In this document: piece after piece, positions 1-64,000 of the stretch
How positions within the stretch are numbered: the first letter of the stretch is position 1
How the letters are laid out: every line of letters starts with the position of its first letter
From: Nocardioides sp. GY 10127
GTDB taxonomy: Bacteria; Actinomycetota; Actinomycetes; Propionibacteriales; Nocardioidaceae
Direction of reading: 5' to 3'
Length of the DNA: 64,000 bases
Assembly: GCF_004919085.1 (NCBI RefSeq)
Contig: NZ_STGL01000008.1
Span: 186,001 to 250,000, forward strand
Translations under genes and position numbers: made by a program
The notes under the pieces: generated by a model
Seen by the model: the letters and a program-made list of their open reading frames with translations, nothing else
Told to the model about the DNA's origin: nothing
Databases searched by the model: none

Positions 1-310
1 CGAGCGGGGACGTGCGCCCGAGCGGCTCGGCGAGCTCCACGAGCCCGCCGTCGGTGGCGTCCCCGACGTGGACGAGCAGGGAGCGGGCCCCCGCCGTGAC
101 CGCGCCGGTGACCGGGGTGGCACCCAGGTCGCGCCGGAAGCGGGCGCCCCAGCGCAGCGCGTCGTGGACCGCGAACGAGACGTGCCCGAACCGCACCGCC
201 GCGGCGGGTGCTGCCGAGGGGCCCGGCTCGTCGACCGGCTCCTCGACGGGCTCCTCGACAGCGAGGAACGACGCGAGCTCGAGGTCGTGGTCCCAGGTCA
301 GCAGGCTCAT
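1..310 (-). CDS. VOC (glyoxalase-like) family protein, C-terminus cut by window start
   Basis: The first 103 residues of a protein whose end lies outside the window. After an acidic, proline-rich leader (residues about 19-33) the sequence FGHVSFAVHDALRWGARF followed by RRDLGATPV resembles the first beta-alpha-beta unit of vicinal-oxygen-chelate proteins (methylmalonyl-CoA epimerase, glyoxalase); the His of HVSFAV would be the first metal ligand. The ATG at 310 overlaps the TGA of the upstream acyl-CoA ligase as ATGA, so the two are translationally coupled and probably serve one acyl-CoA pathway. The reaction is not determined, and only half of the expected fold is visible. Confidence 0.6.
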   Translation of the reverse strand, partial: MSLLTWDHDLELASFLAVEEPVEEPVDEPGPSAAPAAAVRFGHVSFAVHDALRWGARFRRDLGATPVTGAVTAGARSLLVHVGDATDGGLVELAEPLGRTSPL

Positions 311-1917
311 GGTCGCGCTCCCTCGCGCAGGGGCCGCACGGGGGCGGCGGAACGGATGCGGTCGTGGACGCCCTCGCCGGTGGTGGCGGGGCTCAGCCGG
401 GCCTTGTGGACCACGCCGGTCACGGCGCTGCGGACGAAGTCGGTCGGCGCGGACACGGTGAGGAACCGGGGCAGGGCGGCGCGGGGCAGGCTGCTCTCGC
501 AGTAGGCGAAGAAGGCCTCCACGTCGAGCTCGACCCCGGCCTCGGGCACGACGAAGACCTTGATCTCGTCCTCGCCGCCGTCGCTGTCGGGCACGCCGAT
601 GGCGGCGCACTCGGCCACACCGGGGGCGTCGCGCAGCACCGCCTCGAGCTCCCAGACGGAGACGCTCCCGCCCCGTCGGCGCACGCTGTCGGTGAGCCGG
701 CCGGCGAAGACGAGGTAGCCGTCCTCGAGGCGGCCGAGGTCGCCGGTGTGGAACCACAGGCCCCGCGTCGCCTCGAGCGTGGCGGCCGGCTGGTTCCAGT
801 AGCCCAGCATGAGGAGGTCGGGACGCCGGGGCCGCAGGACGATCTCGCCGACCGCGCCCTCGGGCACCGGGTGGCCGGCCGCGTCGTGGAGCTCCAGCTC
901 GAAGCCCGCGACCGCCCGTCCGACGCTGCCCTGGCGGCGGTCCTGGAGCGTCTCGATCGTGGAGCAGGCCGCCTCGGTCTGGCCGTACATGCTGAGCACG
1001 GTGATGCCCAGCCTGTCCTCGAAGAACCGGTGGGCCTCGGGCGGCACCGGCGCCGCCAGGACCCGGGTGAGCGCGGTGCTGCCCCGGCCTCCGTGCTGGG
1101 CCGCCATGAGCGTGGTGAGGGCCGCGCCGATCACGAACGCCCACGTCGCGCGGCTCTCCCGCACGCGCGACCACCAGTCCCGCAGCGGGTGGGGGTCGTA
1201 GGCCAGGGCGGAGCCGCTCTGCAGGCAGGCGGGGAGCACGACGTGCGCGTCGACGTGGAAGAACGGCGGGACGACGTGGCCCACGTCCCCGGGCTCGAGC
1301 CCGAGCGCCGCGGCGAGCACCGACCCCAGGTTCGAGAAGCTGCCCCGCGAGAGCATCACGCCCTTGGGTGCGCCGGTGGTGCCGGGGGTGTGCAGGATCG
1401 TGGCCAGCGCGGACGCCGGGAAGGTGTGGGCCTCCCGGTCCAGCGCGGCCGCCTCGGCCCCGGTCGGCGCCGCCGGCTCCTCCACCAGCAGCAGCCGCCC
1501 GGCCGCGGGTGGCCACGAGTCCAGTCCGAGGTCGGCGGCCAGGCGGGCGTCCGCGACGATGAGGGTCGGCTCGGTGTCGGTGAGGACGTGGGCGAGCACC
1601 GGTCCGCGCAGCGAGGTGTCGACCGAGACCTCCACCGCGCCGATCCACCACGTCCCGTACTGCCAGGCCAGGCGGAGCACGGAGCTGTCGGCCACGAGGG
1701 CCACGCGGTCCCCCACGCCGACGCCGGAGGCCCGCAGCCGCAGCGCGCACGCCCGGGCGAGGGCGGCGAAGCGCGCGACGGTGACATCGCCGTCCGGCCC
1801 GCGCAGCAGCAGGGCGTCCGGGTCGCGGGCCAGCGCCTCGAGCAGGTCGACCACCGGGCTCGTGCGGCCCAGCCGGACCCCGGGGAGCAGCGCGGCACGG
1901 GACGCGGGAGCGGTCAC
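307..1917 (-). CDS. CaiC-like AMP-dependent acyl-CoA ligase, 536 aa, lacking the usual A10 lysine
   Basis: ANL-superfamily adenylating enzyme expected to activate a carboxylate with ATP and load it on CoA. The P-loop is TPGTTGAPKG (about residue 160), followed by YGQTEA (A5), GYWNQP, and the A7 motif WFHTGDLGRLEDGYLVFAGR. The region after it, RRRGGSVSVWELE, corresponds to RRRGENIS-type sequence in CaiC/crotonobetaine ligases. The C-terminal A10 motif, normally TGK or TEK, reads TGVVHK, so the adenylation-step lysine position holds Val. The GTG at 1917 was chosen because GGAGGAGG stands 9 nt upstream; a longer in-frame extension has no support. It overlaps the VOC gene by 4 nt. Substrate is unknown; reduced or altered activity is possible. 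Confidence 0.85.
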   Translation of the reverse strand: MTAPASRAALLPGVRLGRTSPVVDLLEALARDPDALLLRGPDGDVTVARFAALARACALRLRASGVGVGDRVALVADSSVLRLAWQYGTWWIGAVEVSVDTSLRGPVLAHVLTDTEPTLIVADARLAADLGLDSWPPAAGRLLLVEEPAAPTGAEAAALDREAHTFPASALATILHTPGTTGAPKGVMLSRGSFSNLGSVLAAALGLEPGDVGHVVPPFFHVDAHVVLPACLQSGSALAYDPHPLRDWWSRVRESRATWAFVIGAALTTLMAAQHGGRGSTALTRVLAAPVPPEAHRFFEDRLGITVLSMYGQTEAACSTIETLQDRRQGSVGRAVAGFELELHDAAGHPVPEGAVGEIVLRPRRPDLLMLGYWNQPAATLEATRGLWFHTGDLGRLEDGYLVFAGRLTDSVRRRGGSVSVWELEAVLRDAPGVAECAAIGVPDSDGGEDEIKVFVVPEAGVELDVEAFFAYCESSLPRAALPRFLTVSAPTDFVRSAVTGVVHKARLSPATTGEGVHDRIRSAAPVRPLREGARP

Positions 1918-2172
1918 GGCGCGGCACCTCCTCCGAGTCAGGGTGGGCATCGGTGGGGGCTGGGCCCACCCGCGGCCGACGGCCGACCGCGTGCCCGCAC
2001 GGTATCGCCGACGGCGCCGCGGGCACCTCGGTGATCGACCAGCCTTTGCGGCCGTCCGCGCCCGGCTTTTGGACGATCGGCACGGCCGCCCCCACGCCCC
2101 GGTCACCCCAGCAGGAGACCCGGACACACACCCCGGACGCACCGATGGCGCCCCCCGCCGGCCGGAGCCGGC

Positions 2173-2200
2173 GGAGGACGCCATCGACGTCACGTCCTCC
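2173..2200 (-). terminator. Hairpin downstream of the aldehyde dehydrogenase gene
   Basis: Arms GGAGGACG (2173-2180) and CGTCCTCC (2193-2200) are perfectly complementary around a 12-nt loop, 24 nt beyond the dehydrogenase stop. There is no T-run, as is common for terminators in high-GC actinobacteria. The promoter of the acyl-CoA ligase should lie between here and 1918. Confidence 0.45.
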
Positions 2201-2223
2201 TGTGCCAGGAGGGACCTACTCGG

Positions 2224-3735
2224 TCACCAACCGCCCTGGGCGCGGCGGTCGTACTTCAGGTCGCTGTCGCCGAGGTCGAAGACCAGCAGCTTGGACTCGG
2301 TGAAGGTCTGGAGGAACCACTGCGAGAGCTCGCGGCCGACGCCGCTGCGGTTCGCGCCGCCGAACGGGGCCAGCTGGTCCCAGTAGTTGCTGGTCTCGTT
2401 GACGTTCACGCTGCCGTGCGGGAGCGCCTCGGCCACGCGCCAGGCGGTGGCGAGGTCGCGGGTCCACAGGGACGCGATGAGGCCCAGCTCGCTCTCGTTG
2501 GCGATCGCGATGGCCTCCTCCGCCGAGGACACCTTGATGATCGGCGCCACGGGGCCGAAGGTCTCCTCCTGGGCGATCCGCATGTCCGGGGTGACGCCGG
2601 TGAGGATCGTGGCGGGGAAGAACAGGCCCTGCTCGGTGCCGACCTGGGTGATCTCGGCGCCGGCCGCGACGGCCTCGCTCACGTGGGCGCGGACGCGGCT
2701 GAGGGTGGCCTCGTTGCGCAGCGGGCCCATGGTGGTCGCCGGGTCGGAGGGGTCGCCGACCACGAGCTCGGCGGCGCGCGCCTTGAGCTTGGCGACGAAC
2801 TCGTCGTGGACGTCCTCGTGCACGATCACGCGCTCGGCGGAGGTGCAGACCTGGCCGGCGTAGTAGAAGCAGCCGTTCATCGCGCCCTCGACGGCGGCGT
2901 CGATGTCGGCGTCCGGGAGGATGATGAACGGGCCGTCGCCGCCCAGCTCGAGCAGGTGCGGGCGCAGCGCGGCGGCCTGCGCGATGCGCTCGCCGGTGGC
3001 GGTGGAGCCGGTGAAGAACAGGCCGTCGACGCCCGGGAGCGTGGTGACGGCGGCGCCGACCTCGCCCGCGCCGTGGACGATGTTGATGACGCCGGCGGGG
3101 AGCCCGGCCTCCTCGAAGATCTCGCCCATCATCGAGCAGCTCAGGGCCGAGTACTCCGACGGCTTCCAGACCACGGTGTTGCCGGCGGCGACGATGTGGG
3201 CCAGGGCGATCGAGGAGATGTCGGTCGGGAAGTTGTAGGGCGTGACGACGCCGACGACGCCCAGGGGGCGGAACGTCTGGACGAGGCGCTTGTTGGTGGT
3301 CTGCTCCTGGGTGGAGGGGAAGCTCATGCCGCGGTGGCGCAGGATCTCCTCGGGCGCCTTCTGCCAGGACGGCGCGGAGTACTCGTGCACCTCCTCGCGG
3401 GCCTCCTCGATCGTCTTGCCGATCTCCTTGATCAGGCACTGCGCGACCTCCTCGGCCCGGCGGGCGAAGACCACGTGCACCTGGCGCAGGATCTTGGCGC
3501 GCTCGATGGTGGGCAGGCCGCCCCAGCTCGGCTGGGCCGCGCGGGCGGCGGCGATCGCACGCTCGACGTCGGAGGCGTCGCACCCGGTGACGGTGCCCAG
3601 CAGCTCGTCGGTCGAGGGCGAGCGCACCTCGAAGACGTCGCCACTGCCGGGGACCCACTCCCCGCCGATGTAGGCGCCGACGGCGCCGCCTGCACCGACC
3701 CCGGTACGGGTCTCGGTCGCTGCAACTGCGTTCAC
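2224..3735 (-). CDS. NAD(P)-dependent aldehyde dehydrogenase, 503 aa
   Basis: Oxidises an aldehyde to the acid with NAD(P)+. The family landmarks are all present: VTPYNFPTD and VVWKPSE (cofactor Lys), FFTGSTATG (Rossmann turn), LELGGDGP with the general-base Glu, GQVCTSAERV with the catalytic Cys, and ETFGPVAP near the C-terminus. Length is normal. The GTG at 3735 is preceded by AGGAG at a good distance. It lies downstream of, and in the same orientation as, the FAD oxidoreductase and hydantoinase genes, separated by a 378-nt gap with a terminator-like hairpin, so it may have its own promoter. A role in oxidising the aldehyde released by the flavoprotein is inference from context. Confidence 0.9.
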   Translation of the reverse strand: MNAVAATETRTGVGAGGAVGAYIGGEWVPGSGDVFEVRSPSTDELLGTVTGCDASDVERAIAAARAAQPSWGGLPTIERAKILRQVHVVFARRAEEVAQCLIKEIGKTIEEAREEVHEYSAPSWQKAPEEILRHRGMSFPSTQEQTTNKRLVQTFRPLGVVGVVTPYNFPTDISSIALAHIVAAGNTVVWKPSEYSALSCSMMGEIFEEAGLPAGVINIVHGAGEVGAAVTTLPGVDGLFFTGSTATGERIAQAAALRPHLLELGGDGPFIILPDADIDAAVEGAMNGCFYYAGQVCTSAERVIVHEDVHDEFVAKLKARAAELVVGDPSDPATTMGPLRNEATLSRVRAHVSEAVAAGAEITQVGTEQGLFFPATILTGVTPDMRIAQEETFGPVAPIIKVSSAEEAIAIANESELGLIASLWTRDLATAWRVAEALPHGSVNVNETSNYWDQLAPFGGANRSGVGRELSQWFLQTFTESKLLVFDLGDSDLKYDRRAQGGW

Positions 3736-4113
3736 TGCTACTCCTAGGTGAGGTCTGGTCTGCGGTGGGGTGGCGCCGGCCGGCTGGTGCTGGCTGGTGC
3801 TGGCTGGTGCTGGGGAGCGGGTGGTGCGGGGCTGGTGTCCCGGGCGGGCGACGTCCGTCGCCACCGCCCGCCCGGGAGGTCTGGTGCCACCCGGCCCGTG
3901 CGCCGGGTGCGGGTGGTGCGCCCAGGCTCGTCCTCGCGCCCCCGGGGGCGCATTGGCCGAGCGGAGAAGTTGCGCGGCCGCGGCTAGGAGTTCCACCAAG
4001 CCGGCCCCGGACGCGGCTCGTGGCCGCCCCGCGGGAGCGGGACGGCCACGAGCGTGGGGAGCGCGCCCGGTGGAGTCCGGGCGGAAGGGAGCCGACGGCT
4101 CAGAGGTGGGGCC
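3736..4113. other. Intergenic region with a 10-bp tandem repeat, no gene seen
   Basis: This stretch upstream of the aldehyde dehydrogenase holds three exact copies of GGCTGGTGCT (3782-3811), a very G/C-skewed segment up to 3960, and a strong hairpin at 4017-4052. No reading frame here has convincing start, ribosome site and protein character. The dehydrogenase promoter must lie here. Confidence 0.5.
4017..4052 (-). terminator. Strong hairpin terminator after the FAD oxidoreductase gene
   Basis: CTCGTGGCCG (4017-4026) pairs with CGGCCACGAG (4043-4052); after one C/A mismatch CCCGC (4028-4032) pairs with GCGGG (4037-4041) around the tetraloop GGGA. It starts 62 nt past the TGA of the FAD oxidoreductase. 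No U-tract follows. Confidence 0.65.
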
Positions 4114-5592
4114 TCAGCCGAGGTCCTTCGTCTTGTAGGAGAACTGCGGGGTGAACCGGGTCCAGAACTTGTCGACCGGGTTGGGCTTGCGGCCCTCCTC
4201 CTGGGCGTCCTCGACCTTGTTGACCGAGCTGAGGACGAGGCTGCCGCCGACGTAGGTGATGGGGGCCGGCGGGTACTTGATCGTGACGCCCTGGACGAGG
4301 CCGCAGTCGGTCCACTCGTCCTGCTTCTGCTGGACCATCGAGGCGAGCATCTTGCCGAACATCCGGCACGGCCCGACGCCGTTCCCGGAGATGCCGGTGA
4401 TGTAGTACGTCTTCGAGCGGCCCGGCAGCTCGCCCAGGAAGGGCAGGCCGTCGTAGCTGCGGTCCACGGCACCCGACCAGGTGTGGGTCACCTTCACGTC
4501 ACCGGCGCGCGGGTGGAACCGCTTGAACTCGCGGAGGTTGATGGCCGCGTGCTCCTTGTCGTCGATGAACTTCTGGGCGAAGCGGTTCTTGTAGGACAGA
4601 CCGCCGCCGGAGTGGCCGTACATGATGCGGCCGTCGGCGGTGGTGCGACCGCTGCGGATCGTGAGGCGGCCGTTGGTGACCGCGACGCCCGAGTTGAAGT
4701 CGCTCTTCGCCAGCTCGCCCTTCGGGTCGAGCGGGGAGGTGACGGCCACGTCCGAGCCGACCAGCACCGTGGCGCGGCGGAGCTCGGGCATGCCCGAGAG
4801 CCAGGCGTTGGTGGCCAGGACGACGGAGGGGGCGCGGACGCTGCCGAGGCGCGTGCGGAGCAGGCCGGTGTCGCGGTCGTGCTTGATGACGGCGGAGTGC
4901 TCGAAGACCTTCACGCCCTTCTCCAGCGCGATGGTGCGCAGGGCGCGGGCCAGGCGGGCCGGCTGCACGGTCGCCGCGGTCTCGTCGATGACGCCGGCGA
5001 GGTGGATCTCGGACTGCGTGTACTTGAACAGCTCCTCGGAGTCGAGGACGCGGTACATCTCGCGGCCGTACGGCTTGAGCGAGTCGATGGTCGGCATCCA
5101 GGAGTCCAGCTGCGACTCCGAGGTGGCGGTCCAGACCCAGCCGGCCCGCTTGAAGTGGATGTCGAGGCCGTGCTTGCGGGTGATGGTGTCGAGCTCACCG
5201 ATGGCGTCGTTCGACTGGTCGGCGAGCCACACGGCCCGCTCCTTGCCGATGCGGGCGGCCAGGCCGCCGATCTTGCTCCAGTAGTTGAGCGCCATGCCGC
5301 CGTTGCGGCCCGAGGCACCCGCGCCGCAGATGTTCGCCTCGAGCACCACGACCTCGAGGTTCGGGTCGCGGTCCTTCAGCTCGATGGCGGTCCACAGACC
5401 GGTGAAGCCGCCGCCGACGATCGCGACGTCCGCCGACATCGGCTCCTCGAGCCGCTGGGACTCCACGGGGCCCTCGGCCTCGAGCGCCTCCTCGATCCAG
5501 TAGCAGCGGCCGGCGCCGCCCCACTGGTCGGCGACGTCCCACCCGGGCTCCTCCCGGTAGGTGCCGACGTTGCCCTTGTTCCTCGTGAACAT
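4114..5592 (-). CDS. FAD-dependent amine/amino-acid oxidoreductase (DAO family), 492 aa
   Basis: A DAO-superfamily flavoprotein like gamma-glutamylputrescine oxidase or sarcosine oxidase, oxidising a C-N bond with FAD. The dinucleotide motif is ADVAIVGGGFTGLWTAIE with the ribose-binding acidic residue in VVVLEA about 30 residues later, then GASGRNGG; a late HTWSGAVDRSYDGLPFLG and GISGNGVG segment matches the C-terminal FAD-capping region of this family. The first 50 residues include WIEEALE, a typical lead-in for this family. ATG at 5592 has AGGAGAT upstream. It lies 41 nt downstream of hyuB and so is probably the third gene of the hydantoinase operon. The substrate could be an N-methyl amino acid produced by a methylhydantoin route, but that is inference. 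Confidence 0.85.
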   Translation of the reverse strand: MFTRNKGNVGTYREEPGWDVADQWGGAGRCYWIEEALEAEGPVESQRLEEPMSADVAIVGGGFTGLWTAIELKDRDPNLEVVVLEANICGAGASGRNGGMALNYWSKIGGLAARIGKERAVWLADQSNDAIGELDTITRKHGLDIHFKRAGWVWTATSESQLDSWMPTIDSLKPYGREMYRVLDSEELFKYTQSEIHLAGVIDETAATVQPARLARALRTIALEKGVKVFEHSAVIKHDRDTGLLRTRLGSVRAPSVVLATNAWLSGMPELRRATVLVGSDVAVTSPLDPKGELAKSDFNSGVAVTNGRLTIRSGRTTADGRIMYGHSGGGLSYKNRFAQKFIDDKEHAAINLREFKRFHPRAGDVKVTHTWSGAVDRSYDGLPFLGELPGRSKTYYITGISGNGVGPCRMFGKMLASMVQQKQDEWTDCGLVQGVTIKYPPAPITYVGGSLVLSSVNKVEDAQEEGRKPNPVDKFWTRFTPQFSYKTKDLG

Positions 5593-5633
5593 GTCCTGAT
5601 CTCCTTCGCGTGTGTAGCCAGGTCGAGCGGCGC

Positions 5634-7418
5634 TCAGGCGTCGAACGAGTACTGGGGGTAGTACCGGCGGACGTAGGCCTCGGTGAGGTAGCCGTCCTCG
5701 AGGTCGTCCTTGATCTGCTCCACGGGGCGCTCGGCGGGGTCGCCGTAGCCGCCGCCACCGCCGCCGTGCTGGACGAGCACGGACCCGGCGGGCACCGGCA
5801 TGGCGGTGACCTTCTCGAAGTAGGTCAGCTCGTCGCTGCCGGGGTACTGGATGGCGCGGGTGTTCGGGACGCCGACCAGGCCGCCGTCCAGGCCCCAGGG
5901 GGCGGTGCGCATGCGCTCGGACGGGGCGGTGATGAAGCCGTCCTCGAGGACCCGGACCTTGAACTCCTGGCCGAGGCCGCCGCGGTGCCGGCCGGCGCCG
6001 CCGGAGTCCGGGGTGAGGTCGTAGCCCTCGACCCGCCAGGGCAGGCGGCTCTCGAGCACCTCGGCGGGCACGAGCTTCATGTTCGCGGCGACGACGTGGA
6101 ACATGCCGCTCGCGCCGTCGGCGTCGCGGTTGCCGCCCAGACCGATGGAGTGGATGGTCGCCTCCGACCAGGGCTCCTCGGCCCCCTCCTGCTCGCCCCA
6201 CCAGATCGTCACGTTGACGTCGCCGGAGCTGCAGGCGGGCACCCGCTCGGGCAGGGCCTTCGACAGCGCCTCGTAGATGACCTCGACGGCCTGGCCGCCC
6301 ATGTAGTCGGTGAGGTAGGAGGGCGCCGGCGGGAGCGGGTGGAACATCGAGCCGGGGCGGGAGACGATCTCGATCGGGTCGTAGAGGCCCTCGTTCGGGG
6401 ACTCGTGCGCGCCGGCCAGCATCGAGATCGCGACGCGGGTGGCGGCCACCGTGGTCGGGAAGCAGGAGTTCATCGGACCGCCGCGGGCGTCCGGGACCTC
6501 GGAGTAGTCCACGCGCACCGTCGAGCCGTCGATCTCGACGGTGATGTCGAACGGCACGGTCTCGTCGACGATGCCGTCGCCGTCCATGACGCCGGTCGCG
6601 GTGTAGCGGCCGTCGGGCAGCTGCTCGAAGTAGGAGCGGACGACGCGGGCGCCGTGCTCGTAGATGCGCTGGACGGCCTGGTTGAAGTCGTCCTTGCCGA
6701 TCCGCTCGACCAGGCGCAGGAGGCCCTCGCGGCCACTGCGCAGGCAGGCGAGCATCGCGTTGAAGTCGCCGGCCACGCTGGTGGGGAAGCGGGTGTTGGC
6801 CAGGACGATGCGCCAGATGTCGTCGACGCGCTCGCCCTGCCGGTACAGCTTCACGCCGGGGAACTGCATGCCCTCCTGGAACACGTCCGTGGAGTCCGTG
6901 ACGTACGGCTCCTTGGCCGCCAGGTCCTGGACGTGGGCGCGGACCGCGGCGTAGCCGAGGAGCTCCCCGTCGAGGTAGACCGGCGACACGACGCCGCCGT
7001 CCTGCGGGTGGCCGCCCATCTGGTACGGCACGTTGTACATGATCACGTCGCCGTCGAGGACGTTCTCCGGCCCGCCGACCGCGCGCACCGCGGCCTCGAC
7101 CATGAAGTTCAGGTTGCCCATGAACAGCGGCAGCGTCGGCGACTGGGCGAGCATCCGGTAGTCGGTGTCGTACAGCGCGACCGCGAAGTCCAGCAGCTCG
7201 TAGATCGCGGCGGAGTAGGACGTGCGGATCATGGTGAGCCGCATCTGGTCGGCGGCGGCGTTCAGGCCGTGCCGGACCACCTCGGTGGTGATGGGGTCGA
7301 AGTCGGACTCCGACTCCACCTGACCCAGGCCGGAGCTGAAGACGATCTTGCGGACCTCGCCCTCGTAGTACGTCCGCGCCCGTCCGTGCACGGTGGCCAT
7401 GGCCTCGATGGCGTCCAT
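5634..7418 (-). CDS. hyuB: Hydantoinase B / oxoprolinase family protein, 594 aa
   Basis: Beta-type subunit of the ATP-dependent hydantoinase/5-oxoprolinase/acetone-carboxylase superfamily, which partners HyuA to open a cyclic amide or carboxylate substrate. Family-typical segments are DPITTEVVRHGLNAAADQMR near residue 40, TSYSAAIYELLDFAVALYD, the NVPYQMGGHPQDGG block, the Gly-rich GDVNVTIWWG and GGAGRHRGGLGQEF, and HGGGGGGYGDP near the C-terminus. ATG at 7418 has AAAGGTG upstream. It follows hyuA by 49 nt. The usual name is N-methylhydantoinase B; the true substrate cannot be read from the sequence. Confidence 0.88.
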   Translation of the reverse strand: MDAIEAMATVHGRARTYYEGEVRKIVFSSGLGQVESESDFDPITTEVVRHGLNAAADQMRLTMIRTSYSAAIYELLDFAVALYDTDYRMLAQSPTLPLFMGNLNFMVEAAVRAVGGPENVLDGDVIMYNVPYQMGGHPQDGGVVSPVYLDGELLGYAAVRAHVQDLAAKEPYVTDSTDVFQEGMQFPGVKLYRQGERVDDIWRIVLANTRFPTSVAGDFNAMLACLRSGREGLLRLVERIGKDDFNQAVQRIYEHGARVVRSYFEQLPDGRYTATGVMDGDGIVDETVPFDITVEIDGSTVRVDYSEVPDARGGPMNSCFPTTVAATRVAISMLAGAHESPNEGLYDPIEIVSRPGSMFHPLPPAPSYLTDYMGGQAVEVIYEALSKALPERVPACSSGDVNVTIWWGEQEGAEEPWSEATIHSIGLGGNRDADGASGMFHVVAANMKLVPAEVLESRLPWRVEGYDLTPDSGGAGRHRGGLGQEFKVRVLEDGFITAPSERMRTAPWGLDGGLVGVPNTRAIQYPGSDELTYFEKVTAMPVPAGSVLVQHGGGGGGYGDPAERPVEQIKDDLEDGYLTEAYVRRYYPQYSFDA

Positions 7419-7467
7419 CGGTGGCACCTTTCGTGTGGCGGCTCCCGGGGGAGCCTGGTCGGTGGGG

Positions 7468-9498
7468 TCAGGCGTCCCGCGGCGTGCGGCGGAGCACGAC
7501 GGTGCCCTCGGCACCGTGGTGGACCGTGTAGCCGGCGTCGACGTAGGTGGTGGTGGTCGTCTCGGTCATGATCAGCGGGCCCGGACGCCCCTCCTCGATG
7601 GCCTCGCGGGCCACGACGGCGAACTCCATCCACTCCTGGCGCTGGAAGGACCAGGCGCGGCAGGAGCGGTCGGCGGGCGGCTGCTCAGAGGTGGCCGAGC
7701 TCGCGGGCTTGCGGGCCGGGAGCGGGCTCCGGTAGGCGGCGCGCACGGTGACGACCTCGACCGGGTCCTCCAGCTCGTGGCCGAACGCGGCGACGTAGGC
7801 CTCGGCGAAGCGGCGGGCGGTCTTGTCGACGGCATCGAGGACCTGGGTGCCGTCCCAGGCCAGGTCGATGGTGAGCGCGTACTCCTGGCCGGCGTAGCGC
7901 AGGTCGACCTGGGCGATCTTCTCGGCGGTGGCCGGGTCCGCGCCGAAGCGTCCGCCCATCTCCTCGAAGAGGTCGCTGAGGACGGCGGCGATCCCGTCGA
8001 CGGCCGACTCCTCGAGCATCGCCAGGTGGGTGCGCGAGGAGGAGGCGGTGAGGTCGGCGCCCAGCAGGCCCCACGCGGAGAAGTTGCCCGCGTAGGCGGG
8101 GACGAGGACCTCGTCCATGTCGAGCTCGTCGGCCAGCAGCGTGCCGAAGAGCGGGCCCGCGCCGCCGAAGGGCATGAGGACGGCGCGACGGGGGTCGCGG
8201 CCCTGCTCGATGCTCACCGAGCGGATGGCGTTGGCCATGTTGGCGGTGACGATGCGGATGATGCCGACCGCGGCCTCGGCCGGGGTCATGCCCAGCTGCT
8301 CGGCGATGGGGGCCAGGGCCCGCTCGGTGGCCTCGCGGTCCAGCAGCAGGCCGCTGGAGAGCTCGCCGAGGCCGAGCATGCCGAGGTAGAACGCGGCGTC
8401 CGTGGTGGTCGCCTCGGTGCCGCCGCGGCGGTAGCAGGCGGGGCCGGGGACGGCGCCGGCGCTGCGCGGGCCGACGCGGAGCAGGCCGCCGGCGTCGACG
8501 GCCGCGATGGAGCCGCCGCCCGCGCCGATGGAGCGGACGTCGACCCAGTCGGTCTGGAGGGGGAAGCCCTCGATGTCGCCGGCGTGCAGCACCTTCGGCC
8601 GGCCCTCGACGATGAGCGCGGTGTCGAAGCTGGTGCCCCCGACGTCCGCGGTGATGACGTCGCCCAGGCCGAGGCGGCGGGCCAGCTCGCCCGCGCCCTC
8701 GGCGCCCGCGACGGGGCCGGACATGATCGTCTCGAAGGCCCGGTCGTCGGCGTGCGAGAACGGCACCGAGCCGCCGCCGGAGCGGGTGATGAGCGAGCGG
8801 CCCTCGAAGCCGCGCTCGGTGAGCGAGGCGTCGAGCCGCGTGAGGTAGTCGGACATCCGCGCGGTGACGAAGGCGTTGACCGCGGCGGTGCTGGTCCGCT
8901 CGTACTCGCGGTACTCCCCCGAGGCCCGGTGCGAGAGCGAGACGACGCCGGTGAAGCCGGCGGCGCGCAGCGCCTCCTCGACGGCGATCTCGTGGGCCGG
9001 GTTGGCGTAGGCGTTGAGCAGCGAGACGGCGATGGCGTCCACGCCCTGCGCGAGCAGCTGCTCTAGGACGGCGGTCACCTCGGCGGCGTCCAGCGGCGTC
9101 TCGATGGTGCCGTCGGCGGCGATGCGCTCGTCGACGGTGAGCCGGCGGCGTCGGGCCACCAGCGGCTGCGGCGGCGTCCAGAACAGGTCGTACGGGTCGC
9201 CCTTGTCACCGCGGCGGATCTCCAGCGCGTCCCGGAAGCCCTTCGTGGTGATGAGGCCGACGACGGCGCCGCGGCGCTCGATCAGGGCGTTGAGGCCCAC
9301 GGTCGTGCCGTGCAGGAAGTAGGCGGACCGGGCGAGGCCGTCGCCGGGGATGCCCACGTCGACCGCGTCCAGCACGCCCTGGTCGGGCGAGGCCGGGGTG
9401 GTCGGCTGCTTGGCCACGTGCAGCTCGCCGGTCTCGTCGTCGTAGAACAACAGGTCCGTGAAGGTCCCGCCCACGTCGACACCGAATCTGGTCGCCAC
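7468..9498 (-). CDS. hyuA: Hydantoinase A / oxoprolinase family protein, 676 aa
   Basis: ASKHA-fold ATP-binding subunit of the hydantoinase/oxoprolinase family. The N-terminus FGVDVGGTFTDLLFYD is the phosphate-1 motif; FLHGTTVGLNALIERRGA follows; the second half opens with ITADVGGTSFDTALI and IGAGGGSIAAVDAGG, the hydantoinase_A signature, and FGGAGPL occurs later. GTG at 9498 has GAGGGGG a short distance upstream. With hyuB, the FAD oxidoreductase and perhaps the aldehyde dehydrogenase it would hydrolyse a cyclic amide and oxidise the product; N-methylhydantoin to an N-methyl amino acid is one candidate, though no carbamoylsarcosine amidase is visible nearby. Confidence 0.88.
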   Translation of the reverse strand: MATRFGVDVGGTFTDLLFYDDETGELHVAKQPTTPASPDQGVLDAVDVGIPGDGLARSAYFLHGTTVGLNALIERRGAVVGLITTKGFRDALEIRRGDKGDPYDLFWTPPQPLVARRRRLTVDERIAADGTIETPLDAAEVTAVLEQLLAQGVDAIAVSLLNAYANPAHEIAVEEALRAAGFTGVVSLSHRASGEYREYERTSTAAVNAFVTARMSDYLTRLDASLTERGFEGRSLITRSGGGSVPFSHADDRAFETIMSGPVAGAEGAGELARRLGLGDVITADVGGTSFDTALIVEGRPKVLHAGDIEGFPLQTDWVDVRSIGAGGGSIAAVDAGGLLRVGPRSAGAVPGPACYRRGGTEATTTDAAFYLGMLGLGELSSGLLLDREATERALAPIAEQLGMTPAEAAVGIIRIVTANMANAIRSVSIEQGRDPRRAVLMPFGGAGPLFGTLLADELDMDEVLVPAYAGNFSAWGLLGADLTASSSRTHLAMLEESAVDGIAAVLSDLFEEMGGRFGADPATAEKIAQVDLRYAGQEYALTIDLAWDGTQVLDAVDKTARRFAEAYVAAFGHELEDPVEVVTVRAAYRSPLPARKPASSATSEQPPADRSCRAWSFQRQEWMEFAVVAREAIEEGRPGPLIMTETTTTTYVDAGYTVHHGAEGTVVLRRTPRDA

Positions 9499-9652
9499 TG
9501 CGCCCCCTCGTCACTCGTCTGATCCGCTCTCGGATCCGTGCTCCGAGTCTGTGAGGAGGCGCCCCGCGTCGGCACCGTGCGAAGTGAGGACGGGCCGGGC
9601 CCGGCTGTTGCTTCCCACAAGGCCGCCCGTGGCGCGCTCGGCGCGCCGCGGA

Positions 9653-9675
9653 CCCGGCGCCCGGGCCGCGCCGGG
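9653..9675 (-). terminator. Hairpin terminator between the MFS gene and hyuA
   Basis: CCCGGCGC (9653-9660) and GCGCCGGG (9668-9675) form a perfect 8-bp stem with a 7-nt loop, 17 nt past the MFS transporter stop. It would separate the transporter operon from hyuA, whose promoter must then lie within 9499-9650. Confidence 0.55.
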
Positions 9676-9691
9676 CGCCGCAACATCCGCG

Positions 9692-10885
9692 TCACACGGC
9701 GCGGCGGCGACCCGTCACGGGCCCCGGGGCCAGGAGGTGCACGGCGCCCTGGAGGCCGAGGAAGGCGAGGGCCAGGACGACGGCCGTCACCGTGCGCCAG
9801 GAACCGATCGTGGCGCCCGCGAGGCTCGCGCCGACGACCTCGCCGACCGCCCAGAAGAGCAGCACGGAACCCGAGACGGCGCCGGGCGCGAGGCCCCGGG
9901 ACGCCACGGCCCGGTTGATCCCGGCCATGACCGGCGTGAGCATGATCGCCGCGCAGGCCATCGAGGCCACGGCGACCGCGACGACCACCCCGGCCCGGGT
10001 GGCGAACGCGAAGACGAGCATCGCCACGGCGACGACCGCGAACGCGACGCGCAGGGACGAGCCGATGCCGGCCCGGTCCGCCCACGCGCCGGCCAGGGGC
10101 CCGCCGACGATCTGCAGGAGCCCCACCGCCAGGAGGCAGCCGGCCGCGACCCCGGCGCCGGCGCCGAGCTCGTCGAGGCGCAGCGGCATCCACACCGTGT
10201 AGGCGCCCATGACGACGGCGAGGAGGGCGAAGACCCAGGTGATCGGGGTCCGGGCGGGGACGAGGAGGTCGTCCAGGCCGCCGACGGTCGTGACCCGCGC
10301 GGGGCTGGGGATGAGCAGCAGGGAGAAGGTGGCCAGGACGGCGAGCACCGCCACCGTGACGAACGCCGAGCCGCGGCCCGTGTGCACCGCGAGCCAGCCG
10401 AGGCCCGGGCCGAGCAGCTTGCCGGTGACCGCCGCCGAGAGGATGGTGCCGATCACCGCGCCCTGCCGCCCCAGCGAGGTGGACGACGCCACCCAGGCCA
10501 GCGCACCGGACCAGGTGAGCGCTGCCGCGGCTCCCTGGAGCAGCCGGGCGACCACGAGGCCGGCCGCGGAGTCGGCGAACGCCAGCATGAGGCCGGAGGC
10601 GGCCAGCACCAGCGCGCCCGCCAGGACGACGATCCGCGGGCCCAGCCGCAGGGCCAGCCGGCCGCACGGCAGCGCGCAGACCACCAGGCCCAGCGAGTAG
10701 CAGGCGACGATGAAGCCGAGGGTCGCGCTGCTGAGGCCGAGCGAGGACCGGAGCGTCGGCAGCAGCGGCGCCACGGCCGCGTAGCAGGCGTTGTCCAGCA
10801 TGAGGAGGATCGCCAGCACCGGCAGCCGGCGGGCGATCGCCCCGTCGTCGACCGGGAGCGTGGCGGCCCCCGCGCCGACCGTCAC
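9692..10885 (-). CDS. MFS transporter, 397 aa, 12 predicted membrane helices
   Basis: Major-facilitator exporter or importer. Helices are evident throughout (LPVLAILLMLDNACYAAV, LGFIVACYSLGLVVCALP, IVVLAGALVLAASGLMLAF and so on). The loop after helix 2 carries PCGRLALRLGPR, a degenerate form of the MFS motif A (GxLxDRxGRR). The GTG at 10885 overlaps the TGA of the hydroxyacyl-CoA dehydrogenase (GTGA), so the two are coupled; upstream in-frame sequence belongs to that other gene in a different frame. It may move the substrate or product of the same pathway, with PucR as the obvious candidate regulator. Substrate unknown. Confidence 0.85.
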   Translation of the reverse strand: MTVGAGAATLPVDDGAIARRLPVLAILLMLDNACYAAVAPLLPTLRSSLGLSSATLGFIVACYSLGLVVCALPCGRLALRLGPRIVVLAGALVLAASGLMLAFADSAAGLVVARLLQGAAAALTWSGALAWVASSTSLGRQGAVIGTILSAAVTGKLLGPGLGWLAVHTGRGSAFVTVAVLAVLATFSLLLIPSPARVTTVGGLDDLLVPARTPITWVFALLAVVMGAYTVWMPLRLDELGAGAGVAAGCLLAVGLLQIVGGPLAGAWADRAGIGSSLRVAFAVVAVAMLVFAFATRAGVVVAVAVASMACAAIMLTPVMAGINRAVASRGLAPGAVSGSVLLFWAVGEVVGASLAGATIGSWRTVTAVVLALAFLGLQGAVHLLAPGPVTGRRRAV

Positions 10886-11862
10886 GGTCGGGCGGCCCGG
10901 GCAGAATTCTGGGCAGAATCCTGGGCAGAATCCTGGGCCGACTGCTGAGCCGCCTGCTGGGCGTCGTGCTGCATCCAGCGGAGCAGCTCGGCGACCCGGG
11001 TGGCGGTGAGGCCCGGCGCGTCCGCGTCGTCCACGACGAAGGAGCCACCGGAAGCGGCCAGCTCGCCGAAGGCCGCCTCGGGCGCCTGGCCGGTGGCGAG
11101 GTCGGGGTAGACCGACCCGGCGAAGCTGAACATGGTGGGCAGGCCGCCGAGGTCGGCGGAGGCGAGCGGACCGGTGATCGCCAGGCGCCGGGCGAACCCG
11201 GCCGTCACGGCGAGGTCGATGTCCTCGGCCGACGCTGCCCCGGCGGCCCACAGGCTCACGGCCTCCCGCAGGAGGGCGAACTGGAGCCGGTTGCCGAGGA
11301 GGCCCGACTGGTCGTGCCGGAGCACGACGGGGCTCTTGCCCAGGCGCAGCAGCAGGGCGCGCAGCTCCTCGAGCAGCTCCTGGCCGGTGCCCTCGGGCGC
11401 CGAGAGCTCCACCAGCGGGACGAACGGGGCGGGGAACCAGAAGTGCATGGCCACGTAGCGCTCGGGGGTGCTGCTGGCGGAGGCGAACACGCCCGCCGTC
11501 TGGCCGCTCGCGGAGGCCAGGATCGTGCGCGGGGCGCAGACCTTCTCGGCCTCGGCGAAGAGGTCGAGCTTCACGGAGACGTCCTCGACGACGGCCTCGA
11601 CCAGGAGGTCGGTGTCGCCCACCGCCGCGAGGTCCGTGGCCAGCGAGAGCCGCGCCAGGGCGGCGGGCACGTCGTCGCCGTCCACCAGGAGGCCCTCGGC
11701 GGCGAGCTGGGTCAGCGAGTCCTCCACCGCCGACCGGCAGCGAGCCAGCGAGGCCTCGCTGCGCCCGACCACCGTGACCGGGAGTCCTCCGCGGGCGAAC
11801 ACCGCCGCGATCCCCGAGGCCATCCGACCCGTCCCGACGACGACGACCGACTGCACGTCCAC
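10882..11862 (-). CDS. 3-hydroxyacyl-CoA dehydrogenase-like NAD enzyme, 326 aa, with a repetitive C-terminal tail
   Basis: An N-terminal Rossmann domain (VVVVGTGRMASGIAAVFARG) followed by the characteristic LLVEAVVEDVSVKLDLF and the MHFWFPAPFVPLVEL block, with the catalytic His in the MHF context, and a C-terminal helical domain beginning GLLGNRLQFALLREAVSL. It oxidises a 3-hydroxyacyl-CoA or a related beta-hydroxy acid. The last 25 residues are Gln/Ser/Ala repeats (SAQD units) encoded by 12-bp tandem repeats at 10899-10960. GTG at 11862 has GGGGAG 5 nt upstream. First gene of an operon with the MFS transporter, divergent from pucR. Confidence 0.82.
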   Translation of the reverse strand: MDVQSVVVVGTGRMASGIAAVFARGGLPVTVVGRSEASLARCRSAVEDSLTQLAAEGLLVDGDDVPAALARLSLATDLAAVGDTDLLVEAVVEDVSVKLDLFAEAEKVCAPRTILASASGQTAGVFASASSTPERYVAMHFWFPAPFVPLVELSAPEGTGQELLEELRALLLRLGKSPVVLRHDQSGLLGNRLQFALLREAVSLWAAGAASAEDIDLAVTAGFARRLAITGPLASADLGGLPTMFSFAGSVYPDLATGQAPEAAFGELAASGGSFVVDDADAPGLTATRVAELLRWMQHDAQQAAQQSAQDSAQDSAQNSARAARP

Positions 11863-12285
11863 GACTGCTCCCCGCTCTCCCGGTCGGGTCTCCCCCGACC
11901 TCCGCTGCTGGCGCCGCACCCGTTGGCGCGGACGCGCCCAGAGTGTCGAGCGGGCGGGGTAGAGGGCGATGGCGGACAGTCCAAACCTGCCGGTGGGCGT
12001 TGGGGGGAAGACCAAGACGGGACGTCCCGGACGGCCCGTCGGGCGGCCGGTCGGAGGGCCGGTCGGAGGACCCGGGAGGTCGCCCGTAGCCGGGGAGCCT
12101 GGCCGTCGTCCTCGCATTTCCCCTGACCAGGCCATATTTCCCGGTTGTTTCCACAGGTCCCGGATGAGGCGGGACTGTTACGTCTTCACCCCATCAGAAT
12201 CTTTCGCTCGGATCCTCTGGCGCTCATCAGACAAGTGTGCAAAATACGTTTGTATTGAGATTCGGCGGTCGACAGGAGTGGGTCC
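11863..12285. promoter_or_regulatory. Divergent promoter region between the dehydrogenase operon and the PucR gene
   Basis: A 423-nt gene-free stretch. The left part is G-rich with repeats of GCCGGTCGGAGG around 12047-12070; the segment 12115-12275 is distinctly AT-richer than its surroundings. Within it, ACAA (12233-12236) and TTTGT (12249-12253) bracket a GTGTGCAAAATACG core that could be an operator or promoter. No -35/-10 pair can be assigned with confidence. Confidence 0.35.
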
Positions 12286-13830
12286 ATGACCGAGCGGCAC
12301 AGCACGACCATCGAGGAGCTCAGCGGGGTCCCGGACCTCGGGCTGGAGCTCCTCGTCAACGGCGCCGGCGCCAGGAGCCCCCTGCGCGGCGCCCGCACCG
12401 TCGAGGCCCGCGACCCCGCCGACTGGGTCGACGAGGGGTGGCTCGTGATGACCACCGGCGCCGCCTTCGACGCCGGTGACACCGGGCCCCTGCGCGAGTA
12501 CGTCTCCGCCCTGGCGGCCCGCGGCGTCGCCGGCATCGCCTTCGGCACCGGCTACCGCCACCACGTGGCCCCGCAGGCGCTGGTCGAGCAGGCCGAGCGC
12601 TCCGGCCTCCCGCTGCTCGTCGTGCCCCCCACCACCCCGTTCTGGACGGTCGAGGCCGGTGTCAACGGCCAAGCCCTGCACCAGGAGCTGCGCCGGACCT
12701 CCCGCCTCGCCTCGATCCAGCAGACGCTCGTGGACGCCCTGACCCGGCCCGACCCCGAGGACTCGATCCTCCAGCTCCTCAGCCAGCACCTGGACGTCGA
12801 CTGCGCGATGGTCGACCGCCGCGGCGAGGTGCTGCGGCACGCCGGCGGCAGCGACTGGTCCGACGTCCAGGTCCCGACCTCCGTGCGCTGCGCCCAGCGC
12901 TCCACCCGCTTCGAGACGACCTCCGGCGCAGCGGCCGCCTGCTTCCCGCTGCCCTCGATGCACGGCGCCCTCGTCGTCGCGGCCCGGCGCAACGCCGCCC
13001 TCCCGCAGATCGTCGACCGGGCCTGCGGCCTGGCCGCGACGCTGCTGGCCGCGTGCAGCCGCCTGGACCAGGAGTCCCGCCGCCGCGAGTCGGCCGCCCG
13101 CTCCGCGCTCCTCACCCTCCTGCTCCAGCCGCTCGAGCGGGTCGAGGCGCGGATGGCCGAGTCCCAGCTCGAGCAGCACGGCATCGACCTGCACGACGGG
13201 GTGGCCGTCCTGGCCCTCTCCCACGACGGCTCGGCGGGCGTCTCCGCGCTCGCCGCCCGGGTCGAGGAGCTCTTCGACAGCTTCGCCGTCCCGTTCCTCG
13301 CGGCCGTCGACGGCCAGCAGGTCCTCGTCCTCGTGGCGGCGGCCGACGCCGAGAACGGCCGGCTCCTGCGGCTCCTGGCGTCCCGCGACGGGATGCGCGT
13401 CGGCCTCGGCCGCGCCACCACGTCCATCTCCTGCATCCGCCGCTCCGCCACCGACGCCCGCCTCTGCGTGCGCCAGGCGGGGGCCGAGGTCAGCCTGGTC
13501 CGCTACGACGACCTCGACCTGGTGACCACGCTGATGAACGAGGTGCCGCTGGACCGGATCGGGCCCAAGCTCGCCGAGTGGCGCGCCGTGCTGGAGAGCC
13601 ACCCGACGCTGCGCGAGACGCTCGCCTGCTTCCTCGAGAGCGACCTGGACGTCGGGCGCACGGCCGAGTCCCTGCACCTGCACCCCAACTCGGTGCGCTA
13701 CCGCCTCGCCAAGTGCGAGGAGGTCCTCCAGGTGCAGCTGCGCCGGTCGGCGACCATCGTGGCGCTCCACCTGGCGCTCTCCGACCAGCTCGTCCTCGAG
13801 GTCGAGCCCGCGGTGGCGCTCGGTTCGTGA
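12286..13830 (+). CDS. PucR family transcriptional regulator, 514 aa
   Basis: An N-terminal PucR-type sensory domain (about residues 10-125, with GWLVMTTGAAF and GVAGIAFGTGYR) is followed by a GGDEF-like middle region and a C-terminal helix-turn-helix whose hallmark reads LHLHPNSVRYRLAKCEEVL (about residue 465). ATG at 12286 follows AGGAG. Members usually sense a metabolite and activate adjacent catabolic or purine/amino-acid genes. The divergent dehydrogenase/MFS operon is the likeliest target. Confidence 0.88.
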   Translation: MTERHSTTIEELSGVPDLGLELLVNGAGARSPLRGARTVEARDPADWVDEGWLVMTTGAAFDAGDTGPLREYVSALAARGVAGIAFGTGYRHHVAPQALVEQAERSGLPLLVVPPTTPFWTVEAGVNGQALHQELRRTSRLASIQQTLVDALTRPDPEDSILQLLSQHLDVDCAMVDRRGEVLRHAGGSDWSDVQVPTSVRCAQRSTRFETTSGAAAACFPLPSMHGALVVAARRNAALPQIVDRACGLAATLLAACSRLDQESRRRESAARSALLTLLLQPLERVEARMAESQLEQHGIDLHDGVAVLALSHDGSAGVSALAARVEELFDSFAVPFLAAVDGQQVLVLVAAADAENGRLLRLLASRDGMRVGLGRATTSISCIRRSATDARLCVRQAGAEVSLVRYDDLDLVTTLMNEVPLDRIGPKLAEWRAVLESHPTLRETLACFLESDLDVGRTAESLHLHPNSVRYRLAKCEEVLQVQLRRSATIVALHLALSDQLVLEVEPAVALGS

Positions 13831-13886
13831 GCACCGCACCGCCCCCGGCGCGCCGCACCTGGCCACCGTCGGGGGAGACTGACGAC

Positions 13887-14471
13887 GTGTCGCCCAAGGA
13901 GATCCGCCAGACGACCATCGCCGACGCCGCGCTGCGCATCATCGCGCGCAGCGGCGTCCCGGCGGTGACGATCCGCGAGGTCGCCCGCGAGGCCGGCTGC
14001 TCCGTGGGCGCCGTCCAGCACTCGGTGGGCAGCCGCAGCGACCTGATGACGCTCGCCTGGCACCGCGCGAGCGTGCTCGCCATCGACGAGATCGAGCGCG
14101 TGGCCGCCGAGATCGACGACCCGGTGCAGCGCGTGGTCGGGCCGCTGGTGCTGATGCTGCCGATCGACGAGCCCGAGGTGGCGCTGACCCGGGTCTTCAT
14201 GGCCTTCTACGGCGTCTTCGACGACGAGACCGGGGACAACCCCGAGGCCGCAGCCTACAGCCGCTGGTGGCGCGAGACGACGGCCGGGATGATCCGGGCG
14301 GGGCAGGAGGCCGGGGCCGTGCCCGGGCACCGGTCGGCCGACGACCTCGCCTTCGACCTCACCGCCTACGTCGAGGGGCTGTGCGTGTTCGCCACGCTCG
14401 ACCCCGCCGTGCGCGCCGGGCTGGACCGCGACCGCGTCGCGGCCCAGCTCCGGGCGATGCTGCTGGCCTGA
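13887..14471 (+). CDS. TetR/AcrR family transcriptional regulator, 194 aa
   Basis: N-terminal HTH: IADAALRIIARSGVPAVTIREVAREAGCS with GAVQHSVGSRSDLM, the canonical TetR arrangement, followed by a helical ligand domain. The GTG at 13887 has GGGGGAG 9 nt upstream and begins right before the domain; an in-frame GTG at 13827 overlaps the PucR stop (GTGA) and would add 20 residues, so coupling to pucR is possible. It is convergent with the acyl-CoA dehydrogenase gene, 19 nt away. Confidence 0.85.
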   Translation: MSPKEIRQTTIADAALRIIARSGVPAVTIREVAREAGCSVGAVQHSVGSRSDLMTLAWHRASVLAIDEIERVAAEIDDPVQRVVGPLVLMLPIDEPEVALTRVFMAFYGVFDDETGDNPEAAAYSRWWRETTAGMIRAGQEAGAVPGHRSADDLAFDLTAYVEGLCVFATLDPAVRAGLDRDRVAAQLRAMLLA

Positions 14472-14490
14472 GCCGGCAGCGGGCCGCGGC

Positions 14491-15681
14491 TCAGCGGAAG
14501 GCGGCGATCCCCGTCATCGCCTGACCGAGCACGAGGGTGTGCATCTCGACGGTGCCCTCGTAGGTGAGCACCGACTCCAGGTTGTTCGCGTGCCGGATCA
14601 CCGGGTACTCCAGCGAGATGCCGTTGGCGCCCAGCACGGTACGGGCGGTGCGGCAGATCTCGATGGCCTCGCGGACGTTGTTGAGCTTGCCGAGGCTGAC
14701 CTGCTGCGGCAGCAGGGTGCCGGCGTCCTTGCGGCGGCCCAGGTGCAGCGCGAGCAGCAGGCCCTTGGTGAGCTCGAGGTTCATCTCGACCAGCTTCTGC
14801 TGGGTCAGCTGGAATCCGGCGATCGGCTTGCCGAACTGGGTGCGGGTGCCGCTGTACTCCAGGGCGGCCTCCAGCGCGCTGCGCGCCGCGCCCATGGCGC
14901 CCCAGACGATCCCGTAGCGGGCCTCGTTCAGGCAGGACAGCGGGCCCTTGAGGCCGACGACCTCGGGCAGCACCGCGTCGGCGGGCAGCCGCACGCCGTC
15001 GAGCACGAGCTCGCTGGTGACCGAGGCCCGCAGCGACATCTTGTGCTTGATCTCGGGGGCGGAGAAGCCGGGGGTCGTCGTCGGCACGACGAAGCCGCGG
15101 ACGCCCTCGTCGGTCTGGGCCCACACGACCGCGACGTCGGCGATCGAGCCGTTCGTGATCCACATCTTGCGGCCGTCGAGCACCCAGTCGTCGCCGTCGC
15201 GACGGGCCCGGGTGCGCATCGAGGCCGGGTCGGAGCCGGCGTCCGGCTCGGTGAGGCCGAAGCAGCCGATCGCCTCGCCCGCGGCCATCCGCGGCAGCCA
15301 CTCCTGCTTCTGCTCCTCCGAGCCGAAGCGCCAGATCGCGAACATCGCCAGCGAGCCCTGCACCGAGACGAGCGAGCGGATGCCCGAGTCGCTGGCCTCG
15401 AGCTCGAGGCAGGCGAGGCCGTACTCGGTCGCGCTCATGCCGGCACAGCCGTAGCCGGTCAGGTGCATGCCCAGCAGGCCGAGGCTGCCGAGCTCCTTCG
15501 CCAGGCCGCGCGGGTCGGGCAGCGTGGCGTCCTCGAACCACTGGGCGACGTACGGGTCGACGTGGGTGTCGCAGAGCTGGCGGACGGCGGCGCGGACGTC
15601 CTTCTCGTCGGTGCTCAGCAGGTCATCGATCCCGGCGGGGTCGAGCGGGGAGAAGGTCGGGCGGTCGGTGCTGGTGCTCAT
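14491..15681 (-). CDS. gcdH: Glutaryl-CoA dehydrogenase-like acyl-CoA dehydrogenase, 396 aa
   Basis: FAD enzyme that oxidises (and in the GCDH group decarboxylates) an acyl-CoA. LTEPDAGSDP and WITNGSIADVAVVWA are the ACAD signatures; ICRTARTVLGANGI and then TYEGTVEMHTLVLG carry the catalytic Glu at the position used by glutaryl- and isovaleryl-type dehydrogenases, in a sequence close to GCDH. Its ATG comes 1 nt after the CaiB stop, so the two are one operon. A CoA-transferase plus a GCDH fits glutarate activation followed by conversion to crotonyl-CoA; the assignment by substrate is inference. Confidence 0.82.
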   Translation of the reverse strand: MSTSTDRPTFSPLDPAGIDDLLSTDEKDVRAAVRQLCDTHVDPYVAQWFEDATLPDPRGLAKELGSLGLLGMHLTGYGCAGMSATEYGLACLELEASDSGIRSLVSVQGSLAMFAIWRFGSEEQKQEWLPRMAAGEAIGCFGLTEPDAGSDPASMRTRARRDGDDWVLDGRKMWITNGSIADVAVVWAQTDEGVRGFVVPTTTPGFSAPEIKHKMSLRASVTSELVLDGVRLPADAVLPEVVGLKGPLSCLNEARYGIVWGAMGAARSALEAALEYSGTRTQFGKPIAGFQLTQQKLVEMNLELTKGLLLALHLGRRKDAGTLLPQQVSLGKLNNVREAIEICRTARTVLGANGISLEYPVIRHANNLESVLTYEGTVEMHTLVLGQAMTGIAAFR

Positions 15682-15682
15682 G

Positions 15683-16897
15683 TCAGGCCTCTCTGGTGAG
15701 CCATGCTCGGATGTCGTCGTCGTGCTCGCCGAGACGCGGCGGTCTCGTGTACCGGGCGACCGGGGTCGCGGAGTAGGTCACAGGGTGGCGGACCTGGGGC
15801 GCCTCGCCGTCGCCCACCTCCACCGTCGGCGCCAGCCCCAGCCCCTCGGCCAGGGCGAAGGCCTCGGGGACGCTCGCCACCGGCCCGGCCGGCACGCCGA
15901 CCGCGGCCAGCGCCGCCGTCCAGTGCTCCACCGTGCCGGCGGCCAGCGCGTCCTCCAGGAGCGGGGCCAGCGCGTCGCGGTGGGCGACCCGGTCACGGTT
16001 GGTGGCGAAGCGGGCGTCGGTGGCGAGGCCGGGGACACCGAGCGCGGCGCAGAGCCGCTGGAACTGGCCGTCGTTGCCCGCGCAGACCGCGAGGGCCCCG
16101 TCGCCGGCCCGCAGGAGCTCGTAGGGCGCGATGGAGGGGTGGGCGTTGCCGAGCGCGCGCGGCGCGTCGCCCGTGCCGAGGTAGGCGGACGCCTGGTTGA
16201 CCAGCGAGCCGAGCAGGCTGCTCAGCAGGTCGGCGCGGACGAGCTGGCCCTCGCCGGTGCGGTCGCGGTGGCGCAGCGCGGCGAGGACGCCGGTGACGAC
16301 GTCCTTGGAGCACAGGACGTCGACCAGGGCGACCCCGACCTTGTGCGGGTCGCCCGCCGGGCCGGTGATGCTCATCAGCCCGCCCATCGCCTGGACGAGG
16401 AAGTCGTAGCCGGGCAGCCCGGCGCCGCCGGCCACGCCGAAGCCGGAGATCGAGGCGTAGACGACCCCGGGGTTGGTGGCGCGCACCTGCTCGTGGCCGA
16501 GGCCGAGGCGGTCGAGGGTGCCCGGGCGGAAGTTCTCCAGCAGGACGTCGCAGCGGGCGGCCAGCTCGCGGGCCAGCGCCAGGTCGTGCTCGTCGGCGAG
16601 GTCGAGCGTCACCGAGCGCTTCGAGCGGTTGGCCGAGGCGAAGTAGGTGCTCGTGGTCGGGCCCCACGGGGGACCCCAGCCGCGGGTGTCGTCGCCGGAG
16701 CCGGGCCGCTCGACCTTCACGACGTCGGCGCCGAGGTCGGCCAGGGTCGCGGCCGCCAGCGGGCCGGCGAGCACGCGGCTGAAGTCGGCGACCAGGATGC
16801 CGTCCAGGGGCATCGCCCCGGTGCGGGGGCTGCGGTTCGGGGTGATGGCGGTCGGGGTGCCGGCGGGGTGCTCGGTCGTCGCGTCCGGCGCGCTCAC
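15683..16897 (-). CDS. CaiB/BaiF (class III) CoA-transferase, 404 aa
   Basis: Family III CoA-transferase moving CoA between carboxylates through an aspartyl-CoA thioester. Seen: LDGILVADFSRVLAGP, GADVVKVERPGSGDDTRGWGPP, FASANRSKRSVTLDL, ENFRPGTLDRLGLG, and KVGVALVDVLCSKDVVTG, which contains the Asp expected to be catalytic. GTG at 16897 has GGAGGAGG but at very short spacing; an ATG at 16813 just before the domain is the alternative, removing 28 unconserved residues. Coupled to the GCDH-like gene. It may be a succinyl-CoA:glutarate CoA-transferase. Confidence 0.82.
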   Translation of the reverse strand: MSAPDATTEHPAGTPTAITPNRSPRTGAMPLDGILVADFSRVLAGPLAAATLADLGADVVKVERPGSGDDTRGWGPPWGPTTSTYFASANRSKRSVTLDLADEHDLALARELAARCDVLLENFRPGTLDRLGLGHEQVRATNPGVVYASISGFGVAGGAGLPGYDFLVQAMGGLMSITGPAGDPHKVGVALVDVLCSKDVVTGVLAALRHRDRTGEGQLVRADLLSSLLGSLVNQASAYLGTGDAPRALGNAHPSIAPYELLRAGDGALAVCAGNDGQFQRLCAALGVPGLATDARFATNRDRVAHRDALAPLLEDALAAGTVEHWTAALAAVGVPAGPVASVPEAFALAEGLGLAPTVEVGDGEAPQVRHPVTYSATPVARYTRPPRLGEHDDDIRAWLTREA

Positions 16898-17249
16898 GGC
16901 CTCCTCCGTCCCGGGCCGCTCGGCCCGACTCCGCCCGTCGGCGCTGCTGCGCGGACGGGTCGCTCGATGTGACCCGGGTGACGCTAGGTGCTGGACGTGA
17001 CGGCCGTCTCTGGTCGGAACGCCCCGGTCGCCACCGGGCCCCGTCGGATCGTCCCACCCCGCGGCGCCGTCGTGGGGCCGCCGTGGGGCCGACCGGGTCG
17101 GGGTCGGGTGCGGGACCGGGGTGGACGCGGTGCATCCGGTGCACCGCATCCACCCCGATCAGCGTCCGCACGATCACTGCCGCGTGCCGCCGGGCCGACG
17201 CCTAGGATCGGGCGACGACGAGCGGACGAGCCGGGAGCGGGTGCGAGCA
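16898..17249. promoter_or_regulatory. Divergent intergenic region between the CaiB gene and a TetR gene
   Basis: Contains a 39-nt palindrome (17118-17156) of a family repeated elsewhere in the window and otherwise GC-rich sequence with no gene. As the promoters of both divergent genes must be here, TetR control of the CaiB operon is plausible. I cannot point to a definite TetR operator. Confidence 0.35.
17118..17156. repeat. Intergenic palindrome family, copy A
   Basis: Left arm GGGGTGGACGCGGTGCA (17118-17134), loop TCCGG, right arm TGCACCGCATCCACCCC (17140-17156); 16 of 17 positions pair. Related copies are at 21666, 31606 and 45002. Confidence 0.85.
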
Positions 17250-17885
17250 GTGGCCTACGTGTGGGTGGAGGACCGCCGACGCGCCATCGTCGAGGCCGCC
17301 ATCGCGGTGATCGGCGAGGTGGGGCTCGCCAAGGCCACCACCCGGCGGATCGCCGAGCGCGCCGAGGCGCCCCAGAGCGCCATCAACTACTCGTTCGCGA
17401 ACAAGGCCGCCATGGTCGAGGCGGTCTTCGACGAGACGACCGCCCTCATGCTCTCCGCGCTGGACGACGTCCCCACCGACGGCGGCCTGGTGGCCACCGT
17501 GCGGGCCGTGATCGAGGCGCTCTGGGAGGAGACGATGCGGCGGTGGCCGCTCGAGCGGGTCAACGCCGAGCTCGCCGGCTGGGCCGTCCTCCACTCCGAG
17601 CAGCGCTCGCCGCACCTCTGGTACGACCGCTACCTCGACGCGGTGCGCTCGCGGCTGGCCGAGGCGGTCGACGCGGAGCCGGCCGACGCGGGGACCAGTG
17701 CCGCCCCGGGCTCAGCCACTGGCTCAGCCGACCCGGTCGCCCTGGCCGACCTCGCCCGCTTCATCTGCCTCGGCGTGGACGGCATCAGCTCCCACTACAG
17801 CCTCACCGAGGACCGGGGTCTCTGCGACCCGCAGGTCGAGCTCCTGGCCCGGGCGGCCTGCGCCCTCGCCGAGTCCCGCGCCTGA
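17250..17885 (+). CDS. TetR family transcriptional regulator, 211 aa
   Basis: HTH region RRRAIVEAAIAVIGEVGLAK, TTRRIAERAEAPQSAINYSF and NKAAMVEAVFDE near the N-terminus is the TetR pattern; the rest is a variable helical ligand domain with a Gly/Ser/Ala-rich insert near residue 150. The start is uncertain: GTG at 17250 or an in-frame GTG at 17241, both near GGGAG (17233-17237), which sits too close to the latter and somewhat far from the former. The gene's last 162 nt overlap the 3' end of the opposing DHA2 transporter frame. Confidence 0.82.
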   Translation: MAYVWVEDRRRAIVEAAIAVIGEVGLAKATTRRIAERAEAPQSAINYSFANKAAMVEAVFDETTALMLSALDDVPTDGGLVATVRAVIEALWEETMRRWPLERVNAELAGWAVLHSEQRSPHLWYDRYLDAVRSRLAEAVDAEPADAGTSAAPGSATGSADPVALADLARFICLGVDGISSHYSLTEDRGLCDPQVELLARAACALAESRA

Positions 17886-19400
17886 CCCGGCGGCCGCCGG
17901 GTCGCCCCCGCGGCCGAGCCACGCGACCACCAGGATGCCGAGGACGAGGCTGGCGACGAACGCGGCGAACAGCACGACGTCCGTGTGGACCTGGAGCTCG
18001 GCGGCGGACGCCCCCGGGTGGCCGGTCAGCCACGCGGCGCCGGACCACGTGACGAGCACCGCCGCCACCGACAGCCCGATCGAGCCGCCCACCTCGTTCG
18101 CCGCCGTGCCGAACGCGCTGAGCGTGCCGGCGTCACGGCGGTCGGCGCCACGCAGCACGAGCGTGTTGACCGCGACGTTGGTGAACCCGCAGCCGACGCC
18201 GAGCACGATCGAGCCGGGCAGCACCGCGAGGAGGTAGCGGGAGTCGGGGGCGATGACGCACGAGAGCGCGGTGCCGGACGCCGTGCAGGCCATGCCGATG
18301 GCGAGGACGAGGCGCGGCGAGACGGCCGAGACCAGGCGGCCCGCCATGGGCGCCGCGACGGCGAGCGCACCGGAGAGCGGCAGGAAGGCGAGTCCGCTCT
18401 GCAGCGGCGTCTGGCCCAGGACGTCCTGCAGGTAGAAGGCCATGTAGACGTAGTAGACGAACACCGTGGCGCTGGCGAGCATGGCCGCCAGCAGGCCGGC
18501 GCGCCGCAGCCGGTCGCGCAGGAGCCGGAACGGGAGCACCGGGTCGGGGGTCCAGCGCTGGGCGCGGACGAAGAGCGCCCCGACGAGCACCGTGACCACG
18601 AGCAGCGCGACGGCCCGGGCGTTGAACGTGCCGGACTCGGAGACCTCGCTGAGCCCGAGGTTGAGCGCCCAGATGGTCACCATCGCGAGCGCGGAGCCGA
18701 GCAGGTCGAGGCGCCGGTCGCGCTGCGGCGGGTCGTGCGGCAGCCAGAGCCAGACCCCGACCACCGCGGCCAGCGAGAACGGGACGCTCACGAGCATGCA
18801 GGAGCGCCACCCGACGTACTGCGCCAGGATGCCGCCGACGACCAGCCCCAGGGCGAACCCGGTGCCACCGATCGCGCTCCAGACACCCAGGGCGCGGCCC
18901 CGCTGCCGGGCGCCCGGGAACGAGAGCGTGAGCAGGGCGAGGGCCGACGGCGCGATGAGCGCGGCCGCCGCGCCCTGGAGCGCGCGGGCCGCGAGCAGGG
19001 TGGCGCCGTCGGTGGCGAGGCCGCCGACGGCCGAGGCCACCGCGAAGGCGAGGACGCCGAGCATCAGGGTGCGTCGCCTGCCCAGCCGGTCCCCCACCCG
19101 ACCGCCGACCAGCAGCAGGTCGCCGAACGCGAGCGTGTAGGCCGTCACCACCCAGCCGCGCTGGGTGGTGGTCAGCGCCAGGTCGGCGGCGGCCTTGGGC
19201 AGCGCCACGTTGATGATCGAGGAGTCGGCGATGACCACCAGCTCGACCCCGCCGATCACCAGCAGCCGCAGGAACGCGAGCCCGCCGCTGACCTCGGAGC
19301 CCCTGGCCCCAGAGTCCCTGGCCTCGGAGTCGGGGGCCCGGCCTGTCCCGTCCGAGGGCCCCCGACCCGAGAGTCGTTCAGATGACTCAGTCTTCTGCAT
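17724..19400 (-). CDS. DHA2-family MFS drug exporter, 558 aa, 14 predicted helices
   Basis: Proton-antiport multidrug exporter. Signature A is LVGGRVGDRLGRRRTLML, motif C-like WSAIGGTGFALGLVVGGIL occurs in helix 5, and the DHA2 hallmark LNVALPKAA appears as IINVALPKAA in helix 1. The N-terminus (about 38 residues) is a disordered Ser/Gly/Glu stretch encoded by a degenerate 12-nt repeat. No in-frame stop occurs until 17724, so the last ~54 residues (Gly/Glu-rich, no helix) are read antisense to the TetR gene. No clear ribosome site before ATG 19400. Confidence 0.82.
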   Translation of the reverse strand: MQKTESSERLSGRGPSDGTGRAPDSEARDSGARGSEVSGGLAFLRLLVIGGVELVVIADSSIINVALPKAAADLALTTTQRGWVVTAYTLAFGDLLLVGGRVGDRLGRRRTLMLGVLAFAVASAVGGLATDGATLLAARALQGAAAALIAPSALALLTLSFPGARQRGRALGVWSAIGGTGFALGLVVGGILAQYVGWRSCMLVSVPFSLAAVVGVWLWLPHDPPQRDRRLDLLGSALAMVTIWALNLGLSEVSESGTFNARAVALLVVTVLVGALFVRAQRWTPDPVLPFRLLRDRLRRAGLLAAMLASATVFVYYVYMAFYLQDVLGQTPLQSGLAFLPLSGALAVAAPMAGRLVSAVSPRLVLAIGMACTASGTALSCVIAPDSRYLLAVLPGSIVLGVGCGFTNVAVNTLVLRGADRRDAGTLSAFGTAANEVGGSIGLSVAAVLVTWSGAAWLTGHPGASAAELQVHTDVVLFAAFVASLVLGILVVAWLGRGGDPAAAGSGAGLGEGAGRPGQELDLRVAETPVLGEAVVGADAVHAEADEAGEVGQGDRVG

Positions 19401-19434
19401 GGAGTCACCGTAGGGGCGCCCGGTTACGCAGCCG

Positions 19435-20838
19435 TTAAGCCGGCGGCGACGTCCGGACCCCCATCGCCGCGCACCCCGCCAGCCGGCGCACGGCCTCGCG
19501 CAGCGACTGCGGGTCCAGGCCGCCGTGGTGCAGCAGCAGGGCGGGCGGGCCCGGCGGTGAGCTGCGGAAGTCGTCCAGCGAGGTCACCGCGACCCCCCGC
19601 TCCCGCGCCTGCGCCACGACGGCCGCGGCGTCGATCCCGGGCGCGAGGTCGGCGACGACGTGCAGCCCGGCCTCGATGCCCCGCACCCCGACCACCCCGG
19701 GGACCTCCTCGAGGGCCCGCAGCAGCGCGGCTCGGCGGTCGGCGTAGACCCGGCGGACGCGGGCGATGTGCCGCGAGAGCGCCCCGCTCGCCAGCCACCC
19801 CGCCACGACCTCCTGCACCTGACCGCTCACCGTGGCACCGACGAGCCCGCGCACGTGCACCACCTCGGGCAGCAGCGCCGGAGGCACCCGCAGGTAGGCC
19901 AGCCGCAGGCTGGGGTCGAGCACCTTCGACAGCGTGCCGAGGTAGACGACGGGCGCGTCCGGGTCGAGCCCGGCCAGGCTGGGAAGGGGCGGCACGCCGA
20001 ACCGGAACTCGCCGTCGTAGTCGTCCTCCACGACCACCGACCCGGATCGCCGGGCCCAGGCCAGGACGGCGCGCCGGTCGTCCTCCTCGAGCCGGTGCCC
20101 GAGCGGGAACTGGTGGCTGGGCGTGAGGTAGACGGCGGCGGGCGTCTCGCCCCGAGCCGTCAGGTGCTCCAGCGCCAGCGCCACCGGGGCCGCGGCGTCG
20201 ACCGGGAGCGGGACGTGCCGGGCGCCGAGCCGCACGACGAGGTCGCGCATGTCGGCGTAGCCCGGGTCCTCGAACGCGACCGCCCGGCCGGCCCACCCCA
20301 AGGCCAGCCCGAGCACGGTCACCGCCTCGGAGGCACCGGCGCACACCACGATCTCCTCCGGGCGACAGGGCAGTCCGCGGGCGGAGGAGAGGTAGGCGGC
20401 CAGGCCCGAGCGCAGGGCCGGGTCGCCGCAGGGGTCGGGGGCGAAGGAGCGTGGCGAGACCGCCCGCCAGGCAGCCCGCCAGGCGTCCGGCACCAGCCCT
20501 GGGTCCATGGTGCCGGCGCGCAGGTCGAGCTCCGGCTCGTCGTCCGGCTCGAGCACGACGGGCGTCGGGGCGGGCGCCGCCGCCGGGCGGTGCGCCACGA
20601 ACGTCCCGGCCCCGTGGACGCCGTAGACCCAGCCGTCCCCCTCGAGCTCCAGGTAGGCCTCGAGCGCGGTGGTGCGCGAGACCGCGAGCGCCTCGGCCAG
20701 CGCGCGGGTCGAGGGCAGCGGGTCGTCCGGGAGGAGGACGCCGCGCTCGACCGCGCCCCGCACCTGCTCCACGATCTGCTGCCGCAGGCCCGTGGACGCC
20801 GTGCGGTCCAGCTCGATCGGCAGGCCCAGCGCGTTCAT
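19435..20838 (-). CDS. MocR/PdxR-type GntR regulator with aminotransferase domain, 467 aa
   Basis: Fusion of a winged-helix GntR domain (residues about 15-85: LRQQIVEQVRGAVERGVLLP, LPSTRALAEALAVSRTTALEAYLEL) with a fold-type I aminotransferase-like domain. The PLP-binding Lys sits in LGTLSKVLDPSLRLAYL, preceded by VVVEDDYDGEFRF with the PLP-nitrogen Asp context. Members bind PLP or its adducts and control vitamin B6, GABA or neighbouring oxidase genes. Divergent from the split-barrel flavoprotein gene at 20996, which it probably regulates. Confidence 0.9.
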   Translation of the reverse strand: MNALGLPIELDRTASTGLRQQIVEQVRGAVERGVLLPDDPLPSTRALAEALAVSRTTALEAYLELEGDGWVYGVHGAGTFVAHRPAAAPAPTPVVLEPDDEPELDLRAGTMDPGLVPDAWRAAWRAVSPRSFAPDPCGDPALRSGLAAYLSSARGLPCRPEEIVVCAGASEAVTVLGLALGWAGRAVAFEDPGYADMRDLVVRLGARHVPLPVDAAAPVALALEHLTARGETPAAVYLTPSHQFPLGHRLEEDDRRAVLAWARRSGSVVVEDDYDGEFRFGVPPLPSLAGLDPDAPVVYLGTLSKVLDPSLRLAYLRVPPALLPEVVHVRGLVGATVSGQVQEVVAGWLASGALSRHIARVRRVYADRRAALLRALEEVPGVVGVRGIEAGLHVVADLAPGIDAAAVVAQARERGVAVTSLDDFRSSPPGPPALLLHHGGLDPQSLREAVRRLAGCAAMGVRTSPPA

Positions 20839-20995
20839 GGCGCCGATCCTGCGGCACGCGGGTTGCCGAGCGGTTGCCGGGCCGTTTCCCGCCCTCGCGG
20901 CGAACGTCGGACATGCGCGCGCAACGAAGTGGTCTGCCCGCTCCCTGCGCCAGTGGCCCTCCCCGGTCGGCCGGCGCGTCGCCAGGATCGGGGTC
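20839..20995. promoter_or_regulatory. Divergent control region with MocR-style direct repeat
   Basis: GGTTGCCG occurs at 20861-20868 and again at 20872-20879, an 11-bp-spaced head-to-tail pair on one helix face. MocR regulators commonly bind direct repeats in the divergent promoter. The match to an actual binding site is inference. Confidence 0.35.
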
Positions 20996-21643
20996 ATGAC
21001 GATCACCGACGTGCACCGCTACTCCGAGCTCCAGCGCTTCGAGACCCAGGACCTCTACGACGTCCTGGACGCCGGCATCGTGGCCCACGTCGGCTACGTC
21101 CGCGGCGACCACGCGGTGATGATCCCGATGAACTACGCCCGCGACGGGCACTCGATCCTCGTCCACGGCTCGACCGGCGCCGGCTTCGCGAAGGCCCTGC
21201 GCGGTGGCGTGCCGCTCTCGGTCACGGTGACCCTGGTCGACGGGCTGGTCTTCGAGCCCTCGCTGTACGACTCCACCGTCAACTACCGCAGCGTCATGGC
21301 CTTCGGGGACGCCGAGGTGGTGCCGCCCGAGGAGAAGGAGGAGGCGCTGCGGCTGCTCTGCGAGCACCTCATGCCCGGCCGCTGGGCCGAGACCCCGCGA
21401 CCGACGCGGAAGCAGCTCGCCGGCACGGAGGTGCTCCGCCTGCCGCTGGACCGCTCGAGCGTGAAGGTGCGCACCGGCGGCCCGGGCTGCGACCCCGTCG
21501 AGGGCACGTGGACGGGCCACCTGCCGATCCGGTCGGTGCTGGGCGACCCCGTGACCCAGCCGGGCGTGACCGAGCCGGTCCCGGCGTCCGTGGGCCTGAC
21601 CCGCGAGCTCTTCGAGACCACGATGAGCGTGGTGCCGGACTGA
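20996..21643 (+). CDS. Pyridoxamine 5'-phosphate oxidase-like / NimA-type split-barrel protein, 215 aa
   Basis: FMN-binding split-barrel protein. The order AGIVAHVGYVRGDHAVMIPMNY, ILVHGSTGAGF, SVTVTLVDGLVF, STVNYRSVMAFGDAEVV and LCEHLMPGRW is that of the NimA-like group often found next to MocR regulators. Such proteins reduce or bind small substrates; the reaction here is unknown. ATG at 20996 has only a weak AGGA upstream. Confidence 0.82.
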   Translation: MTITDVHRYSELQRFETQDLYDVLDAGIVAHVGYVRGDHAVMIPMNYARDGHSILVHGSTGAGFAKALRGGVPLSVTVTLVDGLVFEPSLYDSTVNYRSVMAFGDAEVVPPEEKEEALRLLCEHLMPGRWAETPRPTRKQLAGTEVLRLPLDRSSVKVRTGGPGCDPVEGTWTGHLPIRSVLGDPVTQPGVTEPVPASVGLTRELFETTMSVVPD

Positions 21644-21665
21644 CCGCCGCGACGGCAACCGGCAC

Positions 21666-21704
21666 GGGGTGGGTGCGGTGCGACCACCGCACCGCACCCA
21701 CCCC
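21666..21704. repeat. Intergenic palindrome family, copy B (terminator-like)
   Basis: GGGGTGGGTGCGGTGCG (21666-21682) and CGCACCGCACCCACCCC (21688-21704) pair perfectly around ACCAC, 23 nt past the split-barrel gene stop. The most diverged copy, but its arms have changed in a compensatory way. Confidence 0.8.
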
Positions 21705-21710
21705 GCTGTC

Positions 21711-21873
21711 GTGCACTCGGAAGTGGGGCCCACCCGGGCCCCACTACCGAGCCCACCTCACCTGCACTCCCCGCATCGGTAGATGGGCCCACCCGGGGCC
21801 CACTACCGAGCCCACCTCACCAGCACTCCCCGCATCGGTAGAGGGGCCCACCCGGGGCCCACTGCCGAGTGCA
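21711..21873. repeat. 60-bp tandem repeat with internal hairpins between convergent genes
   Basis: Unit 1 (21724-21783) and unit 2 (21784-21842) are nearly identical 60- and 59-nt units; a third partial unit runs 21843-21869. Each begins with a G4C3-ACC-G3C4-type hairpin, for example GTGGGGCCC with GGGCCCCAC at 21723-21744. The outer ends GTGCACTCGG (21711-21720) and CCGAGTGCAC (21864-21873) are inverted repeats of each other. It lies between the 3' ends of the split-barrel gene and the SDR gene. Confidence 0.8.
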
Positions 21874-21951
21874 CGGAAGGTCGTGCCCAGGCTCGGGGGA
21901 TGCGCGTGGTCTCACCGCCACCTCGGCCGCGAGATCTCCTGCACCCCCGGA

Positions 21952-22697
21952 TCAGCCGTTCAGCCAACCGCCGTCCACGGGGAGCACCGTGCCGGTGACG
22001 TAGCTGGCCCCGGGCGAGCACAGCCAGACCACGGCGTCCGCGATCTCCTCGGGCCTGCCGTACCGGTTCTCCGCCGTCCGGCTGATGATCGCCGCCATGA
22101 CGTCCTCGGGCACGACGGCCGTCATCGGCGTCTCGATCGGGCCGGGCGCCACCGCGTTGATCCGCACCCCAGAGGCGCCGTGGTCGAGCGCGGCGTTCTT
22201 GGTGAGACCGACGATGCCGTGCTTGGCCGCCACGTAGGCCACCTGGCCTGCCGCGGGGGCGAAGCTCCACACCGAGGCGGTGTTGACGATCGAGCCCGAC
22301 CCGACCTCGAGCATGTGCTCGAGCTGGTACTTCATGCAGTAGAAGATGCCGGAGAGGTTGACGTCGATGACCCGCCTCCAGTCGTCGACGTCGAGCTCGG
22401 CCACGGGCGCCGCCGCGAAGATCCCGGCGTTGTTGAACGCGTGGTCGAGGCGGCCGAAGGACGACACGGCCTGCTGCACCGCGGCCTGCACGGACGACGG
22501 ATCGGCGACGTCGGTCACGGCGAGCTCGGCCTTCACCCCCAGGGCGAGCAGCTCGTCGACGACACCCGCGGCCTCGGCCTCGAGCACGTCGCAGACCAGG
22601 ACGTGGCAGCCCTGTCGAGCGAAGGCCCGGCGGTGGCGGCGCCGATGCCGCGGGCCGCCCCGGTGATCATGACCGCGTGGCCGGCGAGGGCGCTCAT
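21952..22697 (-). pseudogene. Short-chain dehydrogenase/reductase, frameshifted near the N-terminus
   Basis: NAD(P) SDR. The first 22 residues from the ATG at 22697 (MSALAGHAVMITGAARGIGA, TGxxxGIG motif) are in one frame; the remaining ~215 residues (NNAG, the Ser of VNTASVWS, YVAAK catalytic pair, DGGWLNG end) are in another. Restoring one base near 22627-22632 gives the expected TARAFARQG continuation, so a single-base loss is the simplest explanation. Whether this is a real mutation or a sequence error cannot be told here. The ATG overlaps the stop of the upstream monooxygenase gene (ATGA), so it would act on that enzyme's pathway. Confidence 0.8.
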
Positions 22698-24346
22698 GCG
22701 AGCACCGTCTCCCGCGCCGTGACCGCCACGGCCGCGGGCACGAACCACTGGTCGAGGTAGTCGAGGACGAGGCGGGCCTCGGTCAGCGAGCAGGCCATCC
22801 CCACGTAGAGGTCGGGCCGGATGACGACGAGCCGACTGATCGACCCCACCTCGTAGCGCTCGGCGAGCTCGCCGTGCTCGTCGCCGCTGCGGTGGTCGAA
22901 GTCGAAGCCGGTCTCGTCCCCGCCGTCGGTGACGAGGTGGACGCTCGCGCGGCCAGGGTGACGTTCGGCCAGCAGGTCGCGCACCTCGGCGGCCGCAGCG
23001 TGGGTCGCCGCCTCGTCCTGCCCCTCCCCGGTGACCGCGACCACGGTGAACCCGGGGTGCCTGCAGACGTCGTAGAGGCGCTTGCGCGGCTCCTCGACGA
23101 GCAGCGCGTCGGGTGCCCGCTCCCCCGGCCGTGGCCCCGAGAGCAGGCCCAGGCCCTCAGGCACCCGGACGTTCTCGCGGTAGTGGTGGGAGAGGCCGGA
23201 GACGAGCCGCACCGAGTTCTCCTCCCATCCCTCCTCCTGGGTCAGGTGGTAGCGGTCCTCCGGCGGGATGCCGAAGCCCATGACGATCTCGTGGGTCGAC
23301 ATCGCCCCCTCCGTGACGAGCTCGCCGATGGGGCGACGCTCCGCCTCGTAGGTGTCGAGCACGGCCTCCTCCGCCTGGCCCTGGACGACGGCGGCGAGCT
23401 TCCAGCCGAGGTTGAAGGCGTCCTGCATGCAGCCGTTCATGCCCTGGCCGCCGGACGGGGAGTGGATGTGCGAGGCGTCGCCGCAGATCACGAGGCGCCC
23501 GGTGCGGTAGCTGGTGGCGATGTTGTTGAGGATCGGCCACTCGGTGGCCCACTCCGGCTCGCCGACCTGGAAGCCGATCCCGAGCTTGTCGGCGACCTCC
23601 TGGAACGAGGCGCGCTTGTCGGCCATGTGCACGTAGTCGCCGGTCGCGTCGGCCATGTAGATGCGCCAGTTGCGGCCGGGCAGCTTGGTGCAGTTCATGA
23701 ACAGCGTCTCGTCGAAGAAGTAGTTCATCCAGAGGTCGTCGAAGGTGACGTTCGTGAGCTGTACGTCCATCATCGCCATCGCCGCGACCTCCTCGCCGAC
23801 GAAGTCGATGCCGGCCCGGTCGCGGACCAGGCTCCGCTTGCCGTCGCAGCCGACCACCCAGGCAGCGCGCACGGTCTCGGGCTCGCCGTCCGGCGTGAGG
23901 AGGTCGACGCGGACGCCGGTTCCCTCGTCGACCACGTCGAGCACCTCCGTGCGGTACTCGGGGACGACCGAGTAGGCGGCGAGCAGGTGCTCGCGCAGGA
24001 CCTGCTCGAAGTCGTTCTGGTTGATCTTGTAGTAGAACGCGTAGCGGGTCGGCAGGTCGCGGTAGTCGGTCCGGGGCTGCTCGTCGAGCGTGCGACCGGG
24101 GAAGTGGTAGATGTTCCCCGGGCACTCGGTGCAGACCTCCTCCAGCCGGCGGGCGACGCCCATGTGGTCGAACATCTCCATCGACCGGGCGTGGACCGTC
24201 ATGGCCCGGGTGGTGTGGGACGGGCCCCTGCGCTTCTCGAGCAGACGGACGGCGACCCCGCGACGCAGCAGCTCGTGGGCCAGGATCAGGCCGGTCGGCC
24301 CGGCCCCTACGATGACGACGTCCGGTGCGGTGCGTGAGTACGGCAT
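22694..24346 (-). CDS. FAD-dependent aromatic-ring monooxygenase (PheA/TfdB/MhpA type), 550 aa
   Basis: Class A flavin hydroxylase that inserts one oxygen into a phenolic ring using NAD(P)H. GxGxxG motif VVIVGAGPTGLILAHELL, DG motif WVVGCDGKRSLVRDRAG, and GD motif LVICGDASHIHSPSGGQGMN are all present, and a C-terminal thioredoxin-like domain follows (residues about 400-550). ATG at 24346 has GAGGGAG upstream. Its place next to a ring-cleaving dioxygenase suggests it makes the catechol- or gallate-type substrate; the compound is unknown. Confidence 0.87.
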   Translation of the reverse strand: MPYSRTAPDVVIVGAGPTGLILAHELLRRGVAVRLLEKRRGPSHTTRAMTVHARSMEMFDHMGVARRLEEVCTECPGNIYHFPGRTLDEQPRTDYRDLPTRYAFYYKINQNDFEQVLREHLLAAYSVVPEYRTEVLDVVDEGTGVRVDLLTPDGEPETVRAAWVVGCDGKRSLVRDRAGIDFVGEEVAAMAMMDVQLTNVTFDDLWMNYFFDETLFMNCTKLPGRNWRIYMADATGDYVHMADKRASFQEVADKLGIGFQVGEPEWATEWPILNNIATSYRTGRLVICGDASHIHSPSGGQGMNGCMQDAFNLGWKLAAVVQGQAEEAVLDTYEAERRPIGELVTEGAMSTHEIVMGFGIPPEDRYHLTQEEGWEENSVRLVSGLSHHYRENVRVPEGLGLLSGPRPGERAPDALLVEEPRKRLYDVCRHPGFTVVAVTGEGQDEAATHAAAAEVRDLLAERHPGRASVHLVTDGGDETGFDFDHRSGDEHGELAERYEVGSISRLVVIRPDLYVGMACSLTEARLVLDYLDQWFVPAAVAVTARETVLA

Positions 24347-24448
24347 GGAGGTTCTCCCTCGGGTGGCGTTGTGACGCCGGTCACGCTAGGAACGGAAGTG
24401 ACGTCCCCCTATCCGTTCCCCGCAGAGTGTCCGGAAGGCGCACGGTCG

Positions 24449-25435
24449 TCACCGATCTTCGGACCTCGTCGTGTCGCCGGACCGCAGGGACCGACGCAGC
24501 TGGGACGAGCTCACCCCGTACCGGTTGCGGTGGTCGGCGGCGAAGCGGCCGAGGTGGACGATGCCCACACCCAGCGCCACGTCACCGATGCCCAGGTGCG
24601 CGTAGTCCGGGTCGAGCAGCCGCTCGTGCGCGAGCTCCAGCCGCCGCTCGCGGACGAAGGTCATCGGCGAGCAGCCGCGCTTCTCCCGGAAGCCGATCTG
24701 CAGGCTCCGTCCGCTCACCCCTGTCCTGGCGGAGAGCAGCGCCAGCGTCCATGCCTCCTCGGGCGCCTCCTCGACGAGCGAGACGGCGTGCTCCACCGCC
24801 TCCGGCACGGCCGGCTGCGCCTCGCGCAGGAGCAGGTCGGTCCAGGTGTGCGGCTGGTCGAGCAGCAGGGAGGTGAGGAAGAGGTCCTGCAGCCGCGCGG
24901 CCAGGGCATCGGGCAGGACGTCGGCCGCGTGACCGTCGCAGGTGGCGGTGAGCAGGCGGACCGCGGCCACCCACTGCGCCCCGGGCCGTGCGGCGTGGCT
25001 GAACGTGAGCGTCCCCTCCGCGGGCCGGCCGGCCAGCATCGAGGCGTGGGCCCGCACCTGGCTCGGGCTCACGCGGACGGCGAGCTGGCAGAGGTCGCTC
25101 GACCACCCCATGGCCGGCTGGTCACCCGGGCTGAAGACCACCCCGCCGCCAGGGAGCGGGCGCACCACCTCGCGGCCGAAGGAGACGGCCGAGTGCCCGG
25201 TGATCGGGACGTGCACGGCGTAGTAGCCGAGGGGCTCGGTGGTCTCCACCCGCGCCTCCCCGCCGTAGTGCAGGCAGATGAGCTGGGCGGAGCCCAGCGG
25301 GCTCGCGGACAGCCGGGCCGCCCTCCCCTGGTACCGCAGCCGGTGCGGTGAGAAGAGGCCGGTCCCGGCCGCCCTGAGCTCGTCGACGTCGCCCGAGCGC
25401 AGCACGGTGCGCCGGGCGAGCGGACCGACATCCAT
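24449..25435 (-). CDS. AraC family transcriptional regulator, 328 aa
   Basis: N-terminal cupin-like sensor domain (AraC-binding-2 type: RLSASPLGSAQLICLHYGG, YAVHVPITGHSAVSFG) and C-terminal double HTH (LALLSARTGVSGRSLQIGFREKRG is the first helix pair, IGDVALGVGIVHLGRFAADHRNRYG the second). The ATG at 25435 was preferred; a GTG at 25483 would add 16 Pro/Ala-rich residues. Neither has a clear ribosome site. Sits inside the ring-cleavage gene block and probably activates it. Confidence 0.82.
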   Translation of the reverse strand: MDVGPLARRTVLRSGDVDELRAAGTGLFSPHRLRYQGRAARLSASPLGSAQLICLHYGGEARVETTEPLGYYAVHVPITGHSAVSFGREVVRPLPGGGVVFSPGDQPAMGWSSDLCQLAVRVSPSQVRAHASMLAGRPAEGTLTFSHAARPGAQWVAAVRLLTATCDGHAADVLPDALAARLQDLFLTSLLLDQPHTWTDLLLREAQPAVPEAVEHAVSLVEEAPEEAWTLALLSARTGVSGRSLQIGFREKRGCSPMTFVRERRLELAHERLLDPDYAHLGIGDVALGVGIVHLGRFAADHRNRYGVSSSQLRRSLRSGDTTRSEDR

Positions 25436-25504
25436 GGCGGTCGGCTGGGCAGCGGGCGGCGGGTCAGGCCGCGACGCCGGCACGCCCGGCGCGGACGCCG
25501 ATCG

Positions 25505-26989
25505 TCACGACAGCCCCGCCGCAGCGTGCGTGGAGGCGTCCGCGTAGTCGGTGTAGGTGTAGGGGTTGTCGAGCACCTTCGACTCCGGGATCTCCGGGTT
25601 CATCCCGGCGATCCACTCCTTCTCCCCCAGCTCCGCGCGCAGGTGCTCGACGGTCGACTCGACGGCGCGACGGGCCGCCGCGAGGTCGATCCCCACGAGC
25701 GCACCGTCGTGCTTGAGCACGCGGCCGTTGACCAGGACGGTGTGGACGTCGCCGCGCTGGGCCTGGAAGACCACGTGCCCGTAGGGGTGCAGGATCGGGA
25801 ACATCACCGGCGAGCGGTCGTTCTTGATCAGCACCAGGTCGGCCTTCTTGCCCACCTCGACGCTGCCGATGGCGTGGTCGAGGCCGAGCGCCTTCGCGCC
25901 GCCGCGCGTGGCCCAGGCGACGGCCTCCTCGGTGCGCAGCCCGATGTGGGTGATGGTGTCGCCGGTGGCGTGCGCCTCGTGGTGCTCGCGGGCCCGGTCG
26001 GCGTTGACGGCCGAGCGCATCGCCGAGAACCCGTCGCCGCTCCACCACACGCTGGTGTCGACGGAGAGCGAGATGTCGATGCCGTGCCGGCGCAGGGCCC
26101 AGGACGACGGGTAGCCCTGCCCGCAGCTCGACTCCGACTCCGCCGACACCGAGGCGTGGCCGCCCGTCGCCGCGATCCGCTGGTAGCTGTCGTCGCTGAG
26201 TGTCGAGGCGTGCACGTAGACGGTGCGGTCCGTCATGAACCCGTGCTCGTGCATGAGCCGGATGCCGTTGTCGTTGGTCGCGCCCCACACGCCGGCGTGG
26301 GTGGTCACGGGCGCGTCGAGCTCGCGGGCGGCCTCGAACGCGGCCTTCTCGGGGAACTCGCTGTCGCCGGTGACGTCGAAGGCCATCTGGAAGCCGAGCA
26401 TCTCCGAGCGCGGCATGCGTCGCTCGACGAAGCTGCGGAAGTCCGCGGACGTCGCCCACTCCCACGGGGCGCCGTGGATGTTGCCGTACGCCAGCACGAA
26501 GCGTCCGGGCACGGCCTCGAGGGCGTCGGTGGCGGCCTCCGCGTGCTCGACCGTCGCCAGGCCGTGCGACCAGTCGACGCTCGTGGTCACGCCCGCGTCG
26601 ACGGCCTCGATCGCGCTGAGCAGGTTGCCGGCGTAGTGGTCCTCGGGACGGAAGCGGCGGCCGTGCTCGAGGTAGTTCCACACGAAGTACTGGGTGAGCG
26701 TCCAGTCCGCGCCGTAGCCGCGCATGGCGGTCTGCCACATGTGGCGGTGGGTGTCGACCATGCCCGGCATGACGATGCCGCCGGACGCGTCGACCTCGAT
26801 CGTCCCGTCGGGGACCGGCAGGTCGCGACCGATGGCCTCGATCTTCTCCCCCACCACGAGCACGTCGGTGTCGGTGAGGACGGTGCGGGCGTCGTCCATG
26901 GTGAGGACGAGGCCGTGGCGCAGGACGACCGCCGGGGCGGCGGCGACCTGCTCGGCGGTGAGCGGTGCGGAGGCGGAGGTGTCGGTCAC
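25505..26989 (-). CDS. Amidohydrolase-superfamily (Atz/Trz-type) hydrolase, 494 aa
   Basis: Metal-dependent hydrolase of the chlorohydrolase/deaminase group. Metal-binding HxH appears in GMVDTHRHMWQT, the third His in VTTHAGVWG, the fourth in VYVHAST, and the Asp in LSVDTSVWW. EVGKKADLVLI is the C-terminal composite-domain signature. GTG at 26989 has AAAGG 9 nt upstream. In this cluster it could remove an amino or halo group from a ring compound or hydrolyse the cleavage product; that is inference. Confidence 0.85.
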   Translation of the reverse strand: MTDTSASAPLTAEQVAAAPAVVLRHGLVLTMDDARTVLTDTDVLVVGEKIEAIGRDLPVPDGTIEVDASGGIVMPGMVDTHRHMWQTAMRGYGADWTLTQYFVWNYLEHGRRFRPEDHYAGNLLSAIEAVDAGVTTSVDWSHGLATVEHAEAATDALEAVPGRFVLAYGNIHGAPWEWATSADFRSFVERRMPRSEMLGFQMAFDVTGDSEFPEKAAFEAARELDAPVTTHAGVWGATNDNGIRLMHEHGFMTDRTVYVHASTLSDDSYQRIAATGGHASVSAESESSCGQGYPSSWALRRHGIDISLSVDTSVWWSGDGFSAMRSAVNADRAREHHEAHATGDTITHIGLRTEEAVAWATRGGAKALGLDHAIGSVEVGKKADLVLIKNDRSPVMFPILHPYGHVVFQAQRGDVHTVLVNGRVLKHDGALVGIDLAAARRAVESTVEHLRAELGEKEWIAGMNPEIPESKVLDNPYTYTDYADASTHAAAGLS

Positions 26990-27038
26990 GACGGTGTGCC
27001 TTTCTGACGGGTGCGGTGCGGTGGGCGGCGCTGGTCGG

Positions 27039-27401
27039 TCAGGTGGTGATGTCCGGGTAGGGCTGGGTGACGTGGGCGAGCTGGCGGGCGTAGTCGAGCT
27101 GCATCCCGAGCGGCTCGTCGAAGTCCCGCTCGAACATGGCGATCCACAGCGTCAGCGTGAGGAACGGGTGGGCGCCCATCTCGAAGAGCGCGACGTGGTC
27201 GTGGGCGACGAGGGCCGCCCGCTCGGCGTCCGTGAACGACAGCCACGTCGAGTCCTCGGCCGCGATGCAGTTGAGGACGCGGTTGGCCATCTCGGCCTCC
27301 CACCACGCCACCAGCTCGGCCGGGTCCTCGCGGTAGCGCTCGGTGAGCGCGTGGTCGCGGTCGACGGTGAAGAGGAACTTGTCGAGGAGGTACTTGCTCA
27401 T
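27039..27401 (-). CDS. LigA-like small (alpha) subunit of an extradiol dioxygenase, 120 aa
   Basis: A short all-helical protein with the LigA arrangement: DKFLFTVDRDHALTERYREDP near the start and LVAHDHVALFEMGAHPFLT in the middle, as in the protocatechuate 4,5-dioxygenase alpha subunit that closes the active site of LigB. Its ATG overlaps the LigB stop (ATGA), matching the stable heterodimer of this family although gene order is beta before alpha. Confidence 0.85.
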   Translation of the reverse strand: MSKYLLDKFLFTVDRDHALTERYREDPAELVAWWEAEMANRVLNCIAAEDSTWLSFTDAERAALVAHDHVALFEMGAHPFLTLTLWIAMFERDFDEPLGMQLDYARQLAHVTQPYPDITT

Positions 27402-28309
27402 GCCCGCGCTCCCAGGTCGAGACCGTCGCCCAGCCCGTCGCCCAGCCCGTCGATCAGGTGCGGGTTCGGGTACCAGGTGAAGTAGGCCTCCATCGTGTGG
27501 AAGAGGCTGAGGCTGTCGACGTGGTCGGCGGCGTGGTAGCCGGCGACACCCATCATCAGCATGAAGTCCATGAACCCGTGCGTGGCGTTGCCGGGCGCGT
27601 GGAGGCTGTCGAGCGTCACGTTCTTGAGGACGCCGTCGATGTCGCCGCGGGCGATCCAGTCGACCGCCTGGGCGTCGAACTCCGGGTCCGGGCCGGTGGG
27701 GCCGAACTGACGCGGCCCGCCGAGCTCGAGGGAGAGGTGGCCGGTGCCGATGACGGCCACCCGGAGGTGGCTCGGCCAGGCGTCGATGATCTCGCGGATC
27801 GTCTGCCCCAGCTGCACGAACCGCTCAGGCCGCGGCAGCGGCGGCGCGAAGATGTTGGTGTAGATCGGGACGATCGGCAGGTCGGCGTCCGGGCGGACCG
27901 TGAAGATCGGGCACGTGACCGAGTGGTCGATCCGCAGCTCGTTGGAGAACGCGAGGTCGAACCCGCGGTCGATGCCCTCGCGCAGCATGTACGAGGAGAG
28001 CTCCGGGTGCCCCTTGAGCAGGAGCTTCGGCATGCCGAACTCGCGGACCTCGTTCTCCCAGTTGCCGTCGTAGACCGGCGCGTTGCCGACGAGGAACTGC
28101 GGCATGTTGTCGAGCCACAGCTGGTGGAAGTGGTCGGAGCCGACCATCACCAGGACGTCGGGCCGGGCCCGGGTCAGCGTCTCCCGGTAGGTCTCGACCT
28201 TGCTGACCCACTCGGCGGCGAACGGCGGCGCCTCCTCCGGGGGAAGCTGGCTGGTGCGGTAGTAGAACGGGTGGTGCGTGGTCGCGAGGACGGCGACGAG
28301 CTGGGCCAT
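27398..28309 (-). CDS. LigB-like catalytic (beta) subunit of a class III extradiol dioxygenase, 303 aa
   Basis: Non-haem Fe(II) ring-cleaving enzyme. Iron ligands are expected in ATTHHPFYYR (residue 12 His) and VGSDHFHQLW (about residue 60), with the catalytic His and Glu region in VIGTGHLSLELGGPRQFG. The C-terminus carries a Gly-Asp-Gly-Leu repeat from a 12-bp tandem repeat (27424-27450). ATG 28309 has AAGGGAC upstream. With the LigA gene it would open a catechol- or gallate-like ring meta to the hydroxyls; the substrate is not known. Confidence 0.87.
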   Translation of the reverse strand: MAQLVAVLATTHHPFYYRTSQLPPEEAPPFAAEWVSKVETYRETLTRARPDVLVMVGSDHFHQLWLDNMPQFLVGNAPVYDGNWENEVREFGMPKLLLKGHPELSSYMLREGIDRGFDLAFSNELRIDHSVTCPIFTVRPDADLPIVPIYTNIFAPPLPRPERFVQLGQTIREIIDAWPSHLRVAVIGTGHLSLELGGPRQFGPTGPDPEFDAQAVDWIARGDIDGVLKNVTLDSLHAPGNATHGFMDFMLMMGVAGYHAADHVDSLSLFHTMEAYFTWYPNPHLIDGLGDGLGDGLDLGARA

Positions 28310-28357
28310 GGGAGTCCCTTCGGCTTCGTTCGGATCTCGGGGCTGACGGGCGGGCGC

Positions 28358-28471
28358 TCAGGCGAGGCCGCGCAGGACGCGGCGGCGCTGGGCGAGAGGG
28401 GCAAGGGGTGCGACGGCCGGCGCGGCCAGCCCCAGGCGGAGGAGCAGGAGGCCGAGGTCAGCGGTCTCCAC
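28358..28471 (-). CDS. Small hydrophobic peptide, 37 aa, with strong ribosome site
   Basis: GTG at 28471 follows AGGAAGGGG at 5 nt, the best ribosome site in its surroundings. The product begins VETADLGLLLLRLGLAAPA and ends in RRRVLRGLA. DLGLLLLRLGLA resembles the first helix of DoxX-type membrane proteins, so this may be a truncated DoxX or an unrelated micropeptide. It overlaps the 3' end of the citryl-CoA-lyase-like gene by 14 nt in another frame and sits 48 nt before the LigB gene. Function unknown. Confidence 0.4.
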   Translation of the reverse strand: METADLGLLLLRLGLAAPAVAPLAPLAQRRRVLRGLA

Positions 28472-29324
28472 GTGGCACCCCTTCCTGCCCGCCCGCCTGC
28501 GCGGCCGCCTCCTGCGCGGCCAGCACCTCGGCGGGGTCGACGAAACGGGCGTGGTGCTCGACGGCCAGGTAGGTGTCCATCCCGACCGGCATCCGCAGCT
28601 CCTCCGCGAGCTGGCCGAGGAGGCCGGCGGCGCGGGCGAGGAGGGCGAAGCCCCGCAGCAGCGGGAGCGGCAGGCCCAGGTCGGCGAGACCGGCACCGAC
28701 CACGCCGGCACCGTTCAGCACCAGGGTGCGGCCGAGCACCTCGTGGTGCACCCGGCCGATCGCCTCGAACAGCGACAGGTGCGGGCCGTGGCTGCCGGTC
28801 TCGTGCGCGATGCGCACCAGCGCCGGGGTCCGCGGGTCCAGCTCCTTGTGGACGGGGTGGCCGAGGCCCGGGATGATCCGGCGCGCGGCGCGCTCCTCCT
28901 TGACGACCCCGCGCGCGACCTCGTCCCACCCGGCCTCGTCGGTGGGCAGGTCGTCCAGGTCCGCGACGACCGCGGCCAGGAACTGCCCGCAGTCCTCGGT
29001 GACGCCGAGGAACCGCGACCCGCCACCGAGGAGACCCGCGGCCATGGCGCCCTGCACGGAGTCGGGGGCGGAGAGGAACGTGAGCCTCGCGGCGATCGCG
29101 GTCGGGGTGAACCCGTGGTCGGCGAGCGCCAGCAGGCAGGCGTCCAGCATCCGCACCTGGCCGGCGGTCGGCACCCGCAGCGTGACCATCCGGTAGACGA
29201 GCTCGGTGAGCCCGACCTTGCCCATCAGGTCCTCGGCGAGGTCCTCGCCGAGCAGCGTGATCGTGGACGTCGTGGACATGCCCAGCGACGTGGGGAACTC
29301 CAGCCCCTTCTCGTCGGCGGCCAT
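28458..29324 (-). CDS. Citryl-CoA lyase / citrate synthase-like protein, 288 aa
   Basis: Contains the citrate-synthase core: RIIPGLGHPVHKELDPRTPA (active-site His), preceded by GGGSRFLGVTEDCGQFL. At 288 residues it is much shorter than citrate synthase (about 430) and corresponds to the stand-alone catalytic domain called citryl-CoA lyase. ATG 29324 overlaps the CaiB stop by one base (TGATG). Beside a CoA-transferase and a ring-cleavage dioxygenase, one reading is that CoA is loaded on a citrate-like ring-cleavage product which this enzyme then splits; this is a hypothesis. Confidence 0.75.
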   Translation of the reverse strand: MAADEKGLEFPTSLGMSTTSTITLLGEDLAEDLMGKVGLTELVYRMVTLRVPTAGQVRMLDACLLALADHGFTPTAIAARLTFLSAPDSVQGAMAAGLLGGGSRFLGVTEDCGQFLAAVVADLDDLPTDEAGWDEVARGVVKEERAARRIIPGLGHPVHKELDPRTPALVRIAHETGSHGPHLSLFEAIGRVHHEVLGRTLVLNGAGVVGAGLADLGLPLPLLRGFALLARAAGLLGQLAEELRMPVGMDTYLAVEHHARFVDPAEVLAAQEAAAQAGGQEGVPRGDR

Positions 29325-30499
29325 CAGGCGTCCCCCCGCTCCGCGAGGCCGTCGAGCCAGGCCCGCACCTCGTCGGAGTGCTCGCCGACCCTCGGGGGCG
29401 GCAGGTCGTAGCGGATGCCGGAGCGCGAGAAGGTGAGCGGGTTGCGGACCAGCGGCACCGCCGCGTCCCCCTCGCCCACCTCGACGACCGGGCGCAGCCC
29501 GAGGCCGTCGGCGAACTCCACGCCCTCGGCGACCGTGTTGATCGGGCCGGCGGGCACGCCCGCCTTGATGAGCAGGTCGAACCACTCCGCGCGGGTGCGC
29601 TCGCCGAGCCGCTCGACGAGCAGCGGCCGCAGCTCCTCGCGGTTCGCGGTGCGGTCGCCCACCGTGGCGAACCGCGGGTCCTCGGCCAGGTGCGGGGCGC
29701 CGAGGGCGTCGCACAGCGTGGCGAACTGCCGGTCGTTGCCGGCGATGACGATGATGTCGCCGTCCGAGGCCGGCAGCGGCTCGTACGGGAAGAGGCTGGG
29801 GTGGGCGTTGCCCATGCGGCTCGGCACGGCGCCGCCGGCGACGTAGGCGGCCGTCTGGTTCACCAGGCCCGAGAGCGCGGAGGACAGCAGGTTCACCTCG
29901 ACGTGCTGGCCGACCCCGGAGGCCGCGCGCTCGTGCAGGGCGCTGAGGATGCCGATGAGCGCGTGCATGCCCGTGACCACGTCGAACACGGAGATGCCGG
30001 CGCGGAACGGCTGGCCGTCCGGCGAGCCGGTGAGGCTCATGAGGCCCGAGATCGCCTGGACCATGAGGTCGTAGCCCGGCAGGTGGGCGCCACCGCCCGA
30101 GCCGAAGCCGGAGATGGAGGCGTAGACGATCCCGGGGTTCACGGCCGAGACGGACGCGTGGTCGAGGCCGTACTTGGCCAGGCCGCCGGGCTTGAAGTTC
30201 TCGATCAGGACGTCGGCGCGGGCCGCGATCTCGCGGGCGACCTCGAGGTCGGCCGGGTCCCGCAGGTCCAGCGCGATCGACCGCTTGTTGCGGTTGATGC
30301 TCAGGTAGTAGGTCGAGACGCCGTCCCGGGTCGGGGGGACCCACGTCCGGGTGTCGTCGCCGCCGGGGCTCTCCACCTTGATCACCTCGGCGCCCATGTC
30401 CGCCATGAGCATGGTGGCGTAGGGGCCGGCCAGGATGCGCGAGAAGTCCGCGACCACGAGGCCGTCGAGGGGTCCGCTGGGGCGTGCGTCGTCGGTCAT
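29324..30499 (-). CDS. CaiB/BaiF (class III) CoA-transferase, 391 aa
   Basis: Second family III CoA-transferase of the window. LDGLVVADFSRILAGPYATM, GAEVIKVESPGGDDTRTWVP, INRNKRSIALDL, ENFKPGGLAKYGLD, and FRAGISVFDVVTGMHALIG, with the expected catalytic Asp in FDVVTG. The first gene of the ring-cleavage operon, coupled to the citryl-CoA-lyase-like gene. ATG 30499 has no strong ribosome site. It is distinct in sequence from the copy at 15683-16897, so its substrate is probably different. Confidence 0.82.
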   Translation of the reverse strand: MTDDARPSGPLDGLVVADFSRILAGPYATMLMADMGAEVIKVESPGGDDTRTWVPPTRDGVSTYYLSINRNKRSIALDLRDPADLEVAREIAARADVLIENFKPGGLAKYGLDHASVSAVNPGIVYASISGFGSGGGAHLPGYDLMVQAISGLMSLTGSPDGQPFRAGISVFDVVTGMHALIGILSALHERAASGVGQHVEVNLLSSALSGLVNQTAAYVAGGAVPSRMGNAHPSLFPYEPLPASDGDIIVIAGNDRQFATLCDALGAPHLAEDPRFATVGDRTANREELRPLLVERLGERTRAEWFDLLIKAGVPAGPINTVAEGVEFADGLGLRPVVEVGEGDAAVPLVRNPLTFSRSGIRYDLPPPRVGEHSDEVRAWLDGLAERGDA

Positions 30500-30528
30500 C
30501 GATCCATCACGTCCGGCTGTCGGTCATC

Positions 30529-30615
30529 TGTCCGCATAACGGCACTGTGATGGCGCTCACCCTGCGTGGTCAAGGGTGGTCCCGACCTTTCGGACAAATG
30601 ACCGTCAGGCGGACA
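30529..30615. promoter_or_regulatory. Putative IclR operator cluster between divergent genes
   Basis: The hexamer CGGACA occurs at 30591-30596 and 30610-30615, and inverted (TGTCCG) at 30529-30534, within the 246-nt gap between the CaiB gene and the IclR gene. A repeated hexamer in both orientations between a regulator and its target operon suggests IclR binding sites. Not demonstrable from one sequence. Confidence 0.4.
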
Positions 30616-30745
30616 ACAAGCCTGTGACGCGGCTGGGAGCGTGCGTAGAGTGCCCTGCACCGGCCACGCGGCCAGGGGAGCGCGCAGGGATGCGGGCAGG
30701 GACGTCAGCGGTCACGAGAGCACCACCGGCAGCAGGGAGGCGACG

Positions 30746-31546
30746 ATGGCGGAACGGGGCACCGGCCCGGACTTCATCGAGTCGTTGGCGCGCGGGCTCG
30801 ACGTCATCCGCGCCTTCGACGCGCAGCACGCCGAGCTCACCATGTCCGAGCTCGCCGAGCTCACCGGCCTGGCCAGGCCGACGGTGCGACGCATCCTGCT
30901 CACCCTCGAGGAGCTGGGCTACGTGCGCTCCGGGCGGGGCGGGTTCTCCCTCACCGCCCGGGTCCTCGAGCTCGGGCTCGCGCACGTGTCGTCGTCGGGC
31001 CTGTGGGACGTCGCGCGCCCCCACATGGAACGGCTGGTCAGCCGCACCGGCGAGTCGTCCTCGGCCGCCCAGCTGGAGGGCTCGGACATCGTCTACGTGG
31101 CCCGGGTGGCGGTGCCGAAGATCATCGCCCTGCGCGTCGACATCGGCACCCGGTTCCCCGCCGCGTCCACCTCGCTGGGCAAGGTGCTGATGTCCCGGCT
31201 GGAGCCGGCCGAGGTCGAGCGCGTCCTGGCGCACCCGTCACGCTCGGGGGTGGTCGCCCGCCACGTCCCGTCGCTGCCGGCGCTCCTCGAGGAGCTCGCC
31301 GCCGTGCGCGAGCGGGGCTGGTGCCTGACCGACGAGCAGCTCGCCGCCGGGGTGCGCTCGGTCGCCGCGCCACTGCACGCGGCCGACGGCAGCGTCCTCG
31401 CCGCCATGAACGTCACCGTGCACGCCGCCGAGACGAGCGTCGAGGTGCTGCTCGAGGAGCACCTGCCCCGGCTGCTGGAGGCCACCGCCGCCATCGACGC
31501 CGACCTGTCGCTGCTCGGACGCGTGCCGATGGCCGGGCCGCGCTGA
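30746..31546 (+). CDS. IclR family transcriptional regulator, 266 aa
   Basis: N-terminal winged HTH (SLARGLDVIRAFDAQHAELT, MSELAELTGLARPTVRRILL, LGYVRSGRGGFSL) and C-terminal IclR effector domain (SSAAQLEGSDIVYVARV, FPAASTSLGKVLMSRL). The sequence resembles the PcaR/PobR subgroup that responds to aromatic-acid intermediates. ATG at 30746 follows AGGGAGG. Divergent from the CaiB-citryl-CoA lyase-LigAB block and presumably its regulator. Confidence 0.88.
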   Translation: MAERGTGPDFIESLARGLDVIRAFDAQHAELTMSELAELTGLARPTVRRILLTLEELGYVRSGRGGFSLTARVLELGLAHVSSSGLWDVARPHMERLVSRTGESSSAAQLEGSDIVYVARVAVPKIIALRVDIGTRFPAASTSLGKVLMSRLEPAEVERVLAHPSRSGVVARHVPSLPALLEELAAVRERGWCLTDEQLAAGVRSVAAPLHAADGSVLAAMNVTVHAAETSVEVLLEEHLPRLLEATAAIDADLSLLGRVPMAGPR

Positions 31547-31602
31547 CCCAGCCCCGCAACACCCCCGCAGCACCCCCCCGGCACACCCTCCCGAAGCGCG
31601 AC

Positions 31603-31647
31603 AACGGGGTGGATGCGGTGCACCCGATGCACCGCATCCACCCCGTT
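31603..31647. repeat. Intergenic palindrome family, copy C (bidirectional terminator position)
   Basis: AACGGGGTGGATGCGGTGCA (31603-31622) and TGCACCGCATCCACCCCGTT (31628-31647) form a perfect 20-bp stem around the loop CCCGA. It lies between the convergent IclR and amidotransferase genes, where a two-way terminator would be expected. Confidence 0.85.
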
Positions 31648-31671
31648 CCCGCCCTCAGGAGGCCCGAGTGC

Positions 31672-32379
31672 TCAGACCAGCGCCGCCCAGCGCCGGGCCA
31701 CCCGGCCCCAGACGTCGCGCAGCTGCGGCTCGGCGTCCCGGACCTCCTCGACCAGGCCGTCGGGGTCGAGCCCGAGGCCGACGAGCGCGTCGCGGTCGCT
31801 CGACGCCCACTCCTTCGCGGCCGGCGTCAGCACCTCCATGTGGAACTGCATGCCCCATGCGCGCTCGCCCAGGCGGTAGGCCTGGTGCGGGAAGCGATCG
31901 GTGCTCGCGAGCAGCACCGCCCCGAGCGGCAGCTCGGTGATGTGGTCGTAGTGCCACTGCATCGCGGGCGCGCCGGGCGGGAGGTCGGAGAAGAGGACGT
32001 CGGTCGCGGCCTCGGGCCGCCAGGAGAGCGGGTGCAGCCCGATCTCCGGGCCCGCCTCGGATCGCGCGACCTGCCCGCCCGCCACCGACGCCAGCAGCTG
32101 GCCACCCAGGCACACGCCCAGCAGCGGCAGCTCCTCGTCGAGCGCCCGCCGCAGCAGCACCCGGGCCGCCGGGAGCCACGGGGCGACGTGGTCGTCGCCC
32201 CACCCCGGCGTCCCGCCGAGGACGATCAGCCCGTCGTAGCCGGCGAGGGTGTCGGGCAGCGGGTCCCCCAGGTAGGGGCGGCGGACGTCGAGCAGCAGCC
32301 CCTCGCCCGCGAGCACCTCGCCGAGGTACTCGGGGCCGGTGCCGTCCTCGTGCTCGACGACCAGGACGGAGCGGCTCAC
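31672..32379 (-). CDS. Class I glutamine amidotransferase-like hydrolase, 235 aa
   Basis: GATase-1 fold with a nucleophile elbow LLGVCLGGQLLA (Cys about residue 90) and the His-x-Glu pair in GMQFHMEVLT. Typical of PuuD/GuaA-like gamma-glutamyl hydrolases that act alone on gamma-glutamyl or amide bonds. The GTG at 32379 overlaps the stop of the ABC ATPase gene (GTGA), tying it to the amino-acid importer; it may hydrolyse the imported compound. Confidence 0.82.
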   Translation of the reverse strand: MSRSVLVVEHEDGTGPEYLGEVLAGEGLLLDVRRPYLGDPLPDTLAGYDGLIVLGGTPGWGDDHVAPWLPAARVLLRRALDEELPLLGVCLGGQLLASVAGGQVARSEAGPEIGLHPLSWRPEAATDVLFSDLPPGAPAMQWHYDHITELPLGAVLLASTDRFPHQAYRLGERAWGMQFHMEVLTPAAKEWASSDRDALVGLGLDPDGLVEEVRDAEPQLRDVWGRVARRWAALV

Positions 32380-33119
32380 AGCCGCCCCGCCTCGATGATC
32401 CGCTGGAGGAAGTCCTTCGTCCGGGCCTCGGTGGGGTCGGTGAAGATCTGCTCCGGCGGGCCCTGCTCGAGGATGCGGCCCTGGTGCAGGAAGCACACCG
32501 AGCTCGCGACCTCGCGGGCGAACGACATCTCGTGCGTGGCGAGCAGCATGGTGAGGCCGTCGCGGGCCAGCTCGCGGACGATGTCGAGCACCTCCGCGAC
32601 GAGCTCGGGGTCGAGCGCCGAGGTGATCTCGTCGAGCAGCAGGACGCGGGGCTGCATCGCCAGTGCGCGGACGATCGCCACGCGCTGCTGCTGGCCGCCG
32701 GAGAGCTGGTCGGGGAACGCGTCGGCACGGGCGGACAGCCCGATCCGGTCCAGCAGCTCGCGGGCACGGCGCTCCGCCTCGTCCGGCGTGGCCTGCTTGA
32801 GCTTGCGCGGGGCCAGGGTGACGTTGTCGACCACGCTCATGTGCGGGAACAGGTTGAAGCTCTGGAAGACGATGCCGATGTCGCGCCGCAGCTGGTTGAC
32901 GTCGACGCCCTCGCCGGAGACCACGTCGCCGTCGAGGCGGATGGTGCCCTCGTCGATGGTCTCGAGCTGGTTGATGCAGCGCAGGAGCGTCGACTTGCCG
33001 CTGCCCGAGGCGCCGATGAGGCAGACGACCTCGTGCTGCTCGACCGCGAGGTCGATGCCGGCGAGCACCTGCGTCTCGCCGTAGGACTTCTTCAGCCCGT
33101 TGATCTCGAGGAATGCCAT
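32376..33119 (-). CDS. Polar amino-acid ABC transporter ATP-binding protein, 247 aa
   Basis: GlnQ/HisP-type ATPase: Walker A GASGSGKST, Q-loop VFQSFNLFPHMSV, signature LSGGQQQRVAIVRALA, Walker B VLLLDEITSALDPE, and H-loop ATHEM. The NLFPHMSV sequence is characteristic of the polar amino-acid group. ATG 33119 has AGGAGG at ideal spacing. Follows the permease by 9 nt. Confidence 0.92.
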   Translation of the reverse strand: MAFLEINGLKKSYGETQVLAGIDLAVEQHEVVCLIGASGSGKSTLLRCINQLETIDEGTIRLDGDVVSGEGVDVNQLRRDIGIVFQSFNLFPHMSVVDNVTLAPRKLKQATPDEAERRARELLDRIGLSARADAFPDQLSGGQQQRVAIVRALAMQPRVLLLDEITSALDPELVAEVLDIVRELARDGLTMLLATHEMSFAREVASSVCFLHQGRILEQGPPEQIFTDPTEARTKDFLQRIIEAGRL

Positions 33120-33128
33120 GGGGTCCTC

Positions 33129-34220
33129 CTACCGGCCCTGACGGCGCTGGTCGCGCTCGATCAGGCGGTCGACGAAGCGGGTCTGCGGGATGGTGATGAG
33201 CACGAAGAGGAGCGCCACCACGGTCACCGAGGACAGGTTGAAGTAGTTGCTCGCGTAGATCTTGGCCTGGGTGAAGGCGTCGACCGTGCCGATGACCATC
33301 ACCAGCGCGGTGTCCTTCTGGAGGCCGATGAAGTCGTTGAGCAGCGGCGGGACGACCCGGCGCACGGCCTGGGGCACGATGACCGACCGCAGCGTCTGCC
33401 CGTGGCTGAGCCCGAGGGAGCGGGCGGCCGCGTTCTGGCTGGGGTGGATGCTCTCGATGCCCGAGCGGTACACCTCGGCGACGTAGGCGCCGTAGGTCAG
33501 GGTGAGCGCGAAGATGGCCGACCACGTGGGCGACATCGAGCTCAGGACCGGGACGCCGGCCAGCGGCAGCCCGAAGCCGATGAGGTAGATGACGATGATG
33601 CCGGGGACGGCGCGGAAGGCGTCGATGTAGATCCGGGCGAGGAACGCCACGGGGCGACCCGCGCGGCCGGGCGCCGAGCGGGCCACGGCCAGCAGCAGGC
33701 CCCAGACCAGGACGATGACCTCGGCGACGACCGCGATGAACACGTTCGTGCGGAACGCCTTGGTCGTCTCCCACCAGCTCTGCGAGAGCATCTCGGGGCT
33801 GAGGAACGTCTTCTGGACGGCGTGGTCGTTGGCCAGCAGGAAGCTCACCACCGCGACGACGAGGACGGCCGCGGCCGACCAGCCCATCGCCACCCACGCG
33901 GAGGTGTAGCAGCGCGAGCGGTGGATGCGGGCGGCCTGGAGGTCCTGGGAGCCCAGCGCGGTGCCGGCGCGGCCCCGCTCGGCGAGCGAGTGCAGCGCCG
34001 GGCGCAGCAGCGCCAGCACGCCGACGGCGGCCAGCAGGCCCACCACCAGGTAGAACAGGTGCCACGAGGTACCGGCGGCCGTGGCGGACAGCAGCCGCCA
34101 CGCCGTGCCCCAGACCAGGGCGATCGTCACGAGGACGACCACCAGGCCGGCGGCCGGGAGCGCGACCTTGCAGGTCGGGAGGGGCCGGGCCGTGGTGCGC
34201 GGCTCGAGGGCGACCGTCAC
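33129..34220 (-). CDS. Polar amino-acid ABC transporter permease, 363 aa
   Basis: Longer than usual: the first ~140 residues form three or four extra membrane spans before the conserved core. The EAA loop reads NAAARSLGLSHGQTLRSVIV, and DAFRAVPGIIVIYLIGFGL and YGAYVAEVYRSGIESI are family segments. GTG 34220 overlaps the binding-protein stop (GTGA). As it is the sole permease it would form a homodimer. Confidence 0.9.
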   Translation of the reverse strand: MTVALEPRTTARPLPTCKVALPAAGLVVVLVTIALVWGTAWRLLSATAAGTSWHLFYLVVGLLAAVGVLALLRPALHSLAERGRAGTALGSQDLQAARIHRSRCYTSAWVAMGWSAAAVLVVAVVSFLLANDHAVQKTFLSPEMLSQSWWETTKAFRTNVFIAVVAEVIVLVWGLLLAVARSAPGRAGRPVAFLARIYIDAFRAVPGIIVIYLIGFGLPLAGVPVLSSMSPTWSAIFALTLTYGAYVAEVYRSGIESIHPSQNAAARSLGLSHGQTLRSVIVPQAVRRVVPPLLNDFIGLQKDTALVMVIGTVDAFTQAKIYASNYFNLSSVTVVALLFVLITIPQTRFVDRLIERDQRRQGR

Positions 34221-35098
34221 TGGACGGTCCAGGTGTCGATGGACGCCGGGTCGCCACCGAAGGCGGGGCCGAGGTAGTCCTCGCTCAGCTGGTCGAGCGT
34301 CCCGTCCTTCTTCAGGCCGGCGATGATCTTGTTGACCACCGCGGTGTTGGACGAGCCCTTCGGGAACATCGCGCCGTAGGCCTGGCCGGACTCGTACTGA
34401 CCGACCACCGTGAGCGTGCCGCCGGACTTCTTCGCGACACCGAGCTCGATCGCGGTGTCCTGGAGGTAGGCGTCGATCTGGCCCGAGGCCAGCGCGGCCT
34501 GGGCCTCGGCGTCACCGGGGTAGACGCTCACGTCGCCGGTGGGCTGGAGGGTGTCGGTGACCCAGTCGGCCGCGGCGGTGCCCTGCTTGACGCCGATCTT
34601 GAGCGAGGCGAGGTTGTCGGCGGTGACGTCCGCGTCCGCCTTGGTCATCACGCCGATGGTCGACTCGTAGTACGGGTCGGAGAAGTCGACGACCTTCTCG
34701 CGGTCGTCGGTGATCGAGATCTCGTCGAGGGAGAGGTCGTAGCCGGTCAGGGTGCCGGAGACGAGCTGGTCGAAGGAGACGTTGATCAGCGTGACGCTGC
34801 TCAGGCCGGCCTGGTAGGCGATGTCGGCGGCGAGGCAGTACTCGTAGCCGGAGTCGATGTCCTCGACCGTGTCGCCGTCGAACCAGCCGGTCGACGGGAG
34901 GTCGGCCTTGATGGTCAGGGTGTCGTCGGTGACGGTGTCGAGCGAGTACTCGCCGAACGTGCCCACCGGCGTGCAGTCGCCGTACGAGCCGCCCGCGTCG
35001 GACGAGGCCGAGGTGCTGTCCGAGGACCCGCACGCGGCGAGCCCGCCACTGACCAGCACCGTGACGGCAAGAGCTCCAACAGTCCGCGCAGCGCGCAC
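34217..35098 (-). CDS. Amino-acid ABC transporter substrate-binding lipoprotein, 293 aa
   Basis: Signal peptide VRAARTVGALAVTVLVSGG ending in the lipobox LAAC (Cys about residue 24). SBP family 3 segments: TLTIKADLPSTGWF, VDFSDPYYESTIGVM, LKIGVKQGTAAADW, and LKKDGTLDQLSEDYLG. GTG at 35098 follows AAGGAGG. It is the first gene of the importer operon, divergent from a LacI-type regulator with a palindrome between. Confidence 0.9.
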   Translation of the reverse strand: MRAARTVGALAVTVLVSGGLAACGSSDSTSASSDAGGSYGDCTPVGTFGEYSLDTVTDDTLTIKADLPSTGWFDGDTVEDIDSGYEYCLAADIAYQAGLSSVTLINVSFDQLVSGTLTGYDLSLDEISITDDREKVVDFSDPYYESTIGVMTKADADVTADNLASLKIGVKQGTAAADWVTDTLQPTGDVSVYPGDAEAQAALASGQIDAYLQDTAIELGVAKKSGGTLTVVGQYESGQAYGAMFPKGSSNTAVVNKIIAGLKKDGTLDQLSEDYLGPAFGGDPASIDTWTVQ

Positions 35099-35120
35099 GG
35101 CATCCTCCTTCAATCGCGAC

Positions 35121-35134
35121 CTAAACCGTTTTAG
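35121..35134. promoter_or_regulatory. LacI-type operator upstream of the amino-acid importer
   Basis: CTAAACCGTTTTAG is a near-perfect 14-bp palindrome with a central CG, the usual shape of a LacI-family operator, 22 nt upstream of the importer start and 69 nt before the divergent regulator. Two similar segments, CAAGTGTTGGC near 35143 and CAAGCGTTGGC near 35174, follow. Confidence 0.55.
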
Positions 35135-35203
35135 GATCGGCGACAAGTGTTGGCATCCGAGTAGGTTGCCGTCAAGCGTTGGCGTGTTAAGGCGGTGTGA
35201 CAG

Positions 35204-36202
35204 ATGGAGAAACCGGCGGCCCGGGTGGGCATCCGGGACGTGGCGAGGGCGGCCGGCCTGTCGATCACGACGGTCTCCTGGGCGCTCAACGACAAGGGCG
35301 AGGTGGCCGAGTCCACGAGGGCGCGGGTGAAGGCCCTGGCGGCCGAGCTCGGGTACCGGCCGAACCAGGCCGCGCGTACCCTCAAGTCGGGTCGCAGCCA
35401 CGTCCTCGCCGTCGCCATCGGCCACCGGGAGTCGGCGCCGTGGCAGGAGACCTACATGCCCTACTACCGCTCGGTGCTCGCGGGCGCGGCGATCGAGGCG
35501 GTCGAGCACGGGCACGCGGTCGCGGCGGTGCCGGTCTCGGCCGAGGGACGCCTCAGCGACGCCGTCGCCTTCGACGGGCTGATCGTCGTCGACCCCGTGC
35601 GCGACGACCCGATCCTCGCCGAGTGCCGGGCGCGCGGCATCCCCGTCGTCGCCGACGGCCGACCCCTCGACGAGGGCTACGACGAGGTCGCGATCGTGGA
35701 CAGCGACGTGCGCGAGCCCCTGCTCCGCGCGCTCGACCACATGCGCGGGGCCGGCGCCGCCCGTCCCGCCCTGCTCACCGGTAGCGAGCACGACGCCTAC
35801 ACGCTCGACACCGAGCGCTGGTACGCCGAGTGGTGCGCCGAGCACGGCCTGCCGGAGATCGTCGAGCGGGTCGCTCCCGACGCCACCCCGGCCGCGGCGG
35901 CCTCAGCGCTGCTGGCGCGCGGCGCCGACGCCGTCCACGCCCTCAACGAGACCTACGGCAACGCGGTGCTCGCCCGCGCCGCTGCCCTGTCGCTGCGCCT
36001 GCCCGACGACCTGCAGGTCACGATGGCGGGCGAGCGGACCTCCGCCGCCGACTACAACGGGGCCGGCTACCTCGTCCTGGACGGCGTGGGCACCGGCGCC
36101 GCGGCGGTGCGGGTCCTCGTCCGGATGCTCGAGGGCGAGCCGCCCGCGTCGCTGCGGCTCCCCTGCGACCTGATCCTCCCCCACCCGCCCGCCGGGGGCT
36201 GA
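35204..36202 (+). CDS. LacI family transcriptional regulator, 332 aa
   Basis: HTH and hinge: IRDVARAAGLSITTVSWALN, VAESTRARVKALAAELGYRP, NQAARTLKSGRS; then a periplasmic-binding-like sensor domain. The SWALN where most members have SRALN is a small departure in the recognition helix. It faces the amino-acid importer and is probably its regulator, unusual in that LacI members more often sense sugars or nucleosides. Confidence 0.88.
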   Translation: MEKPAARVGIRDVARAAGLSITTVSWALNDKGEVAESTRARVKALAAELGYRPNQAARTLKSGRSHVLAVAIGHRESAPWQETYMPYYRSVLAGAAIEAVEHGHAVAAVPVSAEGRLSDAVAFDGLIVVDPVRDDPILAECRARGIPVVADGRPLDEGYDEVAIVDSDVREPLLRALDHMRGAGAARPALLTGSEHDAYTLDTERWYAEWCAEHGLPEIVERVAPDATPAAAASALLARGADAVHALNETYGNAVLARAAALSLRLPDDLQVTMAGERTSAADYNGAGYLVLDGVGTGAAAVRVLVRMLEGEPPASLRLPCDLILPHPPAGG

Positions 36203-36239
36203 GCCCCGGGCGGGCGACGCCACCCCGGTCGGGGCTCAG
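36199..36239. terminator. Bidirectional terminator between LacI and glycosidase genes
   Basis: CTGAGCCCCG (36199-36208) pairs with CGGGGCTCAG (36230-36239), 21-nt loop. Each arm contains the stop codon of one of the two convergent genes. Confidence 0.55.
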
Positions 36240-38014
36240 CCCGGGCCCTGCACGGCCCGGCGTCGTTCGTGGTCGGCGGCGAGCGTCAGGTAGACCGCGG
36301 CCGTCCAGGTGTAGGCGCGGTCGCGCAACCCCTCCCCCGTGCGCGCGTCGAAGTTCTCGGCGAAGCCGGACGCCTCGCACAGCCGTCGGAAGCGGGCGCT
36401 GACCTCGTCCGCGAGGGCGATCTCGCCACAGCGCCGAAGCCCGTCCTCGATGAGCGCGGTCGAGGGCGCCCAGATGGGCCCGCGCCAGTACCCGTCGTCC
36501 TCGTAGAGCGGGGAGTCGAGGGGTTCGGTGGCCGGGCCCCACGGCGTGAGGTGGCCCTTCACCGCGGCCACGAGGACGTCGCGGGCACCCTCCGGCAGCC
36601 GCTCGCCGAGGACCACGGGCAGCGCGTTGAGCAGGCTCGACGTGCTGCTGCTCCGGCCGTCGCGGGCCCCGCGCGCGACGAACGCCTCTCCCGTCCACAG
36701 CTCCTCGAGGAGGGCGCGGAGCACGTCGTCGCGCTCCCGGGCCCACTCGGCCGCCGGCCGGCCGAGCTCCTCGGCGAGGCCGGCGAGGACGTCGAGCTGG
36801 AGGACGAGGAACGCCGCCAGGTCCGGGGACTCGACGACCCGCTCGCGGTCGAAGGTCGTGGAGTTGTCCCAGCCGCTGTCGTTGCCGTGGTGGTAGTGCG
36901 GGACCGCCCGCCCGGGGACGCGCCGGTGGTCGAGCCAGAACCGGGTCCAGGCGCCCAGCCGGTCGTGCACGCCCTCGAGCTCCTGGCGGGTCAGGGGGCG
37001 GCCGGCCGTCGCGCGCAGCCTGGCCAGGGCCCACCCGTGGATCGGCGGCTTGACGTAGTTGTGGAGCACCTCGGAGTGGGTCACCGAGTCCGGCAGCGCG
37101 CCGCTCTCGTCCTGGTGGTCGAACGGCAGCAGGAACTGGTCCAGCGCCTCGTCGGGGAGCCCGGGGGCGAGGGCCAGGGCGTTGAAGCAGTGGTCCCAGC
37201 TCCACACCTTGTCCATCCAGTGCTTCGACATGAGCACGGCCTCGCGGGCGAGGTAGCCACCGGGGGCCACGGTCGCCGACCACAGGACGTAGGCGGCCCT
37301 CGCGGCCGCCGGGGTGGCCTCGCTGCGCCAGGGCGCGACCGCGTCGAGGTAGGCGCCGAACGCGGCCGCGGCCGTCGACACGACCTCCTCGAAGGGGGCC
37401 TGCGCCCGGTAGCCGGCCCGGCGGGAGGTGAGCTCCTCGACCGCGACCTCCCACGGCTGCCCGTCGCCGCCCAGGAGCACCGACCGGGGCGTCTGCCCGA
37501 GGTTCCCCGCACCGACCGTCTCGCAGGCGCCCTCCAGCACGGTGACCCGGTAGCGGCGGCCGGTCTCGTAGGAGGTGAACACGGGCGCGTCGTCGACGGG
37601 GTCGTCGAACAGGTAGGTGCCGGTGAAGGGCGTGAGGGTCCCCGCCGGGTCCGCGAGCCGCAGCGCCGTGTCGCCGCGCCCCCGCAGCCGGAGCGTCTCG
37701 GCGCCGTCGAACGCCGCCCGGACCGTGGGCCCCCGCCCGTCCCGGTGCACCCACCGCAGCTCGGCCGGGTCGGCCTCCCACCGCAGGTCCGCGGGTCGGC
37801 CTCCCATCTCCGGGCGGAGGGCGAGCACGGCGTGCAGCCCGTTCACGTGCGACACCAGGTGGAGCGTGTCGCTCACCGAGTGCGTGCCGACGACCGGGGA
37901 GAGGTTGATCCACGAGCCTCGATGGGCGAACGGCACCTCGCGGACGTCGAAGGGGGCGAGCCGTGTGGCGGGCCCCGCTTCACGGTCGCGCCCGGCCCAG
38001 GTCGTGGAGGTCAT
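36236..38014 (-). CDS. (alpha/alpha)6-barrel glycoside hydrolase (GH63/MGH-like), 592 aa
   Basis: N-terminal beta-sandwich (to about residue 220) followed by an alpha-toroid with DKVWSWDHCFNALALAPG, WALARLRA, DSGWDNSTTFD, and YWRGPIWAPSTALIEDGLRR, sequences shared with GH63 and mannosylglycerate/glucosyl hydrolases and other trehalase-like enzymes. No signal peptide, so it acts on imported oligosaccharide in the cytoplasm. The ATG at 38014 is 6 nt after the permease stop. The sugar linkage cannot be decided from sequence. Confidence 0.78.
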   Translation of the reverse strand: MTSTTWAGRDREAGPATRLAPFDVREVPFAHRGSWINLSPVVGTHSVSDTLHLVSHVNGLHAVLALRPEMGGRPADLRWEADPAELRWVHRDGRGPTVRAAFDGAETLRLRGRGDTALRLADPAGTLTPFTGTYLFDDPVDDAPVFTSYETGRRYRVTVLEGACETVGAGNLGQTPRSVLLGGDGQPWEVAVEELTSRRAGYRAQAPFEEVVSTAAAAFGAYLDAVAPWRSEATPAAARAAYVLWSATVAPGGYLAREAVLMSKHWMDKVWSWDHCFNALALAPGLPDEALDQFLLPFDHQDESGALPDSVTHSEVLHNYVKPPIHGWALARLRATAGRPLTRQELEGVHDRLGAWTRFWLDHRRVPGRAVPHYHHGNDSGWDNSTTFDRERVVESPDLAAFLVLQLDVLAGLAEELGRPAAEWARERDDVLRALLEELWTGEAFVARGARDGRSSSTSSLLNALPVVLGERLPEGARDVLVAAVKGHLTPWGPATEPLDSPLYEDDGYWRGPIWAPSTALIEDGLRRCGEIALADEVSARFRRLCEASGFAENFDARTGEGLRDRAYTWTAAVYLTLAADHERRRAVQGPG

Positions 38015-38020
38015 GGCGGG

Positions 38021-38929
38021 TCAGTCCTTGACCGCGCCGGCGGTGAGGCCGGCGGCGACGAACCGCTGGGCCACGACCAGGAGGACGGCGGTCGGGACCG
38101 AGGCCAGCACCGCGGTCGCCATCAGCTGGCCCCACTCCTGGTTCTGGGACCCGATGTAGTCGTAGAGACCCATCGTGATCGGGCGCAGGTCACCGCCACC
38201 CCGGTTGAGGGTCGAGGTGAACAGGAAGTCCGACCACGCCCACAGGAACGCGAACAGACCGACCGTCACCGCCGCGTTGCGGGAGAGGGGCAGGACGACG
38301 GTGAAGAACGTCCGGGTGTGGGACGCGCCGTCGATCTGGGCCGCCTCCAGGAGCTCCTGGGGGATGCCGCTCATGAAGGCCGAGAAGAGCATGACCGCGA
38401 ACGGGACGGCGATGGTCGAGTCGGCCAGGATCAGGCCGGGCAGGGTGTCCAGGACGCCCAGGTCGGTGTAGACGGCGTAGAAGCCGAGCGCCATCACGAC
38501 GGCCGGGATCATCTGGGCCACGATCAGCAGGAAGCTGAGGGTGCGCCTCCCGCGGGTCAGCAGCTTGCCCAGGGCGTAGCCGGCGGGCGCCGCGATGACC
38601 AGCGTGAGGACGACGGTGCCCAGCCCGACGACCATGCTGGTCCCGAGGTAGGGCAGCTGGTCACCGAGCACGGTCCGGTAGTTGTCGAGGGTGAAGGCCC
38701 GGGGGTAGAGGCTGGCCTCGCGGATGGCGCTGCGCTCGGTGAGCGAGACGTTCAGCATCCAGTACAGCGGGAACAGCATGAGGGCGGTCAGGACGAGCCC
38801 GAGCACCGTCTTCCACGCCTCGCGCCCCCGCGGGCGGCCGCCGGCGGACCGCTCCGGCCGGCGCGGCCGGCGGGCGGCGTCCTGGCTCCTCGTGGTGCCG
38901 GGGGAACCCGGCAGGGCCTGCATGGCCAT
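38021..38929 (-). CDS. Carbohydrate ABC transporter permease (MalG type), 302 aa
   Basis: Basic N-terminal tail (residues 15-38), then six helices and the EAA loop EAAQIDGASHTRTFFTVVLPLSR (written here as its key residues E, A, D, G and P). GLVLTALMLFPLYWMLNVSL is the CUT1 first helix. Three nt after the MalF gene. Confidence 0.9.
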   Translation of the reverse strand: MAMQALPGSPGTTRSQDAARRPRRPERSAGGRPRGREAWKTVLGLVLTALMLFPLYWMLNVSLTERSAIREASLYPRAFTLDNYRTVLGDQLPYLGTSMVVGLGTVVLTLVIAAPAGYALGKLLTRGRRTLSFLLIVAQMIPAVVMALGFYAVYTDLGVLDTLPGLILADSTIAVPFAVMLFSAFMSGIPQELLEAAQIDGASHTRTFFTVVLPLSRNAAVTVGLFAFLWAWSDFLFTSTLNRGGGDLRPITMGLYDYIGSQNQEWGQLMATAVLASVPTAVLLVVAQRFVAAGLTAGAVKD

Positions 38930-38932
38930 GGC

Positions 38933-39937
38933 TCACGCCTCCTGACGACGCTGGACAGCGAGGTAGACGAACCCCATCGCGACCGCGACGAGGAGCAGGA
39001 CGGTGCCGACGGCCGAGGCCTCGGAGTAGCGGATGATCGCCGACGAGCCCTTGCCGAAGGCCATCGAGTAGGCCCAGGTGGCGAGGGTCTGCGAGGACCC
39101 GGAGCCGGTCGTCATGATCCAGATGATGTCGACGACCTTGAGCGTGTAGACGAAGCCCAGCAGCAGGGTGATGGCCGTGACGGGCCGCAGCAGCGGGAAG
39201 GTGATCGACCAGAACTGACGCCACGGGCCCGCGCCGTCCACGGCCGCGGCCTCGTAGAGGTCGGTCGGGATGTTCTGGAGCCCGGAGTAGAGGATGACCA
39301 GGTTGAACGGGATGCCGAGCCAGATGTTGGCGATGATGACGGCCCACAGCGCGTGGTCGGCGTTCAACCACCAGACCGGGTCGACGCCGACGACCCCCAG
39401 CAGCCTGTTGATGACTCCCGAGTCGGCGTCCATCATCCACTGCCAGGTCGTGCCCGAGACGATGATCGGCAGCAGCCACGGCACCAGGAACAGGCCGCGC
39501 AGCACCCCGGACAGCGGGAAGCTGCGCTGGAAGAACACGGCCAGGGCCAGGCCGATCGTGTACTGGAAGGCCAGCGAGACGACGACGAAGACGGCCGTCT
39601 GGCCGATAGTGGGCCAGAACGCGTCGAAGCCGACGACCTCGCGGTAGATGTCGGTCCCCACGAAGGGCGCCTCGCCGGTCACGTAGGTGGCCCTGGTGAA
39701 GCGGTGCAGGCTCATCGAGACGTTCTCGACGAGCGGGTAGACGTAGAAGAGGACCATGTAGACCGCCAGCGGGGCGACGAAGCCGAGCCCCGCCAGCGTG
39801 GAGCGGGAGATCCGCGGGCGCCCGCGTCGCTCGGCCGTCGCGTCGTCGGTCGCGGACTCGTCCGCGCGGACGTCGGCCGCCGGTGGGCGCCGGACCACGT
39901 CCTGCACGTCCTGGATGTCCTCGGTCTGGTGGACCAT
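38933..39937 (-). CDS. Carbohydrate ABC transporter permease (MalF type), 334 aa
   Basis: CUT1 partner of the MalG-type permease. LGFVAPLAVYMVLFYVYPLV is helix 1; EAAAVDGAGPWRQFWSITFP is the EAA loop. ATG 39937 has AGGGTGA upstream. In operon order: binding protein, MalF, MalG, glycosidase; no ATPase gene is present, so a shared MsiK-type ATPase elsewhere would be needed. Confidence 0.9.
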   Translation of the reverse strand: MVHQTEDIQDVQDVVRRPPAADVRADESATDDATAERRGRPRISRSTLAGLGFVAPLAVYMVLFYVYPLVENVSMSLHRFTRATYVTGEAPFVGTDIYREVVGFDAFWPTIGQTAVFVVVSLAFQYTIGLALAVFFQRSFPLSGVLRGLFLVPWLLPIIVSGTTWQWMMDADSGVINRLLGVVGVDPVWWLNADHALWAVIIANIWLGIPFNLVILYSGLQNIPTDLYEAAAVDGAGPWRQFWSITFPLLRPVTAITLLLGFVYTLKVVDIIWIMTTGSGSSQTLATWAYSMAFGKGSSAIIRYSEASAVGTVLLLVAVAMGFVYLAVQRRQEA

Positions 39938-40044
39938 GGCTGGTCACCCTCTCCTGGTACTCGACCTTCGCGGCCGCTCGATCGTGCGGGGTCCTCGCGC
40001 CGGCCCGGCGGCGGTGGCGCCTGCCGGACCGGCGTGAGGGTCGA

Positions 40045-41301
40045 TCACTGGCTGACGGACGAAGCGGCCTCCGCGAAGGCCTGCGAGACGGCGTCCTCGT
40101 CGCCGGCGGCGTTCAGGGACGCCTGCTCGGCCGCGGAGAGCGCTCCCGAGGTGCCCGTGTAGTCGGCGCCGAGGTCGCTGGTGCGGCCCTGGGCGTTGGT
40201 GATGGCGTCGGCCCAGGGGGTCCAGATGGCGTCGGCGTCGATCTGGGTCTGCCGCTCCTCGGCGTTGGCCGCGAAGTACCCGAGCTGGTCGTCGGTCGTG
40301 ACCTGGTTGCCGTTGCCGACGAGGCAGTCGATCACCTCGTTGGCGGCGTCGTAGTGGGCCTGGGCGTTGCTCTGGTGGGTCGGCGCGACCGCGAACTCAC
40401 CGCCGGTGGGGACCGGCGCGGCGCCGCCGTCCTTGGCGGGGATCGGCATCATGACGGCCTCGAAGTCCTGCTCCGTCGCGGCCTTCGCGAACCAGGAGCC
40501 GTTGACGGCGAAGCCGTAGTCGCCGGTCAGGAACAGGTCCCAGGAGGCGGACTGGTTGTCGGTGATGGCCGACTTGGGGGCGTAGCCCTCGCCGATCCAG
40601 TCCGAGAGGAGCTGCCCGGCCTCCACGGCCTCGGGCGAGCCCGGGTCGGTGAGGGAGGCGCCCGCGCCCCAGAACCAGGGCAGGAACTGGAACGTCCCCT
40701 CCTCGCCGGCGATGCCGGCGAAGGTGATGCCCGAGCTCCCGTCGGCGGTGACCGCGGCGAGGGCGTCGTCGAGGCTGGCCCAGTCGGTGATGGAGGCCGG
40801 GTCGACGCCGGCGGACTTCAGGACGTCGGCGTTGTAGTAGAGGCCGAGGGTGTTGGCGCCGATCGGGACGCCGTAGGTCTTGCCGTCGATGAGGCCGGGG
40901 CCGGCGAGGTTCTCGTCGGCGTCACCGATGTCCAGGTCGACGTCGTCCGAGGAGGCCAGGAGCCCGGACACGGCCGCGTCCGGGACCGCCGGGTTGTCGA
41001 GGAGGACGACGTCCGGGGCGTTGTCCTCGCGGACAGCGCTGGTGAGGCTGTTGAGGATGTCGCCGTTGGGCGTGGCGGTGCGCTCGAGCGTGGTGCCCTC
41101 CGGGGCGCAGGACTCGACGTACTTCGCCCAGTCCGAGCTGTCGTCGTACTGGGGGTAGGGGTCCCAGAAGGTCACGGTGGTCAGGGGCTCGCCGTCGCCG
41201 GCGGCCGACCCGTTGCTGTCGCTGCCGCAGGCGGCGAGGCTGACGATCGCCAGGACGGCGGTCGCGGCGAGACCTGTTCGACGGATGCTCTTGGTGATCA
41301 T
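40045..41301 (-). CDS. Sugar ABC transporter substrate-binding lipoprotein, 418 aa
   Basis: Signal peptide MITKSIRRTGLAATAVLAI with lipobox LAAC (Cys about residue 25); then SBP family 1 features such as PDVVLLDNPAVPD, GANTLGLYYNADVLKSAG, and FAVNGSWF. ATG 41301 follows GAGGAGG. Preceded by three LacI-type operator half-palindromes. Confidence 0.9.
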   Translation of the reverse strand: MITKSIRRTGLAATAVLAIVSLAACGSDSNGSAAGDGEPLTTVTFWDPYPQYDDSSDWAKYVESCAPEGTTLERTATPNGDILNSLTSAVREDNAPDVVLLDNPAVPDAAVSGLLASSDDVDLDIGDADENLAGPGLIDGKTYGVPIGANTLGLYYNADVLKSAGVDPASITDWASLDDALAAVTADGSSGITFAGIAGEEGTFQFLPWFWGAGASLTDPGSPEAVEAGQLLSDWIGEGYAPKSAITDNQSASWDLFLTGDYGFAVNGSWFAKAATEQDFEAVMMPIPAKDGGAAPVPTGGEFAVAPTHQSNAQAHYDAANEVIDCLVGNGNQVTTDDQLGYFAANAEERQTQIDADAIWTPWADAITNAQGRTSDLGADYTGTSGALSAAEQASLNAAGDEDAVSQAFAEAASSVSQ

Positions 41302-41634
41302 GGTTCCTCCTCGTGGGACCGGCAGGAGGCCGGTGTTCCTGTCTGGTGCCGTCCTGCTGGACGGGGCGCCTGGTGGGTGCTGCGACGGGGACCCGAGTGC
41401 CCCGCGGTCGTGCCTGTCGCCGGTCGCCCGTCGGCCTGTCGGGTGGGGCCGGCGGGGTCGCCGCCTCCTGCTCACTCGCCGTGGATCGAACCGATTCGAT
41501 TGTGTGTCGAACCGATTCGTCGAATCGGTTCGCTCAATGTAACGGCGATCACATTCGGCAGCAAGCAGTTGCTGAGAATTTCCCCAAGACGGGTTCTGAC
41601 CTGCGGCGATGGAGCCGACGGTCTTGCCGTCGCC
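41302..41634. promoter_or_regulatory. Promoter region of the sugar importer with clustered operators
   Basis: Between GH127 and the binding-protein gene. TCGAACCGATTCGA at 41486-41499; TCGAACCGATTCG at 41507-41519; and its inverse TCGAATCGGTTCG at 41520-41532. The last two together form a perfect 25-nt palindrome centred on T41520. The AT-rich stretch 41500-41590 around them is the likely promoter. The same motif precedes the LacI gene at 44863. Confidence 0.8.
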
Positions 41635-43684
41635 TCAGGTCGTGGGGAGCCAGATGCGCATGGTGGTGCGCCCGCGCCTGCCCCAGCCGCGGTAGGGCCG
41701 CAGCGCGACGGTGACGCGCGGCGCGGCGTCCTGCTCGACTTCCTGCTCGACGTCCTGCTCGACGTCGTGCTCGGCGCCCCCCCTCGCCGGCCGTGGCCGG
41801 AGCTGACGACCCGCCCGACCGGGGCCGATAGGGCCGGCCTCCCTCGGGGCCGGGTCGCGGGCGGAGCGACACCCGCACGGGCAGCCCCTCACGCAGCCCG
41901 GGGGACGGGTCGTCGACGGCCACGTCGTCGAGGGACCAGCCCGGTGGCAGGTCGATCCCCTCCAGGCACAGGACGTCGGGGCCCTGCTCGACGGCCAGGC
42001 ACCCGCGCACCGAGTCGATGCGGGGGTCCGGGTCGATCACGCGGGGCCGCAGGGGCAGCCGCAGCTCCACGCGGTCCCCGGGCCTCCAGGGGCCCGTCGC
42101 GGTGACCCAGCCCGGAGCCACGTCCTCGGGTACGCCGTCACGCACGCGGAGCGTCGCGCCCTCGCACCACTCCGGGACGCGCAGCCGCAGCTCGCACGGC
42201 CCCTCGGGGGCCTCCTCGACGACCACGACGACGCTGCCGCCGTCCGGGTAGTCGGAGTGGACGCGGAGCGCCAGCGGGCCACCTGGTCGCGGCGTCCGCA
42301 ACGCGTAGTCGCCGTACTGGTGCAGCTGCACGCCCCGCTCGTCCGTGGTGGCGAAGTACGCGCTCAGGGAGGAGAAGGTGCGGGCGAGGTTGGTGGGGCA
42401 GCAGGAGACCTCGAACCAGGGGGCGCGGTCGGAGCTCTCGGCCCGGGGGTTGGCCCGGGTCGGGTCCACCGGGTCCCCCTCCACCCGCTGGTGGAGCGGG
42501 TTCGCGTAGAAGAAGGCGTCGCCGGAGTCGGACGGCGAGACCGCCACCACGTTGTACAGCGTGCGCTCGATCAGGTCGGCGTACCGGACCTCCCCCGTCG
42601 CCAGCAGGAGGCGCCAGGCGACCATGATCGAGGCGATCCCCGCGCAGGTCTCGCAGTAGGCTCGGTCGTTCGGGAGCTCCCAGTCCTCGCCGAAGCCCTC
42701 GTCCTGGTGCCGCGAGCCCATGCCGCCGGTGATGTAGGTCCGGCGCGCGACGGTCCGGTCGTACTGCCGCTGGACGGCGGCGAGGAGCTCGGCGTCGGAC
42801 CGGTCGACGGCCACGTCGATCGCCGCGGCCGAGAGGTAGAGCGCCCGGACGGCGTGGCCGCGCAGCACCTCGGCCGACCTCACCGGCACGTCGTCCTGGA
42901 AGTAGGCCCGCCCGAAGCTCCCCTCCCCCAGCGTGCCGTGGCCGCGGCGGTCGAGGAACGTGCGCGCCATGTCGAGGTAGCGCGGCTCGTCGAGGGCCCG
43001 GCCGAGCTCTGCCAGCCCCACCTCGATCTCGGGGTGGCCGCAGATGGACTCCCGGGCACCGTCGGCGAACTCCTCGCAGAGCTGGTCCGCGACCCGGACC
43101 GCGGTGCGCACCAGGGTGCCGTCCCCGAGGCACCGCACGTGCGCGACCGCGGCCTGGAGGAGGTGGCCGGCCACGTAGAGCTCGTGCCCCTCCGCCAGGT
43201 CGCTCCAGCGTCCTGCCTGACCCTCGTGGCCGAAGGCAGTGTTGAGGTAGCCGTCGGGGTCCTGCGCCGCCGCCACCCGGACCGCGAGCGCCTCGAGCCG
43301 GACGCGCAGGGCCTCGTCGCCGGTGCGGGCGCACTCCCAGGCCATTGCCTCGGTGAGCTTGTAGACCTCGGAGTCGGAGAAGACCCAGCCGGGCCGGTCG
43401 CCCATCGGCTCGCCGGCTGCCACGCGGTCGAAGTTCGCCAGCCAGCCCTCGTGGTCGAGCCAGTGCAGGACGTGGTCGAAGGTGCGGTCGGTGTTGACGG
43501 CCTGGTAGCGGCCCCACATCCCGCCGTCGAGCACCAGGGAGTCCAGGGGCAGCGGCGCGAGTCGTCCTGCCCGCGGGACGACGGGGACCGCACCGGGCGG
43601 GGCGTGGGCCGGCCTGAGCTCGGGCCCGGGCGCGGAGGTCGTGGCGCGGACCGCGTGCGCTCCGGGTTCGTCGACGTAGGTCAT
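41635..43684 (-). pseudogene. GH127 beta-L-arabinofuranosidase-like protein with C-terminal frameshift (about 682 aa restored)
   Basis: Cytoplasmic GH127: LDGGMWGRYQAVNTDRTF, GWVFSDSEVYKLTEAMAWE, CGHPEIEVGLAELGR, GGMGSRHQDEGFGEDWELP, and CCPTNLARTFSSLSAYF, containing Cys residues expected at the Zn site and the catalytic Cys. The main frame runs on out of register to a stop at 41549; the true end, VTVALRPYRGWGRRGRTTMR then IWLPTT, lies in another frame ending at 41635. Removing one base from the C7 run at 41777-41783 (+ strand) joins them. A 12-bp repeat (41728-41775) follows the run. Real slip or sequence error cannot be decided here. Confidence 0.78.
41728..41775. repeat. Four 12-bp tandem units in the 3' end of the GH127 gene
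   Basis: GTCCTGCTCGAC, TTCCTGCTCGAC, GTCCTGCTCGAC and GTCGTGCTCGGC in register. In the restored frame they encode an acidic VEQD-type repeat near the protein C-terminus, directly after the C7 tract where the frame breaks. Confidence 0.8.
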
Positions 43685-43740
43685 GGGCTGCTCTCTTCTC
43701 GGGACGCGGTGCCCCGGACGCCACGACAGGCGGGCGTCAG

Positions 43741-43830
43741 GGCACGGGGAGGCGCGGGGGGGTCAGCAGGGGGGCCAGCGGGGGGGGCTGCGGGGGGCTG
43801 CGGGGGGCTGCGGGGGTCTGCGGGGGTCAG
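43741..43830. repeat. G-run tandem repeat between LacI and GH127 genes
   Basis: On the + strand five 10-nt units CGGGGGGCTG or close variants (43781-43830) follow other G-runs of 5 to 7. The G4/C4-tract pattern could form a G-quadruplex in DNA or, on the transcribed minus strand, C-rich RNA. The LacI stop lies inside the last unit. Confidence 0.75.
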
Positions 43831-44849
43831 CGGGCCCCGGCGGGGCCGACGCTGCCGCGGTCGCGGAACACCGGCGCGACCAGGCGGGTGGTGTAGGCGG
43901 ATTCGTGGTCGCCAGGCCCCTCGATGCGCCGGACGAGGTGCTGGACGGCGAGGCGCCCCAGGAAGTCGGGGGCGCTCTCGACCGAGCTGAAGGGCAGGGA
44001 GAAGACGCGGGCGAACTCCTCGGAGTAGCGGCCGATGACCGAGAGGTCCCCGGGGGCGCTGAGGCCACGCTGGTGGAGGACGCCGGGCAGGGCGGTCGCG
44101 GCGGCCTCGTTGTTGAGCAGGAGGCCGGTCACCGCGGGGTGCTGGTCGAGGAGCTCGCCGAGGAACTCGCCGATCTCGGGCGCCTGGGAGGGGGCGAAGG
44201 CGTGGTGCACGCGCACCCCGAGCTGCTCGGCACGTTCCATGCACCCGTCGCGCAGCCGCCACACGTAGGCGCCGCCTCGTTCGACGACGTGGTGGGGTTG
44301 CGAGATCAGCAGCATCTCCTCGTGACCGGCCGCCGCCATCTGCTCGACCATGAGTCGGCCGGCCTCGGGGAAGTCGAGGTCGAACACGTCCACGCCGGCC
44401 CCGTCGTTCGGCAGGCCGATGAGGGCGCCGGGCTGGTCCGCGCTGCGCAGGAGGGGAAGGCGGGGGTCGTCCTCCGCGACGTTGAGGAGCACCACCCCGT
44501 CGACCATGCGGGAGTCCGTGACGCGCCGCAGGGCCGCGGGCCCGTCCGGGTCGGTCACGAGGAGGACGTCGTACCCCAGCGTCCGGGCGGTGTCCGTGAC
44601 GCCCTGGATGTACTGGAGCATGGCCGGGGCGAACTCGTCCTCGAGGAACTGGGCGAGGAGGCCGATGACCCGCGTCTGGGAGGTCCTGAGCGCACGCGCC
44701 CCGGCGTTGGCGGTGTAGCCGAGCTCGCGGGCAGCGTCCGCGACGCGCTCCCTCACCTCGGGCGAGATGGTCCGGCGGCCGGAGAAGACGTAGGAGACCG
44801 TGGAGCGCGACACGCCTGCGCGCTTGGCGACGTCACTGATCGTGACCAT
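43827..44849 (-). CDS. LacI family regulator of the sugar operon, 340 aa
   Basis: HTH TISDVAKRAGVSRSTVSYVF, RRTISPEVRERVADAARELGY, and a sugar-binding sensor domain (RVIGLLAQFLEDEFAP, VDGVVLLNV). ATG at 44849. The palindrome TCGAACCGATTCGA lies 14 nt upstream and recurs before the binding-protein gene, so it likely represses itself and the operon that includes both glycosidases. Confidence 0.9.
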   Translation of the reverse strand: MVTISDVAKRAGVSRSTVSYVFSGRRTISPEVRERVADAARELGYTANAGARALRTSQTRVIGLLAQFLEDEFAPAMLQYIQGVTDTARTLGYDVLLVTDPDGPAALRRVTDSRMVDGVVLLNVAEDDPRLPLLRSADQPGALIGLPNDGAGVDVFDLDFPEAGRLMVEQMAAAGHEEMLLISQPHHVVERGGAYVWRLRDGCMERAEQLGVRVHHAFAPSQAPEIGEFLGELLDQHPAVTGLLLNNEAAATALPGVLHQRGLSAPGDLSVIGRYSEEFARVFSLPFSSVESAPDFLGRLAVQHLVRRIEGPGDHESAYTTRLVAPVFRDRGSVGPAGAR

Positions 44850-44862
44850 CCGGACCTCCCGG

Positions 44863-44876
44863 TCGAACCGATTCGA
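44863..44876. promoter_or_regulatory. LacI operator in front of its own gene
   Basis: TCGAACCGATTCGA, identical to the site at 41486-41499. Just upstream of the regulator's start, it would give autorepression. Confidence 0.8.
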
Positions 44877-44998
44877 TGATGCGGGTCACACTGTCGCATC
44901 CCCTGTGACCGCAGCGCAAGTGTGGTGACGCCCCCCTTCCCGCGTCCCGCCCGGGAGCGCAGCGTGCGGACTCCGCTCAGGCGACCCTGGAGTGCGAC

Positions 44999-45043
44999 AA
45001 CGGGGTGGATGCGGTGCACCCGATACACCGCATCCACCCCGTT
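44999..45043. repeat. Intergenic palindrome family, copy D
   Basis: AACGGGGTGGATGCGGTGCA (44999-45018), loop CCCGA, TACACCGCATCCACCCCGTT (45024-45043); one mismatch in the 20-bp stem. It differs from copy C by a single base within 45 nt. Located at the outer edge of the genomic island. Confidence 0.85.
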
Positions 45044-45204
45044 CCGCGCGCACGAGGGCCGAGCGGCCCAGCGGGCAGACCCCGACACTCCCGGAATCAG
45101 CCGGACACGACGGAAGAGCCCCTGACCGGCGTTTCCGTTGGTCAGGGGCTCTTTGTCCTGCTGGTGGCAGATCCAGGATTCGAACCTGGGAAGCTTTCGC
45201 GACG
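45044..45204. repeat. Distal att-like repeat of the tRNA-Tyr 3' end (att1)
   Basis: The tRNA-Tyr 3' segment with its CCA, T-arm and variable arm (45162-45204) is repeated here, preceded by a terminator copy with arms 45116-45127 and 45140-45151. Identity to the tRNA gene stops at 45204. The 43-nt fragment is a truncated tRNA, not a functional gene. It marks the outer end of the genomic island. Confidence 0.85.
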
Positions 45205-45464
45205 CTCGGTCTCGCCTGGCAGCGCGCCCGCGAGGCAGCCCTCACCGAGCAGCAACAGACCTCACCACTCGCCCGTCGCCCCTACGACCTCCGCCACGCC
45301 TGCCTCACCACCTGGCTCAACGCCGGCGTCCCCCCGGCCCAGGTCGCGAGCTGGGCCGGCCACAGCACCCGCGTCCTCCTCGACGACTACGCCCCGGGTG
45401 CATGGACGGCCAGCGACAGACCGCCCAGGCACAGATCGACGCCTACTTCCACAGCAGCGACTGA
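45200..45464 (+). pseudogene. Tyrosine integrase remnant, C-terminal part, frameshifted
   Basis: Reads LAWQRAREAALTEQQQTSPL, RRPYDLRHACLTTWLNAGV, and GHSTRVLLDDYA, closely matching the C-terminus of the intact integrase at 53774-55198, including the box II Arg-His and the catalytic Tyr. A one-base shift after DDYA splits off the final DGQRQTAQAQIDAYFHSSD. The N-terminal four fifths are missing: the fragment joins the tRNA fragment directly, indicating a deletion. Confidence 0.85.
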
Positions 45465-45494
45465 CGTCGCGGCGGCCAGCGAGCCCCACGTATC

Positions 45495-45519
45495 TCGGAA
45501 CAACGACCCGCTATTCCGA
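45495..45519. repeat. TCGGAA-N13-TTCCGA palindrome after the integrase remnant
   Basis: TCGGAA (45495-45500), 13-nt spacer, TTCCGA (45514-45519). The same motif with the same spacing occurs twice after the intact integrase (55210-55275). Not explained by gene coding. Confidence 0.75.
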
Positions 45520-45648
45520 CTTACGGCGGCCAAGTCGGAATACCGAGCGAGCGGCTGGCATGGACCGGGACGCCCACGGCCCCACAAACGGCGCGCGCGG
45601 AGCAGGGGCGGCAGCCCGGCACGGCGCCGCCCTACCCCGGACCCGTCC

Positions 45649-46854
45649 TCAGCGCACCGGTCCCGCAGTCAACGCCTCAAGCACGCGAGGCGCGAAGAAG
45701 CGTCGCTTGTACGCACTGGCGTCGACAACGTCGAGAACACCCAGGTCGCAGAGCTGACTGACCAACCTGTTCGCCCGCCCGTAGGACAGTCCCAGATCAG
45801 CCTCCACCCGTCGGACGGTGAAGCTGGGGTTCGCCACCGCGAGATCAACGAGAGCATGGGCACTGTCAGCGCGGAGCGACGACGCCCGCACCGCCTCGTG
45901 CAGGTCGGCCTGCACCCCCACCAGCGCGCGCATCTCGGCGAGAGTGCCCCGCGCGGCTTGGCACAGCCCCTCGGCGAAGAACCGCACGTACCCGTCCCAG
46001 TCAGCCGCGGCGCTGACGGCCAGCAGCCTGTCGTAGTACTCAGAGCGTCGCGCCTCGAACCACGGGGACACCGTGAGCGTCGGCTCACCGAGCACCCCGG
46101 ACGTCACCAGGTGCAGGACGATGAGGAGCCGCCCCACTCGCCCGTTGCCGTCGTGGAAGGGGTGCAGGGTCTCGAACTGGTAGTGCGACATGGCGGCGGC
46201 AACCACCGGATCTATCCGACGCCGATGGTCCCGCCGCAGCCAGTCGACCAACGAGGCGACTCCCAGGTCGAGCTCGTCACCCGGGGGCGCGGGCACGAAT
46301 CGAGCGTTGTGAGCCGGAAAGCCGCGTGGGTCGACGTCCGATCGACGTCCGATGACGACCTGCGCATCACGGAGTCGCCCCGACACTGCCTCCAGGGGCG
46401 TGCCCTTCATCAGCAGCCCCTGGAGATCGCTGAGGGAGGAGACTGTTAGCGGCCTCCCGTCACCGGTCCAGGCGAAGGCGTAGTTGGCCGCGCGCACGTA
46501 GTTGAGAATCTCGACCAGCTCAGCCGTGGCCGGCTCCTCGTCGTCAGCGACCAGCACCTGCGCCAGAGGCGCGTACGTGCCCTCGAGCGCGGACGTGCTC
46601 TGCGCCTCGCGGGTCAGCGTGGGCATCCTCAACAGGGTCGGATTCGGCAGCTGCCGCGACGTGCTGTCCAGCGCCGCCAGCGCCGCTCTCGCCTCAGCGA
46701 CGACCATGAACGTCGCCTGGCTCAGGGCCGGGCCGTCGTCGGACAGTGCGTCCGGCACGAAGGCGCGGTGCTCCCACTCACCGAGCACAGGGTCTACGCC
46801 GCCAATCGGGACAAGTTGCCCCGGGGCCACGTTGAGGAACATGTCGAGGTCCAC
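45649..46854 (-). CDS. Fic/DOC family protein (likely AMP transferase), 401 aa
   Basis: Fic motif HPFHDGNGRVGRLL (residues about 245) with the catalytic His; the N-terminal inhibitory helix motif STSALEGT (S-x-x-x-E-G) is also present, so it is the self-inhibited class II type. C-terminal HTH-like segment from about residue 340. Start GTG at 46854 has a weak ribosome site; an in-frame ATG at 46842 is an alternative. Part of the decayed element between att1 and att2. It would modify target proteins with AMP; target unknown. Confidence 0.85.
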   Translation of the reverse strand: MDLDMFLNVAPGQLVPIGGVDPVLGEWEHRAFVPDALSDDGPALSQATFMVVAEARAALAALDSTSRQLPNPTLLRMPTLTREAQSTSALEGTYAPLAQVLVADDEEPATAELVEILNYVRAANYAFAWTGDGRPLTVSSLSDLQGLLMKGTPLEAVSGRLRDAQVVIGRRSDVDPRGFPAHNARFVPAPPGDELDLGVASLVDWLRRDHRRRIDPVVAAAMSHYQFETLHPFHDGNGRVGRLLIVLHLVTSGVLGEPTLTVSPWFEARRSEYYDRLLAVSAAADWDGYVRFFAEGLCQAARGTLAEMRALVGVQADLHEAVRASSLRADSAHALVDLAVANPSFTVRRVEADLGLSYGRANRLVSQLCDLGVLDVVDASAYKRRFFAPRVLEALTAGPVR

Positions 46855-46888
46855 AATGTCACTCTAGGGGCACTTGAAGGACATTGTG
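46852..46888. promoter_or_regulatory. Inverted repeat at the Fic gene start
   Basis: CACAATGTC (46852-46860) and GACATTGTG (46880-46888) are perfect 9-bp inverted arms spaced by 19 nt and overlap the start codon. Could be an operator for autoregulation. Confidence 0.45.
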
Positions 46889-47268
46889 CAGGGCTGCGTG
46901 TCACACATGGGCACTTCGCGGCATGCAGAGCCGCCAGGCCCGTTGCGCCAGCCGATCAGCGTCCGGCCCGACCACCGCGTCGCCGTCCTGCTTGCTGCCA
47001 CCACAGCTGCCCGCACAGTCGCGTGTCGCCAACGGCCACCTCCGCCACCCCGAGCAGACGGGCTCGTGGCGCCGACCGGGCCGCCCGAACCGCGCCAAAC
47101 TTTGACACGTATTTGACACAGATCGCCGCACACAGCCGGTCACTGTCAGGCACGGCCGGACACGGCGAAAGAGCCCCTGACCGGCGTTTCCGCTGGCCAG
47201 GGGCTCTTTTTCCTGCTGGTGGCAGATCCAGGATTCGAACCTGGGAAGCTTTCGCGACGGATTTACAG
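46889..47268. repeat. Second att-like repeat of the tRNA-Tyr 3' end (att2), preceded by gene-free sequence
   Basis: Gene-free to about 47091. From 47092 to 47268 the sequence repeats that at 58634-58812: first a CAAACTTTG segment, then the terminator hairpin, then the tRNA-Tyr 3' half from the CCA (47217-47219) to the anticodon loop end ATTTACAG (47268). Identity ends within the anticodon arm, a common crossover point for tyrosine integrases. Confidence 0.85.
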
Positions 47269-47493
47269 ACCCCGACTCCCCCACCAGGCACCAGTACGAA
47301 CGCCCGGATCTCCAAGCCGCGGGGCACGGATAGGGCACGACAGCCGTGGGCATGGCGATCGACCCCAGGCGGCACGCCAAGCCATGTCACCCATGGGGGC
47401 AGCAGCCCCCGCCCTCGGCGACCGCACCAGCGCGGTCTCACAGTTGAACACCGAGGACCTCGCCCATGTCACCAACTTCATCGACGCCCTCGT
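47269..47493. other. Gene-free segment with a possible C-terminal gene fragment
   Basis: Between att2 and the IS3 element. One frame ends with SQLNTEDLAHVTNFIDALV before a stop at 47496, which looks like the tail of a truncated protein, but no start or recognisable domain precedes it. Nothing else seen. Confidence 0.3.
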
Positions 47494-47516
47494 CTGAATC
47501 GCACTGGGTTTCGTGC

Positions 47517-48455
47517 CTAGCGATTCCCTTGGCCGGCGAGTGCCGGCTGGGCTGATTCATGGGCAGCGTAGTACGCCGCCTCGACCTCGAGCGGGGTGCG
47601 CAGGTCGAGCTCTCCGTGGAGGCGCTGGTGGTTCCACCACCACACGTACTCGAGCGTCGCGAGCTCAACCTGCTTGATCGTGCGCCAGGGACCTCGACTT
47701 CTGATGGGCTCGGTCTTGTAGAGCCCGTTGACCGCTTCGGCGAGGGCATTGTCGAAGGAGTCACCGACGGTGCCGGTCGACGGCTTCGCCCCGAGTTCCC
47801 CGATCCGGTCGGTGTAGACGATCGAGAGGTAGTTCGAGCCGTGGTCGGCGTGGTGGACCAGCCCGGTGAGGTCGGCGGCGCCCTCGCGTCTGGCGTCCCA
47901 GGCGGCCATGTCGAGGGCCTGTAGCGGGAGGATGTCGGCCCTCAACGTCGCGGCGACGTTCCACCCCACGATCCGGCGGGAGTAGACGTCGGTCACGAAC
48001 GCGACGAACGCGAACCCTGACCAGGTAGCGACGTAGGTGATGTCCGCGACCCACAGGCGCCGCGGCGCGGGCGCCTGGAAGCGGCGTTGGACCAGGTCGG
48101 CCGGCTTGACGGCCGCCGGATCAGGCTTGGTGGTGAACACCTTCTTCGACCGCTTCACGCCGCGAACGTCGGCGATCTTCATCAACCTCGCGGTCTGATC
48201 GCGACCGATGTCCCAGCCCTGCCGACGCATCAGCGCGTGCATCTTCCGCACGCCGTAGACGCCGTAGTTCTCGCCGTGCAGGCGAGCGATCTGGGGCACC
48301 AGCAACTCGTCCTTATGCGCCCGCGCCGAGGGTGGCCTGGCCTTGGCGGCCCTGTAGCCCCGGGAGGTGATGAACCCACGAACTGCCGGGCCCAGCACCC
48401 GGCAGATGGCCTCGACCCCGAACTGATCCTTGTGCTCGTCGATGTACCGGATCAC
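47517..48455 (-). CDS. IS3-family transposase OrfB, 312 aa
   Basis: Catalytic DDE domain: Asp in LWVADITYV, Asp in VHHADHGSNY, Glu in FDNALAEAVNGL (about 35 residues later), followed by YVWWWNHQRLHGEL. Its GTG overlaps the OrfA stop (GTGA), so expression could be by coupling or by frameshifting into an OrfAB fusion. Appears complete. Confidence 0.9.
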   Translation of the reverse strand: MIRYIDEHKDQFGVEAICRVLGPAVRGFITSRGYRAAKARPPSARAHKDELLVPQIARLHGENYGVYGVRKMHALMRRQGWDIGRDQTARLMKIADVRGVKRSKKVFTTKPDPAAVKPADLVQRRFQAPAPRRLWVADITYVATWSGFAFVAFVTDVYSRRIVGWNVAATLRADILPLQALDMAAWDARREGAADLTGLVHHADHGSNYLSIVYTDRIGELGAKPSTGTVGDSFDNALAEAVNGLYKTEPIRSRGPWRTIKQVELATLEYVWWWNHQRLHGELDLRTPLEVEAAYYAAHESAQPALAGQGNR

Positions 48456-48763
48456 TTCGTCGTGGGGCGGTCGAGTTCCTTGGCGAAAAACACTGATGCG
48501 GACTTCAAGATCTCGTTCGCCCTGCGGAGCTCGGCATTCTCGCGCTTGAGGCGCTTGATCTCCTCGGCGTCATCGGTCGTGGTTCCCGGCCGGGAACCGG
48601 CGTCGACCTCGGCACGGTGGACCCACAGCCGCAGGGTCTCGGTGTTCATCCCCAGCAGCCCCGCGACGTGCCGCAACGCAGCAGTCTCGTGCGGGTGCTC
48701 GGAGCGGGTCTCGACGACCATCCGCACTGCCCGCTCAGGCATCTCGTTCGTGTACCTGGCCAT
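48452..48763 (-). CDS. IS3-family transposase OrfA, 103 aa
   Basis: HTH protein: MPERAVRMVVETRSEHPHET then VAGLLGMNTETLRLWVHRAE, with a leucine-zipper-like KRLKRENAELRRANEILKSA and ending SVFFAKELDRPTTK. ATG at 48763 was preferred because AGGATGGG lies before it; an ATG at 48772 is in frame. Confidence 0.88.
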   Translation of the reverse strand: MARYTNEMPERAVRMVVETRSEHPHETAALRHVAGLLGMNTETLRLWVHRAEVDAGSRPGTTTDDAEEIKRLKRENAELRRANEILKSASVFFAKELDRPTTK

Positions 48764-48889
48764 CGTTCCCATCCTGACTGATCAAGCGGAACGTAACCCA
48801 GATGCTTCTCTGTCGCGTCAAGCCGCCGCGAGAAGTGCGTCGGTTCGCTGATGGGCGTCAGTCAGGGTGCGGAAGATCTGCCCGGTGAC

Positions 48890-49901
48890 CTAGGGCTTGA
48901 GGCAGCGCCGGATCTCCTTGGTCGTCTTGCCTTCGGCCAGGCGGCGGTCGATGTAGGCCCGGGTTGCTGGGTCGGTGCGCATACGGGTCAGCACGATGGT
49001 GTTCATCGCTCGGTTCAGTTGGCGGTCGCCCCCGCGGTTGAGGCGGTGACGCACGGTGTTCCCGGAAGGAGGCCGGGATGGGCGCAGTGCCGGCGATCGC
49101 GGCGAAAGCCGCTTCGCTGCGGATGCGCCCGGGGTGCGACCACACGGTCAGCACGATGGCTGCGGTGACGGCGCCCACGCCGTGTAGTTCGAGGAGGTCG
49201 GGTGCCTCGACGGTGACGATCTCGGTGAGCCGCACACGGTTCTCGGTCAACTCCTCATCAAGCACCAGCACGCGTTTGGCCAAGCGAACGGCCTCTGCGC
49301 GCGCGGTCGAGGTTCCCAACGCCTCCTCGCGGCGTCGCCAGCCAGCGATCGCGGTGATCTGCTGGGCGGTGAGGGACTTGCGGGCATCGCTGCCCAGATC
49401 GTGGCTGCGCAGCAGCGAGGTCAGTGCGTTGATGCACCGGGTCCGCTCGATGTTGAGGTGCTCTCGAGCGACGGTGAGGACCCGCAGCGCGGTGTGCGTT
49501 TGGCCGGCCCGACGGTCCCGCAGCCTGGCCAACGGCATCACCAAGGTGGCGCGGGCAGCGAGAGCAGCGTCCAGAGCATCGGTTTTCCCGCGCCCCCTCT
49601 CACGTCGCGGGGTCGGAGCTTCGACCACGCGGTAGCCCGCCTCGGCCAGCACGTCACTGAGGACTGCGCCGTAGGAGCCGGTGCCTTCGGCGGCGACCAG
49701 GACCGAGTCAAGGTCGCTCTCAGTGCGGCGACTGATCCAGTCCCGGGCACGACGCAGGCCAGCTGGAGTGGTCGGGAAGGTTGCTTGGTCCAGCAGAGCG
49801 CCACGGTCATCGACGATGGCGTAGCTGTGGGTCGCGGCGTGCGTGTCGACCCCGACGACGAAGCGGTAGGTCTCGGCCACGGTGGCAGGCAGACTGGGCA
49901 T
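48890..49901 (-). pseudogene. IS110-family transposase, frameshifted near the C-terminus
   Basis: DEDD transposase: Asp in FVVGVDTHAATHSYAIVD, Glu in VAAEGTGSYG, Asp/Asp in KTDALDAALAARA, then LHGVGAVTAAIVLTVWSHPG and AFAAIAGTAPIPAS. From about 49070 the frame is lost; in a different frame the family-typical continuation NTVRHRLNRGGDRQLNRAMN, TKEIRRCLKP is present, ending at a stop at 48890. Removing one base (TCCTTCC to TCCTCC, about 49069) restores 336 residues. ATG 49901 has GAGGAG. Confidence 0.88.
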
Positions 49902-50363
49902 GCGATGTTCTCCTCACTGATCGGGTTGGACGTCGTTGCCGGCGTCAGCCCGGGTGAGAAGTCACGACGAGGCAGGCCTGTAATGAGCCACACCACTAGG
50001 ACGGCAATCCCGGTGGTGGACATGCTTCTGATCAAGCCATCGTTGTGGGCCAGGGTCGGCGCCGGCACCCTGTGCCCGCTGGACAGATCCCGGGCATGAC
50101 ACCCCCGAGGGGTCAGGCGATTCAGGAGTCACAGCGCGCACCGGGTGACCGGCGCTAACCCTGCCAGCCAGCCCCAGGCCAGCCGCGACGAAGACTTACA
50201 TGCGATTCAACGACCGGACTAAACCACTATCCGGGACTCAACTTGTTCCCGAAATGATTGTCCATGCGGATGCTCTAATCAACCGGTGCCCATCCGCGTG
50301 GGCACCTAAGCATGGGCGCCAGCAGCTCGCTTGGCGCCCCATCAACCCAGAAAGGGAACGCAA
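49902..50363. other. Gene-free stretch upstream of a secreted-protein operon
   Basis: 462 nt with no convincing gene; the first ~200 nt are probably the 5' end of the IS110 element. A hairpin GGTGCCCA (50285-50292) with TGGGCACC (50299-50306) lies 58 nt before the start of the secreted protein gene and could act in its 5' leader. GC content starts to drop from about 50190. Confidence 0.4.
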
Positions 50364-51311
50364 ATGCGGGGCGTTGACCACAGCAACCTTCGGCGCGTCA
50401 TCGCAACTTTTACAGCGGCAACCGTCTGCATGTTGGCCGGGATTGGTTCAGCCACGGCTGACGACCCATCAACTGATAGCGACCCAACCTCGCCCGGGAG
50501 CGTGACTCAGACACAGGCAGACCTGACGGTTGGTCAGCTGGCGACAGCCCTGGTGGCGGCGGACTCAGAACCTGCGGCGGAGAACCCAGATGTCAGCATC
50601 AGCGGGAGTTCTGCTACCGCGGAGGCGATTACGTCCAATGGGCCGCTCGCCGTGACTGTCGAGACGAGCAGCGTCGGCACGGTGGGCAACGACGGGATTA
50701 CCGCTGTCTACTCAGGTGCGACCGATGACTCTATGGTTGCGCTCCAGCCGACCGAAGATGGCCTCCGGGCCGCGATCACGATTGACTCCGTCGACGCTCC
50801 CGAGGCTTACAACTTTGAAGTAGGCGGAGACGTTGCGTCACTTCGGCTCAACAGTGACGGCAGCGTGGCTGCCTTGGATCTAGACGGCAACCTCATTGCA
50901 GAAGCAGCCTCGCCGTGGGCCGTGGACGCCAATGGGCAGCCGGTCCCCACCCACTACGAGGTCAATGGAACGACCCTTACCCAAGTGGTTGAGCACCACT
51001 CTGGCTCATGGACATACGGAATTGTGGCCGATCCGACCTTCCATTGGTGGGGCGTGCGTTGGACACTGTCGCACACCCGGACACAGAAACTGATCCTGGC
51101 GATGTCGGGCGCGTCGGCGGCATCTGGCGTCGTTGCTTTGCTGTGCGGAGGTACCATTGCCGGAGCAATCCCATGTGGCATCGGATATGGCGTTGTCGCG
51201 GGGGTAATTGGGTTTGGAACCGCGATGCTCAACTACTGCGACCGCAACGCGAAGGGAATCACCCTCGACTATCACTGGTTCGGTTCATACTGGTCGTGCT
51301 CGACGCGGTAA
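50364..51311 (+). CDS. Secreted protein with hydrophobic C-terminal module, 315 aa, function unknown
   Basis: Signal peptide: basic MRGVDHSNLRR, hydrophobic VIATFTAATVCMLAGIG, cleavage near SATA-DDPS. The middle (residues about 35-230) is soluble, beta-rich, and ends in a sequence PTHYEVNGTTLTQVVEHHSG, YGIVADPTFHWW. The last ~85 residues have two Gly/Ala-rich hydrophobic stretches (LILAMSGASAASGVVALLCG, AIPCGIGYGVVAGVIGFGTA) and four Cys, ending WSCSTR. GC is lower than neighbours. Could be a membrane-active antibacterial protein, since a small membrane protein follows; that is inference. ATG 50364 has AAAGGGA. Confidence 0.7.
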   Translation: MRGVDHSNLRRVIATFTAATVCMLAGIGSATADDPSTDSDPTSPGSVTQTQADLTVGQLATALVAADSEPAAENPDVSISGSSATAEAITSNGPLAVTVETSSVGTVGNDGITAVYSGATDDSMVALQPTEDGLRAAITIDSVDAPEAYNFEVGGDVASLRLNSDGSVAALDLDGNLIAEAASPWAVDANGQPVPTHYEVNGTTLTQVVEHHSGSWTYGIVADPTFHWWGVRWTLSHTRTQKLILAMSGASAASGVVALLCGGTIAGAIPCGIGYGVVAGVIGFGTAMLNYCDRNAKGITLDYHWFGSYWSCSTR

Positions 51312-51323
51312 TAGGGAGATTTC

Positions 51324-51509
51324 ATGCGACGACAACTGGCTCGATGGGGATGGCTCATCGTGTTGGCTGTGAGCGCCAGCACACTCATGATTGTTAACCC
51401 CGGCGAGCACCTCGTGACCGTTGCAATGATTTCGATGTGGGCGATCTTCGCCTTCGTTGTTATCAAACTCGCGGTCTTCGACAACCTTCGCCGTGTTTGG
51501 CGGCGATGA
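51324..51509 (+). CDS. Small two-helix membrane protein, 61 aa
   Basis: Helices WGWLIVLAVSASTLMIV and VTVAMISMWAIFAFVVIKLA between basic ends (MRRQLARW, LRRVWRR). Starts 13 nt after the secreted protein with GGGAGAT before the ATG; same lower GC. Arrangement after a secreted protein with a hydrophobic end fits an immunity protein, but there is no sequence proof. Confidence 0.65.
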   Translation: MRRQLARWGWLIVLAVSASTLMIVNPGEHLVTVAMISMWAIFAFVVIKLAVFDNLRRVWRR

Positions 51510-51535
51510 CGGGCCGCATGAAGTTGGCGTAGTGG

Positions 51536-51573
51536 TTCGCTGGCCGACCGTACATGTACCGTCGGCCAGCGAA
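51536..51573 (+). terminator. Strong hairpin after the small membrane protein gene
   Basis: TTCGCTGGCCGAC (51536-51548) pairs with GTCGGCCAGCGAA (51561-51573); inside, GTACATGTAC (51550-51559) is itself a palindrome. A 13-bp perfect stem, without a U-run. Confidence 0.6.
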
Positions 51574-51729
51574 TCTGGTCCGTCTGTCGACTTCATCGAA
51601 TGGGAGAAGTTGACGAACCCAGCCTCAGAGGCCGGTCCCCACGACAAGGGGCACGGCGGGGTCGTCGGGAGTCGTTCCCGGTGCCCATGCCACCTTCGGG
51701 TCGTTCACGAAAGTGATCGATCCAGTCGC

Positions 51730-51960
51730 GGCGGTCAAGTGCCTTCGAGTGGTGTAGCGCTGCGTTCTCCTTCTCGGGTGGGTCAGGCGGTCAGGGTGGG
51801 GAGTTGGTTGATGTCGAGCACGACGGTGATCCTGCAGCAGGCCAGGACGTAGAGCCCGAGGTAGCGGCGACCTTCGGCCCATTCGTCGGTCTGCTCCGTC
51901 AGGACGGCTCAGACCAGCCGCACGATCGCAGCTCGGTTGGGCCTGCTGCACGAACCGGTG
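51730..51960 (-). mobile_element. IS256-family transposase remnant (C-terminal end)
   Basis: The minus strand reads VLTEQTDEWAEGRRYLGLYV, LACCRITVVLDINQLPTLTA before a stop at 51783-51785, typical of the C-terminal end of IS256-type transposases (EQHDEWAEGRRYLGL). An in-frame stop at 51909-51911 interrupts it and nothing of the N-terminal part remains. The terminal sequence TACACCAC near 51758 is IS256-like. Confidence 0.65.
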
Positions 51961-52258
51961 TCACTCTGACGTGGCGGCAACCGCCCCTGGCCCTCCTCAA
52001 CGGCATGGGCCAGCGGCAGGCTCGGACAACTCATGCCACCGGACTCCCACGCCCACCAGGGCTCAACCGACACACCTGCCAAGCCAAGCCATCGCACACC
52101 GAGGCTAGACCCACACACCTAGTGCATCCCAGGGATGGTGAAGCGTCCGTACGAAATCTCAGCGCTGCGCGACCTGCGTGATCCCACTTCGGTGATCCCC
52201 GCCCCGTGCGCCCCTTCGGAGTAGGTCGTAGGCCTGACGGCCAAGGGAGTCGAGTGAT
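51961..52258. other. Gene-free region, nothing clear
   Basis: Between the IS256 remnant and the phosphotransferase gene. No frame shows a start with ribosome site and known protein character. It may hold more decayed transposase sequence. Confidence 0.3.
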
Positions 52259-53194
52259 TCAGCCTCGAATGGCGTCCTGCACGTCTGGTCGATCGAGCAT
52301 CGCGATGCACCAGCCGAAGTGGCCGTCCGAGGCTTCCTCCCCGAAGCAGCACGCGGTGACGAGCGCGTAGGCCGCTCGATAGACGAGCAGCCGGTCGCGG
52401 GCATGGCCGAAGGCCGCGCACCAGGTGTCGTCCAGGGTCCTCTCCACGTCCCGTGCGCGAGGGCCCCACATGTCGTAGACGCTGGCGGCGATCGCAGCGT
52501 CGAAGGCCGGGTCGCCGGCGGTACTGAGAAAGCCGAAGTCGAGGACGGCAGTGGCGCGGCCTCCCGTCCGCAGGACGTTGGCCGCGATCAGATCGCCGTG
52601 CACCAACGTCGGAGGCGCCGGCTCCAGCAAGCCGAGCGCAGCGATCGTGCTCGCCGCGGTGTCCGCCACCCGCGGATGCGCCCCAGCCAGCGCCGACTCG
52701 AACCGCGTCACCCTGCGAGCCACCAACTCGGCGAGCTGCGTCTCGAACGGGCCGCCAGGACCGAAGGCCGGTTCGCCCGGCAGCATCGGGAGCGCGAGAA
52801 GTGACGCCCTCGCCGGGATCGCGGCCAGCGCAGCGAGGGCCTCGGTCATGACGTCGATGTCGGCGATCGACAGGTCCGGCGACGACCCATCGGCCTGCCA
52901 GCCCGGCTCGCCGGCGAGGCGACGCTCGATGGAGACCAGGTGCCCGTCCACCTCCAGCACGTCCACGATGAGCGGCAGCATCACCGATGAGCCGGCGGGA
53001 CGTCCTGCCTCGATGCCCTCGTAGAACGTCCGCAGCAGGTCGAGGTCCGTGCGGGAGCGGCTCGACCAGACCTTGGCCGCGGTGCCGTCGCCCAGGTCGA
53101 GGACGACGCCCTCCACGCCCCGACCCAGGACGCCGACGGAGGTCAGGCCGGCAGCCCGCAGGACGCTGATGGCAGCTTGCTCGTCGACGGCCAC
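52259..53194 (-). CDS. Aminoglycoside phosphotransferase (APH) family protein, 311 aa
   Basis: Kinase-like fold: nucleotide-binding GRGVEGVVLDLGDGTAAKVW, catalytic loop PTLVHGDLIAANVLR (HGDxxxxN), metal-binding AVLDFGFLS. Length typical. Start is GTG at 53194 with a weak ribosome site. APH-family members phosphorylate antibiotics, amino acids, homoserine or other small alcohols; nothing here proves antibiotic resistance. Carried on the genomic island. Confidence 0.82.
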   Translation of the reverse strand: MAVDEQAAISVLRAAGLTSVGVLGRGVEGVVLDLGDGTAAKVWSSRSRTDLDLLRTFYEGIEAGRPAGSSVMLPLIVDVLEVDGHLVSIERRLAGEPGWQADGSSPDLSIADIDVMTEALAALAAIPARASLLALPMLPGEPAFGPGGPFETQLAELVARRVTRFESALAGAHPRVADTAASTIAALGLLEPAPPTLVHGDLIAANVLRTGGRATAVLDFGFLSTAGDPAFDAAIAASVYDMWGPRARDVERTLDDTWCAAFGHARDRLLVYRAAYALVTACCFGEEASDGHFGWCIAMLDRPDVQDAIRG

Positions 53195-53237
53195 GCCGCC
53201 ACTGTGGCAGTAGCCCCTCGTCGGGGCATCCGAGATA

Positions 53238-53621
53238 TCAGCGGCGCCCGCGGTACCGGGCTGGCGCGCTCCCCTGGTTCAGCTCGCGCACGAATCGCTC
53301 CAGCGCCCGCAAGGTCGGCTCCCACCGTGGTTCGTCGGCGACGGCGCTCGCCTGCTCGGTCAGCGCGTCGAGCAGGCGCCGCACGGCAGCCGGTGACGAG
53401 GCGACCGAGGCGACGCACTGCTCCAGGGCATGGCTCGCGGCCACCTGCCGCACCTCCACCGCGATCGCACCTGCAGCAGCGGCGCGGCGCTCCTCGTAGG
53501 CCGCCCGCCGACACCGCTGCGAGCACCAGACACGAGGCCGTCCACGGTCCGAGCGCGGCAACAGGTCACCGCACCGCGGGCAGGCGCCGGCCCCCGCGGG
53601 TGCCGGAGGTTCGTCCGTCAT
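53238..53621 (-). CDS. Small zinc-ribbon protein, 127 aa
   Basis: N-terminal two-CxxC motif: CPRCGDLLP and VWCSQRCRRAAYEERR, resembling a small zinc finger with a CGC-like end, followed by a helical tail (residues about 45-127) of Ala/Glu-rich sequence. ATG 53621 lies just before the integrase promoter. Such proteins occur next to tyrosine integrases of actinobacterial islands; function unknown. Confidence 0.65.
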   Translation of the reverse strand: MTDEPPAPAGAGACPRCGDLLPRSDRGRPRVWCSQRCRRAAYEERRAAAAGAIAVEVRQVAASHALEQCVASVASSPAAVRRLLDALTEQASAVADEPRWEPTLRALERFVRELNQGSAPARYRGRR

Positions 53622-53773
53622 GGCTCGAGCGTGGTGGTGAGCCCTCACCACAGGTCTCACCACGGCCCTGACCTGTGGAGAACGCGCCCCTCTCCACAGC
53701 AGAAGTCCGCCTCGGAGCGGGCGATCTGCAACGGGGCCACGGTCGTGGGCACATCCCCGACGAGAGGCCGACC

Positions 53774-55198
53774 ATGCACGACGACACCGACTCATCCCTG
53801 AGGGTCCGGGTCTGGGACCTGGAGAAGTACGAGGGGCGCCGTGGCACCAGCTACCGCGTCCGGTGGGCCGTCGAAGGCCGACGGCACGGCACCACCTTCC
53901 CCACCAAGAAGCAGGCCGACGTCTTCCGCGGTCAGCTGCTCGCAGCCGTGCGCGCCGGCGAGGCGTTCGACCTCACCCGCGGGCTCCCGATGTCGACCGT
54001 GCGAGCCGCGAGCCCCGCCCGCACCATGACCTGGCTCGGACTGGTCGAGACGTACTGCCAGGCCAAGTGGGGTTTCGCCTCACCACGCCACCGCAAGGGC
54101 ATCGCCGAGGCCCTCTCGCTGGCGACGCTCGGCGTCCTGGGTGACGCCAGCCGACTCGGGCGTCACACGCGCACGGACCTGACCTCGGCCGTCAGCTACG
54201 GGATCTGCGCCCGAGGCGCCACCGCAGCCGCCTACGACCCGACCGCTCTGGCAGCGCTCCGCGCCGGCGACGTCCCAGCCACCCGCATCGCCGACCCGCT
54301 CGTCCTGCGCCAGGTGCTCACCACCCTCGGCACCCGCATCGACGGCCGGCCCTGTGCCGCGTCCACCGTGCGCCGGCGGCGAGCCACCCTGCACAACCTG
54401 CTCGAGTTCGCCGTCGAGGCGCAGGTGCTGTCGACCAACCCGCTCCACGGCATCAAGAACCGCTCCTACTCCGGTGTCACCCGCATCGATCCCCGGGTCG
54501 TCGTGAGCCAGGCACAGGGAGCCACGCTCATCAGCGCCGTCGCCGAACGGTCCCCGCACCTCGCCGCCTACTTCGGCCTCCTGCTCTACGCGGGCCTGCG
54601 CCCCGCCGAGGCCCGCACCCTCCAACGCGGCGACCTGACCCTCCCCACCACTGGCTGGGGCGAGCTGACCCTCAGCCGCACCCAGCAGCGCCCCGGCAAG
54701 TCCTGGACCAATGACGGCACCGGCGTCGAGACCCGTCAGCTCAAGCACCGTGCACCCGGCGACTACCGGGTCGTACCCGCGGACCCACGCCTCGTCGAGC
54801 CGCTGAACCGCCACCTCGACCGGTTCGAGTGCGACGTCGACGGCCACCTCTTCGCCGCCCGCACCGGACGCTCCGGCGTCCCGCTGCCCAAGCCGTACAA
54901 GACCCTCGTCTCGGAGTCGACCCTGTCGCTGGCGTGGAAGACCGCCCGCGAGGCGACGTTCACCGAGCAGCAGTGCGCCTCCCCGCTAGCTCGCCGCCCC
55001 TACGACCTCCGCCACGCCTGCCTCACCACCTGGCTCAACGCCGGCGTCGCACCCGCCCAGGTGGCCAGCCGGGCGGGGCACAGCACCCGCGTCCTCCTGG
55101 ACGTCTACGCCGGCTGCGTCGACGGGCAGCTCGAGACCGCGCAAGCGCAGATCGACGCCTACGTGCACGGCAACGTCCGAGATCGCGCGGATCGGTGA
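53774..55198 (+). CDS. int: Tyrosine recombinase (site-specific integrase), 474 aa
   Basis: N-terminal SAM-like/AP2 type region (KYEGRRGTSYRVRWAVEGRR, a DNA-arm-binding fold), core-binding region (residues about 80-210), and catalytic domain: Arg in YAGLRPAEARTL, His-x-x-Arg in YDLRHACLTTW, and HSTRVLLDVYAG with the nucleophilic Tyr. ATG 53774 has GAGAGG. The C-terminal part matches the remnant at 45200-45464. It should recombine at the tRNA-Tyr 3' end (att2/att3). Confidence 0.92.
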   Translation: MHDDTDSSLRVRVWDLEKYEGRRGTSYRVRWAVEGRRHGTTFPTKKQADVFRGQLLAAVRAGEAFDLTRGLPMSTVRAASPARTMTWLGLVETYCQAKWGFASPRHRKGIAEALSLATLGVLGDASRLGRHTRTDLTSAVSYGICARGATAAAYDPTALAALRAGDVPATRIADPLVLRQVLTTLGTRIDGRPCAASTVRRRRATLHNLLEFAVEAQVLSTNPLHGIKNRSYSGVTRIDPRVVVSQAQGATLISAVAERSPHLAAYFGLLLYAGLRPAEARTLQRGDLTLPTTGWGELTLSRTQQRPGKSWTNDGTGVETRQLKHRAPGDYRVVPADPRLVEPLNRHLDRFECDVDGHLFAARTGRSGVPLPKPYKTLVSESTLSLAWKTAREATFTEQQCASPLARRPYDLRHACLTTWLNAGVAPAQVASRAGHSTRVLLDVYAGCVDGQLETAQAQIDAYVHGNVRDRADR

Positions 55199-55209
55199 CC
55201 CCTCGCATC

Positions 55210-55275
55210 TCGGAACAGACCGGCAGTATTCCGGAATAGAGTGGACTAACTCGGAATAGCGCGGCAGTGTTCCGA
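55210..55275. repeat. Two TCGGAA-N13-TTCCG(A/G) palindromes after the integrase
   Basis: Site 1: TCGGAA 55210-55215, TTCCGG 55229-55234. Site 2: TCGGAA 55251-55256, TTCCGA 55270-55275. Spacing is 13 in both, as in the copy at 45495-45519. They lie between int and the Fic gene, so they could be regulatory sites for the Fic gene or integrase-associated sites. Confidence 0.75.
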
Positions 55276-55308
55276 CTTACAGGGCACGTCACGATGGAGG
55301 AGGTCCCG

Positions 55309-56580
55309 ATGCCTGGTCCGAGCCCAGCGGCCCTGCCCATCCCTGCCCACGAGCGTCGGTTCACGCCCTGGCGTCAGTCGTTCCGGGGAGGCACCCGCGA
55401 GGACCGGACGATGCGCGAGGTCGAGGTGAGCCTGCCGCCTCGACTGGCGGACCTGGACCTCGCGACGCCGTCCGCGCTCGGCGCGGAGATGGACGCCGCG
55501 CTGCGGGCCATCAGCCGCCTCGACGACACTCACGGCGAGCACCTCGCTCCCCTGGCGACGATGCTGCTGCGAGCCGAGTCCGTCGCGTCGTCCAAGATCG
55601 AGCGGGTCGAGGCGTCCACGGACGACTACGCCCGCGCCCTGCACGGGATGAAGGCGAACGCATCGGCGATGTCGATGGTGGCCTCCACCCGGGCGCTGGC
55701 CGACCTCATCGACTCCGTCGGACCCAACACCGACGCGCACCCACCGGGCACCGCCGGCAGCTGCACTGGCACCGGCCGCGCCCTCACGCTCGGGGCCATC
55801 CTGTCCGCCCACCGCATCCTCATGGCAGACGACCCCGAGGAGCGCGCCTACGCGGGCCGCCTCCGGGACATGCAGAACTGGATCGGCGGGTCGGACCACT
55901 CCCCCCGCGGCGCCCTCTACGTGCCGCCCCCACCCGAGACCGTGCCCGCACACCTCGACGACCTGATCGCCTATGCCGGACGGACCGACGTACCCGTCCT
56001 CACCCAGGCAGCCCTGACGCACGCGCAGTTTGAGTCGATCCACCCCTTCACCGACGGCAACGGCCGGATCGGACGCGCCCTCATCAACACGATCCTGCGG
56101 CGACGCGGCATCACCAGCCGCGTCGTCGTCCCCCTCGCCTCGGCTCTGGTGGCTCGACGCGACGACTACTTCGACGCCCTCGGCGCCTATCGGGCAGGTG
56201 ACGCGGCGCCGATCATCCGCGCCTTCACCCACGCCTCCACGCTGGCTGCGGAGGAGTCCGCAACCACCGCCACTCGACTGGCCGAGCTGCCCGACACCTG
56301 GCTGGACGCGGCGCGCCGGCCCCGCAACGGGTCCGCAGCCCGCCGCATCCTCGACACGCTGCTCGAGACGCCGGTCTTCACCACCGACGAGATCGCCACC
56401 ACCGTTGGCGGGCCACCGAGCTCGGTCTACGCCGCCATCGACCGCCTCCACACAAGCGTTGTCGTCCGACCGCTCACCCAGCGCACCCGCAACCAGGTGT
56501 GGGGCGCCGCCGCGCTCCTCGACGAGCTCGATGACCTCGGAGTCCGCATCGACGCACGAGCACGCACCGAGCGAGGCTGA
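55309..56580 (+). CDS. Fic/DOC family protein, 423 aa
   Basis: Fic motif HPFTDGNGRIGRAL (about residue 245) with catalytic His; the N-terminal inhibitory helix reads ASSKIERVEAS, with Arg where class II members have Gly or Asn (E-G/N), so autoinhibition may be altered. C-terminal winged-helix-like region (LLETPVFTTDEIATTVGGPP). ATG 55309 was chosen for GGAGGAGG 5 nt upstream; ATG 55294 is in frame. It is not a recent copy of the island's other Fic gene, as the two proteins diverge widely outside the motif. Confidence 0.87.
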   Translation: MPGPSPAALPIPAHERRFTPWRQSFRGGTREDRTMREVEVSLPPRLADLDLATPSALGAEMDAALRAISRLDDTHGEHLAPLATMLLRAESVASSKIERVEASTDDYARALHGMKANASAMSMVASTRALADLIDSVGPNTDAHPPGTAGSCTGTGRALTLGAILSAHRILMADDPEERAYAGRLRDMQNWIGGSDHSPRGALYVPPPPETVPAHLDDLIAYAGRTDVPVLTQAALTHAQFESIHPFTDGNGRIGRALINTILRRRGITSRVVVPLASALVARRDDYFDALGAYRAGDAAPIIRAFTHASTLAAEESATTATRLAELPDTWLDAARRPRNGSAARRILDTLLETPVFTTDEIATTVGGPPSSVYAAIDRLHTSVVVRPLTQRTRNQVWGAAALLDELDDLGVRIDARARTERG

Positions 56581-56736
56581 GTCGCGCCGGCGCCGCGTGC
56601 GTGCGTCCGCCCACCACCGCCCTGACGCTGGTACGCAGGCGGGACAAGCCCGCAGACAACCGATCCGCGTGAGGGCCCCACCCGGGGGGGCGACCTGGAC
56701 GAGTCAGGACGGTGCGGACTCCGGGACGCACGACCC

Positions 56737-56766
56737 CGTCGGGGCGCGACCACCCCGGCCCCGACG
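56737..56766. terminator. Bidirectional terminator between Fic and monooxygenase genes
   Basis: CGTCGGGGC (56737-56745) and GCCCCGACG (56758-56766) form a perfect 9-bp stem with a 12-nt loop, between two convergent genes. Confidence 0.55.
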
Positions 56767-56791
56767 AGGGCGAGCATCTACATCACGCGCG

Positions 56792-58468
56792 TCACGCAGC
56801 GCCAGATACGCCCGTCGAGACCGTGCGAGCGGTCGCCACGGCAAGGACGGCATCCGCGTCCTCCACCCCATGCCCACGCCAGGCGACGTGCTGATCGGGA
56901 CGGACCAGCACGAGTGGAGCACCGCACTTCACCCGCAGCGCCAGGTCGTTCATCTCGAGGATCTCGAGCGGCGTGCCGGCAGCCACGGCAGCCTGCCTGA
57001 ACCTCTCGGCCGAGACACTCGCGGACGGCGCCGCGAGCAGGGTGAGTCCAGGAGCCAGGTGGTCATAGAGCGACGACCCGTCTTCGAGCCACACGTGCGG
57101 CAGGCGATGTCCCGGCTTGGCGCTCGGCGTGTAGGTCATCGACGTCCACGGCGCGACGTCACCGTCGTCGTCAGCCACCGCAGCGCTGACGTAACGCTGA
57201 TCGAGGGTGATCCCGCGAGCCACGTACTGGAGCTTGGTGCCCTGCCACAGGCGGTCGCCCCAGCCGCGACGCCTCGCTTCAGCCTCGACACCGGGCGCAT
57301 CCACGTCCGTCCCCGCCATCTCCTCGATGATGCCGCGCGCTGCGCCGACGAAGCGCGCGACGTTGCTCGACGCCTCCGTGGCATTCGTGACAGCGATCGG
57401 CCGTCGCTCAGGCCCGTACGTGTCGAGCAAGGAGTCGTCGGCCCAGCCATTCACCACGGCTCCCAGTTTCCAGCCGAGGTTGACGGCATCACCGAAGCCC
57501 GAGTTCATGTTGTGTCCGCCGAAGGGCGCGTACAGGTGAGCAGCGTCGCCGGCGAGGAAGAGTCGTCCCGCGCGATACTCGTCGGCGATCCGCTCGTGGA
57601 TCTTGTACGCACCGGCGTAGACGACCTCGAAGGGGCGATCTGCGCCGATGATTCGCCTGACGATGGCCTCGACGTCGAGCTTGTCGACGTCGACGTCGAC
57701 CGGATGGCCCGCCACGTGAGCACACCAGGTCTCTCGGTCGATGGGGACGACCAAGGCACTGCCTGCCGGGGAGGTCAGGCTGGTGAACGCTGCCGGCGTC
57801 GGGCCGGCCTCGTCCAGCAGGCCCTCGACCCGGAAGTGGAGCAGCAGGTTGGCCGCGATCCCTCCCCGGCCCGAGCGCTGTATCCCCGCGGTCGACCTCA
57901 CGATGCTCTGCGGACCGTCGGCTCCGACGACGTACGCCGCGTGGAGCGTCGACACGCCGCCAGTTGCCTGATCCGTGATCGTGACGACCACGCCGTCAGG
58001 TCCGTCGACCACCTCGTCGACCGTCACGCCGTCGCGGTAGGTGGCTCCCGACTCGAGCAGGGCTGCGCGCATCACGCGCAGGGTGTCGGGCTGCATGATG
58101 ACCTGCGCGCCCTCCGAGACGTCGTCGCCCTCCTCCGAGGCGCGGAAGTCGAAACCGTCGCGGAAGTGCCCCAGGTCCTTGCCCGTGAGCGACGTGGCGA
58201 ACGTGACCCCCTTCCGCCATCCCTCAGGCGTCGTGGCGGCCGCGCGGATGTCGTCCGCGATGCCCCAACGACGCATGAACTCCAGGGTCCGGGGATTGAG
58301 GAGCATGGCCTTGACGGGGTAGCGGGGCGTCACCGCGTCCTTCTCGATCACCAGGCAACGGACTCCGTGGCGCCTCAGCTCCAGGCCGACCGCACACCCC
58401 ACCGGGCCGCCGCCGACCACGACCACGTCCCAAGTGCTGCCCTCGTCCTTCGGTGCCGCTGAATCCAT
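56792..58468 (-). CDS. FAD-dependent monooxygenase (PheA/TfdB type), 558 aa
   Basis: Aromatic hydroxylase-type flavoprotein: GxGxxG motif VVVVGGGPVGCAVGLELR, DG motif VVGADGPQSIVRSTAGI, GD motif FLAGDAAHLYAPFGGHNMN, and a C-terminal thioredoxin-like domain. ATG 58468 has GAGAGGAC. Related in family but not by close identity to the enzyme at 22694-24346. As island cargo it may act in antibiotic or aromatic modification; substrate unknown. Confidence 0.85.
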   Translation of the reverse strand: MDSAAPKDEGSTWDVVVVGGGPVGCAVGLELRRHGVRCLVIEKDAVTPRYPVKAMLLNPRTLEFMRRWGIADDIRAAATTPEGWRKGVTFATSLTGKDLGHFRDGFDFRASEEGDDVSEGAQVIMQPDTLRVMRAALLESGATYRDGVTVDEVVDGPDGVVVTITDQATGGVSTLHAAYVVGADGPQSIVRSTAGIQRSGRGGIAANLLLHFRVEGLLDEAGPTPAAFTSLTSPAGSALVVPIDRETWCAHVAGHPVDVDVDKLDVEAIVRRIIGADRPFEVVYAGAYKIHERIADEYRAGRLFLAGDAAHLYAPFGGHNMNSGFGDAVNLGWKLGAVVNGWADDSLLDTYGPERRPIAVTNATEASSNVARFVGAARGIIEEMAGTDVDAPGVEAEARRRGWGDRLWQGTKLQYVARGITLDQRYVSAAVADDDGDVAPWTSMTYTPSAKPGHRLPHVWLEDGSSLYDHLAPGLTLLAAPSASVSAERFRQAAVAAGTPLEILEMNDLALRVKCGAPLVLVRPDQHVAWRGHGVEDADAVLAVATARTVSTGVSGAA

Positions 58469-58638
58469 GTGCCCGTCCTCTCGAAGTCGCCGGGTCCGTT
58501 GACCCTCACGACGACGTTAGGTACGCCAAGTTTCAATTACTTCGGCTCCTCGGTAAGGACGCGGTCACGAACTCCTCACGTCCGCACATCTACGGCTCGA
58601 GGGTCGCGCCTCACGCCGACCGAGCGGCGACTGGCGCC
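58469..58638. promoter_or_regulatory. Promoter region of the island monooxygenase
   Basis: Gene-free, with an AT-richer stretch GTTTCAATTACTTCGG at about 58529-58544. The adjacent att3 repeat starts at about 58634. No clear -35/-10 pair. Confidence 0.3.
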
Positions 58639-58812
58639 CCAAACTTTGGGACGCATTTGGGACAGACCCCCGCACACAGCCGGTCACCGTCAGACACAGC
58701 CGGACACGACGAAAGAGCCCCTGGCCGGCGTTTCCGCTGGTCAGGGGCTCTTTGTCCTGCTGGTGGCAGATCCAGGATTCGAACCTGGGAAGCTTTCGCG
58801 ACGGATTTACAG
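58634..58812. repeat. Chromosomal att copy at the intact tRNA-Tyr (att3)
   Basis: Repeats att2 (47092-47268) through the terminator and tRNA 3' half to ATTTACAG at 58812, within the anticodon arm. Integration between att2 and att3 bounds an ~11.5-kb element; att1 and att2 bound the decayed ~2.1-kb one. Confidence 0.85.
58715..58750 (-). terminator. Rho-independent terminator of tRNA-Tyr
   Basis: GAGCCCCTGGCC (58715-58726) pairs with GGTCAGGGGCTC (58739-58750) with one wobble pair. As read on the minus strand it follows the tRNA 3' end and is followed by TTTC. The same hairpin is copied at both island att sites. Confidence 0.85.
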
Positions 58813-58844
58813 TCCGCTCCCATTGGCCGCTCGGGCAATCTGCC
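58761..58844 (-). tRNA. tRNA-Tyr (GTA)
   Basis: Cloverleaf: acceptor GGCAGAT with ATCTGCC (7 perfect pairs), discriminator A, encoded CCA (58763-58761), long variable arm of class II type, T-arm GGTTCGAATCC. Anticodon GTA at 58810-58808 in the loop CTGTAAA. Length about 84 nt with CCA. Serves as the insertion site of the genomic island. Confidence 0.95.
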
Positions 58845-58968
58845 GTGTCGTGCTGCCGCGTTTGGGCGGCTCCACAACGAGAGGAGACAATAGCGCAGCC
58901 CCCGGGCGCGAGCGGAATCCGCGCGACGGGGCAGTCCGCAGCCCCGAGACGCAGGAGAGGCAGCCACC

Positions 58969-59460
58969 GTGGCCGACTCGTCGTTCGACATCGTCAGCAA
59001 GCTCGACCGCCAGGAGGTCGACAACGCCCTGAGCCAGACGGCCCGCGAGGTCGCCACCCGGTACGACTTCAAGGGCACCGGCGCCACCATCGAGTGGAAG
59101 GGCGAGCAGGGGATCGAGATCAGTGCCTCCGCCGACGATCGCGCCTCCGCCGTCCTCGACGTCTTCAAGGAGAAGCTGATCAAGCGCAGCGTCTCCCTCA
59201 AGGTCCTCGACGCCTCCGAGCCCCGCCAGTCGGGCCAGCAGTCGAAGATCGACATCGCGCTCAAGGAGGGCATCACCTCCGAGGACGCCAAGAAGATCTC
59301 CAAGCTCATCCGCGACGAGGGCCCCAAGGGCGTCAAGGCGCAGATCCAGGGCGACGAGCTCCGCGTCTCGTCCAAGAAGCGCGACGACCTCCAGGCCGTC
59401 ATCTCCCTGGTCAAGGGCCAGGACTTCGACTTCGCGGTGCAGTTCACCAACTACCGCTGA
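58969..59460 (+). CDS. yajQ: YajQ family nucleotide-binding protein, 163 aa
   Basis: A DUF520/YajQ protein (ferredoxin-like double domain; cyclic-di-GMP binder in some bacteria). [37 protein letters not shown], and the C-terminus VQFTNYR are signature sequences. GTG 58969 follows AGGAGAGG. Upstream of a HEPN/MNT pair whose far end duplicates the 19 nt coding FTNYR-stop. Confidence 0.93.
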
Positions 59461-59552
59461 TCCGGCGCATTTGCGCTGGCCAGCGCGTTGTGGCGTGCGG
59501 CCGGTCCACAGGAGTCCGGACGCCGACCTGGCGCATGGGCTCACTCGCGGCT

Positions 59553-59576
59553 GACCGCGCGCGATCCCGCGCGGTC
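59553..59576 (+). terminator. Hairpin terminator after yajQ
   Basis: GACCGCGCG (59553-59561) and CGCGCGGTC (59568-59576) form a perfect 9-bp stem with a 6-nt loop. A smaller palindrome GCGCTGGCCAGCGC lies at 59473-59486. Confidence 0.5.
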
Positions 59577-59703
59577 GGCCGCACGTGGCCGGCGCCGTTG
59601 CGGTCCAGCAGGGCGTCACCTGACGGGAAGAGCCAGCCCTCCTCGCCGTGCCGACGAGCATGAGGAGGTCGGTGAGCCGAGTGCGAGGCCGACCCGAGGC
59701 GCC

Positions 59704-59723
59704 CAATAACACTTGCTATATTG
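59704..59723 (+). promoter_or_regulatory. Promoter/operator of the HEPN/MNT pair
   Basis: CAATA (59704-59708) and TATTG (59719-59723) form an inverted repeat that overlaps a -10-like TATATT (59717-59722). The ATG at 59729 is only 6 nt past it, so the transcript may be leaderless and the antitoxin HTH may bind here for autoregulation. Confidence 0.5.
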
Positions 59724-59728
59724 AGCGA

Positions 59729-60196
59729 ATGTCCACGCTTGCCGAGGTCGCGCAGCGCTCTGACGAGGCGGTGGCACGAGCGCGCCGTGACCTCGTCGAC
59801 GCGGTGCGTCGCGCTCACGCCCAGGGGATGACGCAGGCGGAGATCGCCACCGCGATCGGTCGGAGCCAGCCAGAGGTCTCCCGCCTGCTCCGGTTCCACG
59901 GCACGAGCCCGCGAGGCATGGCCCTGCGCAAGCACCGGGCCGAGATCCTCGGCCTCCTCGAGGAAGCCGGCGGATCGAACGTCCGCGTCTTCGGGTCCGT
60001 CGCGACGGGGCAGGATCATGACGGCTCCGACATCGACCTCCTCGTCGACCTCCCCACCGACGTCGGCCTCGTCCAGGTCTCGCGCCTGGAGCGGAAGGCG
60101 TCGGAGGTGGTCGGCATGCCTGTCGACATCGTTCCGAGCGACGACCTTCGCCCGGAGTTCGAGGAACGGGTCCTGCGGGAGGCGGTCGCACTGTGA
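59729..60196 (+). CDS. MNT-type nucleotidyltransferase antitoxin with N-terminal HTH, 155 aa
   Basis: N-terminal HTH MTQAEIATAIGRSQPEVSRL (residues about 34-55) followed by a minimal nucleotidyltransferase domain VRVFGSVATGQDHDGSDIDL (GSxxxG...SDxD). In MntA/HepT systems the MNT protein AMPylates and inactivates the HEPN partner. The stop overlaps the next gene's GTG (GTGA). Flanked by the yajQ repeat. Confidence 0.85.
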   Translation: MSTLAEVAQRSDEAVARARRDLVDAVRRAHAQGMTQAEIATAIGRSQPEVSRLLRFHGTSPRGMALRKHRAEILGLLEEAGGSNVRVFGSVATGQDHDGSDIDLLVDLPTDVGLVQVSRLERKASEVVGMPVDIVPSDDLRPEFEERVLREAVAL

Positions 60197-60552
60197 GCAG
60201 GACGGTCGAAGAGCTGTTGACCGAGGCGCTCGTCCACTTCGACGCAGCTACCGCGTACGCCGAGACCACCACCACGGATCCCCAGCTCGTGGTGGACGCG
60301 ATGTCGATGCGGCTCTTCGCCGGCCTCGAGACGCTCACCCGGCTGCCCGATGGCGTCGCCGAGCGACTCTTCCCCGGCGAGTGGCCCGACATGCGCGGCC
60401 TGCGCCACCGGATCGCCCACGGCTACGGCGCGATCAACCTGATGCGCGTCCGGGCAACCGTCACGGGCGACCTCCCGAACGCCGTCGCAGCCATTCGGCG
60501 AGAGCTCGATCAGTCCGGACCCAGCCCGCAAGCGATCGAGGAACCGTCCTGA
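60193..60552 (+). CDS. HEPN-domain toxin (HepT-like), 119 aa
   Basis: Helical protein with the HEPN RNase motif R-x4-H in GLRHRIAHGYGAI (about residue 77). The usual Rx4-6H plus Tyr is present. Expected to cleave RNA when not AMPylated by the coupled MNT partner. GTG 60193. Confidence 0.85.
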   Translation: MSRTVEELLTEALVHFDAATAYAETTTTDPQLVVDAMSMRLFAGLETLTRLPDGVAERLFPGEWPDMRGLRHRIAHGYGAINLMRVRATVTGDLPNAVAAIRRELDQSGPSPQAIEEPS

Positions 60553-60683
60553 CCCAGGGTTCCGAGCCTGACCCGACGACCCCTGATGCACGCTCCAGCG
60601 ACCTGCTGGAAGCACCGGCTCTGTCCACCAACTACCGCTGAGCGCCGCGCGGCGGGAGGAGCGACGCGGCGCCTCCCGTCGCG

Positions 60684-61844
60684 TCAGCGCGCCAGCAGGC
60701 CGATGCCCGCGCGGACCACGCGCCGGTCCCACGCCCGGGCCAGCGTGGTCTCGCCGCGGGTGAGCCGGGCGAACGAGCCCCAGCCGGGGCCGGCGAGCAG
60801 GTGGTGGAAGGCGGCAGGTCGCTTCTCGAACGCGGCCAGGCAGCGGCGTCCTGCCGCCATCTCCGGCAGGAGGTCCGCGGCCAGGGCCGCCTCGTAGGAC
60901 GAGACCAGCCCTCCGAGGTGGGAGGTGGACGCCGTGCCGAGGGCGTGCTCGGCGGCCACCCGGCCCGCGGCCAGGCCGGAGCGGACGGCGAAGGAGATCC
61001 CCTCCCGCGTCCACGGCTCGAGCAGCCCGGCGGCGTCCCCCGCGACGAGCAGGCTCCCCCGACCGAGCGGGGAGTCCGGCGTCCGGCAGCGCGTGAGGTG
61101 CCCGGAGTCGTGCCGCACCCGCAGGCCCCCGAGCCCCTGCTGGGCCACGAGGTCGCGCAGGTAGGCCTTGGTCTCGACCGGCCGCCCGGTGGCGGCGATG
61201 ACGCCGACGGTGAGCGAGTCCCCCTTGGGGAAGACCCAGCCGTAGGAGCCGGGCAGCGGGCCCCAGTCCAGGTGCACGCGGTCGGCCCACGCGGCGGCGA
61301 GCGGGCCGGCGTCCAGCTCCAGCTCGACGCCGAGGTCGGTCTCGGCGAGCCGGACTCCCACCGCCCGCGCGACGCGGCTCGACGTGCCGTCCGCGCCGAT
61401 GACGACGGACGCCCGCACCGGCCCCTCCGACGTGCTCAGCTCCACCGGGCCCTCGCCCTCGCCGGCCCCGGCGGGCAGCGCCCCCACCGAGACCCCGCAG
61501 CGCAGCTCGGCGCCGGCCTCGACAGCGGCGTCGGCCAGCCAGGCGTCGAGCTCGGTCCGCGCGGAGGTGCGCAGCACCGGGCCGCCGTCCGGGCTCCGGC
61601 GTTCCTTCGGCGACCCGCCGCGCAGCGTCATGGTCACGCGCGCGATGTCGGCCCGCACCGGCGGCGCCCCGGGCAGCGCCGCGAGGGTCGGCCCGATCAG
61701 CCCGCCCCCGCACGTCTTGTAGCGCGGCAGCACCGCCTTCTCCAGGACGACGACCCGGGCACCGGCCTGCGCCGCCGCCCGGGCCGCCGACGAACCGGCC
61801 GGGCCGGCCCCGACCACCACGACGTCGACGTGCTCTGCTGCCAC
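60684..61844 (-). CDS. Geranylgeranyl reductase family FAD protein, 386 aa
   Basis: Flavoprotein of the GGR/digeranylgeranyl-phospholipid reductase family: VVVVGAGPAGSSAARAAAQA, RYKTCGGGLIGPTLAAL, VVIGADGTSSRVARAVGV, WVFPKGDSLTVG, and LVAGDAAGLLEPWTREGISF. In actinobacteria such enzymes reduce isoprenoid chains (menaquinone, lipids) among others. GTG 61844. Precise substrate unknown. Confidence 0.85.
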   Translation of the reverse strand: MAAEHVDVVVVGAGPAGSSAARAAAQAGARVVVLEKAVLPRYKTCGGGLIGPTLAALPGAPPVRADIARVTMTLRGGSPKERRSPDGGPVLRTSARTELDAWLADAAVEAGAELRCGVSVGALPAGAGEGEGPVELSTSEGPVRASVVIGADGTSSRVARAVGVRLAETDLGVELELDAGPLAAAWADRVHLDWGPLPGSYGWVFPKGDSLTVGVIAATGRPVETKAYLRDLVAQQGLGGLRVRHDSGHLTRCRTPDSPLGRGSLLVAGDAAGLLEPWTREGISFAVRSGLAAGRVAAEHALGTASTSHLGGLVSSYEAALAADLLPEMAAGRRCLAAFEKRPAAFHHLLAGPGWGSFARLTRGETTLARAWDRRVVRAGIGLLAR

Positions 61845-61864
61845 GTCGGCAGGCTACGGCCGCC

Positions 61865-62815
61865 TCAGACGAGCACCGACGCCGGGCTGAGGTGCACGAC
61901 GTCCCCGACGTCCAGCCCGAGGGCCCGCGCGTGGGCGCGCGTGGTGACGACCTGCACCTCCTCGCCGGTGCGGTCCACCAGCACGGTGAGCCGCACCTCG
62001 AAGCCGACCCGCAGCAGCCGCACGACCACGCCGTCGAGCTCGTGGGCGGTGCGCACCGGCGACAGCTCGATCTCGTGGGGCCGCACCATCCGGCCCTCGA
62101 GCGTCGTCGTCTCGCCGAGGAAGCCCATCACGAAGTCGTTGGCCGGCTCGTCGTAGAGCTGGTCGGGCGTGCCGACCTGCTCGATCCGGCCCTGGTTGAC
62201 CACCACGATCTCGTCGGCGACCTCGAGGGCCTCCTCCTGGTCGTGGGTCACGAAGACGGTGGTCACCGGCACCTCGTCGTGCAGGCGACGCAGCCACTCG
62301 CGCAGCTCCTTGCGCACCTTCGCGTCCAGCGCGCCGAACGGCTCGTCGAGGAGCAGGACGGACGGCTCGACCGCCAGCGCCCGGGCCAGGGCCATGCGCT
62401 GCCGCTGACCGCCCGAGAGCTGGCTCGGCAGCCGGTGCGCGAACTGCCCGAGGTGGACGAGGTCGAGCAGCTCGTCCACCCGCTTCTTGATCTCCGCCTT
62501 GGGCCGCTTGCGGATCTCCAGGCCGAACGCGACGTTCTTGGCCACCGTCATGTGCTTGAAGACCGCGTAGTGCTGGAAGACGAACCCCACGTTGCGCCGC
62601 TGCGGCGGCAGGTGGGTCGCGTCGGTGCCCTCGATGGTCACCGTGCCGGAGTCGGCCGAGTCGAGCCCCGCGATGATCCGCAGCAGCGTCGACTTGCCGC
62701 CGCCGGAGGGGCCCAGCAGGGCGGTGAGCTGGCCGGTCGGCAGGCTCACGTTCACGTCGTCGAGCGCCACGAAGTCGCCGAAGCGCTTGGACACCCCCCG
62801 GACCTCGATGCTCAT
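61865..62815 (-). CDS. cysA: Sulfate/thiosulfate ABC transporter ATP-binding protein, 316 aa
   Basis: Walker [10 protein letters not shown], signature [16 protein letters not shown], Walker [22 protein letters not shown]-loop THDQEEA, and a C-terminal TOBE-like domain. The [18 protein letters not shown] sequence is typical of CysA. ATG 62815 overlaps the CysW stop (ATGA). Confidence 0.92.
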
Positions 62816-63645
62816 CGTTCTCCCTCACTGGGTCGGAGCAGGGCGACCACCACCAGGCACAGCACCGCCACGAGGGCGAGCACGAAGGCCACGGCGTAGG
62901 CGGTGTCCTGCTCGAAGTTCTGGTACTTCTGCTGGACGAGGACGGTCGCCACGACGGACTGACCGCTGATGTTGCCGGCGACGACCTTCACGGCGCCGAA
63001 CTCGCCGATCGAGCGGGCCAGCGAGAGCACGACGCCGTAGACGACGGCCCACTTGATGCTGGGCAGGGTGATCCGCAGGAAGGTCTGGCGCGTGCCGGCC
63101 CCGAGGCTGCGCGCGGCCTGCTCCTGGTCCTCCCCCAGCTCCTCGAGGACGGGGACGACCTCGCGGATCACCAGCGGCAGGGCCACGAAGCAGGTGGCCA
63201 TCACCATGCCCGGCCGGGAGAAGATGATGTCGACGCCGTGCTCGGCCAGCCACGGGCCGAACCAGCCGGTGCGCGGGTTGTAGACGAGCACCAGCGCCAG
63301 GCCGACCACCACGGGCGAGACCGACAGCGGCAGGTCCACGAGGGCCGAGAGCGCGCGCTGCCCCGGGAATCGGGTCCGCACCAGGAGGAGCGCGACCCCC
63401 ACGCCGAACACGGTGTTGATGACGACGGCCGCCACCGCGACCTGCGCGGTGAGCAGCAGGGCGTGCACGACGTCCGGGTCGGCGAAGGCGGTCGCCAGCG
63501 AGGTGAACCCGTCGGCGAAGGTGTGCCGCACGACGTAGGCGGACGGCCAGGCGACCAGCATGAGCAGGTAGCCGATCACGACCAGCCGCAGCGCCCACGT
63601 GAGCGCCGGGTTGCGGCGTCCGACGGCGGTGGAGGTCCTAGCCAC
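62812..63645 (-). CDS. cysW: Sulfate ABC transporter permease CysW, 277 aa
   Basis: Six-helix permease; EAA loop [20 protein letters not shown], and [37 protein letters not shown] are CysW segments. GTG 63645 overlaps the CysT stop by 8 nt. Confidence 0.92.
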
Positions 63646-64000
63646 GACGCGCCACCCACCTCTGGCCGAGGTCCAGCACCACGATCGCCAGCAGGGCGAT
63701 GAGGAGCATGACCGTGGCCAGCGCCGCGGCCGCCGCCGTGTTGCCGCCCTCGATCGAGGAGAACAGGCGGACGGAGACCACCTCGGTGCGCCCGGGCAGG
63801 TTGCCCGAGAGCAGGACGACGGCGCCGTACTCGCTGATCGCGCGGGCGAAGCTCAGCGCCGCGCCCGAGAAGATCGCGGGCACGAGCGCCGGCAGGACGA
63901 CCCGACGGAACGTCGTGAAGCGGTCGGCGCCCAGGGCCGCGGCCGCGTCCTCGGCGTCCGTGTCGATCTCCTCGAGCACCGGCTGCACCGTGCGCACCAC
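63638..64000 (-). CDS. cysT: Sulfate ABC transporter permease CysT, C-terminal part (gene starts beyond the window)
   Basis: Visible 120 residues: EDAAAALGADRFTTFRRVVL (EAA loop), SFARAISEYGAVVLLSGNLP and a final helix. Stop TAG at 63640-63638. Paired with CysW and CysA; the binding protein would lie outside the window. Confidence 0.9.
   Translation of the reverse strand: MVRTVQPVLEEIDTDAEDAAAALGADRFTTFRRVVLPALVPAIFSGAALSFARAISEYGAVVLLSGNLPGRTEVVSVRLFSSIEGGNTAAAAALATVMLLIALLAIVVLDLGQRWVARRG

Follow-up and report, generated by a model that had tools for sequence, protein, structure and literature searches.

Within the window, by which we mean the whole 64,000-nt stretch of Nocardioides DNA analysed, the 3′-end of yajQ is followed by a HEPN/MNT gene pair, a second copy of the yajQ terminal sequence and a hairpin. 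The yajQ (DUF520) gene occupies 58969..59460 of the plus strand (Pfam PF04461, E 2e-61, and its open reading frame), and its last 16 nt form the attachment core described below. On the same strand lie an MNT antitoxin gene (59729..60196; PF01909, E 1e-11), which encodes a nucleotidyltransferase with the motif GSX10DXD behind an N-terminal HTH-like part whose HTH matches are weak, and a HepT-like HEPN toxin gene (60193..60552; PF01934, E 5e-8, and open reading frames), which overlaps the MNT gene by 4 nt and carries the motif RX4HXY as RHRIAHGY, so that the pair is motif-complete. Further to the right, a hairpin (60642..60690) belongs to the native DNA beyond the insertion, at a position that fits the empty site of relatives, and a geranylgeranyl-reductase-like FAD gene (60684..61844, minus strand; PF01494), convergent to yajQ, forms the native right flank; it adjoins yajQ also in the genomes G171, G180 and G085. 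The identities of yajQ, MNT and HEPN agree with a preliminary description made from the sequence alone, and Pfam concurs; the hairpin which that description had placed behind the right repeat copy was likewise recovered, 60640-60690 folding at −38.4 kcal/mol. Just upstream of yajQ, a tRNA-Tyr gene lies antisense at 58761-58844; tRNA genes are classical island sites, yet it is yajQ and not this tRNA gene that was used here.

The direct repeat that had been claimed for the yajQ end, 19 nt long with one mismatch, was borne out at its coordinates: GTTCACCAACTACCGCTGA (59442-59460) and GTCCACCAACTACCGCTGA (60623-60641) share an exact core of 16 nt, CACCAACTACCGCTGA, which is found on the plus strand at 59445..59460 as the yajQ end (attL side) and again at 60626..60641 (attR side). 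With up to three mismatches allowed, the repeat search matched the 19-mer at these two places alone in the window, compared with a mean of 0.01 over 100 shuffles, and the 16-mer at up to one mismatch had no match in the whole window genome other than the 59445 and 60626 copies. When the left copy is counted to yajQ, the borders of the insertion are 59461 and 60641, and the element measures 1,181 bp. What was identified within these 1.2 kb is the MNT gene, the HEPN gene and an integrase fossil only.

Relatives lacking the HEPN/MNT pair present this site empty. The yajQ end is uninterrupted in G171, where the FAD gene follows ~50 nt on, and in G180, where it follows within ~10 nt; in G085, likewise devoid of the pair, the yajQ-FAD spacer is longer. 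The DNA match of G171 to the right part of the window starts at 60623, on G171's own yajQ end, and the window without 59461-60641 aligns through the junction with gaps of at most 11 nt against G171 and at most 24 nt against G180. The preliminary description had predicted such a continuous alignment with relatives lacking the pair, and its main claim, insertion into the yajQ 3′-end with restoration of the target, is supported by these two genomes. The empty site in G171 and G180 upholds the reading as an insertion. An identical core at each end, the left one completing yajQ, is what a site-specifically integrated island would show. A pair ancestral at yajQ is not supported, given the empty sites.

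A search for the 16-mer across 215 genomes of the genus, one mismatch at most being tolerated, gave a match in 187 and two or more matches in 23. In 12 of these 23, a further copy follows downstream on the contig and strand of yajQ itself, at a distance from yajQ of 0.23 kb (G075), 0.52 kb (G103), 0.73 kb (G096), 1.18 kb (G000, the window genome), 1.35 kb (G161), 2.0 kb (G050), 2.15 kb (G210), 4.6 kb (G209), 14.2 kb (G032), 16.4 kb (G022), 38.2 kb (G188) and 51 kb (G051). To these 12 are added G089, where the yajQ end itself is diverged and the second copy lies 2.6 kb downstream, and G127, both copies of which carry the variant core CCAGAACTACCGCTGA and lie 6.6 kb apart. In all, counting the window genome, 14 genomes thus repeat the yajQ end 0.2-51 kb further downstream, a count that more divergent yajQ ends would escape. 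An exact second copy on another contig was found in three of the 23 (G083, G120, G146), a second yajQ gene accounted for the second match in two (G093, G168), and in six (G058, G079, G082, G095, G116, G201) a copy with one mismatch was found at a great distance or on a different contig. The same repeat, which the preliminary description had proposed to look for at other yajQ genes, is thus present there and bounds different cargo. These sequence comparisons indicate that in this genus the end of yajQ has served repeatedly for attachment. In G118 (L014), an inverted copy of the yajQ end stands just behind yajQ after a short loop and would form a long hairpin with the end of the gene itself.

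Tyrosine integrase genes adjoin the site. Seven genomes carry one antisense behind yajQ (G022, G032, G188, G051, G083, G146 and G127), and in G210 the yajQ-side integrase is broken. The integrase frame ends at most 30 nt from the yajQ stop in five of the six genomes measured, three of the frames overlapping the stop by ~10 nt; that of G032 ends ~580 nt away. When the G051 integrase was searched against the 215 genomes, its top six matches after itself were the other six yajQ-side integrases, which are called related on these search scores, and among the best 30 loci at most per search, yajQ lay within the 1.5-kb flank of the integrase in these seven genomes only. The G022 island contains terminase, portal, major head and tape-measure genes; therefore at least one of the islands using the site is a prophage or phage-like. 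At the small end of the range stands the 2.0-kb element of G050. It has a core at each end, with one mismatch in the right copy, and an arm pair at each end, and it holds 62 residues of an integrase together with MNT and HEPN genes of its own; from its sequence, it is best read as an intermediate in island decay.

The ends of the islands are further marked by paired arm sites. At the left end, the pair AGTCCGCA-N3-AGTCCGCA starts 33 or 43 nt past the yajQ stop, and the same pair recurs at the right end, ~126 nt before the second core. A pattern search with four mismatches allowed, for which the background is 28 matches among 5000 random 90-nt pieces of the window, placed arm pairs inside the left end of 11 genomes out of the 14 and inside the right end of eight; both pairs are absent in G161, G075 and G089, and the right pair is absent in G096, G103 and G209. 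Given these absences, not every second core is proven to be an att site. The short bounded elements of G161 (L123) and G075 (L124) have a common right flank, and that of G161 encodes an ANTAR-domain protein. Among 14 further yajQ loci without a second copy in the stretch, the left pair was present in four (G083, G146, G120, G049) and absent at the other ten tested (G090, G082, G092, G193, G171, G180, G085, G047, G091, G080). Right arms precede the other-contig copy in G083 and G146, not in G120.

An arm model was built from 17 arm pairs of other genomes, the window's own arms being excluded. Its top match in the window on both strands at the usual spacing is the degenerate paired right arm AGTCCGGACCCAGCCCGCA at 60512..60530 (plus strand; 16.3 bits, next 8.6), inside the HEPN 3′-end. 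At the usual spacing the best left-end site of the window ranks just 151; with a spacing of 10 nt instead of 11, which was tried on the plus strand only and after the sequence had been seen, the degenerate paired left arm GGTCCACAGGAGTCCGGA at 59503..59520 (plus strand) ranks first (15.4, next 8.9). Its offset of +43 from the yajQ stop is that found in G050, G051, G209, G096 and G049, and both window arms carry substitutions. Also part of the left arm is TTTGCGCTGGCCAGCGCG (59470..59487, plus strand), with TTTGCGCAGGTCAGCGCG as its match at an equal distance in G050. The left ends of the window element and G050 align with a score of 54, reached by 0 of 500 shuffles, and the right ends share a 44-nt match, likewise reached by 0 of 500; the left end of the window element matched G051, G209 and G090 at the DNA level no more closely than shuffled sequence did. 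In the window, the right arm falls within the HEPN frame, and the same applies to G050 with its diverged HEPN (38% in the part that matched). Because of this position, the last dozen residues of the HEPN toxin are encoded in apparent att DNA.

Immediately behind yajQ, the window itself retains a fossil of the 3′-part of a tyrosine integrase gene (59498..59647, minus strand), recognized by alignment to the integrases within an antisense frame at 59444-60019. It consists of GEEGWLFPSGDALLDRNGAGHV plus PTARDRARSAASEPMRQVGV, with ~55 codons missing between the two. The segment GEEGWLFPSGDALLDRNGAGHV aligns to residues 283-304 of the G146 integrase with a score of 74, compared with at most 56 in 300 shuffles, and the second segment, directly after it, aligns to the last part of the G050 integrase remnant. 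Against this remnant the score is 74, compared with 46 for the highest among 947 other stretches in the six frames of the window, and none of 1000 shuffles matched it. The fossil frame also scored above shuffles against the integrases of G032, G188, G083 and G146, and did not against those of G022 (59, shuffles to 81) and G051 (59, shuffles to 59). Taken alone against single integrases, the second segment is weak (32-38); it is firm because the G050 remnant and the left-end DNA match to G050 support it. The preliminary description had stated that no recombinase is present in the 1.2 kb, which is correct for an intact gene, none being present within 59461-60641, and has to be amended for the fossil. 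Since only a 3′ fossil of the integrase remains, the element is termed a relic here. A strong hairpin (59535-59595, −43.6 kcal/mol) lies within the fossil and perhaps now serves as the yajQ terminator.

The HEPN/MNT pair, judged from its motifs, would presumably work as a type VII toxin-antitoxin. The MNT protein matches PDB 1wot, and the HEPN protein had no match among solved structures in the PDB at E up to 1. A HepT profile searched in 18 genomes detected the toxin at yajQ only in the window genome and in G050; no profile-detectable HepT was present in the elements with an integrase frame that were read core to core (G022, G032, G188, G051 and G127), and a parent island with the integrase and the HEPN/MNT pair together was not found in this search of 18 genomes. 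The profile can miss fragments, because it is silent on the truncated HEPN genes at the yajQ loci of G082 and G092. The window genome contains a second, better HepT-like gene (G000:C13:194960-195244, E 2.5e-21). For MNT, one scan of 79 loci in named genomes returned no flank with yajQ or with the core.

MNT genes also occur near yajQ without the repeat. At least four of the 56 other MNT places listed lie at most 2 kb downstream of yajQ (G082, G092, G193 and G050), a tally counted by hand with the yajQ position known for part of the genomes, and the repeat is present in G050 only. G082 carries a related MNT (59%) 0.1 kb behind yajQ, between yajQ and the FAD gene, with a HEPN broken after ~22 residues; G092 carries an MNT (71%), accompanied by a 62-residue HEPN frame, 0.8 kb behind yajQ; and G193 carries a remote MNT (41%) 1.4 kb behind yajQ. 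None of these three has a second core beside it or arms. In a tree of 22 rows, the window MNT groups at moderate support (91/78, 84/89) with that of G054, which is located elsewhere than at yajQ, and with that of G092; G082 has no resolved placement in this tree. The MNT genes of G082, G092 and G193 may come from relics of this kind at a later stage of decay, or they may have been acquired separately. The preliminary description had counted an ancestral pair with the 60623 copy absent as evidence against its reading, a point that G082 and G092 touch in part; the empty sites still back insertion. In G082 (L023, minus strand, 2709-2990), a GC-rich repeat (CTCGTCGCTGGCGCTC...TCGACCACCGG) stands in several copies behind the broken HEPN gene; it may be a REP-like family by which the gene was interrupted.

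We propose, with a probability of roughly 0.9, that 59461-60641 is the relic of an island which was integrated site-specifically at yajQ by its integrase and later lost most of the integrase gene. A tyrosine integrase would have recombined the 16-bp core on the incoming island with the matching yajQ end, leaving a core at each end and yajQ complete. Integration presumably proceeded via a circle, and which of the two core copies is island-derived, like the order of events given here, would follow from this scheme. The integrase gene would have followed yajQ directly in antisense orientation, so that its 3′-end and the left arm sites overlapped. Deletions would afterwards have taken most of the island, including the part of the integrase that we take to be catalytic, so that the left core, the degenerate arms, the integrase 3′ fossil, the motif-complete MNT-HEPN operon and the right core were left over. 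The pair probably arrived with the island rather than joining later, and its addiction effect would be the reason why this piece survived.

The fossil and the degenerate arms bear on the proposal of the preliminary description that a minimal toxin-antitoxin cassette had integrated by itself, for which they substitute the remnant of an integrase-bearing island. That description had also left open whether the recombinase was lost or acted in trans; loss is retained, and action in trans is disfavoured by the same two features. In its fuller form, the latter would be a non-autonomous cassette that never had an integrase of its own and was moved by the yajQ-specific integrases of passing islands. 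The cores, identical over 16 nt, could still make the site a substrate for such movement, and other very small bounded elements are found (G096, 0.73 kb; G103, 0.52 kb); an integrase fossil inside the element and degenerate arms are nevertheless not what it leads one to expect, and the window genome has no close member of the yajQ-side integrases, its best match being only 39% and on another contig (C10). We regard this explanation as improbable.

Less probable still is a chance repeat or gene-end conversion, with the pair added by ordinary illegitimate recombination. Related MNT genes that stand behind yajQ without the repeat, at 0.1 kb in G082 and at 0.8 kb in G092, would suit such an origin; the chance estimate of 0.01, and the finding of arms and fossil at the predicted places, give it very little room. 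The direct repeat around cargo, of a size that some transposases make, might alternatively be the target-site duplication of a transposase that inserted the pair. Here the same target with a 16-nt copy recurs elsewhere around different cargo of 0.2-51 kb, related integrases adjoin the site, and no inverted repeat is found at the ends of the 1.2 kb; the Pfam check for a transposase covered the MNT and HEPN proteins only. Contradicted by the recurrent exact target, this last origin was rejected as having next to no likelihood.

A search of non-subscription papers, whose single hit concerned another subject, found no report of yajQ as an integration site, attB or integrase target, and the yajQ site and its integrases seem undescribed; the integrase-less island relic would be a known kind of thing at an apparently unreported site. 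The results provide a recurrent attachment site at the yajQ 3′-end, the integrases and arm sites that go with it, and elements graded in size from an island of 51 kb down to relics of 0.5-2 kb. With such a series one can test whether, through addiction, toxin-antitoxin pairs persist longer than the remainder of an island in decay. As a tentative and rather doubtful extension, decaying yajQ islands might tend to keep HEPN/MNT, addiction fixing the last kilobase, and an att arm might have become the toxin 3′-end in two diverged HEPN genes (window genome and G050), so that the toxin would sit at the extreme right end of the island.

Among known systems, the element resembles a CIME (PMC5704250) in that integration genes are missing and the attL and attR cores are kept; it differs in that the islands at yajQ are not shown to be conjugative, one of them (G022) being prophage-like, and in that the window arms are eroded. 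In Shewanella (PMC8978831), genomic islands reside in the conserved yicC gene and HipAB is their stabilising toxin-antitoxin system; a conserved protein gene as site and a toxin-antitoxin system as cargo are common to both cases, whereas here the gene is yajQ, the genus is another, and a 1.2-kb relic carries HEPN/MNT. Finally, HEPN-MNT type VII modules are characterized (PMC11586414) by RX4HXY in HEPN and GSX10DXD in MNT, both of which the window pair shares; it differs in that its MNT has an N-terminal HTH-like part and its HEPN tail appears to be written on an att arm.
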